Assembly (NCBI RefSeq): GCF_000423865.1
Contig: NZ_AUIU01000014.1
Span: forward strand, 62,001-126,000
Reading direction: 5' to 3'
From: Thermodesulfovibrio thiophilus DSM 17215
GTDB taxonomy: Bacteria > Nitrospirota > Thermodesulfovibrionia > Thermodesulfovibrionales > Thermodesulfovibrionaceae
Length of the DNA stretch: 64,000 bases
Part shown: piece after piece, positions 1-64,000 of the stretch
Position numbering within the stretch: position 1 is the first letter of the stretch
How the letters are laid out: each line of letters starts with the position of its first letter
Notes under the pieces: generated by a model
Told to the model about the DNA's origin: nothing
The model's database searches: none
The model's input: the letters and a program-made list of their open reading frames with translations, nothing else
Translations under genes and position numbers: made by a program

Positions 1-1
1 T

Positions 2-526
2 GCAGCAACAGGAATGAAAAGAGTCTATCCTGATAAAGTAATTTTTGCATATCAGGGTGATGGAGACCTTGCTGCCATAGGAACTGCAGAAATCATTCAT
101 GCTGCCAATAGAGGAGAAAACATCACGATATTTTTTATAAATAATGCAAATTATGGAATGACAGGTGGTCAAATGGCTCCAACAACTCTAAAGGGGCAAA
201 GGACAACAACAACTCCACTTGGAAGAAACCCTAAAGTAGCTGGCTATCCAATTCATGTATCTGAACTATTATCACACTTTGAAGGAACTGCATTTATCGC
301 ACGAGGATCACTGGATAGTTATAAAAACATCGTGATAACAAAAAAATATATTAAAAAAGCACTCCAGTATCAAATTGATAATAAAGGATTCAGTTTTGTA
401 GAGATGCTATGCCCCTGTCCTACTGATTGGGGAATGAGTCCAGAGGAAGCTCTAAAATGGCTTAGAGAAAATATGATGAACGAATTTAAATTGGGAGAGA
501 TAAAAGACAAATGGAGCAACGTATAA
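2..526 (+). CDS. 2-oxoacid:ferredoxin oxidoreductase beta subunit (3' part)
   Basis: The gene is cut by the window edge; the reading frame is open from base 2 and the residues before the first internal ATG (AATG) already fit the family, so that ATG is not the start. The beta subunit binds thiamine pyrophosphate; the GDGD motif followed by NNANYGMTGGQ is the TPP/Mg site. It ends 16 nt inside the gamma gene, so the two are translationally coupled. A separate gamma subunit suggests the multi-subunit 2-oxoglutarate or branched-chain 2-oxoacid type (Kor/Vor); which substrate it uses cannot be told from this fragment. Confidence 0.9.
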   Translation, partial: AATGMKRVYPDKVIFAYQGDGDLAAIGTAEIIHAANRGENITIFFINNANYGMTGGQMAPTTLKGQRTTTTPLGRNPKVAGYPIHVSELLSHFEGTAFIARGSLDSYKNIVITKKYIKKALQYQIDNKGFSFVEMLCPCPTDWGMSPEEALKWLRENMMNEFKLGEIKDKWSNV

Positions 527-1050
527 TAATAGCCGGTTCTGGCGGTCAGGGAATTCTTTTTCTCGGTAAAGTCATCGCTCTTGCTGCTATGAAAGAAAAC
601 ATGGAAGTAACTTGGTTTCCTTCTTATGGAGCTGAAATGAGAGGAGGAACAGCGAACTGTATGGTTGTTATATCTGATGATATCATAGGATCTCCAATAG
701 TAAAATACGCGAATTATTTAATAGTCTTGAATGAAGCATCATACAACAAATTTATGGACAGATTATCACCAAATGGTTGTATTATTTATGATTCTTCCAT
801 AATCAAAAATTCAAAGGCCCCTGATGACATTAACATTTATCCAGTTGACGCATCTAAAGAAGCATCTTTGATTGCGAATCCGCGTCTTGCAAATATGATT
901 CTCCTTGGATCTTTTATAAAAATTTCTAAAATATTAAATATTGAAAGAGTTCTAAAAACCATTGAAGAAATAATCCCGCCTAAAAGAAAAGAAATGATTG
1001 AAATCAATAAAAATCTTATCTTAAGAGGTTTTTCCATTATTGGAAATTAG
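511..1050 (+). CDS. 2-oxoacid:ferredoxin oxidoreductase gamma subunit
   Basis: This 179-residue protein has the gamma-subunit signature: an N-terminal GSGGQGILFLGK glycine-rich motif, then SYGAEMRGGTANC. The gamma subunit completes the CoA-dependent oxidative decarboxylation complex that passes electrons to ferredoxin. It overlaps the beta gene by 16 nt and its end overlaps the next start by 11 nt, so all three are one operon. The length is normal for a stand-alone gamma subunit, in contrast to the gamma-alpha fusion at 18082-19803. Confidence 0.92.
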   Translation: MEQRIIIAGSGGQGILFLGKVIALAAMKENMEVTWFPSYGAEMRGGTANCMVVISDDIIGSPIVKYANYLIVLNEASYNKFMDRLSPNGCIIYDSSIIKNSKAPDDINIYPVDASKEASLIANPRLANMILLGSFIKISKILNIERVLKTIEEIIPPKRKEMIEINKNLILRGFSIIGN

Positions 1051-1498
1051 AAAAGCAAAGATAGCTGATATTAAAATAATTCATAAATTAATCAATGAAT
1101 TTGCCAGAAAAGGTGAAATGCTTCCTCGTTCATTAAATGAACTCTATGAAAATATCAGAGATTTTTTTATTGCGGAAGATAATAATGAAATAAAAGGAGT
1201 ATGTGCGCTGCATATATTATGGGAAGATCTTGCTGAAATAAGATCTCTTGTTGTAAGAAAAGAATCGCAAAAAAAAGGTCTTGGAAGCATTCTTGTTAAA
1301 AACTGCCTAAATGAAGCCAAACAATTCGGTATCAAAAAAATCTTTGTTCTTACATATATTCCAGAATTTTTTAAAAAAACAGGGTTTAAAGAGCATGATA
1401 AATCCAAACTGCCTCAAAAAATCTGGAGTGACTGCATAAAATGTCCAAAATTTCCAGAATGTGAAGAAGTAGCTCTCATTTATGAGTTCAAGGAATAA
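1040..1498 (+). CDS. GNAT N-acetyltransferase, possibly short N-acetylglutamate synthase
   Basis: The 152-residue protein is a single GNAT domain; the acetyl-CoA loop is QKKGLG at about residue 74, followed by the usual helix. The C-terminal cysteine-rich segment CIKCPKFPEC is typical of the short ArgA-like acetyltransferases that make N-acetylglutamate, so a role in arginine synthesis is plausible but inferred. The start is a TTG inside the end of the gamma-subunit gene with AAGAGG upstream. Its place in a 2-oxoacid oxidoreductase operon is notable because glutamate derives from 2-oxoglutarate. The convergent SurA-like gene overlaps its 3' end by 11 nt. Confidence 0.75.
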   Translation: MEIRKAKIADIKIIHKLINEFARKGEMLPRSLNELYENIRDFFIAEDNNEIKGVCALHILWEDLAEIRSLVVRKESQKKGLGSILVKNCLNEAKQFGIKKIFVLTYIPEFFKKTGFKEHDKSKLPQKIWSDCIKCPKFPECEEVALIYEFKE

Positions 1499-1985
1499 AA
1501 ATTATTTTAATTTCAACAGTTTCTTTTAACTCTTCAATATGTGCTTTAAGTTTTTCATTTAACTCTTTTTCAAACAAATATCGTTCTATCTCAGTTCTTA
1601 CAGTTGTATATGGAGCATCTTTAAAATGCTCTTTATTTTTCTCATAGTATTCTATTATTTTATTTTCTGGAATTATAATATATGATTTTATTTGTAAATC
1701 AATATAATTATTAATTAATTCTTCTTCTTTTCCTTCAACAAAAAACTCTTTAGCTTTTTTGAGAAGAATAGCTCTATTAATCATAATATTAACAATATCT
1801 TCATTCTTAATCTGATTTATATTGTTTTTCATTTTAGTAACCATATTTTCAAAATCCCTGAGCGTGATTGCATAATTATCCACATAAGCAACTATTCTGT
1901 CCACAACCTCTGCCTGTGCAATTGTAAAAAAAAACAGACTAAAAAGCGTGACCAATACTGAAATGAATTTCACCATGTGATTCAT
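1488..1985 (-). CDS. SurA N-terminal-like periplasmic chaperone
   Basis: This 165-residue protein has a signal peptide (hydrophobic residues about 5-25, ending AQA) and then VVDRIVAYVDNYAITLRDFE, the typical opening of SurA/parvulin chaperones. There is no recognisable rotamase domain; the rest is a helical, charged SurA-N-like region. It is the last gene of tamB-bamA and overlaps bamA by 47 nt, which supports a role in outer-membrane protein delivery. The first ATG has AAGG seven bases upstream; a second in-frame ATG three codons later is also possible. Confidence 0.7.
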   Translation of the reverse strand: MNHMVKFISVLVTLFSLFFFTIAQAEVVDRIVAYVDNYAITLRDFENMVTKMKNNINQIKNEDIVNIMINRAILLKKAKEFFVEGKEEELINNYIDLQIKSYIIIPENKIIEYYEKNKEHFKDAPYTTVRTEIERYLFEKELNEKLKAHIEELKETVEIKIIFIP

Positions 1986-4572
1986 CTGCCTTTCTGTTTA
2001 ATTTATATCCATAATCTATTCTTAATGGACCAATAGGAGTTTTATATCTTAAACCAGCTCCTGTAGTGTATTTAATATTTGTAGCATCAACATCACTTGC
2101 CCTTTTCCAGACATTACCAAAATCAAGGAAATTAACGAGGAAAAAATTTTTACCAAGAGATGTTCTTAATTCAAGGTTTCCCATTAAAAAAGCATTTCCA
2201 CCTGTTGGTTGTTCATTATTCCTTGGACCAAGTGTATTCTGATCATAACCTCTCACAGTATCTCTTCCTCCAAGAAAGTATCTCTCATATATCGGCAAGT
2301 AATCAGTGCTTCCATAAAGCCAGGCCCATCCGCCTCTTAAAGATGTTGCCAAAACCAGTCCTCTTATTAATTCTGTATATTTGTTTACATAAAATGATGA
2401 TTTCAGAAAATTAAGCTCCGAACCAAAAAATTCATTACTGAGTTTTGATGTTGCTCCAGTAAGCCAACCTTCCTTAGGATCAAAAGGATTGTCTCTGCTA
2501 TCATAAATTAATGAAGCCTTTATTCCACTTATAAATAATTTTCCAATATCTTTATCAGAAAGTACAACTTCAGGCATTACGTCCCATGTTTTTGCATATG
2601 TTGCCTCATAAAGAAGTTCGGCTTTAAAATGTTCAAAAAATTTTTTTTCAAAACCTGTGGATATTCCATATCTTCTAATTCTATACATAGTATCGTCTGT
2701 ATCAATATTTTTAACCTCCACTTTTTCAAAAAGCACGGATGATTTAAATGTCAAATCTTTCCATAACCATGGATCCATATATGTAACATAAATACGTTTT
2801 TCAAGACTACTTATTTCAGCTCTTGAAAATATCTGTTTATTCAGACCAAATAGATTAATATATGAAAAATCAACGACCCCTTTCAGTTTTTCATAATCTC
2901 CGTATCCAAACCCAAACTCAAAAGCTCCTGCAGGTGCTTCTTCAATGTTGTAAATCAAATCTACTGAACCGTCTTTCACCTGAGGCTGAATATCAATGCG
3001 AGAAAAAAGACCTGTTTTATAAAGAGCCTGCCTTTCTTCTTCTATTATATAAGGATCATAAGGCTCCTGCTCTTTTGATAAAAGCCTCTGGTAAATAAAT
3101 CTGGTTTTTGTCTTTTCATTGCCAAGAATAATCGATTTACCAAAATATTTCTTATTACCAGGGTCTATTCGAAAATTTATATTCGCCTCATCATTTTTTA
3201 TTTCATAGTTACCCTCAACTTTAACTTCAGAATACCCATATTTAATATATATTTCTCTGAGTTTTCTTTTTATTTCTATAAAGATCGCATCATTAAATAG
3301 AACCTCATTATATTTTTGTATTACATCCAGAGCTTCTGATTTTAGTAAATCATTTTTAATTTCAAGGTTTATAAGTTTTATTTTAATTTGTTTGCCTTCC
3401 TCAACTTTAAAGAAAATTTGTATTCTGTCATTTTCTTCTTTTATTTTAGGAGGAAAAGCCTTAGCATAATAATATCCCTTTGTTTTAAGATATTCTTCAA
3501 TTCTCTGTCTGTCATTCTCTAATTCTTCAGGATTATATGGCTCGTTTTCCTTGTTAAAAAGAATATTTTTCAGTTCTTTTGTGGATATGCTTGTTTCTAT
3601 ATCAATTTTTTCAATTAATTTTCTGGTCCCTTCATTTATAAAATATATAATTTTCCACTCATCTTCCGATTCTTCCAATAAAGGAATAATCTTTACATCA
3701 AGAAAACCATTTGATCTGTAAAAAGTGATTAAACTATTTACACTATCTTTTATGATATTTTCATTTATCTTATCTTGGAAATGAGCTATTGCTATATTTT
3801 TCAAGTCGATTGTGCTTAAAGATTCAATCCCTTTAAATTCTATATTAAATTTTTTACCTTCAACAAGTTTTAATATTAGTTCTCCCTCTTTAAAAGAATA
3901 TGTAATTTCAGAATCAATTAATCCCTGTCTTGTGAAGTATTTTTTGGCAGTAGTTATAAAATCTTCAACTAAAACTGTGTCGAAAGGATCTCCAATATTT
4001 AAAGATAAAAAAGCTTTAACATATTCATCAAAATTTCCTTCCCATATTATATTTTTTATTATCAATGGTTCTCCTTCTTCTATAAAAATTGTTATATTGA
4101 CATAATTTTCATTAAAAATTCTGTCTATTCTAACGTGAGAGTTTATAAAACCTCTTTTTCCAAGAGCTTCTTCTATATTATGTTGACTTCTTTTTATCTC
4201 AACCTCCTTTAATCTGTCACCGTTTTTGAAACTAAGAAGTTTTATAAAAAATTTTTCAGGAAAATATTTATTCCCTTTTATTTCTACTTTATTTATGAAA
4301 GGCTTTTCTTTAACCGTAATTTTCATTATCTGTTCTTTATGTTCTACAACAATATCGTCAAATAAACCTTTCAAAAAAACTCTTTTGATGCCCTGAGTTA
4401 TTTCATCTCTGTTAAAGCTTTCGTTCTCTTTCACTCCAAGAAGATAAAGAAATTCTTGTTCTGAAATAGATTTCAAACCTTCTATTTCTATTTTTTTAAT
4501 ATATTCATTTGCGTAAACCAGCCCAGCAATGAATAATATACTAACGAAACTCAAAACGAAACTTAACCGCAC
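1939..4572 (-). CDS. bamA: Outer-membrane assembly factor BamA (seven POTRA domains)
   Basis: The 877-residue Omp85 protein inserts beta-barrel proteins into the outer membrane. I place the start at the GTG at 4572: it gives a clean signal peptide (RLSFVLSFVSILFIAGLVYA) and has GGAGG eight bases upstream, while the ATG twelve codons earlier adds a charged stretch. After the signal peptide I count seven POTRA repeats of about 75 residues (to about residue 530), then a barrel of roughly 330 residues containing the VRGY motif and ending in phenylalanine. Classical BamA has five POTRA domains and TamA three. It overlaps tamB upstream by 32 nt. Confidence 0.93.
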   Translation of the reverse strand: MRLSFVLSFVSILFIAGLVYANEYIKKIEIEGLKSISEQEFLYLLGVKENESFNRDEITQGIKRVFLKGLFDDIVVEHKEQIMKITVKEKPFINKVEIKGNKYFPEKFFIKLLSFKNGDRLKEVEIKRSQHNIEEALGKRGFINSHVRIDRIFNENYVNITIFIEEGEPLIIKNIIWEGNFDEYVKAFLSLNIGDPFDTVLVEDFITTAKKYFTRQGLIDSEITYSFKEGELILKLVEGKKFNIEFKGIESLSTIDLKNIAIAHFQDKINENIIKDSVNSLITFYRSNGFLDVKIIPLLEESEDEWKIIYFINEGTRKLIEKIDIETSISTKELKNILFNKENEPYNPEELENDRQRIEEYLKTKGYYYAKAFPPKIKEENDRIQIFFKVEEGKQIKIKLINLEIKNDLLKSEALDVIQKYNEVLFNDAIFIEIKRKLREIYIKYGYSEVKVEGNYEIKNDEANINFRIDPGNKKYFGKSIILGNEKTKTRFIYQRLLSKEQEPYDPYIIEEERQALYKTGLFSRIDIQPQVKDGSVDLIYNIEEAPAGAFEFGFGYGDYEKLKGVVDFSYINLFGLNKQIFSRAEISSLEKRIYVTYMDPWLWKDLTFKSSVLFEKVEVKNIDTDDTMYRIRRYGISTGFEKKFFEHFKAELLYEATYAKTWDVMPEVVLSDKDIGKLFISGIKASLIYDSRDNPFDPKEGWLTGATSKLSNEFFGSELNFLKSSFYVNKYTELIRGLVLATSLRGGWAWLYGSTDYLPIYERYFLGGRDTVRGYDQNTLGPRNNEQPTGGNAFLMGNLELRTSLGKNFFLVNFLDFGNVWKRASDVDATNIKYTTGAGLRYKTPIGPLRIDYGYKLNRKADESHGEIHFSIGHAF

Positions 4573-7500
4573 CTGAAATACCTCCAATTTCGTCTCTTGT
4601 ACCAACAAGTGAGATACCCTTTGTCATAAGATATTCAACTTTTATAATTTGTTCAGTAGTCTCAGCAGTTCCTGCTGAATATGTAACATTCAATCTTCCA
4701 TCCATCAATTTTTTTCCCACTGTTACTCTGGGTGTCATAGATCCTGTTGCTTTTGAAAATCCTGGTTCTACAGTCATCACATCCAGTCCTGTTATTTGTC
4801 TAACTCTTTCCTCAATAACTTGTTGCGTCTGTCCTGTAATAAATGAAGTTGCTCCTGAAGCGCCAGGGATACTTTCAGATTGTTTGCCAGATGGAGTAGT
4901 GTCATTTTGACCTAAAATCAAGAGATTGAGCAGTTCATTTTCCGAAAGAGGAGGATTAGAGCTTAAAATCAGATTAAACTGGTCAATATATCCATTAAGA
5001 TTGAGGTTTATATTATATTGAGATACAGTTGTTCTTGCGGTAATAAGAAGATATGGTTTTATTGAATTAGGGTCAGTAAACTGAATAAGAAGTCGGAGAA
5101 GATCAAACCTGCTATCTCTAAAATAAATCCATCCATCTTTTGCATTGATCCATCCAATTAAAGATGGTTCAACAATTGTACCTCTTAAAAGAAGATCACT
5201 ATTCAAATTGATTGTAGCAAGATTGTTATTAACAAAAAAATTATCAGTTTGAATTCTTAAGTTAAACTTTAGATTACTAAGCCAGCTGTCTTTTGCTACT
5301 ATATTTTTGGATGCATTTGATTGAAGAGCCAGTTTTGTCCATTCAAATCTTTCTGTATAAACCCCTTTTTGAATATTTATCTGTCCTGATAACAATGGCT
5401 GAGAATACGATCCTGTAAGATAAATCTGTCCATTAATATATGCCCAGCATCGTGGTGCAAAAATCCACCTTACTGTTGCTAATTTTCCTGATAAAGCAAA
5501 CTGCTTTATGCTGAATTTATCAAGATACACAGTTCCATCCATCTGTACAGTTCCTTCTGAAAAAGTTCCATATGCTTTTTCAATGACAACTCTATCCTCA
5601 TTAAATGACAATGTTGCATTTATATTACTTAAAGAAGGAATATTTTTTCTAAAAGTAATGGATGCATTTGTAATATCAGCGCCTCCAGCTATCTCAGGAT
5701 TGTTTTTATTTTCATAAATATACAACTGTATTGCTGCTCTTCCTCTTATATCATCAACGTTGAATAATGCTTTAAAGGGTCTTAAATCTGTAACACCCTC
5801 TACAAGAATGTCAAAATACTCCACTATTTTACCTTTTATTGTTAGCTCGGTAGACTGACCAATAAGAGTGACAGGATTAAAATATATATTTCCGTTTTTT
5901 ATGCGAACATTTACTGAATTTTTATTATTAAGTCCTATTCCATAAAGTCTTGCAAATATCCTGTTTAAATCAAGTTGAGCATTTATATTTTTGTTAACTA
6001 TTTCTCCGCTTATTTTGCCGTCCACCAGTACTACGAGATCTTCAGGAAGATTATTTAAAAAAGCTCCAGCCAGTATATCAATTCTCGCTGAATTGAAACT
6101 TCCATTAATACTCCACTGATTTTTTACAGTTGAACCTTCAACTGTGAAAAAAATATTTTTCATTAAAATAGACTTTGCTATCAAGTAATTATTTTTATAA
6201 TTCAAAATAATTGTTCCATCAACTACACGCCCGTTTTTTATTTTCATTATAATATTGGTATTAGCTTTTATTTCAGGACTTTTTAGAGAACCACTGATAT
6301 CAAAATCAAGGTTATTGAGAACTATATTGTCTACATACTGCATACCTAACTTTTTAGTATAGCTTGCCGTAAAAGCTGTAATATCAAAATTTTTTGATTT
6401 ACCAGTGAAGTTTATTATACCATCAAAATCAACATAACCTGATGCATACAATATATTCCCGGAGTTATAAATACTTAACTTTTTTATAAAAACAGCATTT
6501 TTTTTCAATTCAATCATAGCTTCAATTTTATCAAGAATCTTTTTCTGCTCGATAAATATTGGAGTAAAAACAGTTGTTGCTGTAACGATGCCTTTATCTT
6601 TTATAGAACCATCCAAATCTAAATAAGTATTAATATTATTGTTAATAGCTTTTATATATAAATTATTAACCGGAATGCTATTTACTGAAAACAAAATATC
6701 ATATACTGGATTGTTCATTTCAAAAAGATTTTTTGCTTGGGGAAATAAAACTTTACCTTTAATTGAAATATTATTTCCGGAAATATTACTAAGTAAAAGA
6801 GCATTTTTTTTATAGATAATATTGCCAGTCAAATTATTGAATGTAATTGATTGTTCAGGAATTGACTTTTCTATCTCATGCGCAACTATATTTATTTTTT
6901 GCGATAGAAAATTAATAGATATTTCAGGATCTGCAAGATTTCCTGATAGTTTGCCTTTAATATCAGTGTCACCATAAATTCCCCTTTGATATGGCATCAA
7001 AAGTTCATTTATATCTTTACTGTTTGCAACAAAGTTGAAATCAAGATAATTTTTATTGTTATCTATATAGCCATTTGCAGAGGCTCTGGTTTTAGATAAG
7101 GTAATCTCAAGATCATTAAAGCTATAGATTCCGTTAACAGAATAAAAATTACCTTTTATCCATTCAATTTTTCCTCTTAAATCATCAGGAGTTTCTCCTG
7201 TTCTTACATAAACAAACGAACCCTCTGGTGAAAACTCTTTTCCTTCGGATAAAAGCCAGCCACTTACTGTTCCATGGGCAATTCCCGGGTTCCATTGAAT
7301 TAATTCAAAAATCCCATTACTGGATACATTATTCATCTCAATTAAAACATAATGTCTGGAAACTACAGGAAGAGTTATCCAGACGTAAACATCTGCAAGT
7401 CCTCCATAAAGATTTGCTTTTCCATTTTTAAACGCAAGTATTCCATTTTGATAAATAGCTTCAGAATTTATTTTATCTACTTTCACTCCAAAGATATTTC

Positions 7501-8482
7501 CCTGTTTTAGTTTTACACTTGCAGTAATTATCGGGTTAGAAAGTGTTCCCTCAGCTTTTCCATTAGATATTTCAATAAAACCACTTAATTTTTCTGAAAC
7601 TTTTAAAATCTGCATTAACTGTTCAAGAAGAAATGAGCCATCAAATGTAAGATCGAGCCTGATTCTATCCTGCAAGGACTGAGCTTTTAGGAGTTTTATT
7701 TTCCCATCAATATTAAGCTCTCCATAACCACTGGCATTAATGCCAAAAATTTTCATAAGAGATTTAAAAAATATTTTTCCTGAGATAAGAAACTCTCCTA
7801 AAAAATTATGATAATTTAAAGTTCCTGAGGATTGAATGAGAGAATCCATATCAAACAATTTGAGTTCTTCAAGTAGCAGTTCATTATCTTTAATAATAAA
7901 ATGAGCCTTTAGACTAGTCTCGAGGTTTGGATAATCTGATGAATAAAGTTTAATATTAGACATTAATGATATATCAGGCTCTGCTTTTAATACCACCCTA
8001 CCATATAAATTTTTCAAATTTAATTCTGCATCAGGATTATAAATTAAGCCAGAAATATTATTTATTTCAAAAGAATTAAAGGTAAATTTCAGTGGAAATT
8101 TTGCTGGTTTTTTTAAATAATTTGAAATATTGTCAATGCAGTTATTCAGGACTGAATATTTCAGTGAAAAGTTTCCATTATATATAACTGCTCTCCTTAC
8201 TTCTATTTCCTTATTCAGGATTTTAGTTAATCCGATATAAAGTTTTACTTTCTTCAATATCAGATTATCTTTTTCTGGAGTTAATAGTTGAACCTTGTCA
8301 AATTCAACATAAAGGGGAAGAAAACTTAAATAAACTCTGTCAATCACTACTTCCATTCCGGTTATATCTTTAAGCTCATTGGTCACTGTTTTTAAAAGGA
8401 CAGGAGAGATATCAACTTTACCAAAAAAGAAAAAAAGTATCAGAATTAAAATTACGATCGATATTAAAATCTTTTTTTTCAA
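4541..8482 (-). CDS. tamB: TamB-like translocation and assembly module protein (DUF490)
   Basis: This 1313-residue protein has one N-terminal membrane helix (about residues 4-20), a very long region of short amphipathic beta strands, and a C-terminal DUF490/TamB domain recognisable by ITGLDVMTVEP and RVTVGKKLMDGRLNVTYS. TamB spans the periplasm, works with an Omp85 partner and is also implicated in lipid transport. The start is TTG at 8482 with AAGGAG eight bases upstream. The partner Omp85 gene follows with a 32-nt overlap, so one Omp85 may serve both Bam- and Tam-like roles here. Confidence 0.9.
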   Translation of the reverse strand: MKKKILISIVILILILFFFFGKVDISPVLLKTVTNELKDITGMEVVIDRVYLSFLPLYVEFDKVQLLTPEKDNLILKKVKLYIGLTKILNKEIEVRRAVIYNGNFSLKYSVLNNCIDNISNYLKKPAKFPLKFTFNSFEINNISGLIYNPDAELNLKNLYGRVVLKAEPDISLMSNIKLYSSDYPNLETSLKAHFIIKDNELLLEELKLFDMDSLIQSSGTLNYHNFLGEFLISGKIFFKSLMKIFGINASGYGELNIDGKIKLLKAQSLQDRIRLDLTFDGSFLLEQLMQILKVSEKLSGFIEISNGKAEGTLSNPIITASVKLKQGNIFGVKVDKINSEAIYQNGILAFKNGKANLYGGLADVYVWITLPVVSRHYVLIEMNNVSSNGIFELIQWNPGIAHGTVSGWLLSEGKEFSPEGSFVYVRTGETPDDLRGKIEWIKGNFYSVNGIYSFNDLEITLSKTRASANGYIDNNKNYLDFNFVANSKDINELLMPYQRGIYGDTDIKGKLSGNLADPEISINFLSQKINIVAHEIEKSIPEQSITFNNLTGNIIYKKNALLLSNISGNNISIKGKVLFPQAKNLFEMNNPVYDILFSVNSIPVNNLYIKAINNNINTYLDLDGSIKDKGIVTATTVFTPIFIEQKKILDKIEAMIELKKNAVFIKKLSIYNSGNILYASGYVDFDGIINFTGKSKNFDITAFTASYTKKLGMQYVDNIVLNNLDFDISGSLKSPEIKANTNIIMKIKNGRVVDGTIILNYKNNYLIAKSILMKNIFFTVEGSTVKNQWSINGSFNSARIDILAGAFLNNLPEDLVVLVDGKISGEIVNKNINAQLDLNRIFARLYGIGLNNKNSVNVRIKNGNIYFNPVTLIGQSTELTIKGKIVEYFDILVEGVTDLRPFKALFNVDDIRGRAAIQLYIYENKNNPEIAGGADITNASITFRKNIPSLSNINATLSFNEDRVVIEKAYGTFSEGTVQMDGTVYLDKFSIKQFALSGKLATVRWIFAPRCWAYINGQIYLTGSYSQPLLSGQINIQKGVYTERFEWTKLALQSNASKNIVAKDSWLSNLKFNLRIQTDNFFVNNNLATINLNSDLLLRGTIVEPSLIGWINAKDGWIYFRDSRFDLLRLLIQFTDPNSIKPYLLITARTTVSQYNINLNLNGYIDQFNLILSSNPPLSENELLNLLILGQNDTTPSGKQSESIPGASGATSFITGQTQQVIEERVRQITGLDVMTVEPGFSKATGSMTPRVTVGKKLMDGRLNVTYSAGTAETTEQIIKVEYLMTKGISLVGTRDEIGGISGAVKFRFEFR

Positions 8483-8546
8483 ATTAAATTCTCCTTTTTA
8501 ATCTATTCATTCTAAATATCTTTTAATCTCCTGGTCAACTAAGTGT

Positions 8547-8552
8547 TATACT
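8547..8552 (+). promoter_or_regulatory. -10 box of a probable leaderless promoter
   Basis: TATACT lies exactly six bases before the ATG at 8559, where transcription would be expected to start. There is no Shine-Dalgarno sequence. No convincing -35 box is visible. Confidence 0.5.
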
Positions 8553-8558
8553 ATTTTT

Positions 8559-9572
8559 ATGAAACGACGATGGATTATTGCGGCAATATTGACTTCCATA
8601 ATTATTCATATCAGCATAATGATGGCTCTTGGTAAAATACAGCTAAATTTACCTTCAGGGGATATTATTGATACGTATATTTTTCAGAATAAAAAGGTTG
8701 TACACCAAGCAAAACCTAACAAACTATCTGAAACTGTTCCAAATAATATACAGCAAAAGCCACAAGAAAAGCCACAAGGTTCCGTAAACTCAGAAAATTC
8801 ATTAAAAAAAAACTCATTAAACCCTTCTGATGCCATCTCACCTTCCAATGTAGAACCATCAAACAACGTTCAAACTACTCAACCTACTATCCTTATTTCA
8901 AAAAACAATCCATTTACTAGATTTATCAATGAAACTATGAAATTTGATATATACTGGATGGGAATTTATGTAGGTTCAGCAATTGTTTATGTTAAAGGTA
9001 ATGAAAATGAGATTACTATAACATCCATGGTTAAATCTGCAGGTTTTATTTCAAATTTTTATTATGTTAATGACCGTGCAGAAAGTAAAATAGAAGATGG
9101 TAAGCCTAAATACTTTGCTTTAGTTCAAAATGAAGGGAAGTACAAAGGCAATAAAGAAACTATTTTTGATTATAATAATAAAGAAATTATTTTTATAAAT
9201 AATCTTAAAAATAATACAACATACCATAAAAATATAGATAAAATGTTTATGGATGTTCTTTCTGGTTTTTTTTATCTCAGAACCCTGCCAATAAAATTAA
9301 ATGAACCTGTTTCATTAGACATTTTTGACAGCAATAAATTTACAACAGTTCAGATTCAGCCAATTAAAGAGGAAAAAATAGAACTATCTGACAATAAACA
9401 GATTGATGCGATACTTATAAAGCCTAAACTTGATACAGAAGGTCTTTTCAAGAGAAAAGGAGACATTTTAATATGGTTAAGCAAGGATGATAAAAAAATT
9501 CCATTGAAAATAGAAACCAGAGTTCCAGTTGGGCATGTGGTTGCTGAGTTAAAAGAATATAAAAATGAATAG
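8559..9572 (+). CDS. DUF3108 domain protein with N-terminal membrane anchor
   Basis: The 337-residue protein has an N-terminal hydrophobic segment (about residues 7-25), a low-complexity linker rich in Pro, Gln, Asn and Ser (about 45-110), and a C-terminal DUF3108 domain opening with MKFDIYWMGIYVGSA. DUF3108 proteins are exported, of unknown function, and predicted to be beta-rich. Its layout resembles a TonB-like anchor plus linker plus periplasmic domain. It is divergent from tamB, separated by 76 bases, and overlaps uvrA by 8 nt. The start has a -10 box rather than an SD upstream. Confidence 0.8.
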   Translation: MKRRWIIAAILTSIIIHISIMMALGKIQLNLPSGDIIDTYIFQNKKVVHQAKPNKLSETVPNNIQQKPQEKPQGSVNSENSLKKNSLNPSDAISPSNVEPSNNVQTTQPTILISKNNPFTRFINETMKFDIYWMGIYVGSAIVYVKGNENEITITSMVKSAGFISNFYYVNDRAESKIEDGKPKYFALVQNEGKYKGNKETIFDYNNKEIIFINNLKNNTTYHKNIDKMFMDVLSGFFYLRTLPIKLNEPVSLDIFDSNKFTTVQIQPIKEEKIELSDNKQIDAILIKPKLDTEGLFKRKGDILIWLSKDDKKIPLKIETRVPVGHVVAELKEYKNE

Positions 9573-12078
9573 AATACAGGATAATATAATAATAAAAGGA
9601 GCCAGACAGCATAATCTTAAAAATATTAATCTGACTCTCCCACGAAATAAAATAATTGTTATTACAGGACCTTCAGGTTCTGGCAAATCATCTCTTGCCA
9701 TTGATACGATATTTGCAGAAGCACACAGAAGATATCTTCAAAGTCTTCCAATAGAATCAAGAACTATATTTGAACAGTTTCAAAAACCTGATATTGATTT
9801 TATTGATGGGCTTTCTCCTGCAATATCTGTTGACCAGAAAACAATTTCCAAAAGTCCTCGTTCAACCGTAGGAACAATCACTGAAATTTATGATTATTTG
9901 AGACTTCTGTATGCAAAAATTGGAGTATCTTATTGCCCAAAATGTGGTAGGGAATTAATTTCTCAGGATATTAACAAAATGACTGCTTCTTTAATGAATC
10001 TTCCTGTAGGAAGCAGAATTCAAATTCTCGCTTCGGTTGTAATTGAAAAAAAAGGTGAACATAAAGAAATCATTGAACGAGCAAAAGCTGAAGGATTTAT
10101 ACGAGCAAGAATCGATGGACAGATTGTTGAATTAACTCAGGATATTTCATTAAAAAAACACGCAAGACACACAATAGAGTTTGTTGTTGACAGAATAGTT
10201 GTGAAAGAAAAATATAAAAATCAAATTAAAAGAGCATTGGAACTTGCTATGAGATATACAAATACAGTAGTGATTAACATCGTTGATGATAATAAAGATA
10301 TAATTTTTAGTAGTTTACTTGCATGTCCCACATGCGGTATAAGCTTACCTGTAATTGATCCAAGGCTTTTTTCTTTTAATAGCAAATATGGTGCATGTCC
10401 CAGATGTAGAGGACTTGGATATGAAAATATTGAAGACAATGAAGAAGATATAGATATGTTAAATTTAATTTCATGTAAACTATGCAACGGCAAGAGACTA
10501 AGGCAGGAAGCTCTGGCAGTAAAAATAGGTGGTAAAAATATTGTTGAAGTATCAGAAAATTCTCTAGATGAATTAAAAGAATTTCTTTCTCAATTGAAAT
10601 TTACATCTTATGAAGCCTCGATTGCTGAAAGAATTCTCAAGGAAATCTTTATAAAACTCGAATTTTTACAGAGAATTGGTGTTGGTTACTTAAGCTTAAA
10701 TAGACCCTCCTTCAGTCTTTCTGGTGGAGAAGCCCAGAGAATAAGGCTGGCAACACAACTTGGTTCACATTTAAGCGGCGTTCTTTATGTTCTTGATGAA
10801 CCAAGTATAGGACTTCACCCAAGAGATTGCTTGAAACTCATAGAAAGCATGAAAGAGCTATCCAAGAGAAACAATACATTAATTGTTGTTGAACATGATG
10901 AAAATACTATACTACATGCGGACCTTATCGTTGAACTTGGTCCAGGAGGTGGTAAAGAAGGTGGCTATTTAATCACAACATCCTCATCAAAACAACTTTT
11001 AAAAGATAAAAAATCAATTACAGCAAAATACCTGAAAGCAGAGGAAGGGATTGAGATTCCTGTAGAAAGAAGAAAGCCAAAAGAGTTTATAAAAATTATT
11101 GGCGCAGCAGCTTATAATCTCAAAAATATTGATGTCGAAATTCCTCTTGGAGTGTTCGTATGTGTTACAGGAGTTGCTGGTTCAGGTAAAAGCACATTAA
11201 TATTTGAAATTCTGTATAAGGCACTTGCAAAAAAACTCTATACAGCATCTGTAATTCCGGGAAAACATAAATCAATTGAAGGCATTGAGCAGATAGATAA
11301 AGTTGTCTGCATCGACCAATCCCCAATTGGTAGAACATCTCGCTCAACTCCTGCAACCTATACTCAGATTATGACTGAGATAAGAGAACTCTTTTCAATG
11401 CTTCCAGATGCAAAAGTTCGCGGATACACAAAATCAAGATTTAGTTTTAATCTTTCAGGTGGTCGTTGCGAATCCTGTCAAGGAGATGGGATGAAAAAAA
11501 TAAAAATGCATCTGCTTCCCGATGTATATGTTTTGTGTGATAACTGCAAAGGAAAACGATATAATGATGAAACCCTTCAGATTAACTACAGAGGAAAAAA
11601 CATCAGTGATATACTTGAGATGACAGTTTCAGAGGCATTAGAATTTTTTTCAGTTGTTCCAAAACTCAGGCAGAAACTTCAAATTATGCAGGATATAGGA
11701 CTGGGATATATAACATTGGGACAGCCTGCAACTACCCTTTCTGGTGGAGAAGCCCAGAGAGTTAAACTATCCAAGGAGTTAAGCAAAAAACCAACAGGTA
11801 AAACCCTCTACATTCTTGATGAACCAACAACTGGATTGCATATGTTTGATATAGAAAGGTTGCTTAAAATACTTCAAAAACTTGTCGATTTAGGCAACAC
11901 TGTAATTGTGATTGAACACGATCTGGATATTATAAAATGTGCAGACTACATAATTGACCTCGGTCCAGAAGGTGGAACGCAAGGAGGTTATATTATTGCC
12001 AAAGGAACTCCTGAAGAGATAGCCTTAAATCAAAAATCATACACAGGAAAATTTTTGCGAAAAAAATTAAAATTATGA
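9565..12078 (+). CDS. uvrA: Excinuclease ABC subunit A, short form lacking the insertion domain
   Basis: UvrA is the damage-sensing ATPase of nucleotide excision repair. Both ABC modules are complete: Walker A GPSGSGKSS and GVAGSGKST, signatures FSLSGGEAQR and TLSGGEAQR, Walker B VLDEPSIGLH and ILDEPTTGLH. The UvrB-binding region (about residues 125-255) and the zinc-finger cysteine pairs CPTC/CPRC and CESC/CDNC are present. The protein has 837 residues instead of about 940: the roughly 110-residue insertion domain that normally follows GACPRCRGLG is replaced by about 25 residues before CKLCNGKRLR. It could be a paralogue of a full-length UvrA encoded elsewhere. Confidence 0.92.
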   Translation: MNRIQDNIIIKGARQHNLKNINLTLPRNKIIVITGPSGSGKSSLAIDTIFAEAHRRYLQSLPIESRTIFEQFQKPDIDFIDGLSPAISVDQKTISKSPRSTVGTITEIYDYLRLLYAKIGVSYCPKCGRELISQDINKMTASLMNLPVGSRIQILASVVIEKKGEHKEIIERAKAEGFIRARIDGQIVELTQDISLKKHARHTIEFVVDRIVVKEKYKNQIKRALELAMRYTNTVVINIVDDNKDIIFSSLLACPTCGISLPVIDPRLFSFNSKYGACPRCRGLGYENIEDNEEDIDMLNLISCKLCNGKRLRQEALAVKIGGKNIVEVSENSLDELKEFLSQLKFTSYEASIAERILKEIFIKLEFLQRIGVGYLSLNRPSFSLSGGEAQRIRLATQLGSHLSGVLYVLDEPSIGLHPRDCLKLIESMKELSKRNNTLIVVEHDENTILHADLIVELGPGGGKEGGYLITTSSSKQLLKDKKSITAKYLKAEEGIEIPVERRKPKEFIKIIGAAAYNLKNIDVEIPLGVFVCVTGVAGSGKSTLIFEILYKALAKKLYTASVIPGKHKSIEGIEQIDKVVCIDQSPIGRTSRSTPATYTQIMTEIRELFSMLPDAKVRGYTKSRFSFNLSGGRCESCQGDGMKKIKMHLLPDVYVLCDNCKGKRYNDETLQINYRGKNISDILEMTVSEALEFFSVVPKLRQKLQIMQDIGLGYITLGQPATTLSGGEAQRVKLSKELSKKPTGKTLYILDEPTTGLHMFDIERLLKILQKLVDLGNTVIVIEHDLDIIKCADYIIDLGPEGGTQGGYIIAKGTPEEIALNQKSYTGKFLRKKLKL

Positions 12079-13010
12079 GTATCTCCATCACAATTCATCA
12101 ATACGATAAAGGCAAAAGACTGGATATTTGTTTATCAGAACAATTAAAAATTACAAGAGCAAAAGCTCAAGAATTAATTGAAAAAGAGTTTGTTAAAGTA
12201 AATGGCGTATCAAAATCAAAGAGTTATAAATTAAAACTTAATGATTTAGTTGAAGTTATTGATGTACTCTATCAATCCGTTTCTGAACAGGAAAAATTGA
12301 TTCCCCAGAATATACCAATTAATATAATTTATAAAGATGACTACCTCGTTGTCCTGTCAAAGCCTGCTGGAATGGTCGTTTATCCCTGTCCTGGACATAA
12401 AGATGGTAGTCTGATGAATGCATTAGCATATCATATTAGCAAACTTGCAAGCGTTGGGGGTCCTTTGAGACCAGGAGTTGTGCACAGGCTAGATAAGGAT
12501 ACTTCTGGAATTATGGTAGTTGCATTAAACGATAAAGCCTATTACAAACTGATGGAGATTTTTAAAAAGAGAGAAGTAAAAAAAGAATATATCGCATTAG
12601 TTTATGGAGAGCTTAACGGTTCAGGGGAAATAGTAACACCAATTGGAAGAGCTATTCATGACAGAAAAAAAATGTCAATAAAATCAAAAAAAGCAAAAGA
12701 AGCTCAAACCAACTGGGAAGTACTAAAAAGCTTTAAAAATTATACTCTTGTTAAAACAAGAATAATCACCGGTAGAACTCATCAGATAAGGGTTCATTTC
12801 TCATCAATTGGACATCCGATTTTAGGCGATAAAACTTATGGAAAGAAAACATACTTAGAGCTTGGCAGACAAAAAATATTTATTCCAAGACAGATGCTTC
12901 ATGCCCAGAGTATTGAATTCATTCATCCTGTAAAAGGTGATCTTCTCCAATTCGAAGATCCATTGCCAGAAGATATGAATGAAATTATTAAAATTTTATC
13001 TTCTGCATGA
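12075..13010 (+). CDS. RluD-family 23S rRNA pseudouridine synthase
   Basis: The 311-residue protein has an N-terminal S4 RNA-binding domain (about residues 10-65) and a RluA/RluD catalytic domain with HRLDKDTSG, whose aspartate is the nucleophile. Later motifs GRTHQIRVHFSSIGHPILGD and MLHAQSIEFIHP are typical. It isomerises uridines in large-subunit rRNA; RluD (helix 69) is the closest type, but the exact sites cannot be assigned. The ATG overlaps the uvrA stop as ATGA, so it is translationally coupled to uvrA. Confidence 0.9.
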   Translation: MSISITIHQYDKGKRLDICLSEQLKITRAKAQELIEKEFVKVNGVSKSKSYKLKLNDLVEVIDVLYQSVSEQEKLIPQNIPINIIYKDDYLVVLSKPAGMVVYPCPGHKDGSLMNALAYHISKLASVGGPLRPGVVHRLDKDTSGIMVVALNDKAYYKLMEIFKKREVKKEYIALVYGELNGSGEIVTPIGRAIHDRKKMSIKSKKAKEAQTNWEVLKSFKNYTLVKTRIITGRTHQIRVHFSSIGHPILGDKTYGKKTYLELGRQKIFIPRQMLHAQSIEFIHPVKGDLLQFEDPLPEDMNEIIKILSSA

Positions 13011-13017
13011 GGTGAGT

Positions 13018-13023
13018 TATAAT
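13018..13023 (+). promoter_or_regulatory. -10 box of a probable leaderless promoter
   Basis: A consensus TATAAT ends five bases before the ATG at 13029. GAGGTGAG at 13010-13016 is SD-like but twelve bases away, so ordinary initiation from a read-through transcript is also possible. Confidence 0.5.
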
Positions 13024-13028
13024 TTAAA

Positions 13029-13841
13029 ATGATTGAGAATTTGATGTTATTTTCGTCGCCTGTTCAGGCTTTGTTTGCAGGGATTTTTACATGGTTTTTA
13101 ACCGCTGTCGGAGCATCAATGGTTTTATTTGTAAAGCATGTTAACAGAAAACTTCTTGATACTGTGCTTGGTTTTGCAGCAGGCGTTATGATTGCTGCAA
13201 GTTTCTGGTCTCTTCTTGAACCAGCAATTGAGATGAGTCAAAAATTAAGTATTCCTTCATGGATTCCGCCTGCTTCAGGTTTTGTTATGGGTGCTGTTTT
13301 TTTGAGAATCATTGATATGATACTACCACATCTTCATCTTCAGTCTCCTATTAGTGAGGCCGAAGGATTGAAAACATCTTTTAGAAGAAGCACTCTTCTT
13401 GTTTTAGCCGTTACATTACACAATATTCCAGAAGGACTTGCAGTGGGTGTTTCTTTTGGCGCTCATGGAATTGACCCAGGTTCTGTCAACCTTCTTTCAT
13501 CTGTTATTCTTGCATTTGGAATAGGAATTCAAAACATTCCAGAAGGTTTTGCAATATCAATGCCTCTAAGAAGTGAAGGATTTTCTAAAAATAAAAGCTT
13601 TATGTTTGGACAGTTTTCAGGATTTGTTGAGCCTGTATTTGCAGTAATTGGAGCCCTACTTGTTGAATTAATGCAAACCTTGCTTCCATACGCCTTAGGA
13701 TTTGCTGCAGGTGCAATGATTTTTGTTACTGTTGAGGAGTTGATTCCTGAATCTCAGAGGAATGGGCATTCAGATTTTGCAACAGCAGGGCTTATTATAG
13801 GATTTACAATTATGATGATTCTTGATGTAGCTTTTAAATAG
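13029..13841 (+). CDS. ZIP-family metal transporter
   Basis: This 270-residue inner-membrane protein has about eight hydrophobic helices. The metal-binding motifs of the ZIP family, HNIPEGLAVGVSFG in helix 4 and QNIPEGFAISMPL in helix 5, are intact. Such proteins import Zn2+, Fe2+ or Mn2+; the closest type is the ZupT/GufA branch. It follows the pseudouridine synthase by 18 bases but has its own consensus -10 box. The metal carried cannot be read from sequence. Confidence 0.9.
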   Translation: MIENLMLFSSPVQALFAGIFTWFLTAVGASMVLFVKHVNRKLLDTVLGFAAGVMIAASFWSLLEPAIEMSQKLSIPSWIPPASGFVMGAVFLRIIDMILPHLHLQSPISEAEGLKTSFRRSTLLVLAVTLHNIPEGLAVGVSFGAHGIDPGSVNLLSSVILAFGIGIQNIPEGFAISMPLRSEGFSKNKSFMFGQFSGFVEPVFAVIGALLVELMQTLLPYALGFAAGAMIFVTVEELIPESQRNGHSDFATAGLIIGFTIMMILDVAFK

Positions 13842-13878
13842 CTTAAAACTTATATTGAAAAATATCAGGAGGCATATT

Positions 13879-14733
13879 ATGAAAATAGGATTTATAGGTC
13901 TTGGAAATCTTGGCAAAGCAATGGTCAAAAGATTAACTTCTGAAGGATCAGACATTACAGTCTGGAATAGAACAATTGAAAAAGCAAAAGATCTGGGATG
14001 TAAAATAGCCTCCAGTCCTGCTGAACTGATATCAAAGGTTGATGTAGTTTTTCTTAATCTTTTAGATAGCAATGCTGTAATGGATGTTATAAGTGGTAAA
14101 AATGGCCTGGTATATGGTGAATGTACTGGTAAAATAGTTGTGGATACAACTACAAATCACTTTGAAAGAGTTTTAGAGTTTTACAATATAATGGAAAATA
14201 AAAATGCATATTATCTTGAATGTCCTGTTTTAGGTAGTGTAATTCCAGCATTGCAAGGACTTCTAACTATAGTCGTAAGTGGCAAAAAAGAAGTCTTTGA
14301 AACGGTTAAACCTCAGCTTGAAAAAATAGGTAAAAATATATTTTATTTAGGGACTCAAGGGCTTTCAACAAAGATGAAGCTTGTAAACAATCTTGTTCTC
14401 GGTTCATTTATGGCAACTCTGGCTGAAGCAATAGCCCTTGCTGAGTCATCAGGTATTGATAAAGACAATGTAATTGAGATTCTTCTTGCAGGTGCCGGTA
14501 ATTCAATGATTCTTAATACAAAAAAACAAAAACTTACTACAAAAGACTTTTCAGCACATTTCTCAACAGAACTTATTCATAAAGATTTACACTATCTTCA
14601 AGACCTCTCTCGCTCACTAAAAAAACCTCTGTTTACAGGCAGTATTATCAAAGAACTATACGCTCTTGCTATTTCGAAAAACTATGGGCATGAAGATTTT
14701 TCAAGTATTTATAAAATTTTCAAAGATCTTTAA
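13879..14733 (+). CDS. Beta-hydroxyacid dehydrogenase family NAD(P)-dependent oxidoreductase
   Basis: The 284-residue protein starts at the ATG at 13879, preceded by AGGAGG with six bases between; an in-frame TTG at 13855 is less likely. It begins MKIGFIGLGNLGKAM (Rossmann dinucleotide motif), then has CPVLGSVIPALQGLLTIVVSG (substrate-binding region) and a helical domain with KLVNNLVLGSFMATLAEAIALAE carrying the catalytic lysine. This is the 3-hydroxyisobutyrate / glyoxylate-succinic semialdehyde reductase family. The natural substrate is not predictable. Confidence 0.85.
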   Translation: MKIGFIGLGNLGKAMVKRLTSEGSDITVWNRTIEKAKDLGCKIASSPAELISKVDVVFLNLLDSNAVMDVISGKNGLVYGECTGKIVVDTTTNHFERVLEFYNIMENKNAYYLECPVLGSVIPALQGLLTIVVSGKKEVFETVKPQLEKIGKNIFYLGTQGLSTKMKLVNNLVLGSFMATLAEAIALAESSGIDKDNVIEILLAGAGNSMILNTKKQKLTTKDFSAHFSTELIHKDLHYLQDLSRSLKKPLFTGSIIKELYALAISKNYGHEDFSSIYKIFKDL

Positions 14734-14746
14734 TTTTAAAAAATGT

Positions 14747-14764
14747 TGTTACAATTCGGTAACA
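14747..14764 (+). promoter_or_regulatory. Palindromic operator 1, candidate enhancer-binding site
   Basis: TGTTAC-N6-GTAACA is a perfect 6+6 inverted repeat about 108 bases upstream of the predicted sigma-54 start. A near copy lies 32 bases further on. Position and pairing fit an upstream activating sequence for a sigma-54 activator. Confidence 0.55.
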
Positions 14765-14778
14765 CAATTTAAAAAAAA

Positions 14779-14796
14779 TGTTAAGATATGGTTACA
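14779..14796 (+). promoter_or_regulatory. Palindromic operator 2, candidate enhancer-binding site
   Basis: TGTTAA-N6-GTTACA has the same arm length and spacer as operator 1, with its centre 32 bases (three helical turns) downstream, so both would lie on the same face of the DNA. It is about 76 bases upstream of the predicted start. Confidence 0.55.
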
Positions 14797-14837
14797 ATTA
14801 AACAGTAAAATTATTTATAAACTCAATTTTTAGAATA

Positions 14838-14853
14838 TGGCACTGATATTGCT
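14838..14853 (+). promoter_or_regulatory. Sigma-54 (RpoN) promoter
   Basis: TGGCAC-N5-TTGCT matches the -24/-12 consensus, with GG (14839-14840) and GC (14851-14852) exactly ten bases apart. Transcription would start near 14864 and run into the IS110 element antisense to its transposase. With the element removed, the promoter would give a 30-base leader with AAAGGAGG ahead of the split-Soret cytochrome gene. Confidence 0.8.
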
Positions 14854-14880
14854 GTTCTTTTTATAGGATTATTTTCTTAA

Positions 14881-14885
14881 AGGAG
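14881..14885. repeat. IS110 junction copy of AGGAG (right end of element)
   Basis: AGGAG is shared by both element-chromosome junctions (the other copy is at 16326-16330). It contains the AG (CT on the transposase strand) that fits the core dinucleotide kept on both sides after IS110 recombination. Because the five bases are shared, the exact crossover point is ambiguous within them. Confidence 0.7.
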
Positions 14886-14906
14886 TCAACTATCAGAAAA
14901 TAGGTG

Positions 14907-16109
14907 TTAAACATGAGCCACCTCTATACTATGACAAGAAGAATGAAATTCAGGACTAAACGAAACACCCTTTCTGCAGAGGGCATGGATAACTCTTATG
15001 AGTTTATTAAGGACTGCTATGATAGCTTTCTTGAAACTTCCAAACTGCTTTTTTTTACGAAGAAAGTATTCCCTGAAGTAAGGGTTCCATTTCACAACAC
15101 CTACAGTCATCTGAAAGAGGATATTCCTCAAATAAGCGCTACCCTGTTTGCATATGCTCATCCTGGCAGTGTACTTACCAGATTGTTTTACAACTGGATC
15201 TGTGCCTGCATACTTTATAATAGACTTAGCATTTGGAAATATTTTTATGTCTCTTACTTCAGCCAGAAACAGTCCTGCAAGCTTCTCAGAGATGCCTTTT
15301 ATGGAAGAAATCAGTTTCAACTGATCATTATCTGTTTTTTGTATTTCATACATAAGCATCTGTTCAAGTTTTTCTATTCTTGGCTCCAGGAAGAAGAGTT
15401 TTTCTATGTAAAGGACAAGAGATTGTGCATAGTAGGGATCTTCAATGCCAATAGAAGTTTTTGCAGTACTGATGAGTTCATCTGGAGCAAAGGAAACTTT
15501 TCTGCCTCTTACTATAGAGTTATTGATTATTTTAGCTATCTCATTTGGTTTAGCCTTACTAAGAGTCTTAGCACATGGGTATTTAAGGAGAATATGAAGG
15601 AAGGTGTGGGAGTAAATATTAAAGGATTTTTCAGCCTCAGGGAAAAGGACACTGAGGGAGTATTTAATCTGAGTTTTGGCTTCAGCGAGTTCTTTTTTAA
15701 GTTTCTGGATAAGTCTTGCAAGACTTCTAAGATTAGACTCATCAGGAGAGGATGTAAGGAATTGAGGGTTAGAGATGGCAAAGAGGGCGATAATTTTAGC
15801 ATCTTTTTTGTCACACTTAGAGGGGTTGTTTGCAGAGATGAACTCAAAGAATCTGTGAGTTATTTTAGGATTGAGGATAAAAGTCTGGATACTGTTACTA
15901 AGAAGGAAGCAGTAAAGAGGGAGATGATATCTCCCAGAGGACTCCATTACTACAACAGGATTAGAGAGAGTGTTCAGAATACTGAGAAGTTGAGAGAATC
16001 CATCAGAGGACATAGGAAGCTGTCCAGAGTGAATGGTTTCAGCTTTTTCGTTAATGGCGCAGAAATGAAAGTCATCCTTAGAAATATCAATACCTACATA
16101 GTTTTGCAT
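14907..16109 (-). CDS. IS110-family transposase (DEDD recombinase)
   Basis: The 400-residue protein has an N-terminal RuvC-like domain with acidic residues D8 (GIDISKD), E56 (VMESSGRY), D100 and D103 (CDKKDAK). A central helical segment of about 130 residues is followed by the C-terminal Transposase_20 domain (SIKGISEKLAGLFLAEV, then KQSGKY...CKQGSAYLRN), in which S310 is the likely serine nucleophile. All catalytic positions are present, so it looks active. The ATG has GGAGG at 16117-16121. IS110 recombinases use an element-encoded bridge RNA to choose target and donor DNA. Confidence 0.93.
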   Translation of the reverse strand: MQNYVGIDISKDDFHFCAINEKAETIHSGQLPMSSDGFSQLLSILNTLSNPVVVMESSGRYHLPLYCFLLSNSIQTFILNPKITHRFFEFISANNPSKCDKKDAKIIALFAISNPQFLTSSPDESNLRSLARLIQKLKKELAEAKTQIKYSLSVLFPEAEKSFNIYSHTFLHILLKYPCAKTLSKAKPNEIAKIINNSIVRGRKVSFAPDELISTAKTSIGIEDPYYAQSLVLYIEKLFFLEPRIEKLEQMLMYEIQKTDNDQLKLISSIKGISEKLAGLFLAEVRDIKIFPNAKSIIKYAGTDPVVKQSGKYTARMSICKQGSAYLRNILFQMTVGVVKWNPYFREYFLRKKKQFGSFKKAIIAVLNKLIRVIHALCRKGVSFSPEFHSSCHSIEVAHV

Positions 16110-16140
16110 GTTGCTACCTCCTTAAAAGGTATTGAAAAGT

Positions 16141-16298
16141 TGTCCCTCACAGCATCCTCCCCTGTAGCAGGGGCTTTTGTAGCCCAACCAACTTATTGGA
16201 AGTTGAGGGACAGAGGGACATACTCCTTTGGAGGCTCACAGGCCTATAAACAATGGAGTCCTTATCCCTCTTTATTTTATAAAACTCATATCTCATTG
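16141..16298 (-). ncRNA. Candidate IS110 bridge RNA
   Basis: On the transposase strand two abutting stem-loops precede the gene. Loop 1 is closed by AGAGGGA/TCCCTCT (16265-16271 with 16212-16218), has an inner ACTCC/GGAGT stem (16255-16259 with 16222-16226) and a small AGGC/GCCT hairpin. Loop 2 is closed by a perfect 9-bp stem TGTCCCTCA/TGAGGGACA (16204-16212 with 16141-16149) and contains three small hairpins. Loop 1 holds segments matching the target DNA and loop 2 segments matching the element ends, as in IS621-type bridge RNAs. The 5' end is set by a predicted promoter and is uncertain by about ten bases. Confidence 0.7.
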
Positions 16299-16306
16299 AG
16301 AGATAT
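16288..16306 (-). other. Stem-loop near the bridge RNA 5' end
   Basis: ATATCTC and GAGATAT form a perfect 7-bp inverted repeat with a five-base loop. It overlaps the predicted -10 box, so it may be either a 5' stem-loop of the RNA (if transcription starts earlier than predicted) or a DNA element. Confidence 0.5.
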
Positions 16307-16325
16307 TTTAAACTAAATTTATTGC

Positions 16326-16330
16326 AGGAG
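16326..16330. repeat. IS110 junction copy of AGGAG (left end of element)
   Basis: This is the second copy of the junction pentamer. Together with GCC that follows, it still supplies a Shine-Dalgarno sequence (GGAGG) for the gene at 16339, so insertion kept the ribosome-binding site. Confidence 0.7.
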
Positions 16331-16338
16331 GCCAATCT

Positions 16339-17151
16339 ATGAAAAGAAGAGATGCTTTAAAAATTTTTGGTGGTATGTTAGGTGGTAGTTTACTTTTAAC
16401 AGGTAGTAGCTGGATAGCTGGTAATTTGAATGCTTCACAAACAAACAATATCCCTCCTCTACCCTGGAATTACAAATCTCTTGATTCTAAAAAAGTAGCT
16501 GAAAGAGCTTATTCAGGCTTTTACAAAGGCAGATGTTGCTATGGAGCATTTGACGGCATTATTGGATGCCTTCAAGATGAAGTTGGATTCCCATTTACAG
16601 GAATTCCAACAGAATTATTTGTATTTGGTAGAAGTGGAATAGCAGAAACTGGATCAACATGTGGAGCTTTGATTGGAGCATCTGCTGCTATTTTCCTTCT
16701 AACAGGTGGAATAGATAAGGAAAAACAGGACAGAGCATATAAGCTCATTCAGGATTTATTCCGTTTCTATGAACAGGAAGCACTCCCTAAATACATTCCA
16801 GAAAAACCGAAACTAAATGCTGAAATCAAAGCAACAGTAGCTACCTCACCTATATGTCATATCTCAGTTTCAAGATGGTGTGCACAGACTAAATTTAAAG
16901 CAGCATCAAAAGAAAGAGACGAAAGATGTGCAAGAATTACAGCAGATTGTGCGCTTTATGCTATTAAATTATTAGAAGCTGAATACAAAGGCACCTTCAA
17001 AGGAGCTTATCCTCTTAAAGCCCAAACGAAAACATGCATGAACTGCCATGAGAAAAAAGATGCTCTTAACAATACAAAAGGAAACATGGAATGTGGTACA
17101 TGTCATTTTGATGGAAGAATTAACAAAGTTACAAAACATCCTCCATATTAA
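16339..17151 (+). CDS. Split-Soret-type dihaem cytochrome c, Tat-exported
   Basis: The 270-residue protein starts with a twin-arginine signal (KRRDALKIF plus hydrophobic stretch). The N-terminal part is a C_GCAxxG_C_C-type domain (CCYGAFDG, GSTCGALIGASAA, SPICHISVSRWC) and the C-terminus has two haem c sites, CMNCH and CGTCH. This matches split-Soret cytochrome c known from Desulfovibrio, a periplasmic electron carrier whose role is unsettled. The GGAGG Shine-Dalgarno sequence is seven bases upstream, but the IS110 element immediately before it separates the gene from its sigma-54 promoter. Confidence 0.85.
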   Translation: MKRRDALKIFGGMLGGSLLLTGSSWIAGNLNASQTNNIPPLPWNYKSLDSKKVAERAYSGFYKGRCCYGAFDGIIGCLQDEVGFPFTGIPTELFVFGRSGIAETGSTCGALIGASAAIFLLTGGIDKEKQDRAYKLIQDLFRFYEQEALPKYIPEKPKLNAEIKATVATSPICHISVSRWCAQTKFKAASKERDERCARITADCALYAIKLLEAEYKGTFKGAYPLKAQTKTCMNCHEKKDALNNTKGNMECGTCHFDGRINKVTKHPPY

Positions 17152-17166
17152 AATAAAATTAAAATA

Positions 17167-17190
17167 AAGGGGGCTTTATGCCCCCTTGTT
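17167..17190 (+). terminator. Rho-independent terminator of the cytochrome gene
   Basis: AAGGGGGC, loop TTTAT, GCCCCCTT form a perfect 8-bp stem followed by TTGTT, 15 bases after the stop codon. Confidence 0.85.
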
Positions 17191-17255
17191 CTTATAAATA
17201 TAAATAAGACTTCTCTTAATTAAAAATTCGGAGTTATTATTAAAGTTCGCTCTTT

Positions 17256-18104
17256 TTAAGAAAATTCCTGTAAAATTTCTGAAATGTTCAGATTAAATTT
17301 CTGTTTTACAAGTGAACAATCTTTAATTACAGGAAATTGCTCTTCAAAAATTGGACGTTCTGTTTTGTATATGACTCCTAGTGGAATTTTATCACCCCAT
17401 TCAAGAGATTTTTTAAAAGCAACTTCTCTGTCAGTAGGATTATAGTTTTCATCAAGTTTATATACTCTTTGTTTATACCAATCAAAAGTATTTATTTTAT
17501 TAAAACTAACACATGGCTGAAGAATATCAATTAGAGTAAATCCTTTATGATTTACAGCTTCCTTAATTAGAGTTTTAAGATGTTCTATATCACCTGCAAA
17601 TCCTCTTGCTACAAAGCTACAATTTAAAGCAACTGCCAATGCAATGGAATTAAACTGTTCCGAGAATACTCCAAATGGCTGAGTTTTAGTTACCATTCCC
17701 TTCATTGTTGTTGGAGATGCCTGCCCTTTTGTAAGTCCATAAATCTGATTGTCATGAACAAAAAGCTTTATGTCAAGATTTCGTCTTATTGCATGGACTA
17801 AATGATTTCCTCCTTCACCGTAACAGTCTCCATCTCCAGCAACTGCAAATACTTTTAGTTTATGGTTGGCAAGCTTAATTCCTGTTGCAACTGGAAGTGT
17901 TCTACCGTGCAGTCCATTAAAAGTGTTACATCTTGTATAATGAGGAAACTTTCCTGCCTGTCCAATTCCTGATACAATAAGAAATTCATGAGGTTCTATG
18001 GAAAGTTCAACCATTGCTTCATTGAAAGCTTTAAGAATTAAAAAATTACCACAGCCAGGACACCAGGCGGGTATCCTGCCTTTATAGTCCTCTAACGTTG
18101 GCAT
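17256..18104 (-). CDS. korB: 2-oxoacid:ferredoxin oxidoreductase beta subunit
   Basis: The 282-residue TPP-binding subunit has the N-terminal cluster motif PAWCPGCGNF, then GKFPHYTRCNTFNGLHGR, and the TPP site GDGDCYGEGGNH...DNQIYGLTKGQASPTT. It partners the gamma-alpha fusion protein encoded just upstream (23-nt overlap). This two-subunit type includes enzymes acting on pyruvate or 2-oxoglutarate; substrate preference is not readable. Its C-terminus (after about residue 200) is the usual variable tail. Confidence 0.93.
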   Translation of the reverse strand: MPTLEDYKGRIPAWCPGCGNFLILKAFNEAMVELSIEPHEFLIVSGIGQAGKFPHYTRCNTFNGLHGRTLPVATGIKLANHKLKVFAVAGDGDCYGEGGNHLVHAIRRNLDIKLFVHDNQIYGLTKGQASPTTMKGMVTKTQPFGVFSEQFNSIALAVALNCSFVARGFAGDIEHLKTLIKEAVNHKGFTLIDILQPCVSFNKINTFDWYKQRVYKLDENYNPTDREVAFKKSLEWGDKIPLGVIYKTERPIFEEQFPVIKDCSLVKQKFNLNISEILQEFS

Positions 18105-19803
18105 ATACTCTCTCCTTTAGTTCTTCTATAGTAAAAGGTCTGCCATCAAATCGATTTATGTATCTGTCCATTTGTAATCCTGTCTCAGCCCTTAATAGAC
18201 TAGCAAACTGACTTGTGGCATTCTGTTCAATATTGATTTTCAACTCTACAGTGCTCAATAAATTTAACCAGTTACCTTCTTCAGGTAATGGATAAATCTC
18301 ACTGAAATGAAGCATCGCTATCTTATATTGATCAGCAAGTTCGTCAATCACTTCTTTTACAACCCCAAACATAGAACCCCAGCAAATCAGAATTATATTA
18401 GGATTGGTGTTTCCATAAAGAAATGGAGGTTCAATCTCTTTTCGTATAATAGGCATCTTTTTAAATAATCTTTTTTCAACCATTTTAATCCTTGTTAAAG
18501 CATCCTCAATAATATGACCTTCCTCATCATGTTCATCACTATCTGTAACAACAAGATGTTTCGATTCACCAGGAACAGCAAATGGTGATATCCCAGATTC
18601 AGTAAAGGCATGTCTTTTATATTCATCAATTTTACCACTTTGTTCTTCTCTGATTCTGTAATCAACAAGTTTCAATCTTTTTAAATCAAATTCTTCAAAA
18701 CTCCACTGAGAGTCTGCAAGATACTGGTCTGTAAGAATTATTGCTGTTATTTGATATTTCTCAGCCAGATCAAACGCTTTATTGGTAAGATAAAATGCCT
18801 GTTCAGGTGTGCCAGGAGCAAATATTACTCTTGGAAACTCTCCATGTCCTGCATAAAGTGCAAATAGAAGGTCTGCCTGTTCTGTTCTTGTTGGAAGTCC
18901 TGTTGCAGGTCCAGGTCTCTGGGCAAGTGCTATAACAAGAGGTGTTTCAGTCATTCCGGCAAGAGATATTCCTTCAACCATAAGTGCGAAACCACCTCCA
19001 GAAGTTCCTGTCATTGCTCTTACCCCTGCGAAAGACGCACCAATAGCCATATTGATGGCTGCTATTTCATCTTCAGCCTGTTCAACAATAATTCCAGCGT
19101 CTTTTGCCTTATCGGCCACATAATTCATTATTCCAGTTGAAGGTGTCATTGGATAAGCAGAGTAAAATTTTAATCCCGAAGCAATAGCACCAACTCCTAT
19201 TGCTTCATTGCCTGATATAAGCATTTTAGGTTTGTTATATGAAGAAATCATAAATGAACACCGAAGGCATTTTTCTTTTGCATATTCATAACCAGCACGA
19301 GCAGACTTGATATTTGCCTCTACAACAGAGTCTCCTTTTTTCGTAAAAGCCTTCTGTATTGTTTTATACATGATATCAGGTTGCATTCCGAGCATTCCAA
19401 GAACCGCTCCAACAGCAACAATGTTTGCCATTATTTTGCTTCCTCCATTACTCTGAGCGAGATCAAGCAAAGGCACATTAAGAAAGTTTGGCCTGTCAGA
19501 TGTCTGCTTGAGCATATCTGAATCATAAAGAACATGTCCATCAGAAGAAAGCTCATTTTCATAAAGAGTGATGCTTTCTTTATCAAGAGCAACAAGAATA
19601 TTTACTACACTTCTTGAAGCAGTAACTGGTTTATCTGAAATTCTTATTTGATAAAAATTATGCCCTCCCCTGATCCTTGACTCGTAGTCCTGATGGGTAA
19701 AAACATGATACCCTGCTTTTGCAAATATACTGGATAGGGTCTCCCCAATTGTCTGGATTCCCTGTCCGGCTTCTCCACCAATTTTTATTGTATAATCCAT
19801 CAT
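18082..19803 (-). CDS. korA: 2-oxoacid:ferredoxin oxidoreductase alpha subunit (gamma-alpha fusion)
   Basis: The 573-residue protein joins a gamma domain (GGEAGQGIQTIG...SRIRGGHNF, residues about 1-175) to an alpha domain (LISGNEAIGVGAIASGLKFYSAYPMTPSTG, then EDEIAAINMAIGASFAG and TGTSGGGFALM). It forms the substrate/CoA face of the enzyme with the beta subunit. Two ATG codons stand in tandem at the start; the first overlaps the stop of the DsrC-like gene as ATGA, so the two are tightly coupled. No ferredoxin-domain subunit is encoded nearby. Confidence 0.93.
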   Translation of the reverse strand: MMDYTIKIGGEAGQGIQTIGETLSSIFAKAGYHVFTHQDYESRIRGGHNFYQIRISDKPVTASRSVVNILVALDKESITLYENELSSDGHVLYDSDMLKQTSDRPNFLNVPLLDLAQSNGGSKIMANIVAVGAVLGMLGMQPDIMYKTIQKAFTKKGDSVVEANIKSARAGYEYAKEKCLRCSFMISSYNKPKMLISGNEAIGVGAIASGLKFYSAYPMTPSTGIMNYVADKAKDAGIIVEQAEDEIAAINMAIGASFAGVRAMTGTSGGGFALMVEGISLAGMTETPLVIALAQRPGPATGLPTRTEQADLLFALYAGHGEFPRVIFAPGTPEQAFYLTNKAFDLAEKYQITAIILTDQYLADSQWSFEEFDLKRLKLVDYRIREEQSGKIDEYKRHAFTESGISPFAVPGESKHLVVTDSDEHDEEGHIIEDALTRIKMVEKRLFKKMPIIRKEIEPPFLYGNTNPNIILICWGSMFGVVKEVIDELADQYKIAMLHFSEIYPLPEEGNWLNLLSTVELKINIEQNATSQFASLLRAETGLQMDRYINRFDGRPFTIEELKERVYANVRGL

Positions 19804-20426
19804 GTTGGAGTTACCCCGTACTTAACAATATTAATTAGTGTCTCATCTGGTTTTGGAAGTCCTGCAAGCTTCCACGCAACAAGAGGATCCATAAAATATT
19901 CAGCCATGCACTCATTTGGTTGCTTGACATTTTTACATACTGCATTAAGAACTGGAAAAAAGTTGTAATTTTTGTAGTAATCTCTTATAAACTTCAAAAT
20001 ATCAAGTTGTTGATTTGTTAGCTTCCCAAATCCTTCTCTTTCAGCAAGTACCTGAGCAACTTCTTCATTCCAGTCATCAAAGTTAATAAGATAACCGTCT
20101 TTGTCAACACTGATCCTTATTTCTTTATACTTAACCACAGTGATAGATTCTGGCAGTTTTACTTTTTCAAGTTTTGATCTGTCTTCAAAGTTTCTAATAA
20201 ACTGACCCACCTGAACTCCAAGATAAACACACTTTACATTGTTCATGCAGTCATCAGCATCCTGTCTATCAAGATAGGTAATTAGTTCCTGGCTTTCCTT
20301 TTGAAATTTAATAACATAAGCATTTTTCTCCGCACTAAAATAAATCGTAACCGTTATAGAATTATTTTTAATCTCAGGATACATTTCAATAAGTTTATTT
20401 TTTAAATCTTCAATTGTATAAGCCAT
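19800..20426 (-). CDS. DsrC/TusE-like protein with N-terminal extension, lacking redox cysteines
   Basis: Residues about 101-194 follow the DsrC/TusE fold pattern (VDKDGYLINFDDWNEEVAQVLAEREG, LDILKFIRDYYKNY, LAGLPKP). DsrC has a cysteine before KIAGLPKP and another as the penultimate residue; here the first position is W185 and the second falls in PKPDET, so both are missing. The first 100 residues are an extra domain I do not recognise, with CMNNVKC at 60-66. It lies between superoxide dismutase (11 bases upstream) and korA (4-nt overlap). A regulatory or scaffold role is more likely than sulfur relay. AGGAGAT precedes the start. Confidence 0.7.
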   Translation of the reverse strand: MAYTIEDLKNKLIEMYPEIKNNSITVTIYFSAEKNAYVIKFQKESQELITYLDRQDADDCMNNVKCVYLGVQVGQFIRNFEDRSKLEKVKLPESITVVKYKEIRISVDKDGYLINFDDWNEEVAQVLAEREGFGKLTNQQLDILKFIRDYYKNYNFFPVLNAVCKNVKQPNECMAEYFMDPLVAWKLAGLPKPDETLINIVKYGVTPT

Positions 20427-20437
20427 ATCCGGATCTC

Positions 20438-21016
20438 CTATTTTGTTCTTTTTTCTACTTCTGACCAGTTAATATTTTTAAAAAATGCCTCGATATAATC
20501 AGCTCGTTTAAGTCCATAGTCAATCATAAAGGCATGTTCAAATACGTCCATAACAAGAAGTGGATTACAACCTGAAGGATGTCCTGTATCATGTTCATTA
20601 ATCCAGAAATTAATTAACTTTTTAGAAATAATATCCTGATAAAGTATAACCCAACCAATTCCACGCATTGTTCCTGTTGTCTTGAAATCCTTAAGCCAGT
20701 TTTCAAAACTACCAAAGCTTTCATTGATAAGGGTTTCAAGCTTACTTCCTTTAGGAAAAACACCATTACCGCCAAGATTTTCAAAGTAGTATTCATGAAG
20801 TCTAGCCCCATTCCACTCCCATCCAAGCCTTCTTTTAAGTTCAGCATACTCTGGAGTTCCTGTTTTACCGTCTTTGAGCATTATTTCAAGAGTTTCTAAA
20901 ACTTTATTTGTGTTCGTGACATAGCCCTGATACAGTGTAAAATGGTTTTTAAGAAGTGCATCGCTAAAACCCTGCATGCCTATAAGTTTTGAATAATCTT
21001 TAACCTCATAAGCCAT
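20438..21016 (-). CDS. Fe/Mn-family superoxide dismutase
   Basis: The 192-residue protein has the four metal ligands of the Fe/Mn SOD family: H25, H74 (LHEYYFENLGG), D157 and H161 (DVFEHAF). The usual DxWEH motif has phenylalanine in place of tryptophan, so it is a divergent member. The enzyme removes superoxide in the cytoplasm. It is the first gene of an operon with the DsrC-like protein and an oxygen-sensitive 2-oxoacid:ferredoxin oxidoreductase, which suggests protection of that enzyme. AGGAGG lies seven bases before the start. Confidence 0.9.
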   Translation of the reverse strand: MAYEVKDYSKLIGMQGFSDALLKNHFTLYQGYVTNTNKVLETLEIMLKDGKTGTPEYAELKRRLGWEWNGARLHEYYFENLGGNGVFPKGSKLETLINESFGSFENWLKDFKTTGTMRGIGWVILYQDIISKKLINFWINEHDTGHPSGCNPLLVMDVFEHAFMIDYGLKRADYIEAFFKNINWSEVEKRTK

Positions 21017-21077
21017 ATTGACCTCCTACTTAATTTAGATTATTTATTAAATACTATACAAATAAAAATTTAAGTTG

Positions 21078-21683
21078 TCAACTTTTTAATTTTTTTGTAA
21101 TCTCTGTTAGCCTTCTACCAAAAGCCTTACATATATTTGCTTCATTGTCATCAATTTCTCTTTTATTTTCAGCCTCTGCTACATGCCCTGGACCATAAGG
21201 AGAACCACCGCCTTTTGTAAGATAAAGGTCAGGTACAGAATAGGGAACCCCAACAATAACAAAACCGAGATGTAGTAGTACAGTCATGAATGTAAGAATA
21301 GTGGTTTCCTGTCCACCATGCATTGTTCCTGTTGAAACAAAAACTCCTGCAGGTTTTCCTTCAAATATTTTCTGTATCCATAGTGGTCCAAGCTGATCAA
21401 TAACATTTTTAAGTTGTGCAGATACATTGCCAAATCTTGTAGGAGTACCGAAAGCATATCCATCAGCACTTTTAAAATCATCAATTGTTATAACAGGAAC
21501 GTCTTTTTGTATATCTCGACCAGCTTGCATATCAGGTCTCGAATTTATAATGTGATCCGGTATAAGTTCAGGACATCTTCTTATGATAGGTTCTCCACCT
21601 GATTCTTTAACCCCTTCCGCAATTAACTTTGCCATCTTATAGGTATTACCGAATGTACTGTAATAAACAATCAATATTTTCAT
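21078..21683 (-). CDS. wrbA: NAD(P)H:quinone oxidoreductase WrbA
   Basis: The 201-residue flavodoxin-like protein has the FMN phosphate loop YYSTFGNTYKMA, then GTPTRFGNVSAQLK and the WrbA signature STGTMHGGQETT. WrbA reduces quinones by two electrons and so limits semiquinone and superoxide formation, which fits its place next to the sod operon. GAGGGGAT precedes the start. It is divergent from the hydrogenase operon, 102 bases away. Confidence 0.93.
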   Translation of the reverse strand: MKILIVYYSTFGNTYKMAKLIAEGVKESGGEPIIRRCPELIPDHIINSRPDMQAGRDIQKDVPVITIDDFKSADGYAFGTPTRFGNVSAQLKNVIDQLGPLWIQKIFEGKPAGVFVSTGTMHGGQETTILTFMTVLLHLGFVIVGVPYSVPDLYLTKGGGSPYGPGHVAEAENKREIDDNEANICKAFGRRLTEITKKLKS

Positions 21684-21750
21684 GGTTATCCCCTCAAAAG
21701 TTTTTTTAATTATAACAAAAAGATATTATTTTAATATTAATAATTATTAT

Positions 21751-21779
21751 TTGAACTTTTTTAATCTTTTAGTTTAAAT
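21751..21779 (+). promoter_or_regulatory. Promoter of the hydrogenase operon, probably leaderless
   Basis: TTGAAC (21751-21756) and TTAAAT (21774-21779) are 17 bases apart, and the -10 box ends six bases before the ATG at 21786. No Shine-Dalgarno sequence is present. Confidence 0.55.
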
Positions 21780-21785
21780 TTAAAC

Positions 21786-23426
21786 ATGAAAAATTTTAAA
21801 GAAACATTAATTTATATAAGCAGTAACATTGAAACAATTGATGAAAAAAATATTGTTATTCGTACAGAACCATCTCAAATAAAAGAAGTTGCAAAACTGC
21901 TTGAAATACAGGGAGCAAGATTTATCCATCTTACTGCAATTGATTTCATAAGTCAGAAAAATAAAATCGAGCTTAATTATTTTTTTTCCATTTTACAGGA
22001 TAATTTAAATATTATAGTAAAAGTTGAAATTGATCCATTAACTCCTTCAATCTCTTCAGTTTCTGAAATAACGCCAGCAGTAATCTGGTCTGAAAGAGAA
22101 TGTAATGATCTTTTTGGAATTAAGTTTGAAGGGCATCCTGATCCTAGAAGGTTAGTGCTTTCTGACGACTGGCCAGAAGGAATTCATCCATTAAGAAAAA
22201 ATTTTCAATATAATATCAGTCCTCCTGAAGTAAAACAGCCAGTTGCACTCAAAAAACCAGAAGAAGGAAAAACAGTTATACCTATTGGTCCATTTTATCC
22301 ATCTCTTGAAGAGCCTGCATATTTCAGGCTTATTGTTGATGGAGAAGAAATTGTTGATTTTGACTACAGAGGATTTTATGTTCATAGAGGGATTGAAAAA
22401 CTTGCTGAAAGTGCACTAAATTATCAACAGATTCCATTTCTTGCAGAAAGAATCTGTGGTATATGTGGCTTTGTTCACTCCTGCGCATACTGTCAGGCAG
22501 TTGAAAAAGCCGGTGGTATAGAAATTCCAGTAAGAGCAAAATTTATACGTAGCATGTTTCTTGAACTTGAGAGACTTCATAGTCATCTTTTATGGATTGG
22601 ACTCGCGGCTCATATTGTAGGGTTTGATACACTCTTTATGCAGGCATGGAGAATTCGTGAACCGGTTATGTATTTGTGTGAAATGATTACTGGTAATAGA
22701 AAAACATATGGAATAAATATTGTTGGAGGAGTGACAATCAATGTACTTCCTCAACATCTAAAAGATATGGAAGGAATCATTTCTCAGATAGAAAAGGAAG
22801 TGATACAGTTAAGAGAAATTATTCTTGATGATGAAGTTATACAGTTAAGGTTTAAAAATGTTGGGGTTTTAACACAGAATGATGCAAAAAAATATTGTGT
22901 ATGCGGTCCTGTTGCAAGAGCTTCTGGAGTAAATATTGATATGAGAATTAACTTTCCTTATGCTGCATATCCTATGTTAAGTTTTAGAGTTCCATTGAAT
23001 AAATCAGGAGATGTATGGGCAAGAACAATTATCAGACTGGAAGAAATTTTAATATCAATAAGTATTCTCAAACAGATTATTGAAAATATTCCTGAGGGTC
23101 CTACATCAATAAAGATTTCAAAAATTGAGCCCTGGAAAGAAGCAATATCCTACATAGAAGCACCAAGAGGACAACTTTTTCACTACGTTATGACAGGTCC
23201 TGATGGAAGACCATATCGATGGAGTGTACGTGCTCCATCATATCAGAACTATCAAGCTCTGTCAATTATGCTTAAAGGTGCCTCAATAGCTGATGCTCCT
23301 TTAATAATTGGCAGTATTGATCCATGTTTTTCCTGCACAGAAAGATATGAGGCTATTGATATAAGGAAAAAGATTCCCAGAGTCTATTCTGTTGAGGAAC
23401 TCAAAAGATGTTTAAAAGCAAGATAA
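21786..23426 (+). CDS. hyfG: Group 4 [NiFe] hydrogenase large subunit (NuoC-NuoD fusion type)
   Basis: The 546-residue protein joins a 30-kDa NuoC-like domain (about 1-150) to the catalytic 49-kDa-like subunit. Both nickel-iron cysteine pairs are present: C224/C227 in RICGICGFVHS and C514/C517 in DPCFSCTER. That marks a true hydrogenase rather than complex I. A C-terminal tail of about 29 residues follows, consistent with cleavage by the protease encoded at the end of the operon. It is the first gene of an eight-subunit Hyf-type set. Confidence 0.93.
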   Translation: MKNFKETLIYISSNIETIDEKNIVIRTEPSQIKEVAKLLEIQGARFIHLTAIDFISQKNKIELNYFFSILQDNLNIIVKVEIDPLTPSISSVSEITPAVIWSERECNDLFGIKFEGHPDPRRLVLSDDWPEGIHPLRKNFQYNISPPEVKQPVALKKPEEGKTVIPIGPFYPSLEEPAYFRLIVDGEEIVDFDYRGFYVHRGIEKLAESALNYQQIPFLAERICGICGFVHSCAYCQAVEKAGGIEIPVRAKFIRSMFLELERLHSHLLWIGLAAHIVGFDTLFMQAWRIREPVMYLCEMITGNRKTYGINIVGGVTINVLPQHLKDMEGIISQIEKEVIQLREIILDDEVIQLRFKNVGVLTQNDAKKYCVCGPVARASGVNIDMRINFPYAAYPMLSFRVPLNKSGDVWARTIIRLEEILISISILKQIIENIPEGPTSIKISKIEPWKEAISYIEAPRGQLFHYVMTGPDGRPYRWSVRAPSYQNYQALSIMLKGASIADAPLIIGSIDPCFSCTERYEAIDIRKKIPRVYSVEELKRCLKAR

Positions 23427-23914
23427 AAGCCCTGCTACTTTCATCAAGACAAAAAAAAATAACCAGACCCTACCCTTTTGTTCCTGTTACTCCACCTGAA
23501 AACTTAAGAGGAAGGCTTGAGGTGGATGCAAATAAATGCATAGGATGTGGAAGTTGTGTAAGAACATGTCCATCAAGATTGATTAAAATTGAAAATACGG
23601 AAGATGAAAGAACAGTGATGTTTACTGCTGGCAGATGTATATACTGTGGAAGATGCGCACAATCATGTCCAGAAAAAGCAATACATATAACCCATGAGTT
23701 TGAACTTGCAACTGACAATAAAAAGGACCTTGAGATTATAATTAAAATAAAAATGGTTCAATGTACAGTTTGTGGTAAACCTTTTACATCTTTAAATATG
23801 TTAAATAAGCAAATTGAAAGGTTAAAGGACAAAACAGAAGAGGATATTAATAAGCTTAAAATCTGTCCTGAATGCAAAAGAAAGATGCAAACAGGAGGAG
23901 GTTCTCCCTCTTGA
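23408..23914 (+). CDS. hyfH: Hydrogenase ferredoxin-type subunit (HyfH/HycF)
   Basis: The 168-residue protein has two classical 4Fe-4S motifs, CIGCGSCVRTCP and CIYCGRCAQSCP, that connect the small subunit to an electron donor or acceptor. The C-terminal third has two further CxxC pairs (CTVCGKPF and CPECKRKM) resembling a zinc ribbon or rubredoxin-like site, as in some HycF/HyfH proteins. It overlaps the large-subunit gene by 19 nt and the next start by 4 nt. Confidence 0.9.
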   Translation: MFKSKIKALLLSSRQKKITRPYPFVPVTPPENLRGRLEVDANKCIGCGSCVRTCPSRLIKIENTEDERTVMFTAGRCIYCGRCAQSCPEKAIHITHEFELATDNKKDLEIIIKIKMVQCTVCGKPFTSLNMLNKQIERLKDKTEEDINKLKICPECKRKMQTGGGSPS

Positions 23915-25371
23915 ATTTTCTAATTTTAGCATTAATTACTCCATTTATTGGATGCGGTCTGGCATATATATTCAGAGGGAGATTATCAGGAATTATCGCT
24001 TCTATAATAGCCCTTATTACAGTTATATTCAGCATTTTCAGTTTATATGAAATCTCTTTTTCAAAAATCATGATTTCTTATGATGTTTCACTGTTTAAAT
24101 GGTTAAATACAGAGTCAATTTTTGGACTTCTCTGTGACCCGTTAACCTCAATCATGCTCATTCTTATAACTGTTGTAGGCTTTTTTGTAATTTTTTACTC
24201 TCTTGGATACATGTCTCCTTTGAATGCTGATCATGCTTTTTATCAACCCTATGGAAGTTACTATTTTCTTATGCTTCTTTTTATTGGTGCCATGATAGGA
24301 ATTGTTACAGCTAATAATTTTTTGCAGGTATTTTTTTTCTGGGAGATAACAACACTCTGTTCATGGGCATTAATTTCATATACAAAGGATAAAAAAGCTT
24401 CATTTTCTGGTCTTAAAGCATTTATTATGACTCATATTGGTGGCTTATGTTTTCTTGTTGCATTAGCAATTATGTACACCCAACTACAATCATTTGATTT
24501 TTCCTGTCTTGATTTATTATCCACAAATTCTAAATTTATTGTTTTTACACTTTTATTTTTTGCAGCATCTGCCAAATCAGCTCAGATACCTCTCTTTACA
24601 TGGCTTCCAGATGCAATGGTTGCACCAACACCAGTAAGTGCCTATCTTCATGCAGCTGCAATGGTTAAAGCAGGAGTTTATTTAATGGCTAGAACTTATA
24701 TCTCAAATGCAACATTATCGGGAAATCCTGCATTCTTAATGGGAACAATTGCTATCTTAACAATGATTGTTTCAGTAATTTTATATTATTTTCAGGATGA
24801 TTTAAAAAAATTGCTTGCCTACTCAACTATAGGACATCTTGGATATATTCTATTTGGTGTTTCACTTGGAATGCTTGGCTCAAAAACAGGAGGCATGGGT
24901 GGAGTTTTTCATATAATAAATCATGGATTTGCAAAGGGACTTCTTTTCCTTTCAGTGGGTGCAATTGCTTATGCAACAGGTTCAAAAAGTATCAAAGAAC
25001 TTAAGGGAGTTTCAAAAAAGTTCCCTCTTTTTACTGCATGTTTTCTTGCTGGAATGTTTGCTATAGTCGGAGTTCCTCCATTTTCAGGATTCTGGAGTAA
25101 GTTTATGATTTTTACAGGAGCTTTTGAGCTTAAAAATAGCATTACTAATACTTTTGGTTTACTTGCAATCTTTGAAAGCATTCTTGCTTTTTGCTGGTAT
25201 ATTTTTGTCGGACACAGGGTTTTCTTTGGAGAAGCATCAGAAAAAGTTATTAAGGCTAATAATAATATTCCATTCTCTATGAATGTTAGTTTAATCTGCC
25301 TTTTAATTCTGAGTGTTATATCACCGCTAATTGGATATCCATTTGTGAAAGCTTTATTTGGAGGATATTGA
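23911..25371 (+). CDS. hyfD: Hydrogenase membrane subunit, antiporter-like (HyfD type)
   Basis: The 486-residue, roughly 14-helix protein belongs to the NuoL/M/N-MrpA/D family. Conserved motifs include KSAQIPLFTWLPDAMVAPTPVSAYLHAAAMVKAG, with the lysine and histidines used for proton transfer. I choose the TTG at 23911, which overlaps the previous stop as TTGA and has GGAGGAGG nine bases upstream, rather than an ATG at 23872 that would add 13 charged residues. It is one of three antiporter-like subunits in the operon and the size matches HyfD. Confidence 0.87.
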   Translation: MNFLILALITPFIGCGLAYIFRGRLSGIIASIIALITVIFSIFSLYEISFSKIMISYDVSLFKWLNTESIFGLLCDPLTSIMLILITVVGFFVIFYSLGYMSPLNADHAFYQPYGSYYFLMLLFIGAMIGIVTANNFLQVFFFWEITTLCSWALISYTKDKKASFSGLKAFIMTHIGGLCFLVALAIMYTQLQSFDFSCLDLLSTNSKFIVFTLLFFAASAKSAQIPLFTWLPDAMVAPTPVSAYLHAAAMVKAGVYLMARTYISNATLSGNPAFLMGTIAILTMIVSVILYYFQDDLKKLLAYSTIGHLGYILFGVSLGMLGSKTGGMGGVFHIINHGFAKGLLFLSVGAIAYATGSKSIKELKGVSKKFPLFTACFLAGMFAIVGVPPFSGFWSKFMIFTGAFELKNSITNTFGLLAIFESILAFCWYIFVGHRVFFGEASEKVIKANNNIPFSMNVSLICLLILSVISPLIGYPFVKALFGGY

Positions 25372-27446
25372 TGGAGCATCTAAGTTACATATATGCTTCA
25401 TTTGTTGCTCTGATTGTTTCAACGGTAGGTACCTGTTTTATTAAAAATAAATCTGTCGCCGGATTTTCTGCATCTATTTTAAGTTTGAGTTCCTCAATAT
25501 GTCTGTTTTATCCAGCGATAGATATTGTTATTGGAAACAAACTGGTTGAACAGACAATTTTTTCACTCAAGCCTTTGATTAATTCCTCTTTTCTTTTGAG
25601 CATAGATTCCCTTTCTGCTCTGTTTCTTTTAATAATTTCTTTAATTTCATTCTGCGTCTCTTTATTTTCTTGGAAATATCTAAATGCCTATGAATCACAC
25701 TCTCCGATAAAATTTTATCCATTTTTGATGTTACTTTTTATCTCATCGATCGGAGTTGTTTGCATAAAAGACATTCTCTTTTTCATAGTGTTCTGGGAGT
25801 TGATGACTTTAAGCTCATGGTTTCTGATTGTATTTGACAGAGAAAAGAAATCAGCCATCAAAGGAGGACTTCAATATTTTATTGCAACTCATGTAGCAAC
25901 AGCATTCCTGATTCTTGCTTCAGTAATACTTTATTCATACAGCAATGATTTTTCTTTTACAGAGATAAAAAAAGGCTTTTCACTACTTATAAATACACAG
26001 CCTGCTCTTGCACAGTTTATTTTATTCTGTATTTTTATAGCTTTTATTACAAAAGCTGGAGTTTTACCTTTCGGATTCTGGCTACCAAATGCTTACCCAC
26101 AGCCTCCATCATCAGCATCTTCTTTTTTTGGTGGTGTTATGTCAAAGCTTGCAGTATACGCTATTTTAAGATTTTTTTGCTCTGTAACCCCAATAACACT
26201 CAACAGTCAGATATGGGGATTGATAGTAGCAGTTGCAGGAACTATTTCAATTTTTGTTGGAACAATCGCTGCTCTTACACAGGATGAAACAAAAAGACTT
26301 ATGTCATTTCATGCAATCGGACAGGTTGGATACATGCTGTTGGGAATCGGTGTTGGAATTTATTTCATAAACATTAATCCTTTCTTAGGCACCGTAGCAA
26401 TGGTTGGAGGATTATTTCATGTTTTAAACAATTCAATATATAAAAGCCTGTTATTTCTCAATGCAGGTTCAATTTTTTATAAAACAAAAACCACTGATTT
26501 GAATAAAGTTGAAGGATTAATAAAGGTAATGCCTCTTGCCGGAATAACCGCTCTGATTGGTTCACTTTCCATTGCTGGAGTACCACCTTTTAATGGTTTT
26601 GTATCCAAACTTCTTATTTTTGAATCCTCAATATGGTCAGCAAAACAATCAGAAGTTTTTTTATTGATAAGAATCGTATTTATAATATCTGGAATTATTT
26701 CTATCTTTATATCTGCTGTGACGCTTGCATCCTTTCTGAAATTTGTAAATTCTGCTTTTATGGGAAAACTTCCGGATATGTTAGAACAAAAAAGAAAATT
26801 ACCATGGAGTATGAATGTCCCCCAGCTCATGCTTGCCTTTATCTGTCTTTTTACAGGATTGTTCCCTTTAATTCCATTAAACATTGTTTATAATGCAGTA
26901 GTTGCCTCAACTGGAATATCATTACCAGAATTTTCATCAGTTTTTACAGGCAATATTGCAGGAGCAGATATTAATTTTTGTAAAGACTGCCTCGCAGGTA
27001 GCTGGTTTCCTATCTTTGTCATGATTCCTATACTAATTCTTTGTGTTATAATCTTTTCTTTTGAAAAATATGCTCAAGCACCAAAAAGAGAGGTTCAGAC
27101 ATGGTATGGTGGCAAAGAACATCTTGCAGAAGAAGTAACATATAGAGGGCACAGTTTTTATCAGCCTTTCAAAGATATGGTTAGCTTCAGAATAGGAAAA
27201 ATTCAATTTAAAGGATTTTATCCCGTTAATCTTCCTCCAATCAGATTTTCTCTACCGAAATGCTTTTTAAAAATATTTAATATGGATGAATGGCTTTATT
27301 ATCCATGTGCTAAACAGTTCTCAAAATTGGCTGAAAAACTCAATACAATATATAAGTATATAACTGAAAAGTATATCATATGGCTGATAGCTGGCAGTAT
27401 TTTTGTAATTGTTTTAATGGTGTATCTGGCAGGAGGCAGAATATGA
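25371..27446 (+). CDS. hyfB: Hydrogenase membrane subunit, antiporter-like (HyfB type)
   Basis: The 691-residue polytopic protein resembles HyfB/NuoL: FITKAGVLPFGFWLPNAYPQPPSSASSFFGGVMSK is the conserved helix-loop region, and the extra C-terminal helices and loop after about residue 550 match the longer HyfB form. It should take part in proton or sodium pumping. The ATG at 25371 shares one base with the previous stop (TGATG) and has GGAGG six bases upstream; an adjacent TTG is also in frame. Confidence 0.87.
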   Translation: MEHLSYIYASFVALIVSTVGTCFIKNKSVAGFSASILSLSSSICLFYPAIDIVIGNKLVEQTIFSLKPLINSSFLLSIDSLSALFLLIISLISFCVSLFSWKYLNAYESHSPIKFYPFLMLLFISSIGVVCIKDILFFIVFWELMTLSSWFLIVFDREKKSAIKGGLQYFIATHVATAFLILASVILYSYSNDFSFTEIKKGFSLLINTQPALAQFILFCIFIAFITKAGVLPFGFWLPNAYPQPPSSASSFFGGVMSKLAVYAILRFFCSVTPITLNSQIWGLIVAVAGTISIFVGTIAALTQDETKRLMSFHAIGQVGYMLLGIGVGIYFININPFLGTVAMVGGLFHVLNNSIYKSLLFLNAGSIFYKTKTTDLNKVEGLIKVMPLAGITALIGSLSIAGVPPFNGFVSKLLIFESSIWSAKQSEVFLLIRIVFIISGIISIFISAVTLASFLKFVNSAFMGKLPDMLEQKRKLPWSMNVPQLMLAFICLFTGLFPLIPLNIVYNAVVASTGISLPEFSSVFTGNIAGADINFCKDCLAGSWFPIFVMIPILILCVIIFSFEKYAQAPKREVQTWYGGKEHLAEEVTYRGHSFYQPFKDMVSFRIGKIQFKGFYPVNLPPIRFSLPKCFLKIFNMDEWLYYPCAKQFSKLAEKLNTIYKYITEKYIIWLIAGSIFVIVLMVYLAGGRI

Positions 27447-28357
27447 ACTTCGGATTTATTATCTACTCATCAATTGTGAACTTATTTATCGTTTTAATAC
27501 TGTCTCCATTTTTTGATGGATTTACAAGAAAAGTAAGGGCATTGATACATGGAAGAGTAGGACCTCCGCCACTTCAATCATATTATGACATCATTAAACT
27601 CATGGGTAAGGAAGATTTGAAATCTACCATAAATCCACTTTTCAGGCTTTCACCGTATCTTTCAGTTGTGAGCGTTGGAATGGCATCTCTTTTAATTCCA
27701 ATAACAGATTTAATCCCACCTTTAAACTTCTGGGGAGATATATTTCTGTTCATTTATATCATAACAGTTGTTGGAATAGCGATAATTATTACTGCCTCTG
27801 CATCAGAGAATCCATTTGCTTACATTGGAGCATCTCGTAAGATGATGTTACATCTTTCAGTAGAACCAATTCTGGCAATTGCTCTCATAACAGGTGCTAT
27901 AAATGCTGGCTCATTTAGAATTGGAGATATCGTTAGCTGGTATTATACAAATGGGCCAAATGTTTCAATGCTTCTGGCAACTGTCTGTGTATTTCTTTCA
28001 CTTCAGGCATTGATTGGTAAGATTCCATTTGATATATCAGAAGCAGAACAAGAAATCGCAGAGGGAGTTCTGATTGAACTAAGTGGTCCAAAGTATGCAT
28101 GTGTTAAATGGTCAAATATGTCAAGGCAGGTTTTATTCTGTCTTGTTTTCACGCAAATTTTTTGTCCATGGCCAATTACAACTAATTTTTTATTGAATAT
28201 AGTAATTACACTTTTCAAGCTTACAGTAATTATTTTTATAAGCACACTTATTGAGGCTTTGAATCCGAGATTGAGAATTGATCAGGCATTGAAATACAAT
28301 TTAACACTGGCTTTATTTTCTCTAACATCTATATTTCTGGCCCTTTTAGGAGTGTAA
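27443..28357 (+). CDS. hyfC: Hydrogenase membrane anchor subunit (HyfC/HycD, NuoH-like)
   Basis: The 304-residue protein has about eight helices. FFDGFTRKVRALIHGRVGPPPLQSYYDIIKLMGKE is the family hallmark that docks the hydrophilic arm on the membrane, and PFDISEAEQEIAEG is the conserved acidic loop. The start at 27443 overlaps the previous stop as ATGA and has GGAGG seven bases upstream; an in-frame start at 27380 would overlap hyfB by 67 bases and is rejected. Confidence 0.9.
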   Translation: MNFGFIIYSSIVNLFIVLILSPFFDGFTRKVRALIHGRVGPPPLQSYYDIIKLMGKEDLKSTINPLFRLSPYLSVVSVGMASLLIPITDLIPPLNFWGDIFLFIYIITVVGIAIIITASASENPFAYIGASRKMMLHLSVEPILAIALITGAINAGSFRIGDIVSWYYTNGPNVSMLLATVCVFLSLQALIGKIPFDISEAEQEIAEGVLIELSGPKYACVKWSNMSRQVLFCLVFTQIFCPWPITTNFLLNIVITLFKLTVIIFISTLIEALNPRLRIDQALKYNLTLALFSLTSIFLALLGV

Positions 28358-28359
28358 AG

Positions 28360-29004
28360 ATGGAAATGATTTATATTACAATTTTGTTCTTTACATTTCT
28401 TGCAGGAGAAGCTAAGAATTTGAAGTTTTCATCTCTAATCCTCATACCTCATAGTGTTTTTATCGTTATCGCAATTTTTTCTCTTGCATATATTAATAAT
28501 ATTCCTTCTCTTTATTTGATAGGGATAATTGACTTTATTGTAAGAGCTGTATTAATGCCTATTTTTTTGCTCAGGTGTCTTAGGAAAAGACTCGAAGCAG
28601 AAGTCAGACCATCTATAATTCATCCTCTTTCCATAGCACTATCAATAGTTATACTTTCTGTAGGTTATCATTTTATTGAAATTTTGAAAGCATCAGTTAT
28701 TCCTCAGGCGCTTTCAAGCTTTTCATGCGGACTTACTCTTTTTGTTTATGGATTTTATCTTTTTATTTCCAAAAAAGACCTTGTAAAAATGATTGTCAGC
28801 TTCTTTATAATTGAAAATGGAATTCATTTGTTAATAATCAGCATGATTCCTCATATGTCCAAATTTATTGAAATTTCTTTAACATTTAACTTTGTTGTTG
28901 CCATAATTTTCCTGGTTTACCTTATTCTCAGATTAAATGAAGTTTTTCTTCAGGAAGAAATTAAAAAATTTAAAGAATCAAGCTCTCAGAGGAGTGAGCA
29001 ATGA
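28360..29004 (+). CDS. hyfE: Hydrogenase membrane subunit HyfE
   Basis: The 214-residue protein has about six hydrophobic helices and resembles HyfE, which corresponds to a NuoK/MrpC-like subunit; LVKMIVSFFIIENGIHLL carries the buried glutamate typical of that family. It starts two bases after the hyfC stop and its end overlaps hyfF by 4 nt. Confidence 0.8.
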   Translation: MEMIYITILFFTFLAGEAKNLKFSSLILIPHSVFIVIAIFSLAYINNIPSLYLIGIIDFIVRAVLMPIFLLRCLRKRLEAEVRPSIIHPLSIALSIVILSVGYHFIEILKASVIPQALSSFSCGLTLFVYGFYLFISKKDLVKMIVSFFIIENGIHLLIISMIPHMSKFIEISLTFNFVVAIIFLVYLILRLNEVFLQEEIKKFKESSSQRSEQ

Positions 29005-30455
29005 GCTTTGAATCAATAATATTTTCCTTAAGTTTTATTGCTCCTATGCTTGCATCTTTGTTGATTTTTCTTTTTGGGAAAAAGGGTTTTATAAAAGAAG
29101 GCATCTCATTTTTTGCAATAATTCTATCTGTAGTTTCCACATCTTCATACTGGCATTATATAACTTTAAATAACAATACATTACTGTTATATGAAGAATC
29201 CTTTTATATTGATGGATTTAGTATTTTAATGCAATTTATGGTAGAAGCTGTTGCTCTTTTAGTTATTTCTTACTCTGCCAGATATATTGAAAAACTCTAC
29301 TTTCATAAAAAGGAAAAATTTCATGTTTATTACGGCGTAATTCTTCTTTCAACTGGGTTTATGAATCTTGCATTTATTTTAAATAATCTTTTCTGGGTTT
29401 ACATTACTCTTGAGTTAAGCAGCATTCTTGCTGTTTATCTAATTGTTTTTAACTTAAATAAAGCGACTTTGAAAGCTGGCTTTAAATATCTTATCTTTGT
29501 TAATGTTGGAATTCTTTTCAGCTTGTTGGGAATTATTCTGCTTTTCTATGCAACAGGCAAGCCTGTAATGATAAACAATATTGGACAGGCTGTTAGTAAT
29601 TTACCTTATACTATAGCTTTAATATGTGCTGTGCTATTTATTATTGGATTTTTTACAAAATCTGGCTTAATACCCTTTCACCTCTGGCTTCCAGATGCAT
29701 ATGCAGAAGCACCTTCAGCTGTAACAGTATTTCTGGCTGGAGCGGTAACAAAAATGGGATTTTATGGATTGGCACGAACAGTTACAATTTTTGCTTTTCA
29801 TTATGAAGAGATAAAAATTTTAGTGATAATTCTTGCAGCATTAAGTATGCTGTTGGGTGCTCTTTTAGCTTTTAATCAAAAAGACATTAAAAAACTCATA
29901 GCATACTGTAGCATTAGTGAAATGGGATTTATCGGTGCAGCTCTGGCTTTAAAAAGCTATGAAGGAATATTTGGAGGCGTGTTTCAGATTGTTAATCATA
30001 CTCTTATTAAAGGAGTTTTATTCTTTTCTGTCGGTGCAATAATTTATGCCTGTGGAACCAGAAAAATAGAAGAGATAAAAGAATCAATAGGGAAAATTCC
30101 TGTAATTGGCATAACCTTTTTTATAGGAGCGCTTGCTGTAGGTGGAATGCCACTTTTTGCAAGTTTTTTAAGCTCAATTACTATATTTTTAGCTCTTGCA
30201 AAAGAATTTTTATGGGCAGCTGTAATTTTAATTATTGCGGAATTTATAAGTGTGATTGCTCTTTTAAAAACTGCTATATATATATTCTGGCAGAAAAATG
30301 AACATAATAAGGCTCAAAAGAGTTTTATACCTTTTACAATAATTTTCTGTACATTGACTTGTGCAGTTTTAATCATATTATTTGGGATTTATCCAGAGAT
30401 TATTTATCCTCTTATAGATAGTGCAACTCGAGGAATTATTAAAATTGCAGGTTAA
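29001..30455 (+). CDS. hyfF: Hydrogenase membrane subunit, antiporter-like (HyfF type)
   Basis: The 484-residue NuoM/N-like protein has the motif FFTKSGLIPFHLWLPDAYAEAPSAVTVFLAGAVTKMG and QKDIKKLIAYCSISEMG, both conserved in proton-channel subunits. It is the third antiporter-like subunit, in the HyfF position after HyfE. Its ATG overlaps the hyfE stop (ATGA) and GAGGAGTGA lies upstream. Confidence 0.87.
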   Translation: MSFESIIFSLSFIAPMLASLLIFLFGKKGFIKEGISFFAIILSVVSTSSYWHYITLNNNTLLLYEESFYIDGFSILMQFMVEAVALLVISYSARYIEKLYFHKKEKFHVYYGVILLSTGFMNLAFILNNLFWVYITLELSSILAVYLIVFNLNKATLKAGFKYLIFVNVGILFSLLGIILLFYATGKPVMINNIGQAVSNLPYTIALICAVLFIIGFFTKSGLIPFHLWLPDAYAEAPSAVTVFLAGAVTKMGFYGLARTVTIFAFHYEEIKILVIILAALSMLLGALLAFNQKDIKKLIAYCSISEMGFIGAALALKSYEGIFGGVFQIVNHTLIKGVLFFSVGAIIYACGTRKIEEIKESIGKIPVIGITFFIGALAVGGMPLFASFLSSITIFLALAKEFLWAAVILIIAEFISVIALLKTAIYIFWQKNEHNKAQKSFIPFTIIFCTLTCAVLIILFGIYPEIIYPLIDSATRGIIKIAG

Positions 30456-30466
30456 AGGAGGCTACA

Positions 30467-30937
30467 ATGTCATTGCTTAAAAAACTAGCCCAAAAAGCAC
30501 TGAAAAAATCAATATGGATTTTTCATGTAAATACAGGAGCATGTAATGGCTGTGATATAGAACTTCTTGACGTTCTTACTCCATATTATGATATTGAAAG
30601 ATTTGGAATGAAAGCTGTGAGTTCTCCAAGACATGCGGATGCTCTGGTTATATCAGGACCGGTAACGCGTCCTACTGTTGATTTTGTAAAGTCAGTTTAT
30701 GAAGCAACACCTGAACCAAAAATAGTTATTGCTCTTGGCTCATGCGCTACAGCAGGAGGTATATGGTTTGACAGTTATAATGTAGTTGGTGGAGTTGATA
30801 AAGTAATTCCTGTAAATTTATATATTCCTGGATGTCCCCCACGTCCAGAAGCGATCATTTTTGGAATTGCTCAAGCACTTGGTATATCAAAAAAGAAAAT
30901 AAAACCTCTAGTATCTGAACAAATTGAAATTGAATGA
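30467..30937 (+). CDS. hyfI: Hydrogenase small subunit (HyfI/HycG, NuoB-like)
   Basis: The 156-residue protein carries the four cysteines of the proximal 4Fe-4S cluster, C26 and C29 (GACNGCDIE), C93 (GSCATAGG) and C123 (PGCPPRPE). It passes electrons between the NiFe site and the ferredoxin-type subunit. It follows hyfF by 11 bases with AAGGAGG upstream and overlaps the protease gene by 14 nt. Confidence 0.93.
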   Translation: MSLLKKLAQKALKKSIWIFHVNTGACNGCDIELLDVLTPYYDIERFGMKAVSSPRHADALVISGPVTRPTVDFVKSVYEATPEPKIVIALGSCATAGGIWFDSYNVVGGVDKVIPVNLYIPGCPPRPEAIIFGIAQALGISKKKIKPLVSEQIEIE

Positions 30938-31394
30938 ATTTTTAAAAAATGTTAAAGGCAAAGTTGTCATTGCAGGAATAGGAAATCCTCTAAGAGGAGA
31001 TGATGCTGTTGGTTCATATATTGTGAAAGAGTTAAATAATAAATTGCGGGCAATTTTAATAGACTGTGAAGACCAACCTGAAAGATTTATCGAAAAAATA
31101 GTAGAAAATAAACCAGAAACAGTCATTTTTATTGATGCCGTACATATGAATCAAAAACCCGGTTCTGTAGTTTTTATGCGGGAAACTGATTTAGAAGAAT
31201 ATACAGGAATATCAAGTCATCAAACAAATCTCAAACATTGTATTGATTATATAAAAGCAAAAATTACATGTAAAATCTTTATAGTCGCAATTCAACCTGA
31301 AAATACAGAATTCGGGCGCTCTATGAGTAAAAAAATTCTAGAAGTAGCAGAAACCCTTCGTCATCTTTTCATTCAAACTCTAAATAAAAATTAA
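30924..31394 (+). CDS. hycI: Hydrogenase maturation protease (HycI type)
   Basis: The 156-residue protein opens its conserved core with GIGNPLRGDDAVGSYIVKEL, the nickel-sensing motif of the M52 hydrogenase-maturation endopeptidases. It removes the C-terminal tail of the large subunit after nickel insertion. The start is a TTG at 30924 inside hyfI (a second TTG two codons later is also possible); no strong SD is seen. It closes the hydrogenase operon. Confidence 0.88.
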   Translation: MKLNEFLKNVKGKVVIAGIGNPLRGDDAVGSYIVKELNNKLRAILIDCEDQPERFIEKIVENKPETVIFIDAVHMNQKPGSVVFMRETDLEEYTGISSHQTNLKHCIDYIKAKITCKIFIVAIQPENTEFGRSMSKKILEVAETLRHLFIQTLNKN

Positions 31395-31467
31395 GATATA
31401 AAAATTTTACTTGCCTGATAACATGTTCGGTTAAGAGCTAAACCAAGTCATCATTAACCAAAATTTT

Positions 31468-32289
31468 TTATTTATCAGTATCAACAAGACTCTGCCATAA
31501 AGGTCTTTCAAGAAAACTTTCTTTTACATTTTCTTCCATTTCTAAAAACATTTCATATGGAACTGTAAATGTAAACAAATTGTCCCCAAGCTGCCTTCTT
31601 ACATTCTTTCTTGCTGAAAGGTCTGTAAGTCCAATGACTGCTTTTTGAGGATTCGATTTCATTTCGTTATAAGCATAAATTCCAATTGTCTGACATCCTG
31701 CACCCCACGGTATTATTACATTGTTAAAACTTTCTCTTCCATAATTAGCAAGAACTACTAAAGCTGAAAGTTGATGAGGATTTACAGGAAAAACAATTAC
31801 AGCGGGTTTTTCTTCTTCTGTACTTACTTCTTTTAATGGTTTAAATATTACATATTCTGTTGGAATATCTATCATTGGTAATTGTTCTAAAAATTTTTTA
31901 ACAACATCAGGAGACTTTAAAAATCTCTCACCCTCAAGAAACTCATTAAGAAACTCTTTTGTGGCATAGGGTTTAATATTTTCGGCAACAGTCTGACCTG
32001 TATGCCATTGTTTGTTCCCTATAGAAATGAAATAATAAAAACACTCTATTCCACCGGGAAAATCCATGTAAATATTACCAAAGCCTAAACCAACTCCTCC
32101 ACCCCAGCATCCATAAGTTTTTCTATCAAAAACTGCTACTTTACCTTTGACAGCATTAACTAACATCCACATAACGCATCCCCATTTACCTTCTTTAAAT
32201 TGCAAGGCATTATCTGGTTTTTTATCTGACCATATAATTGCAACAGGATTTAAATCCATTTTTAAAGCAGTAGCTATCTTACTTTGCAT
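31468..32289 (-). CDS. DUF169 family protein
   Basis: The 273-residue cytoplasmic protein fits DUF169 (COG2043), a family of unknown function found mainly in anaerobes and archaea. Recognisable features are LNPVAIIWSDKKP near the N-terminus, CVMWMLVNAVKGKVAVFDRKTYGCWGGGVGLGFG, and GAGCQTIGIYAYNE. Several conserved cysteines could bind metal, but this is not established. It is transcribed towards the hydrogenase operon and has AAAGGAGG before the start. Confidence 0.82.
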   Translation of the reverse strand: MQSKIATALKMDLNPVAIIWSDKKPDNALQFKEGKWGCVMWMLVNAVKGKVAVFDRKTYGCWGGGVGLGFGNIYMDFPGGIECFYYFISIGNKQWHTGQTVAENIKPYATKEFLNEFLEGERFLKSPDVVKKFLEQLPMIDIPTEYVIFKPLKEVSTEEEKPAVIVFPVNPHQLSALVVLANYGRESFNNVIIPWGAGCQTIGIYAYNEMKSNPQKAVIGLTDLSARKNVRRQLGDNLFTFTVPYEMFLEMEENVKESFLERPLWQSLVDTDK

Positions 32290-32392
32290 TTTGACCTCCT
32301 TTTTTAGATTATTTTACTGCAATAAAAATTTCAAATCAATAACTTTTTTATAATGGTCAACTTTCCCCTACGTGTTTCCTCTCAGAGTTTTG

Positions 32393-32401
32393 TGGTATAA
32401 T
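32393..32401 (+). promoter_or_regulatory. Extended -10 promoter, near-leaderless
   Basis: TGG-TATAAT is an extended -10 element ending nine bases before the ATG at 32411, so any leader would be about 2-3 nt. No SD is present. Confidence 0.5.
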
Positions 32402-32410
32402 TTTTATAAA

Positions 32411-32812
32411 ATGCAATCAAAAAAAGTCATTGATATTCCTGTCAGAGTCAAATATGCAGATACTGATAAATTTGGAATTGTATATTATGGGAATTATGCT
32501 ATTTTCTTTGAGAAAGCAAGAACAGAGTATTTAAGAGAAAAAGGATTTACTTATCGTGAGCTCGAAGAAAATGGTTATCATCTTCCTGTAGTTGAATTTT
32601 ACGTAAAATATTTTAAACCAGCAAAGTATGACGACCTTCTTACTGTCAAAACTTTTATAAGTGATTTAAAATCAAGAGCTATTGTATTTAATTATGAAGT
32701 TTTTAGAGACAGAGAAAAAATAGTGGAAGGTAAAACATATCATATATGTATTAATGGCAAAAATAAACCAGTAGCTCTACCTATTTCATTTATTAACCTT
32801 CTAAAAACTTAA
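32411..32812 (+). CDS. Acyl-CoA thioesterase, YbgC/4HBT family
   Basis: The 133-residue hot-dog-fold protein has the active-site motif VKYADTDKFGIVYYGNYAIFFEKARTEYLRE, in which the first aspartate of YADTDKFG... is catalytic. Members hydrolyse acyl-CoA or hydroxybenzoyl-CoA thioesters. I start at the ATG at 32411, because the in-frame alternative at 32372 would lie upstream of the consensus -10 box. It appears monocistronic. Confidence 0.85.
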   Translation: MQSKKVIDIPVRVKYADTDKFGIVYYGNYAIFFEKARTEYLREKGFTYRELEENGYHLPVVEFYVKYFKPAKYDDLLTVKTFISDLKSRAIVFNYEVFRDREKIVEGKTYHICINGKNKPVALPISFINLLKT

Positions 32813-32851
32813 AGTTAAACTGTATCTGTCTTCTTTTTTAAAAAATGTTAA

Positions 32852-32857
32852 TATAAA
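32852..32857 (+). promoter_or_regulatory. -10 box of a probable leaderless promoter
   Basis: TATAAA ends six bases before the ATG at 32864, with no Shine-Dalgarno sequence. Confidence 0.45.
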
Positions 32858-32863
32858 GTTGCA

Positions 32864-34069
32864 ATGTTAGTAAAAAGGGTTCCTGATATTTATGATAAAT
32901 TGTCCCTTCTTACAAATGGTGCAAAATTTGATGTTTCCTGTTCACCATCATTTGATAGAAAAAATTTTTCAAAAAAAGAAAGTTTCTCAAAGTTCGGAAT
33001 ACATAATATATGGACATCTAATGGAAGATGTATACCGCTTCTTAAAGTATTACTTACAAATTTTTGTATAAATGATTGTGCTTATTGCTTAAATAGAAAA
33101 AGGAATGATATCCCAAGAACCATTATTCTGCCTGATGAATTAAGTCGCATTGTCTATGAATTTTACAGAAAAAAACAAATTGAAGGTGTATTTCTAAGCT
33201 CAGGTATAATCGGTAATTCCAGAAAAACAATGGATATGATGATAACTACTGCAAAATTTTTACGAACCCGGTATCAATTCAAAGGTTATATTCATTTAAA
33301 AATCGTCCCTGATTCAGATGAAGCCTCTATTGAAGAGGCGGTTAAACTTGCAGACAGAGTCAGTATCAATCTGGAGTTGCCAACTGAGGAATCTCTTTCA
33401 TTAATAGCTCCTGAAAAAAATCTGCATTCGATTCTAAAAACTGTTGAAAAAATTAATAGCATTATTGAAAACAAAGGAAAAACCATACAGACTCAGACCA
33501 CTCAGTTAATAGTTGGAGCTACTTCAGATACTGATTTTCAGGTTCTTAAATTAACTGAGAATCTCTACAAAAATAATAGTAAACTTAAAAGAGTCTATTA
33601 CTCAGCATATATGCCTGTAAATGATGATCCAAGACTACCGCAACTATCAAAACCTCCTTTGATTAGAGAACACAGGCTATATCAGGCAGACTGGCTTATA
33701 AGATATTACGGGTTTCAGGTTGAAGAAATTGTTTCAGAAGAAAAACCTTTACTGGATGAAAAAATAGATCCAAAACTTGATTGGGCATTAAGAAATATCT
33801 GTCTATTTCCAGTTGAAATTCAACAGGCTCCACCTGAAACACTACTCAGAGTTCCTGGAATAGGACTGACATCTGTAAAAAGAATTTTAAAAATAAGAAA
33901 GACTTCAACGCTAACTCTTAAAGGTTTAAAAAATCTAGGAGTTGTGATAAGAAGAGCAATGCACTTTATAACAATTGATGGCAAGTACTACGGGAATAAA
34001 AACCAGATGAAAGAATTAAGTACGAGTAGTATTGAAAAAAATTTACAACAGTACAGTTTGGATATCTAA
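32864..34069 (+). CDS. Radical SAM protein of the putative DNA modification/repair family
   Basis: The 401-residue protein has a radical SAM motif CINDCAYC (CxxxCxxC) at about residue 67, preceded by ILLTN-like LLKVLLTNFC. Near the C-terminus it has a helix-hairpin-helix DNA-binding motif, LLRVPGIGLTSVKRILKIRK. This combination identifies the family annotated as putative DNA modification/repair radical SAM proteins, loosely related to spore photoproduct lyase; its reaction is unknown. The DUF4130-type partner usually next to it is absent from this window. Confidence 0.85.
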   Translation: MLVKRVPDIYDKLSLLTNGAKFDVSCSPSFDRKNFSKKESFSKFGIHNIWTSNGRCIPLLKVLLTNFCINDCAYCLNRKRNDIPRTIILPDELSRIVYEFYRKKQIEGVFLSSGIIGNSRKTMDMMITTAKFLRTRYQFKGYIHLKIVPDSDEASIEEAVKLADRVSINLELPTEESLSLIAPEKNLHSILKTVEKINSIIENKGKTIQTQTTQLIVGATSDTDFQVLKLTENLYKNNSKLKRVYYSAYMPVNDDPRLPQLSKPPLIREHRLYQADWLIRYYGFQVEEIVSEEKPLLDEKIDPKLDWALRNICLFPVEIQQAPPETLLRVPGIGLTSVKRILKIRKTSTLTLKGLKNLGVVIRRAMHFITIDGKYYGNKNQMKELSTSSIEKNLQQYSLDI

Positions 34070-34079
34070 ATCTTTCATA

Positions 34080-35111
34080 TCAAAACAAAATCATACATTT
34101 TAAGGAATCTTTGGCAAGAGCTGTAAGCTCATAGGCTTTCTGAGCATTTTCAATTGTGAATCTGTGTGTAATGAGCAAATCGCTGTTGACTAGCCCTCTT
34201 TCAATAAATGAAAGAGCCATTTTCATATCATCAGGTCCACATGAATAGCTTGGTGTGATCGTTATATCATAAAAGTAAATATCATTAACAGAAAAACTGA
34301 GTTTTTCATCTGGTGGTGTTGGAGTGAATATTAAAAGAGTTCCTCCCTTCGAAACAACTTTCAAAGATTGCGATATAACCTCAGCCTTTCCTGGTCCAAC
34401 TATAACAGCCTGTGCCATTAACCCATTAGTAATTTCATGGAGTTTATTATAAAGGTCTTGATTAGAGACATCAATTACATGGTCTGCTCCAGCCTGGATG
34501 GCCTTTTCAAGTCTGAAAGGAACCATATCTGCACCTATCACATTTTTAGCACCGAATTCTTTAGCAAGCATTATATGTAACTGCCCCATTACACCAAGGC
34601 CAATTACAAGTACCGTATCTTCCTTTTTGATATTTGCTCTTTTTAGAGATTTCACAACACATGCAGTGGGCTCAACCAGTGCAGCCTGTTCAAAAGAGAC
34701 AGTATCAGACAATTTAAGAGTATCATTTTTTAAGTTAACTTCAGGAATAACGATATATTCAGCAACTCCTCCAGGAATAATTTTTGATTTTTTCCATGTA
34801 GCACATTGAACATAATCAGCTCTTTTACAAAAAAAACATTCCATACAGGGTGCATGATGATGAACAGCTACTCTGTCACCTTCCTGCAAAGATAATTCTG
34901 ATTTAATTTCATCACCTATCTTTACAATCTCTCCTGAAATCTCATGCCCAAGAACTAAAGGTGCTTTTTTCTCAATGTACCATGGCATTACATCACCTGA
35001 GCATATTCCACAGGCTTTCACTTTTACAAGAGCATCCCTTGGTCCAAATTCCGGCATAGGCATATCCTCTATTCTAATATCATCAAATTTATAGAGCTTT
35101 GCTATTTTCAC
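34080..35111 (-). CDS. Zinc-dependent alcohol dehydrogenase (MDR family)
   Basis: The 343-residue medium-chain dehydrogenase has the catalytic-zinc motif CGICSGD and GHEISGE, the structural-zinc cysteines in CMECFFCKRADYVQC, and the NAD-binding loop GLGVMGQ. It resembles the sorbitol/threonine dehydrogenase branch; the substrate is unknown. It starts with GTG one base after the chemoreceptor stop (TAAAGTG), so the two are one operon. That link may point to sensing and oxidising the same alcohol or sugar. Confidence 0.87.
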   Translation of the reverse strand: MKIAKLYKFDDIRIEDMPMPEFGPRDALVKVKACGICSGDVMPWYIEKKAPLVLGHEISGEIVKIGDEIKSELSLQEGDRVAVHHHAPCMECFFCKRADYVQCATWKKSKIIPGGVAEYIVIPEVNLKNDTLKLSDTVSFEQAALVEPTACVVKSLKRANIKKEDTVLVIGLGVMGQLHIMLAKEFGAKNVIGADMVPFRLEKAIQAGADHVIDVSNQDLYNKLHEITNGLMAQAVIVGPGKAEVISQSLKVVSKGGTLLIFTPTPPDEKLSFSVNDIYFYDITITPSYSCGPDDMKMALSFIERGLVNSDLLITHRFTIENAQKAYELTALAKDSLKCMILF

Positions 35112-35112
35112 T

Positions 35113-37113
35113 TTATACTTTCACTCCTTTAATAGCATCTGTAAGTTTCTGTATTACGTTATTAAGGTTTCCCACTTCTTCTGTAACCATATCTGTTGTT
35201 GTTTTTACATCCTGGGCAAGTGAGCTTGAATGTTCTGCAGAACGGGCAACTTCATCACTGGCAGAGGATTGTTCCTCAGTTGCAGTTGCTATCTGTGTTA
35301 TCTGGTCTTTTACTTTTAAAGAATGTTCAGCAATTCTGTTAAGTGCTTTTTTCACTTCATTTAGCGCTTTAAGTGCTTCAGCAACTTCACGGGCAGTTGC
35401 ATCCATGTTTTTTAAAGACTCACGGGATTCATCCTGAACAGCTAATATTTTCTGTGCTATTTCATCAGTTGACTTAATGGTCTTTTCTGCAAGTTTTCTC
35501 ACTTCATCAGCAACAACTGCAAAACCTCTTCCCTGCTCTCCTGCCCTTGCCGCCTCTATTGCCGCATTTAAAGCAAGCAGATTTGTTTGGTCAGCTATGT
35601 CTTTTATCACTGTTACAATATCTCCAATTTCTTCAACCCGCTGATTAAGTGTGTTTATTGTTTTTTTAAGCTCAACAGTTGAACGATTTGCAGATTGAAC
35701 AGTTTTCATTGCATTTTCAGACAGTCCCTGACCATCGCTGGATACTTTCATGCTTTCAGTTGCCAGATCAGATGCCTGAGCAGCATTTTTTGCAATATCT
35801 GTTATTGTCTGGCTCATTTCTTCAGCAGCAGTTGCAATCTGATGTGCCTGTGATGTCTGCTCATTGACTTTTGTTTTTACATTGTCAATGTTGGATTCTA
35901 TTGCGCCAATTACTGACTGAATCATTGGTACAGAGCTTTTAATATCTTTTATAAGTTTATGAACAAATTCTTCCACTTTTATAATGCTTCTTGAAATAAG
36001 ACCAATCTCATCTTTTCTATTACGATAACCTTTACCAAATCCTATAGTACTAAAGTCTCCGCTGGCAACATTTTCAAGCTTTTGTGCCATGTCTGTAAGG
36101 GGTTTCAATGCTTTCTGGGTAACTATTAAAATTAAAACAGAGACCAGTAAAGCACCGACTATGTTTACAGCCCACATGAGATTTCTTATATCAGCTGCCT
36201 CTGCGGCAATTTCATCAACATAGCTGCCTGATACAATAAGCCAGTTCCATGCTGGATAGTTTGCATAGGCAACTACTTTCTGTCTTGAAGAACTTTCTCC
36301 AAGTTCTTTATTAATCCATGGATAGTAAATTAGTCCTTCTTTTTTCTCAATCATCTCTTTAATAAAACCTCTACCTTCAGCATCCTTTTCGTTAATTAGG
36401 TTACTTCCCTCTTTAGCAGGATGTACTATAAGTGTGCCTTTATTTTTTTCTGATGTATCAAGAACATATACATACCCTGTTTTACCAACTTTTATGGAAC
36501 GAATAAAGTCTTTAAGATGCTTCATTGTTTTTGATATGTCAAATCCTATAAATAAAACTCCTGCAACATTGCCAGAAGTATCCTTTATGGGAACATATTT
36601 TGTCATGTAGTCTTTACCAAAAAGTGTTGCTTTACCAATATATGGTTCTCCTTTCATAAGTAAAGAATATCCGGGATGATTTTTCCCAAGAAATGTGCCT
36701 AATGCACGAGAACCATCCTCTTTTTTAAGAGATGTTGCTATCCTTAAAAAATCATCTTCTTGTCTTTTAAAAATAGTTGCAACAGACCCACCTGTCATTG
36801 CTGTGAATTTGTCAGGAATTGAATTATCAGCTTTAATTGAAGCAGTGCCAGAGGGAAGCATACTTTGAAATATGTTCATGAATTTTTCTGCTGAATCTTT
36901 AGTGGATTCATCAAAAACTGCTATCTGCTGCTTTATGAGTAAAACTTCTTCTTTTAAAGATTTGATATTGTATGATTCAATTTTAGATTTTGTCTGTAAA
37001 AAAATTGCCAGTGCTACAGCGGAGTAAACAACCAGAATAGAAATAACTGCCAGTATAAATACTTTCTTACTTAAAGAAAGAGAGTTGAATAAATTATAAA
37101 TTTTCTTTAGCAT
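35113..37113 (-). CDS. Methyl-accepting chemotaxis protein with periplasmic Cache domain
   Basis: The 666-residue receptor has a transmembrane helix at about 18-38, a periplasmic Cache-type sensor of about 270 residues ([33 protein letters not shown] is typical), a second helix at about 318-338, a HAMP domain, and a cytoplasmic coiled coil. The signalling tip [20 protein letters not shown] is intact. It should signal through CheW/CheA to flagella or pili, although no che genes are in the window. GAGGTGAA precedes the start. Confidence 0.93.
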
Positions 37114-37163
37114 ATTTCACCTCTTAGTCTGTTTAATATTTTTATATTTTCAAAGTTTTGCAT

Positions 37164-37169
37164 TATAAT
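37164..37169 (+). promoter_or_regulatory. -10 box of a probable leaderless promoter
   Basis: TATAAT ends eight bases before the ATG at 37178. No SD is present. Confidence 0.45.
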
Positions 37170-37177
37170 TATATACT

Positions 37178-37630
37178 ATGTCAAGAAGAAAAAAACAGGA
37201 AAAATCTTTTTGTGAGATACCTTTAAAAGAAAAAATCAAAAAAAATACAATAATTCGTTTTAAAAAGAGTAAATGGAGTAGTATAAAAAGTATTCCTTAT
37301 AAAAATACTTCAGGAAACTGGTTTTCAATTGAAAGATTTCCTCTTGTAAGTAGTGAATCAATAAAATTTGAAGTTAGATATTTTGAAATATCCCCAGGAG
37401 GAACCTCTTCATTAGAGTATCATCAGCATGCTCATGTGGTTATCTGTCTTAAAGGTAAAGGTAAGGTGAGATTGGGTAAAAGATTTTATATTTTAAACTA
37501 TCTTGATATCCTCTATATTGCACCAAATAATGTCCATCAGCTTTTAAACCCTTTTAATGAACCTTTTGGTTTCTTATGCATTGTTGATTCTGAAAGAGAC
37601 AGACCTATTGAAATTGAAAATGATCCTTAA
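37178..37630 (+). CDS. Cupin-domain protein
   Basis: The 150-residue protein has a basic N-terminal tail and a single cupin barrel. The first cupin motif, [22 protein letters not shown], supplies two histidines for a metal, and the second, [18 protein letters not shown], supplies the third. Function is not predictable; such proteins can be metal-dependent enzymes or ligand sensors. Its 3' end overlaps convergent secA by 4 nt. Confidence 0.8.
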
Positions 37631-40269
37631 ACATTTTTCCCACAGCACTTTTTGTATTTTTTTCCGCTTCCACATGGGCATGGATCATTACGACCGATTT
37701 TCTTTGGTTTTTCAATGGGTTGCGAAGAACCATCTCCATTGTTTCTGACTGTTCTATGTCTTTGAGCCACTTTTACCTGAGTTTCCTCTTTAACCTGAAT
37801 CTTGAATAATCTTGTAAGTATGTCAGATACTATATTTCTTGATATCTCTTCAAAAAGTGCAAACGCTTCTTTCTTGTATTCAACAAGTGGATCTCGCTGA
37901 GCATAGCCTCTTAATCCAATACCTTCTTTAAGATGGTCAATTCCGAGAAGATGTTCCTTCCATTTGGTATCTATTACATGGAGGAAAACCATTTTCTCAA
38001 TATCACGCATCAATTGAGAACCAACTTTCGATTCCTTCTGTTCATACGTCTCTTTGAGCTTTTCAATAATGTATTCTTTTATTTCATCTTTTGATTTATT
38101 CTCCAAATCTAAATCAACATCAAATCTTCCCTTTATTTGCTCTTGCAGTTTTTGAATGCCCTGTTCTTCCTGGAATAAATAAAACTCAACCAGTTCATCA
38201 ATTTCTATTTCGAGTAATTCAAAAACTTTTTCTTTTGTAGAATCACTTTCAAGCACTTCTTTTCTAAATGCATAAATTTCTTTCCTCTGGCTATTCATTA
38301 CATCATCATACTTAAGAAGATGCTTTCTTATATCGAAATTATGAGCTTCTACTTTTTTCTGAGCATTTTCAATTGCTTTGCTTACCATCTTATTTTCTAT
38401 AGGAGTGTCATCATCTATCTTCAGAAAATGCATCAGACTTTGAAGTTTTTCTCCACCAAAGAGTCTTAATAACTCATCTTCAAGAGAAAGATAAAATTTT
38501 GATGAACCGGGGTCTCCCTGTCTACCTGCTCTACCCCTTAACTGATTGTCAACCCTGCGGGATTCATGCCTTTCTGTTCCAATAATGTGGAGCCCTCCAA
38601 GGGAGACAACTTTTTCATGCTCTTTTTCACAAATTTCTTTAGCTTTCTTTAAAGCCTCCTTAAACTCCTCTTCTGTATAATTTTTTCCATTAAGCATCTC
38701 ACGAGCTAAAAACTCTGGATTTCCACCAAGAAGTATATCAGTACCTCTACCTGCCATGTTGGTTGCTATTGTGACAGAACCAATTCTTCCTGCCTGAGCA
38801 ATAATTTCAGCCTCTTTATCATGATATTTTGCATTCAAAACACTATGCGGGATTCCCTTTTTCTTGAGCATTTTACTAATAAGCTCAGATTTTTCAATTG
38901 ATGTTGTCCCAACCAGAACTGGTCTTCCAATTTTGTAACACTCCTCAATCTCTTTTACGACTGCCTCATATTTTGCCTTTTCAGTTTTATATACACCATC
39001 TGGATAATCCTGTCTTGTCATTGGCTTATGCGTTGGAATTACAACGACTTCAAGATTATAAATCTCAGCAAATTCTGAAGCCTCTGTATCTGCGGTTCCG
39101 GTCATTCCTGCAAGTTTCTTATACATTCTAAAGTAATTCTGAAAGGTTATTGTTGCAAGCGTTTGATTTTCTGCTTCTATTTTTAAACCTTCCTTAGCTT
39201 CAATTGCCTGATGGAGCCCATCTGACCAGCGCCTTCCAGAAAGAAGTCTTCCTGTAAATTCATCAACAATTACAATTTTCCCATCTTTTACAACGTAATC
39301 AACATCCTTTTTAAAAAAGTAGTGTGCTCTTATTGCCTGATTTATATGATGAACAATCTGAATATTTACGGTATCGTAAAGGTTGTCTATCCCTAAAAGT
39401 TTCTCAGCTTTTCTTGACCCCTGCTCGGTGAGAACAACTGTTTTAAGCTTCTCATCAAGTTTAAAATCTTCCTCAGGTTTGAGATACTTAATAATTCTAT
39501 TTACAGAGTAGTAGATATCAGTTGATTCCTCAGAAGGTCCTGAAATGATAAGAGGTGTTCTTGCCTCATCTATAAGGATGCTGTCAACTTCATCCACAAT
39601 AGCATAGTTAAGCTCCCTCTGACAGAGTTCATCAATACTGTAACGCATGTTATCTCTCAGATAATCAAAACCAAATTCATTGTTAGTGCCGTAGGTAATA
39701 TCTGCCAGATATGCTTCTTTTTTGCTGCATGGACGCAGTCTGTCAAATCGTTTATCAGATGTTCTATAGCCAGGATCATAAATAAACGATGCATCAGGCT
39801 GGATTACTCCCACATTCAGTCCAAGAAAATTATATACAGGTCCCATCCACTGAACATCTCTTCTTGCTAAATAGTCATTGACAGTTACAACATGAACACC
39901 TTTGCCTTCCAATGCATTCAGGTAAGCTGCCAGTGTTGCAACAAGTGTTTTACCCTCACCTGTTTTCATCTCAGCAATCTTTCCTTCATGAAGAACAACT
40001 CCTCCAACAAGCTGAACATCAAAATGTCTCATGCCAAGTGTTCTTTTTGCAACCTCTCTTACAGTAGCAAAAGCCTCAGTAAGAAGATCGTCAAGACTGC
40101 TACCCTTTGATAGTCTTTCTCTGAATTCTTCTGTCTTTGCTTTTAATTTTTCATCAGAAAACTTTGAAATTTCAGGTTCAAAAGAGTTAATTTCTTCAAC
40201 AATACTAAATAGCCTTTTAAGTTCTCTTTCGTTTCTTGTGCCAAAAATTTTCTCTAAAATTTTAACCAT
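37627..40269 (-). CDS. secA: Preprotein translocase ATPase SecA
   Basis: The 880-residue motor protein has Walker [11 protein letters not shown] (within MKTGEGKT), Walker [17 protein letters not shown], the preprotein-binding and scaffold domains, and a C-terminal zinc-binding SEC-C motif [13 protein letters not shown]. It drives export through SecYEG. Length is normal. It is transcribed alone and the ATG has a -10 box rather than an SD six bases upstream. Confidence 0.97.
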
Positions 40270-40275
40270 ATTTGT

Positions 40276-40281
40276 ATGTTA
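40276..40281 (-). promoter_or_regulatory. -10 box of secA, probable leaderless promoter
   Basis: On the minus strand TAACAT ends six bases before the secA ATG, with TTGAAG 18 bases further upstream as a candidate -35. No SD is present. Confidence 0.4.
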
Positions 40282-40452
40282 AACCACAAACAGTTATTTC
40301 TTCAACAAAAATTCCGTGCTTCCAGCCTGATTAATATTAATGATATTGATTTTATACTTGCAATTTAAAGCCTTTTGTATAATATTTTAAAAAAATTTAA
40401 CTTATGGTAATATATTTTATTACTAAAACTTAATTTATAAATGGAGGGATCA

Positions 40453-41607
40453 ATGATTTTGAAAAAATATTTGCTTGCACCAGGACCCACTCCTGTTCCA
40501 CCAGAAGTTCTTCTTAGCATGGCTATGCCAGTAATCCATCACCGCAGTGCAGACTTTTTACCTGTTCTTGATTCTGCTAAAAAAGGACTTCAATGGATTT
40601 ATCAAACAAAAAATGATGTTTTAATTCTATGTAGTACTGGAACTGGTGGTATGGTTGCATCTGTAAATAATTTTTTTTCACCTGGACAAAAGGTTATTGT
40701 AATAAATGGCGGTAAATTTGGAGAAAGATGGGTTAAGATTGCTCAGGCATATGGATTAAACGTTATAGAAATTCCTGTTGAATGGGGATATTCTATTGAT
40801 ATTAATACGGTTGAAGAGGAACTTAAAAAACATCCTGATATAAAAGGTGTCTTTATTCAGGCAAGCGAAACCTCTACCGGAGCATACCATGACATTAAAA
40901 CATTGGGACAACTAATCAAAAATTATGACGACACATTATTTATTGTAGATGCAATTTCTGCACTGGTTGCACATGATATTAAAACAGATGACTGGGCAAT
41001 TGATGTGATGGTAAGCGGTTCACAGAAAGGTTTCATGCTTCCGCCAGGACTTGCATTCGTAAGTGTGAGTGAAAAAGCATGGAAAAGAAATGAAAAATCA
41101 AAAACACCGAGATTTTATTTTAATCTTAAAAAAGAGAGGGAAAATCTTTCAAAAAATCAAACAAATTTTACATCTGCTGTATCTTTGATCATAGGTCTCA
41201 ATGAAGCTTTGAAATTGCTGCAGAAAGAAGGACTTGATCAGGTATTTAGAAGACATTCTCTTTTAGCTCATGCTACAAGAGAAGCTGTTAAAGAAATCGG
41301 GCTTAAGATTTTTCCAAAAGGAACTCCTAGCAATGCTGTAACAGCTATTGAAGCACCTCAAGGAATTGATGGACAGGTTATTTATAAAACATTAAGAGAA
41401 AAATATGGAGTTACAGCAGCCGGTGGACAGGATAAACTTAAAGGTAAAATATTTCGATTTGCTCATCTTGGATATGCTGATAAATTCGATGTAATTGTTG
41501 GAATATCCGCCTTAGAGATGACACTTAAAGACCTCGGGTATTCCATTGTTTTAGGGAAAGGAGTTGGTAAAGCAGAAGAAATTTTTTCAAAGGAGGATAC
41601 ATTGTGA
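40453..41607 (+). CDS. Class V aminotransferase (alanine-glyoxylate / phosphoserine type)
   Basis: The 384-residue PLP enzyme starts at 40453, five bases after GGAGGG; an ATG four codons earlier lies inside that SD. LLAPGPTPVPPEV and the PLP lysine in SGSQKGFMLPPGLA are characteristic of serine-pyruvate/alanine-glyoxylate aminotransferases. It overlaps serA by 4 nt, so it probably acts as the phosphoserine aminotransferase of serine synthesis, as shown for class V enzymes of this kind in some bacteria and archaea. That assignment rests on context. Confidence 0.85.
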   Translation: MILKKYLLAPGPTPVPPEVLLSMAMPVIHHRSADFLPVLDSAKKGLQWIYQTKNDVLILCSTGTGGMVASVNNFFSPGQKVIVINGGKFGERWVKIAQAYGLNVIEIPVEWGYSIDINTVEEELKKHPDIKGVFIQASETSTGAYHDIKTLGQLIKNYDDTLFIVDAISALVAHDIKTDDWAIDVMVSGSQKGFMLPPGLAFVSVSEKAWKRNEKSKTPRFYFNLKKERENLSKNQTNFTSAVSLIIGLNEALKLLQKEGLDQVFRRHSLLAHATREAVKEIGLKIFPKGTPSNAVTAIEAPQGIDGQVIYKTLREKYGVTAAGGQDKLKGKIFRFAHLGYADKFDVIVGISALEMTLKDLGYSIVLGKGVGKAEEIFSKEDTL

Positions 41608-43193
41608 AGGTTTTAGTAAGTGACAGCATATCTCCCAAAGGAATTGAAATTTTACAAAAGGCAGGGCTTGAGGTTGATGTTAAAACAGGACTAAAGCCTG
41701 AAGAACTTAAGGCAATCATCAATCAATATGATGCCTTGATTATAAGAAGTGCAACAAAAGTAACGGCTGAAATCATAGAAGCTGCAGATAAACTCAAGGT
41801 TATAGGAAGAGCGGGCACAGGAGTTGATAATGTTGATAAAGTAGCTGCTACAAAAAGAGGAATTGTAGTTATGAATACTCCTGGTGGCAATACTGTCACA
41901 ACTGCAGAGCATGCTATAGCCATGCTTTTTTCTCTGGCAAGAAAAATTCCTCAGGCTAATGCATCCATAAAAGCTGGAAAGTGGGAAAAGAAAAAATTTA
42001 TGGGTGTTGAACTATACCATAAAACAATTGGGATAATCGGACTTGGAAGAATTGGCTCAGAAGTTGCAAAGAGAGCACAGTGTATGGGTATGAATGTTCT
42101 TGCTTATGACCCATTTTTAAGTGAGGATAGAGCTGAAGAGTTAGGAATTACAAAGACTGATCTTGACAGAATATTTGCAGACTCGGATTTTATTACAGTT
42201 CACACTCCTTTGACTGCAGAGACAAAATATTTAATAAACGAAAAAACTATTGCAAAAATGAAACAAGGTGTTTATCTAATTAACTGCGCTCGTGGAGGCA
42301 TTATTAATGAAAAAGATCTCTATGAGGCGATTCAGTCTGGCAAAGTAGCCGGTGCTGCACTTGATGTTTTTGAAAAAGAACCACCAGAAGAAGGTTATCC
42401 ATTAACAGCTGATGAAAGAGTAATATGCACACCACATCTTGGTGCATCTACATTAGAAGCTCAGGAAAATGTTGCCGTGGCAATAGCAGAACAGGTAATA
42501 GATTATCTTATCAACGGAACTATCAGAAATGCTGTAAACTTTCCCTCAATACCATTTGATCAGGTTCCTCTTATCAGACCTCATTTAATACTTCTTGAAC
42601 GGATTGGAAGTTTTATATCTCAAATTTTTAATAAAAGTATAAATCAGATTCAAATTGAGTATCTTGGTGAAATTTCCAATTTGAATACTCAAGCATTAAC
42701 CGCTGCTGCTTTAAAGGGAATTCTTGATCCTATACTCGGTGAACCTGTTAACTTTGTGAGTGCTCCATTTATAGCAAAGGAAAGAGGTATCGAGGTGAAG
42801 GAAATAAAAGGAAATGATGCAGGAGATTATCAGAGTCTTGTTACAATAAAAATCTCATCAAAGGATGCTTATAGCACAGTTGCAGGAACGCTTCTAAGCA
42901 GAAAAGATCCAAGAATTGTTCAAATTGATGAGTTTTCTCTTGAAGTGATTCCAGAAGGTAATATGATTTTTATGAAAAACTGGGATCGTCCTGGTGTTAT
43001 TGGCAATATTGGAACTCTTCTAGGACAAAATAATATTAATATAGGCCATATGCATTTTGGAAGAAAAGAACCCGGTGGAATAGCTGTTTCAGTCATAAGT
43101 ATTGATGCCTTTTTGACCGATGAAATAATTGAAAAAATAAAGAAACTTCCAAATGTTTTAGAAATAAAACCTGTTTATATACCAGTCCACTAA
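41604..43193 (+). CDS. serA: D-3-phosphoglycerate dehydrogenase
   Basis: The 529-residue protein catalyses the first step of serine synthesis. It has the NAD-binding motif GIIGLGRIGSEVA, active-site segments GRAGTGVDNVD and CARGGIINE, the catalytic histidine in TPHLGAST, an intervening ASB domain and a C-terminal ACT domain (WDRPGVIGNIGTLLGQNNINIGHM) for serine feedback. It starts with GTG, overlapping the aminotransferase stop, with AAGGAGG upstream. Confidence 0.96.
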   Translation: MKVLVSDSISPKGIEILQKAGLEVDVKTGLKPEELKAIINQYDALIIRSATKVTAEIIEAADKLKVIGRAGTGVDNVDKVAATKRGIVVMNTPGGNTVTTAEHAIAMLFSLARKIPQANASIKAGKWEKKKFMGVELYHKTIGIIGLGRIGSEVAKRAQCMGMNVLAYDPFLSEDRAEELGITKTDLDRIFADSDFITVHTPLTAETKYLINEKTIAKMKQGVYLINCARGGIINEKDLYEAIQSGKVAGAALDVFEKEPPEEGYPLTADERVICTPHLGASTLEAQENVAVAIAEQVIDYLINGTIRNAVNFPSIPFDQVPLIRPHLILLERIGSFISQIFNKSINQIQIEYLGEISNLNTQALTAAALKGILDPILGEPVNFVSAPFIAKERGIEVKEIKGNDAGDYQSLVTIKISSKDAYSTVAGTLLSRKDPRIVQIDEFSLEVIPEGNMIFMKNWDRPGVIGNIGTLLGQNNINIGHMHFGRKEPGGIAVSVISIDAFLTDEIIEKIKKLPNVLEIKPVYIPVH

Positions 43194-45113
<1,920 letters not shown>

Positions 45114-45117
<4 letters not shown>

Positions 45118-46025
45118 TAGAAAAACTGAATAATGTATCTTACTGCAATATAAACAATCAGAATACTTAAAAGCAGTTTTATGTATTTTTGAGGTACATG
45201 TTTTTGAGCTCGTGCACCAAGATATATTCCGACCATTCCTCCAAGACCAAACAATAAACCCAGCAACCAGTCAGGAGTTGTCTGGACTCCTCCTGAAGGC
45301 ATTATTGCATAATATAAAACACCGAAAACAGAAGCTGTTGCGGTTCCCATCAAAGTAGCTCCTGCTATACTGTGGACAGGAAGTTTAAAGAATGTTACTA
45401 AAAATGGAGACATTATTGCTCCTCCACCAATACCGTAAGTACCGCCTATTATTCCTATAATAAAGGAAACAATAAATACCCAGATTGTGCTAAAGGAAAA
45501 TCTCTCACCCCAGAATTCATACTCAGTCTTTCTTAATGAAAAAGATATGGTTCTGACTGTAGCTTCTTTTGTAAGTTTCTTATCAAACTTTTTCGATGCA
45601 GAAGCTGTCTTTTTTTTAAAAAGATCAAGGAATAATCTTACCCCAATATAAAGCAATACCAGACCTACAAAAAATTTAAAAGATTTAGGATCAGGAAGAA
45701 TTTTTATTCTGATATAGTAGCCGATAATAATACCTGGAACTGTTCCTACCATAATAACCCAAGCAAGCGGCCAGGGTATTCTTTTTTCTTTATGGAATCT
45801 ATAAACTCCTGATGGAATTGCAACAACATTAAAAATAAAATTTGTTCCACTTGCTCCTGGCGATGTGTAATTAAGGACGCTTACCTGAAATGGCAAAAGT
45901 AAAAAAGCACCGGAAACTCCTCCCATTGAAGTAAAAAAAGAAACAACCATTGCAACTAATGGTGGAATTAGAATATTTGTTGTTACTCCTGAAATAGGAA
46001 AAGTGTATGTAAGAAGATCTAACAT
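45114..46025 (-). CDS. TauE/SafE-family sulfite or organosulfonate exporter
   Basis: The 303-residue protein has about eight hydrophobic helices in two repeats; the family pattern GGVSGAFLLLPF and GGTYGIGGGAIMSPFLV is visible in each half. Members export sulfite, sulfoacetate or similar anions. A small thioredoxin is encoded just upstream in the same direction. In a sulfur-metabolising anaerobe a sulfur-anion exporter is plausible. The start has an extended -10 box six bases upstream and no SD. Confidence 0.87.
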
Positions 46026-46031
46026 ATCGGG

Positions 46032-46040
46032 ATGATATCA
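46032..46040 (-). promoter_or_regulatory. Extended -10 promoter, probable leaderless
   Basis: On the minus strand TGA-TATCAT ends six bases before the ATG at 46025. No SD is present. Confidence 0.5.
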
Positions 46041-46087
46041 GAATGTTTTATTGAATGCAAATTAAAATTTTTTATTAATAAATAAAA

Positions 46088-46336
46088 TTATTTTGAATTG
46101 AGTTCCTCAATTAACATGCTTCTAATTCTGTCTTCTGATGGAATAGGAAATCCAGAGTGTTTCAGCTTACCGTTAATAAGCAATCCAGGTATAACCTGGG
46201 TATACTTGAAAATCTCTTTAATATCCTTTACATGAGAAACCTCTGCCTGAATACCGAGCTGGGAAACGACTTTGTTTACTGTTTTTTCCATTTTGTTACA
46301 ATTTGCACACCCAGGACCAAGAATTTTTATTTCCAT
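46088..46336 (-). CDS. Small thioredoxin-family protein
   Basis: The 82-residue protein opens MEIKILGPGCANCNKM; the CxxC pair (CANC) is the redox site of the redox-active-disulfide-2 / thioredoxin_3 family. The ATG at 46336 has GGAGG five bases upstream, so an in-frame TTG four codons earlier is rejected. Small thioredoxins of this type often lie next to TauE/SafE or cytochrome-biogenesis permeases, as here. Confidence 0.87.
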   Translation of the reverse strand: MEIKILGPGCANCNKMEKTVNKVVSQLGIQAEVSHVKDIKEIFKYTQVIPGLLINGKLKHSGFPIPSEDRIRSMLIEELNSK

Positions 46337-46371
46337 TAGTCCCTCCAATAAAAAATTTTTTATTTATTTTG

Positions 46372-48162
46372 TCATAACCTTAAAAATTTTGCAAGTTCTT
46401 CAGGAGTACTGATTGGCTCAAAATATTTTGGACCAAGAGATGGAATAATATATCCTCTATCCTCTTCTTTATGAACAATCACTGTAAATGGGCTTACCTG
46501 GTAAAGGGTTGCTTTCCCGACATCAGAATTTACAGAGGTATAAAAGTTCAATGTTAGCATGTCAAAATAACTGAGCAATGCTTTAACATAGTAAGGAGAA
46601 AGATATGCTGACGCCAAATTTGACATAGCTTTTAAAGCAAAAGTTGCCATATTTTCAAATTTTTCATCTTTCGTTATTGCATATAGTTTTAATAAATTAA
46701 TTATCATTATTGAATTTGGTGATGGATATGGAGTATCGTGTATATTTTTCTGTCTGATTGACAAAATGAATTCTGGAGAGTCAAAGAAACCGCCATATTT
46801 TTCATCCCATAAATTATCTATTGATAGCTCAGTCAGGGTAATTGCCTTATCTAAATAATCTCTGTTTGTTGTAACTTCATAAGCTGAAATCAAAGCTGAA
46901 ATCATATAAGAATAGTCTTCAAGTAATGCTGCTATGCCTCTTTTTCTGTAAAGCATTTTGTCAATAAATAAAACTGTGAGTGTTTTATCTATAGCTGATA
47001 GAGCATAATTGAGTAAATTTTTATCTTTAATCACTCTCCATGCTTTAATGAATGTATCAGCACAAAGCCCGTTTGCAGAACAATAAAGTGATTTATCTAT
47101 ATCGGGTGTTTGTTTCTGTTTTCGTTTAAAAATTAATTTATCTTTTAGTTGCTTAACCAGCTCTCTATCTCGTCCAACAACAATAAATCTTCCATCAACC
47201 ATTGCATCTGTGCTGACAAGTGCAATTGTCATATCAGAGATTTCTTTTAGTTCTTCTTCACTCCAAGTGTAATAAAAACTATCAGCAAACTGACTTGAAT
47301 AAAAATAACCCTCTTGTGATAAAAAATTATTTTTCATAAACTCAATTATTTCATAGGCTATATCAAGGTAAAAAGGCTCTTTCAAAATATTATATGCATC
47401 CAGATAGTTCATAAGATGCCAGGCATTATCTATGGCAAGTTTTTCAAAGTGTGGCATTAACCACGCTTTATCCACAGCATATCTATAAAAACCTCCTTCA
47501 ACGCAATCATATATTGCAGAGTGAACCATCCCTTTTAATGTTTTTTCTATAGCATTTAAAACCCACGGCTTTGGTTTTATCCAGTATCTCCATAAAAGAA
47601 GATCAATATGGGAATAAATTGGAAACTTTGGTATTTTTTTAAAGCCTCCAAATTCAAAATCAATCTCTTTCACAATATCTTCTTCTGGATTTTGAAGAAG
47701 GTCCTCTCTGATTTCAGAGGGAACAACTTCTACTGGTTTTATGGCATCAATAATTGTCTGAGAGCGTTGTAACACCTTGTCTTTATTTGTTTTATACAGT
47801 TCAAGAGCCTTTTCTATCATTGTTTTAAAATAGTTCTCACCTTTATCAACCCTGTAGTTAAGACCTGAAAATGGCTTGCCTTCTGGAGTTAGAAAAAGAG
47901 TAAGAGGCCAACCACTTCCCTGCCCAATAATATATGAAGCTTTTTGATAGATAGAATCTATATCAGGTCTTTCATCACGGTCAAGATGGACAGGAATGAA
48001 ATTCTGATTTATAAGTTCAACAATTTCAGGATTATGAAGACAATGTTCTTCCATTTTTTTACAGTAATTACACCATCTTGCAGTGATATGTAAAAAAACC
48101 GGTTTATCTTCAAGCTCTGCTTTTTTAAATGAATTTTCATCATAAAATAACCATTCAATCAT
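46372..48162 (-). CDS. Thioredoxin-domain protein, DUF255/YyaL family
   Basis: The 596-residue protein has an N-terminal thioredoxin-like domain with [12 protein letters not shown] (CxxC near residue 31) and a long alpha/alpha toroid C-terminal region like those of six-hairpin glycosidases and epimerases. The family is widespread but its activity is unsettled. It is somewhat shorter than common members (about 680 residues). It overlaps trpF by 8 nt. Confidence 0.85.
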
Positions 48163-48808
48163 TTCTAACTCCTTTAAAATTTTTTAATTTTGCCTTTTCA
48201 ATAAATTTTTTTACCAGTTCATGGTCTTTTTTACCTTTATAAAGCTCCACTCCGCTACTGACATCAACACCATAGGGATTTACTTTTTTTATTGCCTCCT
48301 CTACATTGAATACATTTAATCCACCAGACAGTATAATTCTGCCACAATCTTTTAATTTTACCACCACTTGCCAGTTAAAACTTTTTCCGGTCCCACCATA
48401 TTCATCTTTAACAAAGCTGTCAAGAAGAAATCCAGAGACTCTGTATTGAGGAATAACTTCTTGTAAGTCCCGGCCATTCTGAAGTTTTCCTGTATTATCA
48501 ACTCTGAATGCCTTTATAACTCTACTAAATTTTTTACAGAATTCTGGTGATTCATCTCCATGTAACTGAACAGTGTCTATTCCTGAAATAGATATTATCC
48601 GTTCAATTTCATCAATACTATTATTAACAAATACACCAACAGTATTGATAAATGGTGGCAGAGCTTCAATTATATTTTTTGTTTTTTCTGGAGTTATATA
48701 TCTCTGGCTTTTTTGATAAAAAACGAATCCTATTGCATCAGCTCCATATTCTACTGCACAAATAGCATCTTCAAGATTTGTTATTCCGCAGATTTTAACC
48801 CGAATCAT
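48155..48808 (-). CDS. trpF: Phosphoribosylanthranilate isomerase
   Basis: The 217-residue TIM-barrel enzyme acts in tryptophan synthesis. [12 protein letters not shown] carries the catalytic cysteine, QLHGDE and the catalytic aspartate in FLLDSF follow, and SGGLN with GVDVSSGVE forms the phosphate site. No other trp genes are in the window, so it is detached from a trp operon. It overlaps both neighbours by 4-8 nt. Confidence 0.95.
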
Positions 48809-49239
48809 ATTTTTAACAGTATCATCTCTGACTTTTCATCAAAGTCACGAATTATCTTAACATTAATAATCTCCATTACTACTGCTTCCAGGACTAGAAA
48901 TACCTCTGGGGCATCTCTCATACATCCCATTTTAACAGAATCTTCTCTGCCATAGACACCGTGAAGATGAATTTTTGGATCATCTTTATACCAGAAAATT
49001 GTACCGATTGCTATAATTTCATGATTTCCATGCAGTTCGCGCCATATTGGAACAGGCGGCAGTTCATCGCTTTCTGGACCTGAAACAAACCTTCCTTCCT
49101 TTAATCCACCAATAAGCCAGAAAATTGCAGATTTAATATCTTCTTTTCTTGCAAACTCTGTCAGTTCCTTTAATGGATCTTCTCCGTCTTCAAACCTCGT
49201 TATAAATATCCTTCCTGCATTACCACTCTGATATTTCAT
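48805..49239 (-). CDS. PPC/DUF296-domain protein
   Basis: The 144-residue protein is a single PPC (DUF296) domain: [31 protein letters not shown] and [10 protein letters not shown] are typical, and the histidines could bind metal. In plants the domain occurs in AT-hook DNA-binding proteins; the bacterial role is unknown. The ATG at 49239 has GGAGG five bases upstream and overlaps the heptosyltransferase stop (ATGA). Confidence 0.85.
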
Positions 49240-50234
49240 TGTCGCCTCCAATTAACTATTTTATTGTAAACCATTTCAGGTGTGATACTCTCCATGCATT
49301 TTAGATTACTACAAGATTTTTTGAAACATGGACTGCATGAGGTTTCTGATTGTATAATCAAATGTCCATTACCAAAGGGTCCAGTTCTTTCAGCATTGGT
49401 AGGGCCAAAGATAGCCACAACATTTTTACCGCAGGCTACTGCCAGATGCATGGTACCAGTGTCCGGAGTTATCACAAAAAGTGATTTATTGAATAATGAA
49501 ATCAAATCTTTCAGAGATGTTTTTCCCGCAACGGATTTTGCTTTGCCCTCTGAATATTTTTCAATTTCTGATGCCCGAGTTTCATCAAATTTTGTACCGA
49601 TAATCAGAAAGTTATAAGGTAACATTTTTATTAGTTCAACAAAATAAGAAACAGGCCAGTTTTTTGACTGCCATCTTGCAGACGGTATAATTACAACAAA
49701 GTTTTCAAACTCTTCTAACCATTCTGGTATTTTCACATGAGGAAGAGGAAATTTTACAGAGTTGACTCTACATCCAAGAAATCGAGCAACTTCCAGATAT
49801 CTTAAAACAGCATGTTTATCTATGGAGACTGAGACTTTTTTGTTATAAAAGATATGACTTAGTTCCCTTGCCTCTTTAAATCCAACTCTGATGGGTGCTT
49901 TACTTAACCATGTAATAATTCCACTTCTTAATAATCCCTGTAGATCAACAGCAATATCATAACTTTCTTTTTTTAACTGCTTTTTTAACCTGGAAAATTC
50001 TTTAATTGTGAAATCAAGATGTTTAAATGACTTCCATTTATCTTTATTGATTACAATAACTCTATCAATCAAAGGATGTTTCGTTAAAATGTCTTCAAAC
50101 CCATTTGAAACAATCCAGTGAATTTTTATTGAAGGAAAGTTCTCTTTTAATGTATTTACAAAAGCAAGTGAATGAACAATATCACCTAATGAACTTGGTT
50201 TTATTAAAAGGAGCTTTTGAATGTTTTTAAGCAT
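49236..50234 (-). CDS. Glycosyltransferase family 9, LPS heptosyltransferase I type
   Basis: The 332-residue GT9 enzyme starts with KLLLIKPSSLGDIVHSLAFV, and has PSARWQSKNWPVSYF and TPDTGTMHLAVACGKNVVAIFGPTNAERTGPFG, which bind ADP-heptose. It should add heptose to the lipid A-Kdo core. The acceptor sugar cannot be told. It overlaps the bifunctional gene upstream by 8 nt. Confidence 0.88.
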   Translation of the reverse strand: MLKNIQKLLLIKPSSLGDIVHSLAFVNTLKENFPSIKIHWIVSNGFEDILTKHPLIDRVIVINKDKWKSFKHLDFTIKEFSRLKKQLKKESYDIAVDLQGLLRSGIITWLSKAPIRVGFKEARELSHIFYNKKVSVSIDKHAVLRYLEVARFLGCRVNSVKFPLPHVKIPEWLEEFENFVVIIPSARWQSKNWPVSYFVELIKMLPYNFLIIGTKFDETRASEIEKYSEGKAKSVAGKTSLKDLISLFNKSLFVITPDTGTMHLAVACGKNVVAIFGPTNAERTGPFGNGHLIIQSETSCSPCFKKSCSNLKCMESITPEMVYNKIVNWRRQ

Positions 50235-51666
50235 TCAAATCTCTTTTTATAATTTCCACAACTTCTTTTAAATCTCTGGCATCCTGTCCAATAAGAATAC
50301 CTTTTGCACCAATCATTTGAGCTAACTGTATATCTATTTCTTTATCTCCAACAACATAAGAGCTTCTGAAATCAATTCCGTATTTATACCTCGCCATAAG
50401 AGGCATTCCTGGATTGGGTTTCCTGCAAAAACATCCATCATCAGGATGATGAGAACAGTAAAAAAAATCATCAAAGCCATATTTATCAATAAAAAATTTA
50501 TTAACCTCTATGACAAAATCTTCCCTGATAATTCCTCTTGCAATGCCTGATTGATTGGTCACTCCTATGATAAGAAATCCAAGATCTTTCAATTCATTAA
50601 TCGCTTCAATATGAGGAAAAACTTCAAAATCTTCCCATTTACGGAGATAGTTTGCGTCCTTACACAGTGTTCCATCTCTGTCAAAAAATACAGCCTTTTT
50701 TCTTGGCAAAACTTCTTCCACAGCTTTCCAGACTTCTTCAACATCAATAGATTTCATACATTTTATATCAGAACAGTTTCGCTTAAAACACGGGCTACAC
50801 TGAACACTTGTCTTAATGATTTTGCCTGAAAATTTTGGAGGCCCTGTAAGAGCCGGAGATGTTGAGCCAAATATAGCAACCAGAGGAACACCAAGAGCAT
50901 ACCCAAGATGCATAATTCCTGAATCATTACAGAGTAAAATATCACATTCAGAAAGAAGATGCATCAGATCTGAGAGAGATGTTTTCCCGGCAAAATTATA
51001 AATATCTGAATTATCTATTGTTAAACATTCACCTTCTGACCCAAAAACTGCAACAGAGCCATACTGTTCAGTAAATTTTTTAGCTATTTCTATAAATTTT
51101 TCAGTCTCCCATTTTTTGGTAATTCCATACTTTGCTCCCGGTGCGATGGCCAGAATTGGTCTTTTAAGTGGTTTTAATTCTTTTCGGGCAATAAATTTCT
51201 CTTCAAATGATAGATTTATCCATGGATAATCAGGAGTTAAAGATGGATTAAATCGTTTAGGAATTTCAAAGAAGTAATCAATATGATGCATCGTTCTATC
51301 CTCTCCATGATATGGTACTGGATGGGTAAGAAAAAATCTCCTGCAGTCTCTATTCCATCCCACTCGCTCTGGAATACCTGCGAACGCTGTTATTAAAGAA
51401 GCACCAAAGGCATTCTGAAGAAGATATGCTCTTTTGAAATTGTTACTTTTCAATTCTTTGATAAGCTTGATTTTATCATTAATTCTTTCTCTGTAAATAA
51501 TTACTTCATTAACAGAACTCTCAAGTTTAAATAGATCAGAAAGTTTATCTTTAACAATGATAGATATATTTGAATGAGGATGCAACTTACGAATTCCTCG
51601 AACAGCTGGCAAACTCATTACAGCATCGCCAAGCCAGTTAACTCCTCTAATTAAAATATTTTCCAT
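50227..51666 (-). CDS. Heptosyltransferase II fused to heptose-bisphosphate phosphatase (WaaF-GmhB)
   Basis: The 479-residue protein joins a GT9 domain (IRGVNWLGDAVMSLPAVRG, NDSGIMHLGYALGVPLVAIFGSTSPALTGP; residues about 1-325) to a GmhB HAD phosphatase (FFDRDGTLCKDANYL, VTNQSGIARG, zinc loop CSHHPDDGCFCRKPNPGM, GDKEIDIQLA). GmhB dephosphorylates heptose-1,7-bisphosphate on the way to ADP-heptose and WaaF uses the final sugar donor. Both active sites look complete. The ATG has a -10 box six bases upstream and no SD. Confidence 0.9.
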   Translation of the reverse strand: MENILIRGVNWLGDAVMSLPAVRGIRKLHPHSNISIIVKDKLSDLFKLESSVNEVIIYRERINDKIKLIKELKSNNFKRAYLLQNAFGASLITAFAGIPERVGWNRDCRRFFLTHPVPYHGEDRTMHHIDYFFEIPKRFNPSLTPDYPWINLSFEEKFIARKELKPLKRPILAIAPGAKYGITKKWETEKFIEIAKKFTEQYGSVAVFGSEGECLTIDNSDIYNFAGKTSLSDLMHLLSECDILLCNDSGIMHLGYALGVPLVAIFGSTSPALTGPPKFSGKIIKTSVQCSPCFKRNCSDIKCMKSIDVEEVWKAVEEVLPRKKAVFFDRDGTLCKDANYLRKWEDFEVFPHIEAINELKDLGFLIIGVTNQSGIARGIIREDFVIEVNKFFIDKYGFDDFFYCSHHPDDGCFCRKPNPGMPLMARYKYGIDFRSSYVVGDKEIDIQLAQMIGAKGILIGQDARDLKEVVEIIKRDLNA

Positions 51667-51672
51667 ATCTGT

Positions 51673-51678
51673 ATTTTA
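51673..51678 (-). promoter_or_regulatory. -10 box of a probable leaderless promoter
   Basis: On the minus strand TAAAAT ends exactly six bases before the ATG at 51666. No SD is present. Confidence 0.5.
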
Positions 51679-51703
51679 AGCCTATTTAAGCTTCCCTTGC
51701 AAA

Positions 51704-51712
51704 TGCTATAAT
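51704..51712 (+). promoter_or_regulatory. Extended -10 promoter, probable leaderless
   Basis: TGC-TATAAT is a perfect extended -10 box ending six bases before the ATG at 51719. No SD is present. Confidence 0.6.
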
Positions 51713-51718
51713 TAAAAA

Positions 51719-51958
51719 ATGCGTGCAAAAATATATCTAAAATTAGGTGATAAAGTAAGACATTTAAATTATTGTAGATGGGGTATTGGCGAAGTCATTG
51801 AGGAGAAAAATTCATCTCTTCCTGGAGGGCTATGCCTTGTGAGAATTCTATTTGAGGATGGAATTGAAAGGTCATTTATTAACAACCTTGATAATGAAAT
51901 GTGCTGTTATTATACCGGGATCAGACTTATTGAGGAATTCAGTATCTGGGAGACATAA
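51719..51958 (+). CDS. DUF3553 family small protein
   Basis: The 79-residue protein has the DUF3553 pattern GDKVRHLNYCRWGIGEVIEEK...VRILFEDGIERSF, a small beta-barrel seen alone or at the C-terminus of UvrD-like helicases. Function is unknown. The following ATPase gene starts directly after its stop codon (TAATTG). Confidence 0.75.
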   Translation: MRAKIYLKLGDKVRHLNYCRWGIGEVIEEKNSSLPGGLCLVRILFEDGIERSFINNLDNEMCCYYTGIRLIEEFSIWET

Positions 51959-52888
51959 TTGTCAGTTATTGAAACTCAGGAACTAAGTAAAACATTTAAA
52001 ATTAAAAATCTCACAATCCCTGCTGTAGACAATCTCAATCTGAAAATTGACACATCTGACTTTTTAGCTCTGGTTGGAGAAAGTGGATCTGGCAAATCAA
52101 CAGTGGCAAGACTTCTTTTAAAACTTTTAAAGCCTGATGCTGGTAGGATTTTATTTAAAAATATAGATATCTGGCATATTGAAAAAGAGAACCTGAAAAA
52201 ATTCAGACAGTCAGTTCAGATAATTTTTCAGGATCCATATGCATCTCTCAATCCAAGGATGCGAATATATAACATTTTAGAAGAACCACTGAAAATTCAT
52301 ACACAACTACCTTCAACCGAAGTAAAATCACTAATAAAACAGATAATGCAAAAAATGGGGCTTACTGAAGAATTTCTTTACAGATACCCTCATCAGCTCA
52401 GCGGAGGACAGCGTCAGCGAGTTGCCATAGCAAGAGCCCTGATTTTACAGCCTCAGCTCTTAATAGCTGATGAGCCACTCTCTTCTCTTGATATATCATT
52501 ACAGGCCGGAATTATTAACTCACTCACTGAAATGAAGCATACCAAGCAGTTTGGAATTTTATTCATCACTCACGATTTAAACATTGTAAGAGCTATAAGC
52601 AATAAAGTTGCAGTAATGCATCTTGGAAGGATTGTTGAAGAATCTTCAACTAATGATCTTTTCTATGAGCCTCTCCATCCATATACCAGAGTTTTGTTAA
52701 ACAGTATTCCTGGTTTTCACAGAAGAAACAGAAAGAAAGAACCAAAACTGTCCACTGAAGAGATTCTCTGGAACTTCACAGGATGCCGATTTTACTCAAG
52801 ATGCAAGTATAAAATGTCTATATGCAAATCCACTCCTTCATTGAAAGAGCTAAATGGCAGAAAAGTAAGATGCTTTCTATTTCAATAA
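51959..52888 (+). CDS. Oligopeptide/dipeptide ABC transporter ATP-binding protein (OppF/DppF type)
   Basis: The 309-residue ATPase has Walker A GESGSGKST, signature LSGGQRQRVAIARAL, Walker B LLIADEPLSSLD and a C-terminal oligo_HPY tail with the cysteine pattern CRFYSRCKYKMSIC. These ATPases energise peptide or nickel import. No permease, binding protein or second ATPase is in the window, so it is an orphan here. The start is TTG, with GGGAGA just upstream. Confidence 0.88.
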   Translation: MSVIETQELSKTFKIKNLTIPAVDNLNLKIDTSDFLALVGESGSGKSTVARLLLKLLKPDAGRILFKNIDIWHIEKENLKKFRQSVQIIFQDPYASLNPRMRIYNILEEPLKIHTQLPSTEVKSLIKQIMQKMGLTEEFLYRYPHQLSGGQRQRVAIARALILQPQLLIADEPLSSLDISLQAGIINSLTEMKHTKQFGILFITHDLNIVRAISNKVAVMHLGRIVEESSTNDLFYEPLHPYTRVLLNSIPGFHRRNRKKEPKLSTEEILWNFTGCRFYSRCKYKMSICKSTPSLKELNGRKVRCFLFQ

Positions 52889-52898
52889 GTTTATCTCT

Positions 52899-52927
52899 AA
52901 ACTTAATAATCAGATTTAAGTTTTAAA
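52899..52927 (+). terminator. Weak hairpin, possible terminator
   Basis: AAACTTAA and TTAAGTTT form an 8-bp AT-rich inverted repeat with a nine-base loop, followed by T and AAAT. It is weak because the stem has no G+C run and the T-tract is short. Confidence 0.3.
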
Positions 52928-52997
52928 TGAAACATACTTTTATTAATATGTTATCAGCCATTAACAATTTTTCTATCGGCAAATTAATATGCGAATA

Positions 52998-53006
52998 TGA
53001 TATTAT
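52998..53006 (+). promoter_or_regulatory. Extended -10 promoter, probable leaderless
   Basis: TGA-TATTAT ends six bases before the ATG at 53013. No SD is present. Confidence 0.5.
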
Positions 53007-53012
53007 AAAAGT

Positions 53013-54056
53013 ATGTTAGATACTGAGCTATTAGACACGGTCAGATATAATTGTAATGTGTCTGATGCTAATTACTGGGGATATTTTTCACTTTGCAGTC
53101 TGCTTTTAAGACTTCGAGAACTTTTTAAAATCGAGAGAAATCTCGAACCATGGGATTCAGTTAAAAATGAAGAAATATTTCCCTGGATTGAAAAAAAAGA
53201 AAACACATGGAAAGAACTTGAAAATGCATCATTAACCCCCGTCAGTCTTAATGGCAATTCTTACTCACCTTTTGATATTGATGGAATCAATAATTATCTT
53301 GTAAATAATGGCTTTGTCTATGGAGCGGGCTATGCTCTATTTATGAAACCAAGCTTTTTTATCGGAACAATAAATAGATTTGAAAAAATTGATGGATATA
53401 ATGTTTATGTTGTTGATAAAGAAATTTTGCGGGATATTTTCTCATCTCCTGGAATGAGTCTTGGTAAAACAGTTTATATCAGACTGACTGATATAAAATA
53501 CAGGCTCTGGGAAAACATACACAGCTGGCTTAGAAAAAAAGGACACATTTATGAGTTTATTCTGTCAAAATTCAATCATCCTTCTGACTGGCATTATCCA
53601 TTCAAAGAATTCTATAGTATCGTTGATAAATACTCTAATATTGTTCTATATCATGAGATAGCTGAACAGGAAGAAAGCCTACCGCTGTGGGATGAAATAA
53701 TAAAAGAGTGTGATAATTCAAAAACAGAACATATTATCAGAGGAATTAGAGATTTCATCGCTGATTTTTCTGAAAAAGGTCCTGTATACAGAGCACTGGT
53801 TGAAAGAGATAAAGAACTTCTTTATTTATATATCGCATCTCAGGGAGCTTATCAAAAAAAGATTTTACAGCCGGTTTTATCTCAAATTGAAAAAGCCTGC
53901 AGTACAAACGATTGGGAAAACATAGAACAGATAAGAACTCTTGAGTTTAAAAAATGGAAAAATAATCAGGAGCATATTTTAGAACTTTTTAAATTAAAGG
54001 GCTTTGAAGAAGTCAAAAATTTAACAGATAAAATATTTGAGGTAGGATTGAATTGA
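53013..54056 (+). CDS. Uncharacterised protein coupled to hypD
   Basis: I do not recognise this 347-residue soluble protein with certainty; it resembles conserved hypothetical proteins of sulfate-reducing bacteria. It has no signal peptide or membrane helix, is rich in aromatic residues (for example NHPSDWHYPFKEFYSIVDKYS), and lacks cysteine-rich or nucleotide-binding motifs; the second half looks helical. Its stop overlaps the hypD start (TTGA), so a link to hydrogenase maturation is possible but inferred only from coupling. Confidence 0.6.
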   Translation: MLDTELLDTVRYNCNVSDANYWGYFSLCSLLLRLRELFKIERNLEPWDSVKNEEIFPWIEKKENTWKELENASLTPVSLNGNSYSPFDIDGINNYLVNNGFVYGAGYALFMKPSFFIGTINRFEKIDGYNVYVVDKEILRDIFSSPGMSLGKTVYIRLTDIKYRLWENIHSWLRKKGHIYEFILSKFNHPSDWHYPFKEFYSIVDKYSNIVLYHEIAEQEESLPLWDEIIKECDNSKTEHIIRGIRDFIADFSEKGPVYRALVERDKELLYLYIASQGAYQKKILQPVLSQIEKACSTNDWENIEQIRTLEFKKWKNNQEHILELFKLKGFEEVKNLTDKIFEVGLN

Positions 54057-55111
54057 ATGAGATAGTTGAAATTATTGAAAAACTCTCTCATAAACTAAAC
54101 AGACAAATAAATTTAATGGAAGTCTGCGGAACACATACAGTATCAATATTCCGACATGGCATAAGAAGTCTTATCCCATCAAATATAAAACTCCTAAGTG
54201 GTCCTGGCTGTCCTGTCTGTGTTACACCAGTAAATGATATTGACAAAATACTCTACATTGTTAAACAACCCAATGTTATTCTGACCACATTTGGAGATAT
54301 GATGAGAGTTCCTGGAAGTGATAGTTCCCTATATAAAGCCAAAGCTGAAGGTCTTGATATAAGAATGGTTTATTCTCCACTTGACGCATTAAAAATAGCT
54401 GAAAATAACAGTAATAAAAAAATAGTCTTTTTTTCCGTGGGTTTTGAAACAACTTCGCCATCAATTGCTGCAACACTTTTTGAGGCTGACAGAAAGAAAA
54501 TCGAAAACTTCTACATATACTCAGTTCATAAATTAGTGCCGCCTGCATTAGAACTATTGGTCAATACTGAGAAATTAAAACTTGATGGATTTATTCTTCC
54601 AGGGCATGTCAGTACAATAATTGGAAGCAAAATTTATGAATTCATACCTTCAAAATACAAAAAAGCCTGTGTAATTACAGGGTTTGATGCTGATGATATA
54701 CTCTTTTCAATAATGATGCTTTTAAAACAGATAGTTGATGATAATCCAAAAGTTGAAATTCAATACAGAGACGCAGTCAGTCCTGATGGAAATCCTAAAG
54801 CAGTGGAATTCATTTATCGTTATTTTGAACCATGCGATAGTAACTGGAGAGGAATTGGAGTAATTCCAATGAGCGGGCTTAAACTAAAAAATGAGTTTGC
54901 ATACAGAGATGCTGAAAAAATATTTAAAATTCCTGTCATACGATCAAAAGAACCAAAAGGGTGCCAGTGCGGTCTTGTCTTAAGAGGAGTCAAAACTCCT
55001 CAAGAATGCCCTCTTTTTGCAAAAATATGCACTCCTGAAAATCCAGTCGGAGCCTGTATGGTCAGCTCTGAAGGAAGTTGTGCTGCCTATTATAAATACG
55101 GACGAAGTTAA
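54053..55111 (+). CDS. hypD: Hydrogenase maturation factor HypD
   Basis: The 352-residue iron-sulfur protein works with HypC, HypE and HypF to build the Fe(CN)2CO centre of [NiFe] hydrogenases. MEVCGTHTVSIFRHGIRSLIPSN, LSGPGCPVCVTP (redox cysteines), GFETTSP and the C-terminal cysteine cluster (GCQCGLVLRG...C...C) are all present. It should mature the enzyme encoded at 21786-31394. The start is a TTG overlapping the previous stop; an ATG four bases further on is out of frame. Confidence 0.96.
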   Translation: MNEIVEIIEKLSHKLNRQINLMEVCGTHTVSIFRHGIRSLIPSNIKLLSGPGCPVCVTPVNDIDKILYIVKQPNVILTTFGDMMRVPGSDSSLYKAKAEGLDIRMVYSPLDALKIAENNSNKKIVFFSVGFETTSPSIAATLFEADRKKIENFYIYSVHKLVPPALELLVNTEKLKLDGFILPGHVSTIIGSKIYEFIPSKYKKACVITGFDADDILFSIMMLLKQIVDDNPKVEIQYRDAVSPDGNPKAVEFIYRYFEPCDSNWRGIGVIPMSGLKLKNEFAYRDAEKIFKIPVIRSKEPKGCQCGLVLRGVKTPQECPLFAKICTPENPVGACMVSSEGSCAAYYKYGRS

Positions 55112-55530
55112 TCCACTGCAACTATTTTATATGAATGAATTATCTTTGCCGAGTGCTCAAGCGTTGCCTTAACAGAGCAGTATTTCTCCATGGAAAGCTC
55201 AACAGCTTTCTTTACAGCTTCCTCTGATAGATTTTTACCTTTCACTGTAAATTCAATCTCTATTTCAATAAATCTTTTCGGATAATCCTCAGCCTGTTTA
55301 CCCTGAACATTTATCTCAATTCCTCTTACATCCTGCTTTTTCTTTGAAAGAATGCTGGCTATATCCATTCCACTGCATCCACCTAATCCAACAAGCAAAA
55401 GTTCCATAGGACGCATTCCTGTGTCTTCTCCACCATAATCAGGACTTCCGTCCATTACAATTGCATGCCCTGTACCGGATTGACCTATAAACTGTAAACC
55501 TCCAGTCCATTTTATCTTTGCTTTAAGCAT
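55108..55530 (-). CDS. OsmC-family protein
   Basis: The 140-residue protein has the two cysteines of OsmC/Ohr peroxidases, in GGCSGMD and EKYCSV. They reduce organic hydroperoxides in related enzymes; this member looks like the YhfA/OsmC-like branch and its substrate is unknown. GAGGAGGAG lies upstream. Its 3' end overlaps hypD by 4 nt, tail to tail. Confidence 0.87.
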   Translation of the reverse strand: MLKAKIKWTGGLQFIGQSGTGHAIVMDGSPDYGGEDTGMRPMELLLVGLGGCSGMDIASILSKKKQDVRGIEINVQGKQAEDYPKRFIEIEIEFTVKGKNLSEEAVKKAVELSMEKYCSVKATLEHSAKIIHSYKIVAVD

Positions 55531-55569
55531 CCTATCTCCTCCTCATATACTTTTTTCTAATTTTACCAT

Positions 55570-55575
55570 TAAAAT
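55570..55575 (+). promoter_or_regulatory. -10 box of a probable leaderless promoter
   Basis: TAAAAT ends seven bases before the folK ATG at 55583. No SD is present. Confidence 0.4.
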
Positions 55576-55582
55576 AAGTTTA

Positions 55583-56035
55583 ATGCATAGAGTGTTTCTT
55601 TCTATAGGTTCAAACATCGGTGAGAAAGAAAAAAATTGTTTTAATGCTATTAAGAGGCTAAAGGAGTGCGGGCTTATTATCAATAAGCTTTCTCCTGTAT
55701 ATATCACCAACCCATGGGGAATAACCAATCAACCAGACTTTGCAAATATGGCAGTTGAGACATTTACTGATTTTTTGCCTGCCAAGCTTCTTTATAAATT
55801 AAAACAGATTGAAAAAAAAATGGGCCGTAAGCCTACTATAAAGTATGGTCCAAGACTTATTGACATAGATATAATTTTTTATGATGAACTTGTATACAAC
55901 AGCGATGAATTAATAATACCTCATCCTTTGATGCATAAAAGATATTTTGTTCTTAAACCTATGAATGATATAGCATCAGATTTTTTACATCCTGTCTTTA
56001 ACTTAACCATTAAAGAGCTTCTTGACAATTTTTAA
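55583..56035 (+). CDS. folK: 6-hydroxymethyl-7,8-dihydropterin pyrophosphokinase
   Basis: The 150-residue HPPK makes the pyrophosphorylated pterin used for folate. LSIGSNIGEKEKN at the start, SPVYITNPWGITNQPDFANMAVE and the signature GPRLIDIDIIFYD are conserved. It appears to be transcribed alone. Confidence 0.94.
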   Translation: MHRVFLSIGSNIGEKEKNCFNAIKRLKECGLIINKLSPVYITNPWGITNQPDFANMAVETFTDFLPAKLLYKLKQIEKKMGRKPTIKYGPRLIDIDIIFYDELVYNSDELIIPHPLMHKRYFVLKPMNDIASDFLHPVFNLTIKELLDNF

Positions 56036-56067
56036 TAATTGTATTTTAAATTTTAATGGCTATTTTC

Positions 56068-56097
56068 TTGACTTTTTAAATATGAACTTGTCAAAAT
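56068..56097 (+). promoter_or_regulatory. Possible promoter of the pyrophosphatase gene
   Basis: TTGACT (56068-56073) and CAAAAT (56092-56097) are 18 bases apart, 35 bases before the ATG. Unlike the leaderless genes, this one has a strong SD (AGGAGGGG) in its leader. Confidence 0.35.
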
Positions 56098-56131
56098 CTT
56101 ACAATTTTAAAAACTTTTAGGAGGGGAAAAT

Positions 56132-57031
56132 ATGAGTGATATTTATGTTATCGGCCATAAGGCACCAGACACAGACACAGTATGTTCAGCAATTGTTTAT
56201 GCAGCACTGAAAGGTTACAAAGCTGCTACTGCTGGTCCAATTAATGAGGAAACTCAGTATGCACTTGATTATTTTAAAGTTTCAGCACCTGAAATTCTTG
56301 AAAATGCTGCAGGTAAAACACTTGTTCTTGTTGATCATAATGAAGAAAAACAAAGAGTTGATGGAGCAGAAAAAATTCTCGAAATAATTGATCATCACAA
56401 AATGAACTTTAATTATCCTGACCCTATTTTTATTCATGTTGAGCCAGTTGGAAGCACAGCAACTGTTATCGCAAAAATGTTTTCAAATGAGGTAAAGGCA
56501 AACAAGACATATGCTGGATTACTTTTAAGCGCTATCCTTTCTGATACAGTAATATTTAAATCTCCGACAACTACAGATGTGGATAAAAAAATTGCTCAGG
56601 AACTTGCTCAGGTATCAGGAATCTCTGACATGACCAAATTCGGAGTTGACCTCAAGAAGGCCAAAGCAAGCATTAAAGGAAAACCAATCGCAGATGTTGT
56701 TCATGTGGATTTCAAAGACTATGATTTCAAAGGCAAAAAAGTTGGAATTGGTCAAACAGAAGTTGTTGATATTGAAGAAGTATATGAGCGTAAAGATGAA
56801 TTCATTAAATATCTCAATGAACTTAAAAACAGCAAAGGTTATGATATGGTTATATTCATGGCAACAGATATCATAAAAGAAGGAACAGAACTTTACTATG
56901 TTGGAGATAAGACAATCATTGAAAAAGCATTTAATATCCAGGCATCTGGTCCATCTGTATGGTTACCTGGAGTGATGTCCCGTAAAAAACAGGTAGCACC
57001 ACCAGTTGAAAAGGTTTATCTCGAAGGTTAA
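56132..57031 (+). CDS. ppaC: Manganese-dependent inorganic pyrophosphatase
   Basis: The 299-residue DHH-family enzyme has GHKAPDTDTVCSAI (metal-binding His and Asp), LVDHNE and IDHHKMNF, the DHH motif. It hydrolyses pyrophosphate; in sulfate reducers this pulls sulfate activation forward, although that link is general knowledge and not shown here. The C-terminal motif PGVMSRKKQVAPP binds substrate. AGGAGGGG lies upstream. Confidence 0.95.
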   Translation: MSDIYVIGHKAPDTDTVCSAIVYAALKGYKAATAGPINEETQYALDYFKVSAPEILENAAGKTLVLVDHNEEKQRVDGAEKILEIIDHHKMNFNYPDPIFIHVEPVGSTATVIAKMFSNEVKANKTYAGLLLSAILSDTVIFKSPTTTDVDKKIAQELAQVSGISDMTKFGVDLKKAKASIKGKPIADVVHVDFKDYDFKGKKVGIGQTEVVDIEEVYERKDEFIKYLNELKNSKGYDMVIFMATDIIKEGTELYYVGDKTIIEKAFNIQASGPSVWLPGVMSRKKQVAPPVEKVYLEG

Positions 57032-57034
57032 AAT

Positions 57035-57063
57035 AAAGAGAGGGGGTTATTCCCCCTCTCTTT
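57035..57063 (+). terminator. Strong terminator hairpin touching the moxR start codon
   Basis: AAAGAGAGGGGG and CCCCCTCTCTTT form a perfect 12-bp stem with loop TTATT, just after the ppaC stop. The next base is the A of the only plausible moxR ATG, so there is no room for a Shine-Dalgarno sequence. Confidence 0.85.
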
Positions 57064-57993
57064 ATGATTGGAAATATAAAAAATAAAAAAATAATTCAAA
57101 TTATTCATCATCTTCAGCATTGTCTTCAAGGCAAACAAACCGCGATCATATTATCCTTAATTGCAATATTTTCAAAAGGACATCTTCTAATTGAAGACTT
57201 TCCAGGTCTTGGTAAAACATCGCTTGCAATAGCTCTCTCTAAAGCTCTGAATTTAAGTTTTGGAAGAATTCAATGTACAAATGACCTTTTGCCAACAGAT
57301 ATTACAGGACTGTCCATTTATAACAAAAATACAGGAGAGTTTGAGTTTAAGCCTGGTCCTGTATTCAACAATATAGTGCTGGTTGATGAAATAAATAGAG
57401 CCACGCCAAAAACTCAATCAGCCCTTCTTGAGGCAATGGCAGAAGAGCAGGTCACAGTAGATGGAAGAACATATAAACTTCCAAAGCCCTTTTTTGTAAT
57501 AGCAACTCAAAATCCAGTAGAAATTTACGGAACATTCCCTCTACCAGAAAATCAACTTGATAGATTTATAATGAAGATAAGCATTGGTTATCCGGATATA
57601 GAATCAGAAAAACAGATTCTTAAAGCAGGAAGTTCAAGAGAAAAATTATATACACTTACCGCTGTTATTGACAGAGATGAAATAATAAAAATTCAGGATG
57701 AAATAAAGCAGATTTATCTATCCGATAAGATTATTAACTGGATTCTTGAGTTTGTAAACAAAACAAGACAGGACAACCGCATTCTTCTTGGTCTCTCAAC
57801 GAGAGCTGCTCTTGCAATTACCTATACTGCGAAAGCCTATGCCTATTTTAGATCAAGAGACTATGTTATTCCAGAAGATGCAAAAGAAATGATACCTTTT
57901 GTTGTGCCACATAGAGTCATACTCAAAGAAGAGCCTATTTCAAAAAACGAGGTGATATTATCAATCCTGCAAAGCATTCCAACACCACCGTAA
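57064..57993 (+). CDS. MoxR-family AAA+ ATPase
   Basis: The 309-residue ATPase has Walker A DFPGLGKTSLA, Walker B LVDEINRATPKTQSALLEAM, and sensor/PENQLDRF motifs typical of MoxR. These chaperone-like ATPases act with DUF58 proteins and transglutaminases encoded beside them, often in metal insertion or envelope stress. No other start codon fits the N-terminus. Near its 3' end it contains the slippery heptamer A AAA AAC (57942-57948). Confidence 0.92.
   Translation: MIGNIKNKKIIQIIHHLQHCLQGKQTAIILSLIAIFSKGHLLIEDFPGLGKTSLAIALSKALNLSFGRIQCTNDLLPTDITGLSIYNKNTGEFEFKPGPVFNNIVLVDEINRATPKTQSALLEAMAEEQVTVDGRTYKLPKPFFVIATQNPVEIYGTFPLPENQLDRFIMKISIGYPDIESEKQILKAGSSREKLYTLTAVIDRDEIIKIQDEIKQIYLSDKIINWILEFVNKTRQDNRILLGLSTRAALAITYTAKAYAYFRSRDYVIPEDAKEMIPFVVPHRVILKEEPISKNEVILSILQSIPTPP
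57942..57948 (+). other. Candidate -1 frameshift slippery heptamer in moxR
   Basis: The bases A AAA AAC are read in the moxR frame as AAA AAC. A one-base backward slip leads directly into the DUF58 frame, which is open from 57915 with no stop. A-rich runs are common in this AT-rich genome, so chance is a real alternative. Confidence 0.35.
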
Positions 57994-58847
57994 AGATTAC
58001 AAAGTCTGGCTGGATATACATAGTCATCACACTTCTGATTGGTTTTGCAGCGGTAAATACAGGAAATAACTTATTATTTTTAATAGTATCTTTTCTTTTA
58101 AGTATTATGGCGTTAAGTGGAATGCTTTCATTTTTTAATCTAAGAAACATTGAGTTTTCAATTCTATCACCAGAAGATATCTTTGCTCTTAAGGCTGCAA
58201 CTATAAAAATAAAAGCAAAAAATAAATATTTTTTTGAAGCTTTTCTTCTGAGAGTCAAACTGTTAAACAGTGAAACGATAATTCCATATTTAAAAGGTGA
58301 GGGAATATTTAATATTGTCCTAGCATTCCCCAAGCGAGGTAAATATGCTATCAAAGAACTGACTGTTTCATCTTATTTTCCCTTTTATTTTTTTAAAAAA
58401 CAGAGAAATATTCAACTAAAATATGAAGTTACAGTCTTACCCTTTCCTTTAAAATGTGATATTTTATCTTTAATTGCAGACGGTAAAACAAAAACAGAGT
58501 CAAATATTTCACAAGGAAAAGCCTATGAAGGTGAGCTTACCGGAGTAAGAAGTTATAATCAGGGAGACTCGTTAAAGTATATTCACTGGAAAGCAACAGC
58601 CAAAACTTCTGAAATTAAAACCAAAGAATTCGCACCTCCAGCTGGAAATCCTGTCATCATTAATCTAAATGATTTCACCGGTTCTACTGAAGAAAAGATT
58701 AGTAGAGCAACATATGCATTAATTGTTCTTTCAAAAGCTGAAAATCCTGTTGGATTAAAACTAGGTGACGAAGTCTATAAACCTGAGACAGGACAGTCTC
58801 ATCTGAGGAGAATGCTCTATGCACTTGCAGTTTATCAGCAGGAATAA
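57957..58847 (+). CDS. DUF58 protein with non-canonical start or frameshift-dependent expression
   Basis: The C-terminal domain has the DUF58 signature GVRSYNQGDSLKYIHWKATAKT. The first ATG (58107) would give 246 residues and remove the conserved N-terminal two-helix membrane region, which is encoded upstream (SGWIYIVITLLIGFAAVNTGNN, then LLFLIVSFLLS) in the same open frame. That frame has no ATG, GTG or TTG between its opening at 57915 and 58107. I tentatively begin at ATT 57957, directly after the SD-like GAGGTGAT (57949-57956), giving 296 residues. The alternative is a -1 frameshift from moxR. Confidence 0.7.
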   Translation: MINPAKHSNTTVKITKSGWIYIVITLLIGFAAVNTGNNLLFLIVSFLLSIMALSGMLSFFNLRNIEFSILSPEDIFALKAATIKIKAKNKYFFEAFLLRVKLLNSETIIPYLKGEGIFNIVLAFPKRGKYAIKELTVSSYFPFYFFKKQRNIQLKYEVTVLPFPLKCDILSLIADGKTKTESNISQGKAYEGELTGVRSYNQGDSLKYIHWKATAKTSEIKTKEFAPPAGNPVIINLNDFTGSTEEKISRATYALIVLSKAENPVGLKLGDEVYKPETGQSHLRRMLYALAVYQQE

Positions 58848-60657
58848 AGTTGATAATGTTATTTTTATTTTAAGTATCTTTATTGCAATCATACCTTTTT
58901 CTGCAATCATCAAATATATTTCTTTTTATGCGAATTTTATATTTATCTTAATAATTATAGTATCTATATTTTTACATATAAAGAAAGTTTTTATACCATT
59001 ATGGATACTCAATACTGTATCTCTTCTGTTAATTATCCTGCCTTTTTTGAGTTCTTCTGTCGAAGACATTATTTTGCCATCAATAGAAGCTTTAACATTA
59101 ATTCTTTCCATAAGATTTCTGGGGAGAAAAACTTCAAGAGAGTATTTTCAAATATATCTGTTGTCAGTTCTTCTTTTAGGTGGTTCTTCACTTTTTAATA
59201 TGTCATGGATTTTTTTTATAAGAATTTTTTTAATGCTTATTTTTACAGTTTTTGCAATTTTGCTTCTCACATATATTAGAGAAACAAAAGAAGAGTTTAT
59301 AAATTCTAAAAGGTTTTTAAACATTTTAAAAGTTGCATTTACAATCTCCATTGTTTCAATTCCTCTGAGTGCTCTATTTTTTATTATCCTACCAAGAACT
59401 CCTGTCCCTTTAATGAATATAGGTTTGAGTAAAACCAAATCAGGATTTTCATCAAATGTAAATCTTGGTTCTGTATCAATGATAGAAGAGGATAGATCAA
59501 TACTAATGCGCGTAAGCATCAAAAAATTCCCTGAAGAGGTGCTTTACTGGAGAGTTATCACATTTGATAAATTTGATGGTAAAAACTGGCAAAAAACTCT
59601 CTCAAGACTGGTTAAATCAAATGTTTATGGAGAAAAAATAAATTATACTGTAACCCTCGAACCAACAACAGAACATTATCTGCCAGCTCTTGATTTTCCA
59701 TCAAATATTTACATGAGAAATGTTTCCTATGAATATCCTGGAATTTATAAAACTAATTTTTCAATTGAAAAAACTCTCAAATATAATGCTATATCTTTCA
59801 TAAATTACAAGATACAAGAACTTTACATTCAAGATGAGTATCTTCAGATTCCTCCAGGACTTTCTCATAATATAGTAAATCTTACTCAAAAAATTACAAC
59901 AGGTGCTTCCACAGAAAAAGCAGTTGTAGAAAAAATCTTAAAATTTTTAAGTGGATATAAATATTCATTGAAAAATCTGCCCAAAGGGGATAACCCTGTT
60001 GAAGACTTTTTATTCAAGAAAAAGAGTGGAAACTGTGAATATTTTGCAACAACAATGGCTTTGATGTTAAGAATAAAGGGAATCCCATCAAGAGTTGTTG
60101 GAGGATTTAAGGGAGGAACATATAATTCTTTTGGTAACTATTACATTGTAAGAGCATCTGATGCACATCTCTGGGTGGAAGCATGGATTAATGGACAATG
60201 GATAAGATTTGATCCTTCAGGGAAGATACCTCGACCTGTTGAACCTGTAATTTTTCATCTTATTGATTACCTCTGGAATAGCATTGTAGTTGATTATGAC
60301 GTCAGGGCTCAGATGAAGCTGGCAAAATCAATCAAAACTCCGCATATTAATTTTAACAGAAAAGTTTTTATATTACCTCTGGCTTTAATTATCATATTTA
60401 TCATCATAAAAAGTTACAAATATATCCTTAAAAGAAAAAATCCATTAAACAAATTTTTTGATATAATGAAAAAACACGGCTTTGAAAAACAGAGTAATCA
60501 GGGACTTGAAGAGTTTATTTCTACTATAAAAGACACAGCCATAAAAGAAAAAGCAAAAATATTTATCAAGGAATATGAAGAAATTTATTTTCAGGATAAA
60601 AAATTTAAAAAAGAAGATTTAAAAAAACTCAAGGAACTGCTCAAGGATATAAAATGA
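58819..60657 (+). CDS. Transglutaminase-like membrane protein (TgpA/DUF3488 family)
   Basis: The 612-residue protein has about six N-terminal helices, an extracytoplasmic transglutaminase domain with a complete Cys-His-Asp triad (SGNCEYFATTMALMLR, DAHLWVEAW, RFDPSG), and a final helix before a cytoplasmic tail. It belongs to the MoxR-DUF58-TgpA clusters whose substrate is unknown. The ATG lies 29 nt inside the DUF58 gene and has GAGGAG eight bases upstream. Confidence 0.9.
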   Translation: MHLQFISRNKVDNVIFILSIFIAIIPFSAIIKYISFYANFIFILIIIVSIFLHIKKVFIPLWILNTVSLLLIILPFLSSSVEDIILPSIEALTLILSIRFLGRKTSREYFQIYLLSVLLLGGSSLFNMSWIFFIRIFLMLIFTVFAILLLTYIRETKEEFINSKRFLNILKVAFTISIVSIPLSALFFIILPRTPVPLMNIGLSKTKSGFSSNVNLGSVSMIEEDRSILMRVSIKKFPEEVLYWRVITFDKFDGKNWQKTLSRLVKSNVYGEKINYTVTLEPTTEHYLPALDFPSNIYMRNVSYEYPGIYKTNFSIEKTLKYNAISFINYKIQELYIQDEYLQIPPGLSHNIVNLTQKITTGASTEKAVVEKILKFLSGYKYSLKNLPKGDNPVEDFLFKKKSGNCEYFATTMALMLRIKGIPSRVVGGFKGGTYNSFGNYYIVRASDAHLWVEAWINGQWIRFDPSGKIPRPVEPVIFHLIDYLWNSIVVDYDVRAQMKLAKSIKTPHINFNRKVFILPLALIIIFIIIKSYKYILKRKNPLNKFFDIMKKHGFEKQSNQGLEEFISTIKDTAIKEKAKIFIKEYEEIYFQDKKFKKEDLKKLKELLKDIK

Positions 60658-61253
60658 GAATTGTAAAAGTTGAAAACGCATCTATTATAAAAGTGTTAGA
60701 TACGCTGCAAAATGGTGGAATAATAGTTTATCCAACAGAAACTCTTTATGGTATAGGTGTCAAATATGACCTTAAAGAAGTTCTCAAAAAAGTTTATGAA
60801 ATAAAAAAACGTCCTCATGAAAAAGCATTTCCTCTTATTGCTGATTTAAAGCATCTTGAATTAGTTGCTGAGTTTATACCCTATGTTGCTCAAAAACTTA
60901 TTGAAAAATACTGGCCAGGTCCATTAACCCTCCTCTTACCTGCTAAAAACAATTTACCTGAGGAGATAACAAGAGATGGCAAAGTAGCAGTTAGAATGCC
61001 AGGGCAGTCTTTTGCATTAAATCTCATTCAAGCATCTACATTTCCAATTACAGCTACTTCAGCAAATATTTCTGGATATAAAAGTGCTGATAATATAGAT
61101 GATGTCTTAAAATATTTTAAAAATGAGGAAATTGAACTTATAATTGATGGAGGAAAGCTTTCAGGAATTCCTTCAACAATAGTTGATGTAACAGTTGAAC
61201 CTCCAAAAATAATCAGAAAAGGTGCCATACAGTCAGATTTATCTCTGCACTGA
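60654..61253 (+). CDS. tsaC: L-threonylcarbamoyladenylate synthase
   Basis: The 199-residue YrdC/Sua5 domain protein makes threonylcarbamoyl-AMP for the t6A modification of tRNA. GGIIVYPTETLYGIGVKYD, KKRPHEKAFPLI and TSANISGYKSA are the family motifs. It is the short TsaC form without the Sua5 C-terminal domain. It overlaps the transglutaminase gene (ATGA) and, tail to tail, relA by 15 nt. Confidence 0.92.
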   Translation: MRIVKVENASIIKVLDTLQNGGIIVYPTETLYGIGVKYDLKEVLKKVYEIKKRPHEKAFPLIADLKHLELVAEFIPYVAQKLIEKYWPGPLTLLLPAKNNLPEEITRDGKVAVRMPGQSFALNLIQASTFPITATSANISGYKSADNIDDVLKYFKNEEIELIIDGGKLSGIPSTIVDVTVEPPKIIRKGAIQSDLSLH

Positions 61254-63347
61254 TATAACCTCGTTGATCTGTGATATTTTATTGATTATATCTGAAAGAT
61301 GAGCTCTATTTTTTACCTCAATTGTGAAATCAATTAAGGCTCTCTTGTCTGCTGTAGAGTTTGCTTTAACAGCAGTAATATTAACCTGATTTGCTGACAG
61401 AAGAGCTGTAAGGGTAGCAAGGATACCTGGTGCATCAATACATTCTACAGTTATCTTTGTTTGAACTTTTGTATTATCATCAGTTGTCCAGAAAACTTCT
61501 ATGAGTCTGTCATGTTCAAGATGCTTTATGTTTATACAGTCTTTTCTATGTACTGAAATACCCTTACCTCTTGTAATAAAACCTATTATTTCATCCCCTG
61601 GCACAGGCATACAACATCTTGCAATATGGTACAGAACTTCATCCACTCCTCTAAGAGAAATAAACTCTTTATGTTCTTTTTGAGGAGAAACTTTTTTAGA
61701 AATAACAACTTCCTCTTGCGGCATTTCAATAGAAAGTCTATTTATTACCTGATGAACAGATATTTTCCCATGACCTATCAGAAGATATAAATCTTCAGTT
61801 GACTGAATGCTGAAAGAGTCAAGAACTTCTTTGATTTTTTCAGTTTTAAGAATGGATGGTTGGATACCATGTTTGCGAAGCTCAGTTTCAAGAAGTTGTT
61901 TCCCTATATCAATACCCTGCTGTCGCTCTTCCTGCCTCAAAAAATGTTTTATTCTGTTTCTTGCTCTCTGAGTAACAACAAACTGCAGCCAGTCCTTTCT
62001 TGGTTTTTGATGAGGACTTGTTATAATTTCAATCACATCACCACTTTGAAGTTGATAATTAAGCGGAACTATTCTTCCATTAACCTTTGCACCCGCACAT
62101 TTTGACCCAACTTCAGAATGGATTGCATATGCAAAATCTACAGGTGTAGATCCAACAGGAAGTTCCTTGACATCACCTTTTGGAGTGAATACATAGATTG
62201 TATCGGGCACGACTTCAGCTTTTACAGCATCAAGTAGTTCTTTAGGGTCTGATATTTCCTTAATTAAATCCCTGAGCCATGCAACAATCTTTGTTTCTCT
62301 TTCAGTTAAGTCCTTTCGTTCCTTATATCTCCAGTGCGCTGCTATACCTTCCTCCGCAATTATATCCATCTCCTCTGTTCTTATCTGAAACTCTACCCTT
62401 TCACCACCAGGACCTATAACTGTTGTATGAAGAGATTGATAGTAGTTTGACTTTGGAAGACTTATAAAATCTTTAAATCTACCAGGGATCAATGTCCATA
62501 GTGAATGAATAATTCCAAGAATATCATAACAATGAGGAATTGTGTCTGTAATGATTCTTATTCCTATAACATCATAAACCTGTTCGAATGGAATTTTTTG
62601 TTTAATGAGCTTTTGATATATACCATAATAATGCTTTACTCTTCCATATATTTTAAATGGAATATTCATTGTTTCAATTTTTTCAGAAAGAATTTTTATA
62701 ACATTATCAATGTACGCTTGCTGATCTTCTTTTCTTTTTGCAACTTTTCTTGCAAGCTCTTCATATTTCTCAGGGTAAAGAACTTTGAATGCAAGATCTT
62801 CAAATTCCAGACGCATCCAGCCAATTCCAAGTCTGTTTGCAAGAGGAGCATATATTTCCAGAGTTTCCTTGGCAATTCTCTTCTGTTTTTCCGGTGGAAG
62901 AAATTCAATAGTTCTCATATTATGTAATCTATCAGCAAATTTAATTAATATAACCCTGATATCTTTTGACATTGCAAGAAACATTTTTCTGAAACTTTCT
63001 GCCTGAGCTTCTTCAACTGTTGAGAATTGAAGCTTACTCAGTTTAGTAACAGCATCAACAAGAAAAGCAACATCAGGACTGAACATTTCAGCAATATCTT
63101 CAATTATCATTTCAGCATCTTCTACAGTATCATGAAGTAGTCCTGCTGTTATGGTTGTTGAGTCCAGTTTCATATCAGCAAGTATTTTAGCTACTGCGAG
63201 TGGATGATAAATATAAGGGATTCCTTCTTTTCTTTTCTGAGCACAGTGAGATTCCCTTGAAAAAATATAAGCCTTTCTAATAAGCTCTACATTAGCATTG
63301 GGCCTGTACTGTAAAACCGTATTAATTACATCATTTATAGTAAGCAT
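61239..63347 (-). CDS. spoT: Bifunctional (p)ppGpp synthetase/hydrolase RelA/SpoT
   Basis: The 702-residue Rel protein has an HD hydrolase domain (LLHDTVEDAEM), a synthetase domain (RVKHYYGIYQKL, EFQIRTEEMDIIAEEGIAAHW), TGS (DTIYVFTPKGDVKELPVGSTPVDFAYAIH), and a C-terminal ACT domain. Both catalytic halves look intact, so it should make and degrade the stringent-response alarmone. GAGGAT precedes the start. It is divergent from murA. Confidence 0.95.
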   Translation of the reverse strand: MLTINDVINTVLQYRPNANVELIRKAYIFSRESHCAQKRKEGIPYIYHPLAVAKILADMKLDSTTITAGLLHDTVEDAEMIIEDIAEMFSPDVAFLVDAVTKLSKLQFSTVEEAQAESFRKMFLAMSKDIRVILIKFADRLHNMRTIEFLPPEKQKRIAKETLEIYAPLANRLGIGWMRLEFEDLAFKVLYPEKYEELARKVAKRKEDQQAYIDNVIKILSEKIETMNIPFKIYGRVKHYYGIYQKLIKQKIPFEQVYDVIGIRIITDTIPHCYDILGIIHSLWTLIPGRFKDFISLPKSNYYQSLHTTVIGPGGERVEFQIRTEEMDIIAEEGIAAHWRYKERKDLTERETKIVAWLRDLIKEISDPKELLDAVKAEVVPDTIYVFTPKGDVKELPVGSTPVDFAYAIHSEVGSKCAGAKVNGRIVPLNYQLQSGDVIEIITSPHQKPRKDWLQFVVTQRARNRIKHFLRQEERQQGIDIGKQLLETELRKHGIQPSILKTEKIKEVLDSFSIQSTEDLYLLIGHGKISVHQVINRLSIEMPQEEVVISKKVSPQKEHKEFISLRGVDEVLYHIARCCMPVPGDEIIGFITRGKGISVHRKDCINIKHLEHDRLIEVFWTTDDNTKVQTKITVECIDAPGILATLTALLSANQVNITAVKANSTADKRALIDFTIEVKNRAHLSDIINKISQINEVISVQR

Positions 63348-63370
63348 ATTTTCTTATCCTCTTCTTTTAG

Positions 63371-64000
<630 letters not shown>

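What the first reader, a model, noticed from the sequence alone, without database searches (positions are those of the whole stretch)
14879..16336. Target guides in loop 1 match the reconstructed pre-insertion site
Deleting the element with one AGGAG copy restores a target which, on the transposase strand, reads ATTGGC-CT-CCTTT. Loop 1 contains ATAGGCCT (16240-16247), matching ATTGGCCT at 7 of 8 positions, and on its 3' side AAAGGAG (16223-16229), the exact complement of CTCCTTT. These are in the order expected of left and right target guides. The target was derived from the junctions independently of the loop, so the agreement supports both.
Basis: partly seen in the sequence, partly recalled or inferred. 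Interest (0 to 1): 0.75.

Follow-up and report, generated by a model that had tools for sequence, protein, structure and literature searches.

The report
Jumping gene that inserts at ribosome-binding sites

Summary
The element is an IS110-group IS (core CT; 14884-16330). The quoted strings are real, and the right target guide is right: AAAGGAG (16229-16223) pairs with CTCCTTT, and across relatives the predicted and observed right targets covary (p<=5e-5). The left guide is wrong. ATAGGCCT lies mostly in the arm of a hairpin (AGGC/GCCT) paired in 16/16 relatives with compensatory changes. Thirteen copies in one relative carry the same TAGGCCT, yet their targets do not match it. The true left-guide position holds ATTGTTTAT, which fits the window target poorly. 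The pre-insertion site is a Shine-Dalgarno (SD) sequence. Relatives hit SDs too: 12 of 13 copies in one genome lie just before a start codon, and empty sites are confirmed. IS900 is a known precedent. Two further features emerged. First, the left end (CCTGC/CCTAC) rebuilds AGGAG beside the host gene. Second, SD-targeting relatives keep the whole antisense strand open: 5 antisense stops in 1109 Leu/Ser codons, against 172 in 998 for non-SD relatives. The antisense frame often ends at or just before the rebuilt SD, and many insertions lie inside operons. Best reading: a gene-sparing ribosome relay, unproven by experiment.

The parts
14884..16330 (-). IS110-group insertion sequence, counted with both copies of the 2-nt core (AG on +, CT on transposase strand: 14884-14885 and 16329-16330)
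   Evidence: Conserved ends LE CCTGCAAT and RE AGTTGA+CT in about 30 related insertions; single copy in own genome
14907..16109 (-). IS110 transposase/recombinase, 400 aa
   Evidence: PF01548 E=3.8e-30 and PF02371 E=1e-21
16130..16278 (-). bridge-RNA region of the left end: target-binding loop then donor-binding loop
   Evidence: fold z=-3.0; consensus structure with compensatory changes at 15 of 24 pairs over 16 relatives
16246..16254 (-). true left-target-guide position, ATTGTTTAT (fits the present target poorly)
   Evidence: register fixed by relatives
   Evidence: hairpin paired in 16/16 with compensatory changes; no match to targets in G191
16232..16245 (-). apical hairpin AGGC-CTGTGA-GCCT of the target-binding loop
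16223..16229 (-). right target guide AAAGGAG; pairs with core+right target CTCCTTT
   Evidence: predicted and observed right targets covary across families, p<=5e-5
16186..16193 (-). left donor guide AGTTGGTT, pairs (two G-U type pairs) with right-end AGTTGACT
   Evidence: read from sequence
16157..16162 (-). right donor guide GGGGAG, pairs with core + start of the left end (CTCCT); the following G (16156) faces the near-invariant target C before the core (handshake position)
14886..14891 (-). left donor (right-end terminus) AGTTGA; with core gives TTGACT, a -35-like hexamer at the circle junction
   Evidence: sequence; conserved in relatives
14879..14885 (+). host SD half left upstream of the element (AAAGGAG)
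   Evidence: ortholog
16326..16331 (+). regenerated SD AGGAGG: AGG from the element end, AG core, G from host
   Evidence: empty sites of relatives
16339..17151 (+). host gene whose SD was targeted (270-aa TAT-type redox protein with CxxCH motif)
14904..16316 (+). antisense open frame over almost the whole element (470 codons), ending 12 nt before the element end and 22 nt before the host gene start

Best explanation
This is an IS110-group element whose bridge RNA aims it at Shine-Dalgarno sequences, antisense to the gene. Shown: SD targeting in many related insertions, guide-target covariation on the right side, the hairpin, and the empty sites. Shown by comparison: the left end starts CCT, so strand exchange at the CT core rebuilds AGGAG beside the host gene. 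Elements that target SDs keep the full antisense strand free of stops; related elements with other targets do not. Inferred: in the host mRNA, ribosomes load at the old upstream SD, or arrive from the preceding operon gene. They then translate through the element in antisense, stop at or just before the rebuilt SD, and restart on the host gene. This would avoid polarity and make the insertion nearly neutral.
For: Targets: 12 of 13 G191 copies have CAT 3-12 nt before the core, against 18% of 523 CTCCTT sites; the G203, G185 and G186 copies and some G182 copies do the same. Right guide: covariation. Empty sites: orthologs without the element carry CCTCCTT-type SDs at the L040 and L052 sites; window ortholog. 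Hairpin and register. Antisense openness: 5/1109 Leu/Ser codons are antisense stops in 14 SD elements against 172/998 in 14 non-SD relatives, no overlap between groups; A at third position is still used in other fourfold codons; at least 2-3 label changes on the tree; 18 further loci agree. ORF end: within 15 nt of the element end in 8 of 12. Operons: in 12 of 21 insertions a co-directional ORF ends 0-36 nt upstream. No amino-acid constraint seen: fourfold sites mostly 34-41% identical between divergent pairs.
Against: No expression data. G186, G182 and L025 have an antisense frame broken or ending early (G186 by one CTA). In the window the first antisense starts (GTG 14904, ATG 14913) lie 18-27 nt from the host SD, too far for direct use, though AGGTG precedes the ATG. 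Non-SD labels fall in few clades, so the association rests on few independent changes. The window's left guide does not fit its target, so left-side specificity in this clade is weak or lost. Purifying selection against other insertions could explain part of the SD bias. The L057 empty-site orthologs have a weaker SD-like stretch.
Confidence: 0.72

Rival explanations
1. One reading: ATAGGCCT is the left guide and AAAGGAG the right guide, giving a 14-nt specific target.
For: 7/8 match, rarely reached by chance (0.6% of random targets); correct order.
Against: AGGC is a hairpin arm with compensatory changes in relatives; wrong register by 6 nt; G191 carries the same TAGGCCT but its 13 targets do not match.
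Confidence: 0.05
2. The antisense frame encodes a real protein, as proposed for the IS900 'hed' gene, and SD targeting serves to express it.
For: IS900 targets translation initiation signals and has an antisense ORF spanning the element (PMC8141618; Doran 1997 known by title only); frame open in divergent elements.
Against: Fourfold sites look saturated, so the antisense amino acids appear unconstrained; start codon position varies.
Confidence: 0.2
3. SD bias is only selection: the element hits any CTCCTT and intragenic insertions are lost.
For: The right guide alone specifies about CTCCTT; intragenic insertions are usually harmful.
Against: 12/13 in G191 beside start codons; T-rich left targets exceed native SD sites (p 0.0001-0.006); the rebuilt SD and the open antisense frame are hard to explain this way.
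Confidence: 0.2

Closest known systems
IS900 (IS110 family, Mycobacterium avium subsp. paratuberculosis)
   Same: Target motif CATGNNNNNNTCTCCTT (start codon + SD complement), antisense ORF 'hed' spanning the element without its own RBS (PMC8141618)
   Different: Different phylum; no bridge-RNA account of its targeting found in the held papers; there the antisense ORF is treated as a gene, here openness without amino-acid constraint is seen
IS621 bridge-RNA system (IS110 group)
   Same: Two-loop bridge RNA in the left end, left and right guides around a CT core, hairpin between guides, extended right guide, handshake positions (PMC11208160, PMC11208158)
   Different: IS621 target is ATCAGGCCTAC; here the fixed part is CTCC(T) read by the right guide, and in the window's clade the left guide fits loosely and has lost the core CT
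IS1111/IS110 seekRNA elements
   Same: RNA-guided DEDD transposases with specific targets (PMC11187229)
   Different: No SD targeting described in the passages found there

Membership tests
IS110 family, IS110 group | DEDD (PF01548) plus Transposase_20 (PF02371) recombinase | tested here: met
IS110 family, IS110 group | Long noncoding left end upstream of the gene, short right end | tested here: met
   219 nt and 21 nt
IS110 family, IS110 group | Two-loop structured bridge RNA in the left end | tested here: met
IS110 bridge-RNA targeting | Right guide matches core + right target | tested here: met
   7 nt exact; covariation p<=5e-5
IS110 bridge-RNA targeting | Left guide matches left target + core | tested here: not met
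   window ATTGTTTAT against GATTGGCCT, 2/9; met in wider relatives
IS110 bridge-RNA targeting | RNA expression and guide-directed recombination | not testable with these tools
   needs experiment
IS900-like SD-targeting IS110 elements | Inserts antisense between start codon and SD (CAT-N-CTCCTT) | tested here: met
IS900-like SD-targeting IS110 elements | Antisense ORF spanning the element | tested here: met
IS900-like SD-targeting IS110 elements | Sequence kinship with IS900 itself | not tested
   IS900 was not fetched

The most novel reading that the evidence does not exclude
A lineage of RNA-guided transposons has evolved a gene-sparing ribosome relay. The guide RNA carries an SD-like sequence that finds SDs, the element end rebuilds the SD, and a stop-free antisense strand lets ribosomes cross the whole element (its own guide-RNA gene included) and restart on the host gene, so operons tolerate insertion.
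Probability: 0.55. Interest if true: 0.85.

Novelty: new variant of a known kind. Interest (0 to 1): 0.66.

Why it matters
It gives a guide-RNA basis for the SD targeting long known from IS900, and a testable reason for the puzzling antisense ORF of such elements: it keeps the host transcript translated. It also shows that a single 7/8 guide match can mislead unless the guide register is fixed by relatives. If the relay is real, it is a way to place DNA inside operons without silencing downstream genes.

Tried and rejected
A second near-identical copy in the own genome: none at DNA level. Close relatives in the genus or order at DNA level: none; found instead in the Thermodesulfobacterium family. 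Full synteny of the G001 locus: absent, only the gene and its SD region align. Rfam: no hit. Promoter scan: no enrichment. Firmicutes and other plasmid relatives: no CTCC/SD flank evident by eye and, except for high-GC Geobacillus, 19-40 antisense stops, so used only as loose controls. Antisense protein with amino-acid constraint: no sign at fourfold sites. Left-guide signal within the close clade: not significant by family permutation (p=0.19), though G191 targets are richer in T than native SD sites.

Full report
What was checked. The element lies between two copies of the core dinucleotide (AG on +, 14884-14885 and 16329-16330). The quoted strings are all present. The transposase has both IS110 Pfam domains; there is one copy in the genome and no close DNA relative in 60 related genomes.

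Pre-insertion site. Removing the element gives CTTAAAGGAGGCCAATCT-ATG, an ordinary Shine-Dalgarno (SD) sequence before the gene at 16339. A same-genus genome has an ortholog of that gene preceded by TTTTCTTTAAAGGAGGAAGGAGTT-GTG. This supports the SD half of the reconstruction; the ATTGGC half is not conserved there, and the region further upstream is not syntenic.

Other insertions. A 60-63% relative in Thermodesulfobacterium thermophilum led to related genomes of its family: 13 near-identical copies in G191 (68% identity to the window protein), 6 in G203, 4 in G182, several in G185, one in G186. Nearly all sit in CTCCT on the transposase strand, antisense to the gene, usually just 3' of CAT, the start codon of the host gene. 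In G191, 12 of 13 have CAT 3-12 nt before the core, against 18% of 523 CTCCTT sites sampled from the same genome. Joined flanks of six G191 insertions were sought in 30 genomes of the family. Uninterrupted orthologous sites carry CCTCCTT-type SDs for L040 and CCTCC(T) for L052; for L057 the SD is weaker.

Guides. Sixteen related left ends align through loop 1 with only single-base indels. The consensus fold has an apical hairpin, AGGC/GCCT in the window's clade and GGGY/RCCC, GGAC/GTCC or GAGC/GCTC elsewhere, paired in 16 of 16 with compensatory changes at every pair. In the wider relatives the 9 nt just 5' of this hairpin end in the core CT and match the left target: 9/9 in L020 (GTTACCCCT) and in G182 copy L031 (ATTTTACCT). 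The average is 4.83 of 7 for own targets against 3.28 for other families' targets, p=0.0009 by permutation. In the window this position holds ATTGTTTAT, against target GATTGGCCT. G191 shares TAGGCCT, and its 13 targets match it no better than native SD sites do (p about 0.5). The 7/8 match is therefore a coincidence, though an unusual one (0.6% of random targets).

The right guide holds. The 3' side of the loop predicts CTCCTTTGG for the window (found CTCCTTTAA), CTCCTTTAA for L021 (found CTCCTTTAT), CTCCTCTAA for L019 (found CTCCTCTTT), CTCCTCTCG for G185 (one copy exact) and CTAAAGTAA for L014, a non-SD element (found CTAAAGTCG). Own beats other-family targets with p<=5e-5 within the SD group. 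The base before the target core is C in almost every insertion and faces the G after GGAG in the donor loop, as expected of a handshake position in IS621 (PMC11208158; inference here). The donor guide AGTTGGTT fits the right end AGTTGACT by sequence inspection.

SD is rebuilt. The left end begins CCTGC or CCTAC, so after strand exchange at CT the host gene is preceded by GCAGG-AG or GTAGG-AG, again an SD. The old SD also remains, upstream of the right end.

Antisense strand kept open. On the strand of the host gene the element carries one open frame of 470 codons in the window (14904-16316), in codon register with the transposase. In 14 SD-targeting elements, TTA, CTA and TCA (stops on the antisense strand) make up 5 of 1109 Leu/Ser codons. 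In 14 relatives with other targets they make up 172 of 998, with no overlap between the groups. In the SD group A is still common at the third position of other fourfold codons, so the avoidance is specific to stops. Eighteen further loci, several partial, agree; seven of the non-SD and two of the SD elements of the 14+14 come from that set. The tree needs about three label changes, at least two on well-supported branches, so the association is not one frozen accident, but independent changes are few. The frame ends within 15 nt of the element end in 8 of 12 elements; in L015, L019 and L134 the stop TAG is part of TAGGAGG itself. In 12 of 21 insertions a co-directional ORF ends 0-36 nt upstream, i.e. 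they lie inside operons. Fourfold sites are mostly 34-41% identical between divergent pairs, so the antisense amino acids themselves seem unconstrained.

Interpretation. Targeting of SDs by an IS110 element with an antisense ORF is known from IS900 (motif CATGNNNNNNTCTCCTT and hed, PMC8141618; the 1997 paper was not readable here). What is added is the guide-RNA basis, the rebuilt SD, and the tight link between SD targeting and an open antisense strand. The relay model (ribosomes cross the element in antisense and restart on the host gene, preventing polarity) is inference. It predicts expression effects that have not been measured. Searches of the held open library found no paper that makes this link; subscription literature was not searched.

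Noticed in passing
L025 (own genome, contig C17, 55849-57018): A second, 37% identical IS110 element in the same genome also targets an SD and has an antisense frame of 420 codons.
   Followed up: yes
window 16107-16123: The transposase's own start and SD read CATGTTGCTACCTCCTT on the other strand, i.e. fit the element's own target motif; self-insertion might be possible.
   Followed up: no
L138 (NZ_OY725734.1, 1563 bp): A tiny circular 'plasmid' holding only an IS110 transposase; possibly an excised IS circle recorded as a plasmid.
   Followed up: no
L055 flanks: Both flanks of this G191 insertion carry a repeat GTTGAAACCTGCCCTACTTAAAAAGGGATTGCGAC, CRISPR-repeat-like.
   Followed up: no
L031, L035, L039 (G182): Three of four G182 copies abut the same ACAGGCAAGATTGCCTGTG inverted repeat; right target CTCCAC fits their right guide.
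   Followed up: partly
L008 and L051: The same truncated insertion is shared by two genomes; a left-end-like GCAATTTTTATG occurs again at its broken end.
   Followed up: no
window 14886-14891 joined to 16328-16300 (right end/left end junction): Joining the ends would give TTGACT, a -35-like hexamer, 17 nt before TTAAAA in the window; compatible with the circle-junction promoter known for IS621.
   Followed up: partly
L123/L125 (G011): A variant right guide GCAG predicts CTGCTTCGAG; the right-end flank in the same genome reads CTGCTTCAAG, still beside a start codon.
   Followed up: partly

What the first reader, a model, noticed from the sequence alone, without database searches (positions are those of the whole stretch)
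16141..16330. IS110 left end encodes a two-loop bridge-RNA candidate
Upstream of the IS110 transposase, on its strand, are two abutting stem-loops with perfect closing stems of 7 bp (16265-16271/16212-16218) and 9 bp (16204-16212/16141-16149), each with an internal loop, preceded by a 7-bp hairpin (16288-16306). This is the layout known for IS621-type bridge RNAs: a target loop, then a donor loop. The element's lineage looks distinct from IS621 and appears to come from a probable thermophile, so it may be a new, heat-adapted RNA-guided recombinase.
Basis: partly seen in the sequence, partly recalled or inferred. Interest (0 to 1): 0.75.

Follow-up and report, generated by a model that had tools for sequence, protein, structure and literature searches.

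The report
Bridge-RNA transposon homing to ribosome-binding sites
A small bacterial jumping gene from heat-loving bacteria carries a guide RNA that looks like a ribosome-binding site, lands in the ribosome-binding sites of host genes, rebuilds them at its own end, and keeps an unbroken reading frame on its opposite strand, probably so that the interrupted host gene is still made.

Summary
The left end of this IS110 element (14884-16330, minus strand) encodes a conserved two-loop RNA. A covariance model built only from 15 distant relatives finds it at 16122-16277 with 85.4 bits, E=1.4e-20. Across 22 relatives 97.5% of cells of the consensus structure pair, and 17 of 24 pairs show two-sided changes. 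It is best read as a bridge RNA: new sequence, known kind.

The unexpected part is the target. In the window element's subclade 27 of 29 copies sit in a Shine-Dalgarno (SD) sequence just before an ATG. The RNA's right guide reads AAAGGAG, the SD itself. The element's left end (CTCCTGC) rebuilds AGGAGG for the host gene. The transposase avoids every codon that would put a stop in the opposite-strand frame (0 seen, 21-28 expected). That frame stops 3-17 nt before the left end in 10 of 14 SD-type elements. Relatives with other guides lack this. I infer that it keeps the host transcript translated. IS900 (SD/ATG targeting, 'hed' ORF) is the closest precedent.

Not supported: the left guide of the window's own subclade does not match its targets. 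Heat adaptation, expression and recombination are untested.

The parts
14884..16330 (-). Whole IS110-group element, CT core at both ends (16330-16329 and 14885-14884); 1445 bp counting one core
   Evidence: Ends set by 13 copies in genome G276, whose flanks diverge just outside the same termini, and by the same termini in the window; empty site in a congener, L046
14907..16109 (-). DEDD recombinase (400 aa)
   Evidence: PF01548 E=3.8e-30 and PF02371 E=1e-21; IS621 and ISCro4 are the only PDB hits
16122..16278 (-). Predicted bridge RNA, structured part
   Evidence: Model R1 (15 distant relatives) 85.4 bits, E=1.4e-20 at 16122-16277; 22-sequence alignment of 16137-16278 and counterparts
16288..16306 (-). 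5' hairpin (7 bp)
   Evidence: hairpins of different sequence at a similar place in some relatives, e.g. L002, L004, L019, L112, weak or absent in others, e.g. G288, G261, L114
16212..16271 (-). First loop, predicted target-binding loop
16248..16255 (-). Segment in left-guide position, CAUUGUUU; does not match this element's left target (1 of 8)
16223..16229 (-). Right target guide AAAGGAG, an SD-like word, complementary to the right target CTCCTTT
   Evidence: window: 5 of 6 positions beyond the core; over 18 elements guide-target match beats all 20,000 guide permutations
16141..16212 (-). Second loop, predicted donor-binding loop
16186..16193 (-). AGUUGGUU, predicted left donor guide; the element's right end reads AGTTGACT
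   Evidence: both nearly invariant, so the match is consistent but uninformative
14884..14889 (-). TTGACT at the right end, -35-like; faces TAAAAT (16310-16305, minus) across the joined ends with an 18-nt spacer
16324..16331 (+). Rebuilt SD GCAGGAGG for the host gene; all but the last G comes from the element's left end
14879..14885 (+). AAAGGAG, remains of the host's SD at the other junction
14904..16316 (+). Opposite-strand reading frame, 470 aa (first ATG 14913), codon-aligned with the recombinase gene; TAA 7 nt before the rebuilt SD
16339..17151 (+). Host gene behind the insertion: Tat-like leader (by eye), C_GCAxxG_C_C domain
   Evidence: PF09719 E=7.7e-11; 86% identical orthologue without insertion in G015

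Best explanation
This is an IS110-group insertion sequence whose left end encodes a bridge RNA. After excision the joined ends form a promoter (TTGACT from the right end, a -10 box in the left end) that makes the RNA; the recombinase binds it; the second loop holds the element's own junction and the first loop holds the target, and strands are exchanged at a CT core (mechanism taken from IS621). In this lineage the right target guide is AAAGGAG or a close relative, complementary to CTCCTT on the strand opposite a gene's SD, so the element lands head-on in SD sequences just upstream of ATG. Because the element's left end is itself CTCCTGC, the junction next to the start codon again reads GCAGGAGG and the host gene keeps an SD. 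The transcript from the host promoter must now cross 1.4 kb of element in antisense. The opposite-strand frame is kept free of stops almost to the end and stops just before the rebuilt SD, which I infer lets ribosomes follow RNA polymerase through the element and hand over to the host gene, avoiding premature transcription termination. Shown by sequence: ends, target position, RNA structure, right-guide match, rebuilt SD, stop avoidance. Inferred: transcription, recombination, translation of the opposite strand, and its purpose. The confidence given is for the bridge-RNA and SD-homing part; for the purpose of the open frame I give about 0.5.
For: RNA: held-out model E=1.4e-20 and 85.4 bits in the own genome, second only to the other IS110 copy (139.9 bits, which was in the model), next 18.4; 97.5% of cells paired, 17 of 24 pairs with two-sided changes, 0 of 500 shuffles as good on those measures and slid versions at 31-55% paired. 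Guides: over 18 elements right-target match 59.4 against 38.2 +/- 4.9 for permuted guides (0 of 20,000), within 13 SD-type elements p=0.00025; left-target match p=0.0003 overall, confined to one register in the 12 elements outside the window's subclade (5.6 of 8 against 4.3, p=0.0013). Target: 27 of 29 copies at SD+ATG against 53 of 503 CTCCTT sites in 400 kb of G276. 16S 3' ends of five relatives read ACCTCCTTT. Opposite strand: 0 TTA/CTA/TCA in 41 Leu + 41 Ser codons, 28.3 expected from host usage, P=8.5e-16; 0 of 33 host ORFs have none. 13 SD-type rows total 11 seen against 239.6 expected; 8 relatives with other guides 125 against 175.8; no overlap of ratios. SD-type L002+L019 nest inside the non-SD branch with strong support, so guide type and frame state changed together more than once. 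Single in-frame stop 3-17 nt from the left end in 10 of 14 SD-type rows.
Against: The window element's left guide matches 1 of 8 target bases and no register works in its 6-element subclade, so half of the usual targeting is unexplained there. Registers were set after seeing some matches. If insertions into genes are simply lost, about 53 of 111 remaining CTCCTT sites would be SD sites, and 11 of 13 is then only moderately unusual (p=0.01). G271, G270, G267, L004, L002 and L114 have one or more antisense stops in the recombinase gene. Elements of other lineages with unproven targets (L041 0 against 10.6, L026 0 against 6.5) also have open opposite frames. No RNA, protein or recombination data.
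Confidence: 0.8

Rival explanations
1. The opposite-strand frame encodes a working protein (an ORF called hed is annotated on the complementary strand of IS900), expressed only when a host promoter lies upstream.
For: Frame of 457-480 aa in 6 of 10 elements examined, in 5 of them with an ATG at the same place near the right end; IS900 carries an ORF called hed on its complementary strand (PMC8141618, passages).
Against: Fourfold sites of the recombinase gene are near saturation between most elements (WIN-G270 19 same of 52, 17.5 expected; WIN-G276 28 of 62, 21.8 expected), so the first bases of the opposite codons drift freely; only stops are avoided. The exception is the closest pair, G276-G271 (40 of 63, 23.8 expected).
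Confidence: 0.15
2. SD preference is survivorship: the element targets CTCC(T) anywhere, and only insertions that leave a gene working, with the SD rebuilt, are kept.
For: 392 of 503 CTCCTT sites in the G276 sample lie inside ORFs of at least 100 codons away from any SD position; among the other 111, 53 are ATG-SD sites. The left guide of this subclade shows no match.
Against: 11 of 13 against 53 of 111 (p=0.01); 27 of 27 SD insertions are at ATG while 21 of 74 background SD sites are at GTG/TTG (p=7e-4); spacing 6-9 nt in 26 of 27. A CAU in the left-guide position is kept in all six members of this subclade used.
Confidence: 0.35
3. The left-end structure is an untranslated leader controlling recombinase expression, not a guide RNA.
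For: It lies directly upstream of the recombinase gene; small RNAs regulating the transposase are reported for ISPpu9 (PMC8450116, start of abstract in a search listing).
Against: Guide segments track targets across elements, including a non-SD relative with right guide GACUACAG and right target CTGTAGTC, 6 of 6 positions beyond the core (L115).
Confidence: 0.04
4. Stop avoidance on the opposite strand is a by-product of codon bias or of a foreign origin.
For: The own-bias model also overestimates in the non-SD relatives (125 seen, 175.8 expected).
Against: A-ending codons are used normally in other families (0.30 in fourfold families, 0.64 in two-fold ones in the window element), yet TTA, CTA and TCA are absent; non-SD relatives of similar composition use them.
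Confidence: 0.06

Closest known systems
IS621 bridge RNA system (IS110 group; PMC11208160, sections 5, 6, 7, 12, 20, 43 read; PMC11208158, passages)
   Same: DEDD/Tnp recombinase, long left end, 5' hairpin plus two loops, CT core, -35/-10 boxes brought together by end joining, right guide plus following U complementary to core and right target (and to the A before the donor core)
   Different: Only distant protein similarity (E=1.1e-10, mainly the C-terminal domain); target is the SD; left guide not matching in this subclade; constrained opposite strand
IS900 of Mycobacterium avium subsp. paratuberculosis (IS110 family; PMC8141618, passages)
   Same: Reported target motif CATGNNNNNNTCTCCTT, i.e. 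start codon complement plus SD complement at the modal spacing seen here (8 nt); long ORF (hed) on the complementary strand
   Different: Different bacteria; the passages read name no guide RNA. The window element shows statistical stop avoidance in an A+T-rich genome. IS900's sequence was not examined here
ISEc21 and IS1111 seekRNAs (PMC11187229, abstract, sections 12-13 and passages)
   Same: RNA from the noncoding region with short matches to both target strands; natural retargeting by guide change
   Different: Different targets; no SD or IS900 discussion found by term search

Membership tests
IS110 family, IS110 group | DEDD RuvC-like domain plus Tnp domain with conserved serine | tested here: met
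   PF01548 and PF02371; S310 aligns with a serine at chain position 243 of 8wt6, taken to be S241 if the construct has two extra residues (inference); D8, E56, D100, D103 invariant in 5 aligned proteins
IS110 family, IS110 group | Left noncoding end longer than right end | tested here: met
   221 nt left, 23 nt right from the ends
IS110 family, IS110 group | Scarless insertion at a core dinucleotide | tested here: met
   13 copies and the window share CT|CCTGC...GTTGA|CT termini; two copies with CTCTTT at the right side place the boundary after CT(C)
Bridge RNA | Conserved structure: 5' hairpin and two stem-loops with internal loops | tested here: met
   Two stem-loops. The 5' hairpin is clear in the window and some relatives only
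Bridge RNA | First loop guides complementary to left and right target | tested here: inconclusive
   Right guide met (5 of 6 for the window; permutation 0 of 20,000 over 18 elements); left guide met in the 12 other elements, not met in the window's subclade
Bridge RNA | Second loop guides complementary to joined element ends | tested here: inconclusive
   AGUUGGUU against AGTTGACT: pairs with two wobbles, but both sides are nearly invariant
Bridge RNA | Promoter formed at the end junction | tested here: inconclusive
   TTGACT present in all 10 junctions examined; best -10 match 3-5 of 6 within a 15-19 nt spacer; no expression data
Bridge RNA | Transcribed, bound by recombinase, required for recombination | not testable with these tools
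   needs wet work
Rfam families | Match to a curated RNA family | tested here: not met
   0 matches at gathering score in 64 kb; one chance-level match, E=0.65, outside the left end
IS900-like SD-targeting IS110 | Insertion between SD and start codon, complementary-strand ORF | tested here: met
   27 of 29 copies; 470-aa frame
IS900-like SD-targeting IS110 | Shared clade with IS900 | not tested
   IS900 protein not fetched

The most novel reading that the evidence does not exclude
A class of RNA-guided transposons has turned the SD into a reusable safe harbour: the guide RNA mimics an SD, the element's own end supplies a new SD, and the whole element, guide-RNA gene included, is selected to stay open on the opposite strand so that the invaded gene is still expressed by translation through the element and re-initiation.
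Probability: 0.5. Interest if true: 0.85.

Novelty: new variant of a known kind. Interest (0 to 1): 0.68.

Why it matters
It gives a guide-level explanation for why some IS110 elements land between SD and start codon, and suggests how a transposon can multiply in front of genes (13 copies in one genome) without silencing them. The stop-avoidance signal is a strong, cheap and testable sign of selection on the antisense strand of a mobile element. For tool builders, the clade from probable thermophiles is a source of bridge recombinases, and the apparent loss of left-guide matching is a natural test of how much of the target must pair.

Tried and rejected
Rfam gave nothing useful. The viral-contig scan found no relative. 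Plasmid records hold only relatives under 60% identity (best listed about 30%). In genome contigs one relative was found.

I first aligned the left guide to GGCCT in the small hairpin of loop 1 (AUAGGCCU against ATTGGCCT in the window). Rejected: that hairpin is conserved and covarying (columns 37-40/47-50) and the register fails in G270. I also considered reading GC/GU in the right donor guide as covarying with the donor end; not claimed, because the same columns pair inside the RNA (96-122).

Left-guide registers from -4 to +4 in the window's subclade: none beats permuted guides. The guide test used 18 of 22 aligned elements; dropped were G261 (first loop of another length) and L024, L020, L021 (ends not located). 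Right targets were missing for G273, L005, L019, L023 and one of six G270 copies; L022's right end reads CG, not CT, so its assignment is doubtful.

The 29 copies are 13 G276, 6 G288, 6 G270 and one each from G271, G261, G273 and the window. Not counted: L047 (same site as L097 in another genome), fragments L110, L111, L003, L048-L050, and the four G267 copies, whose right flank is a repeated palindrome in three. SD misses are L088 and L089.

Full report
Observation. The stems and hairpin are at the stated coordinates and appear in the minimum-energy fold, z = -3.42. The element is IS110-group: PF01548 and PF02371, with IS621 and ISCro4 the only solved relatives found.

Ends and target. The window's element lies between a host promoter region and gene 16339-17151. 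A congener (G015, L046) has the orthologous gene, 86% identical, with an uninterrupted leader TTTAAAGGAGG before the start. Thirteen near-identical copies of a 68% relative in G276 share the termini CT|CCTGC...GTTGA|CT while their flanks differ. Two of them read CTCTTT instead of CTCCTT at the right junction, which places the boundary after the CT (or CTC). The left flanks nearly always contain CAT a few bases from the core: the element sits in the SD, facing against the gene.

How specific. With a fixed rule (start-codon complement 4-12 nt from the core and at least 60 open codons) 27 of 29 copies in the window's subclade qualify, all with ATG; spacing is 6-9 nt in 26 of 27. Of 503 CTCCTT sites in a 400-kb sample of G276, 74 qualify, 53 with ATG; 392 lie inside ORFs away from SD positions and 37 are noncoding. 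Against all sites 11 of 13 is extreme (p=1e-9); against sites whose occupation would not break a gene (53 of 111) it is moderate (p=0.01). ATG against GTG/TTG gives p=7e-4. So right-half targeting is clear; whether the start codon is also read, or is chosen by selection, is open. The 16S 3' ends of G276, G271, G270, G267 and G288 read GGATCACCTCCTTT; the target strand therefore equals the ribosome's anti-SD tail, and the guide equals the SD.

The RNA. MAFFT alignment of 22 left ends gives an RNAalifold consensus of 24 pairs, 17 with two-sided changes. The count tool finds 97.5% of cells paired (shuffles 83.6%), covariation score 0.545 (0.272), and collapse when slid; 'further pair types' does not exceed shuffles (309 of 500 as high). 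A model from the 15 relatives outside the window's subclade finds the window (85.4 bits), all seven subclade loci searched (73.7-96.2 bits) and, among the 20 background stretches of G276, nothing above 17.2 bits. In the own genome it finds only this copy and the second IS110 copy convincingly.

Guides. Following IS621 geometry (PMC11208160 and PMC11208158), the left guide precedes the small hairpin of loop 1 and the right guide follows it. Right guide: WIN AAAGGAG, G276 UUAAGGAG, G270 GAGAGGAG; G270 copy L096 has right target CTCCTCTCG, identical to the prediction; G267 GUGGAG with CTCCAC in three of four copies; L115 CUACAG with CTGTAG. Permuting guides among 18 elements never reaches the observed right-side match in 20,000 trials; within 13 SD-type elements p=0.00025; within the 5 others p=0.21. 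Left guide: p=0.0003 overall, but p=0.15 and p=0.22 within the two groups, and due to elements outside the window's subclade; examples are G267 copy L105 8 of 8, L005 7 of 8, L116 7 of 8. The window element has 1 of 8. Registers were chosen after inspecting some matches; the shift control partly answers this.

Opposite strand. The recombinase gene contains no TTA, CTA or TCA among 41 Leu and 41 Ser codons (28.3 expected from 33 window ORFs, P=8.5e-16; none of these 33 ORFs has zero). With expectation from the element's own A-ending codons it is 0 against 21.4. SD-type elements: 0,0,1,2,0,0,3,1,0,3,0,0,1 (13 rows, 239.6 expected in sum); relatives with non-SD guides: 18,16,20,19,10,14,15,13 (8 rows, 175.8 expected). 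'SD-type' here means a right guide ending in GGAG or, for G261, GAG with an SD location; the non-SD rows are those whose loop has another word there. On a tree of 33 recombinases the SD-type pair L002+L019 is nested among non-SD elements (99/97, inside 100/99 and 95/98), so the association does not rest on a single split. In the left end, the frame aligned with the recombinase has a single stop, 3-17 nt from the tip, in WIN, G276, G271, two G270 copies, G288, G261, G267, L004 and L112 (10 of 14 SD-type rows); L005 and L019 have two, L002 five, L114 seven. In L004 the stop overlaps the SD (TAGGAGG). In the window TAA (16314-16316) is followed by GCAGGAGG (16324-16331) and ATG 16339. Fourfold sites are near saturation between most elements, so the opposite protein is not kept as a sequence; being open is what is kept. 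Breaks exist: one in G271, two in G270 (L092), and three in G267, three of whose four copies have a repeated palindrome rather than an SD at the right flank.

Mechanism. The simplest account is an IS621-type cycle with an SD-directed right guide, an SD-rebuilding left end and an open opposite strand that keeps the host transcript translated. Recombination chemistry is carried over from IS621; transcription, translation and purpose are inferred.

Precedent. IS900 has the target motif CATGNNNNNNTCTCCTT and a complementary-strand ORF, hed (PMC8141618, passages seen); that IS900 inserts between SD and start codon is otherwise my recall. Searches for SD or start-site targeting with IS110 and bridge RNA listed no paper that I could identify as describing an SD-like guide or stop avoidance; only listings were seen for most, and subscription journals and preprints are not held. 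Hence 'new variant of a known kind'.

Noticed in passing
L002 (G000:C17:55849-57018): A second IS110 element in the same genome, 37% identical, with its own bridge RNA (139.9 bits with R1, which includes it) and an SD-type right guide; its opposite frame is 420 aa long but stops 157 nt before the left end.
   Followed up: partly
L105-L108 (G267): Four copies with mixed flanks: one left flank has a CAT before the core and another copy's right flank reads CTCCTTTTT, while the other flanks carry a repeated palindrome (ACAGGCAAGATTGCCTGTG). This looks like recombination between copies, perhaps an inversion.
   Followed up: no
L031, L029, L030 (G062, G089, G093): A distant IS110 lineage (27%) also has an open opposite strand (0-1 stops, 10-13 expected); L031 lies just upstream of GAGGGGGATACATG, possibly another SD-targeting lineage. 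Ends not determined (single copies).
   Followed up: partly
L041 (G155), L026 (G043): Other IS110 elements with no opposite-strand stops (10.6 and 6.5 expected) and unknown targets.
   Followed up: no
window 14745-14800: Palindromic stretch GTTACAATTCGGTAAC upstream of the insertion, with a similar stretch upstream of the orthologue in L046; probably an operator of the interrupted gene.
   Followed up: no
L047, L097: What looks like the same truncated IS110 copy at the same site in two genomes (one titled Thermodesulfobacterium thermophilum): an old shared insertion.
   Followed up: no
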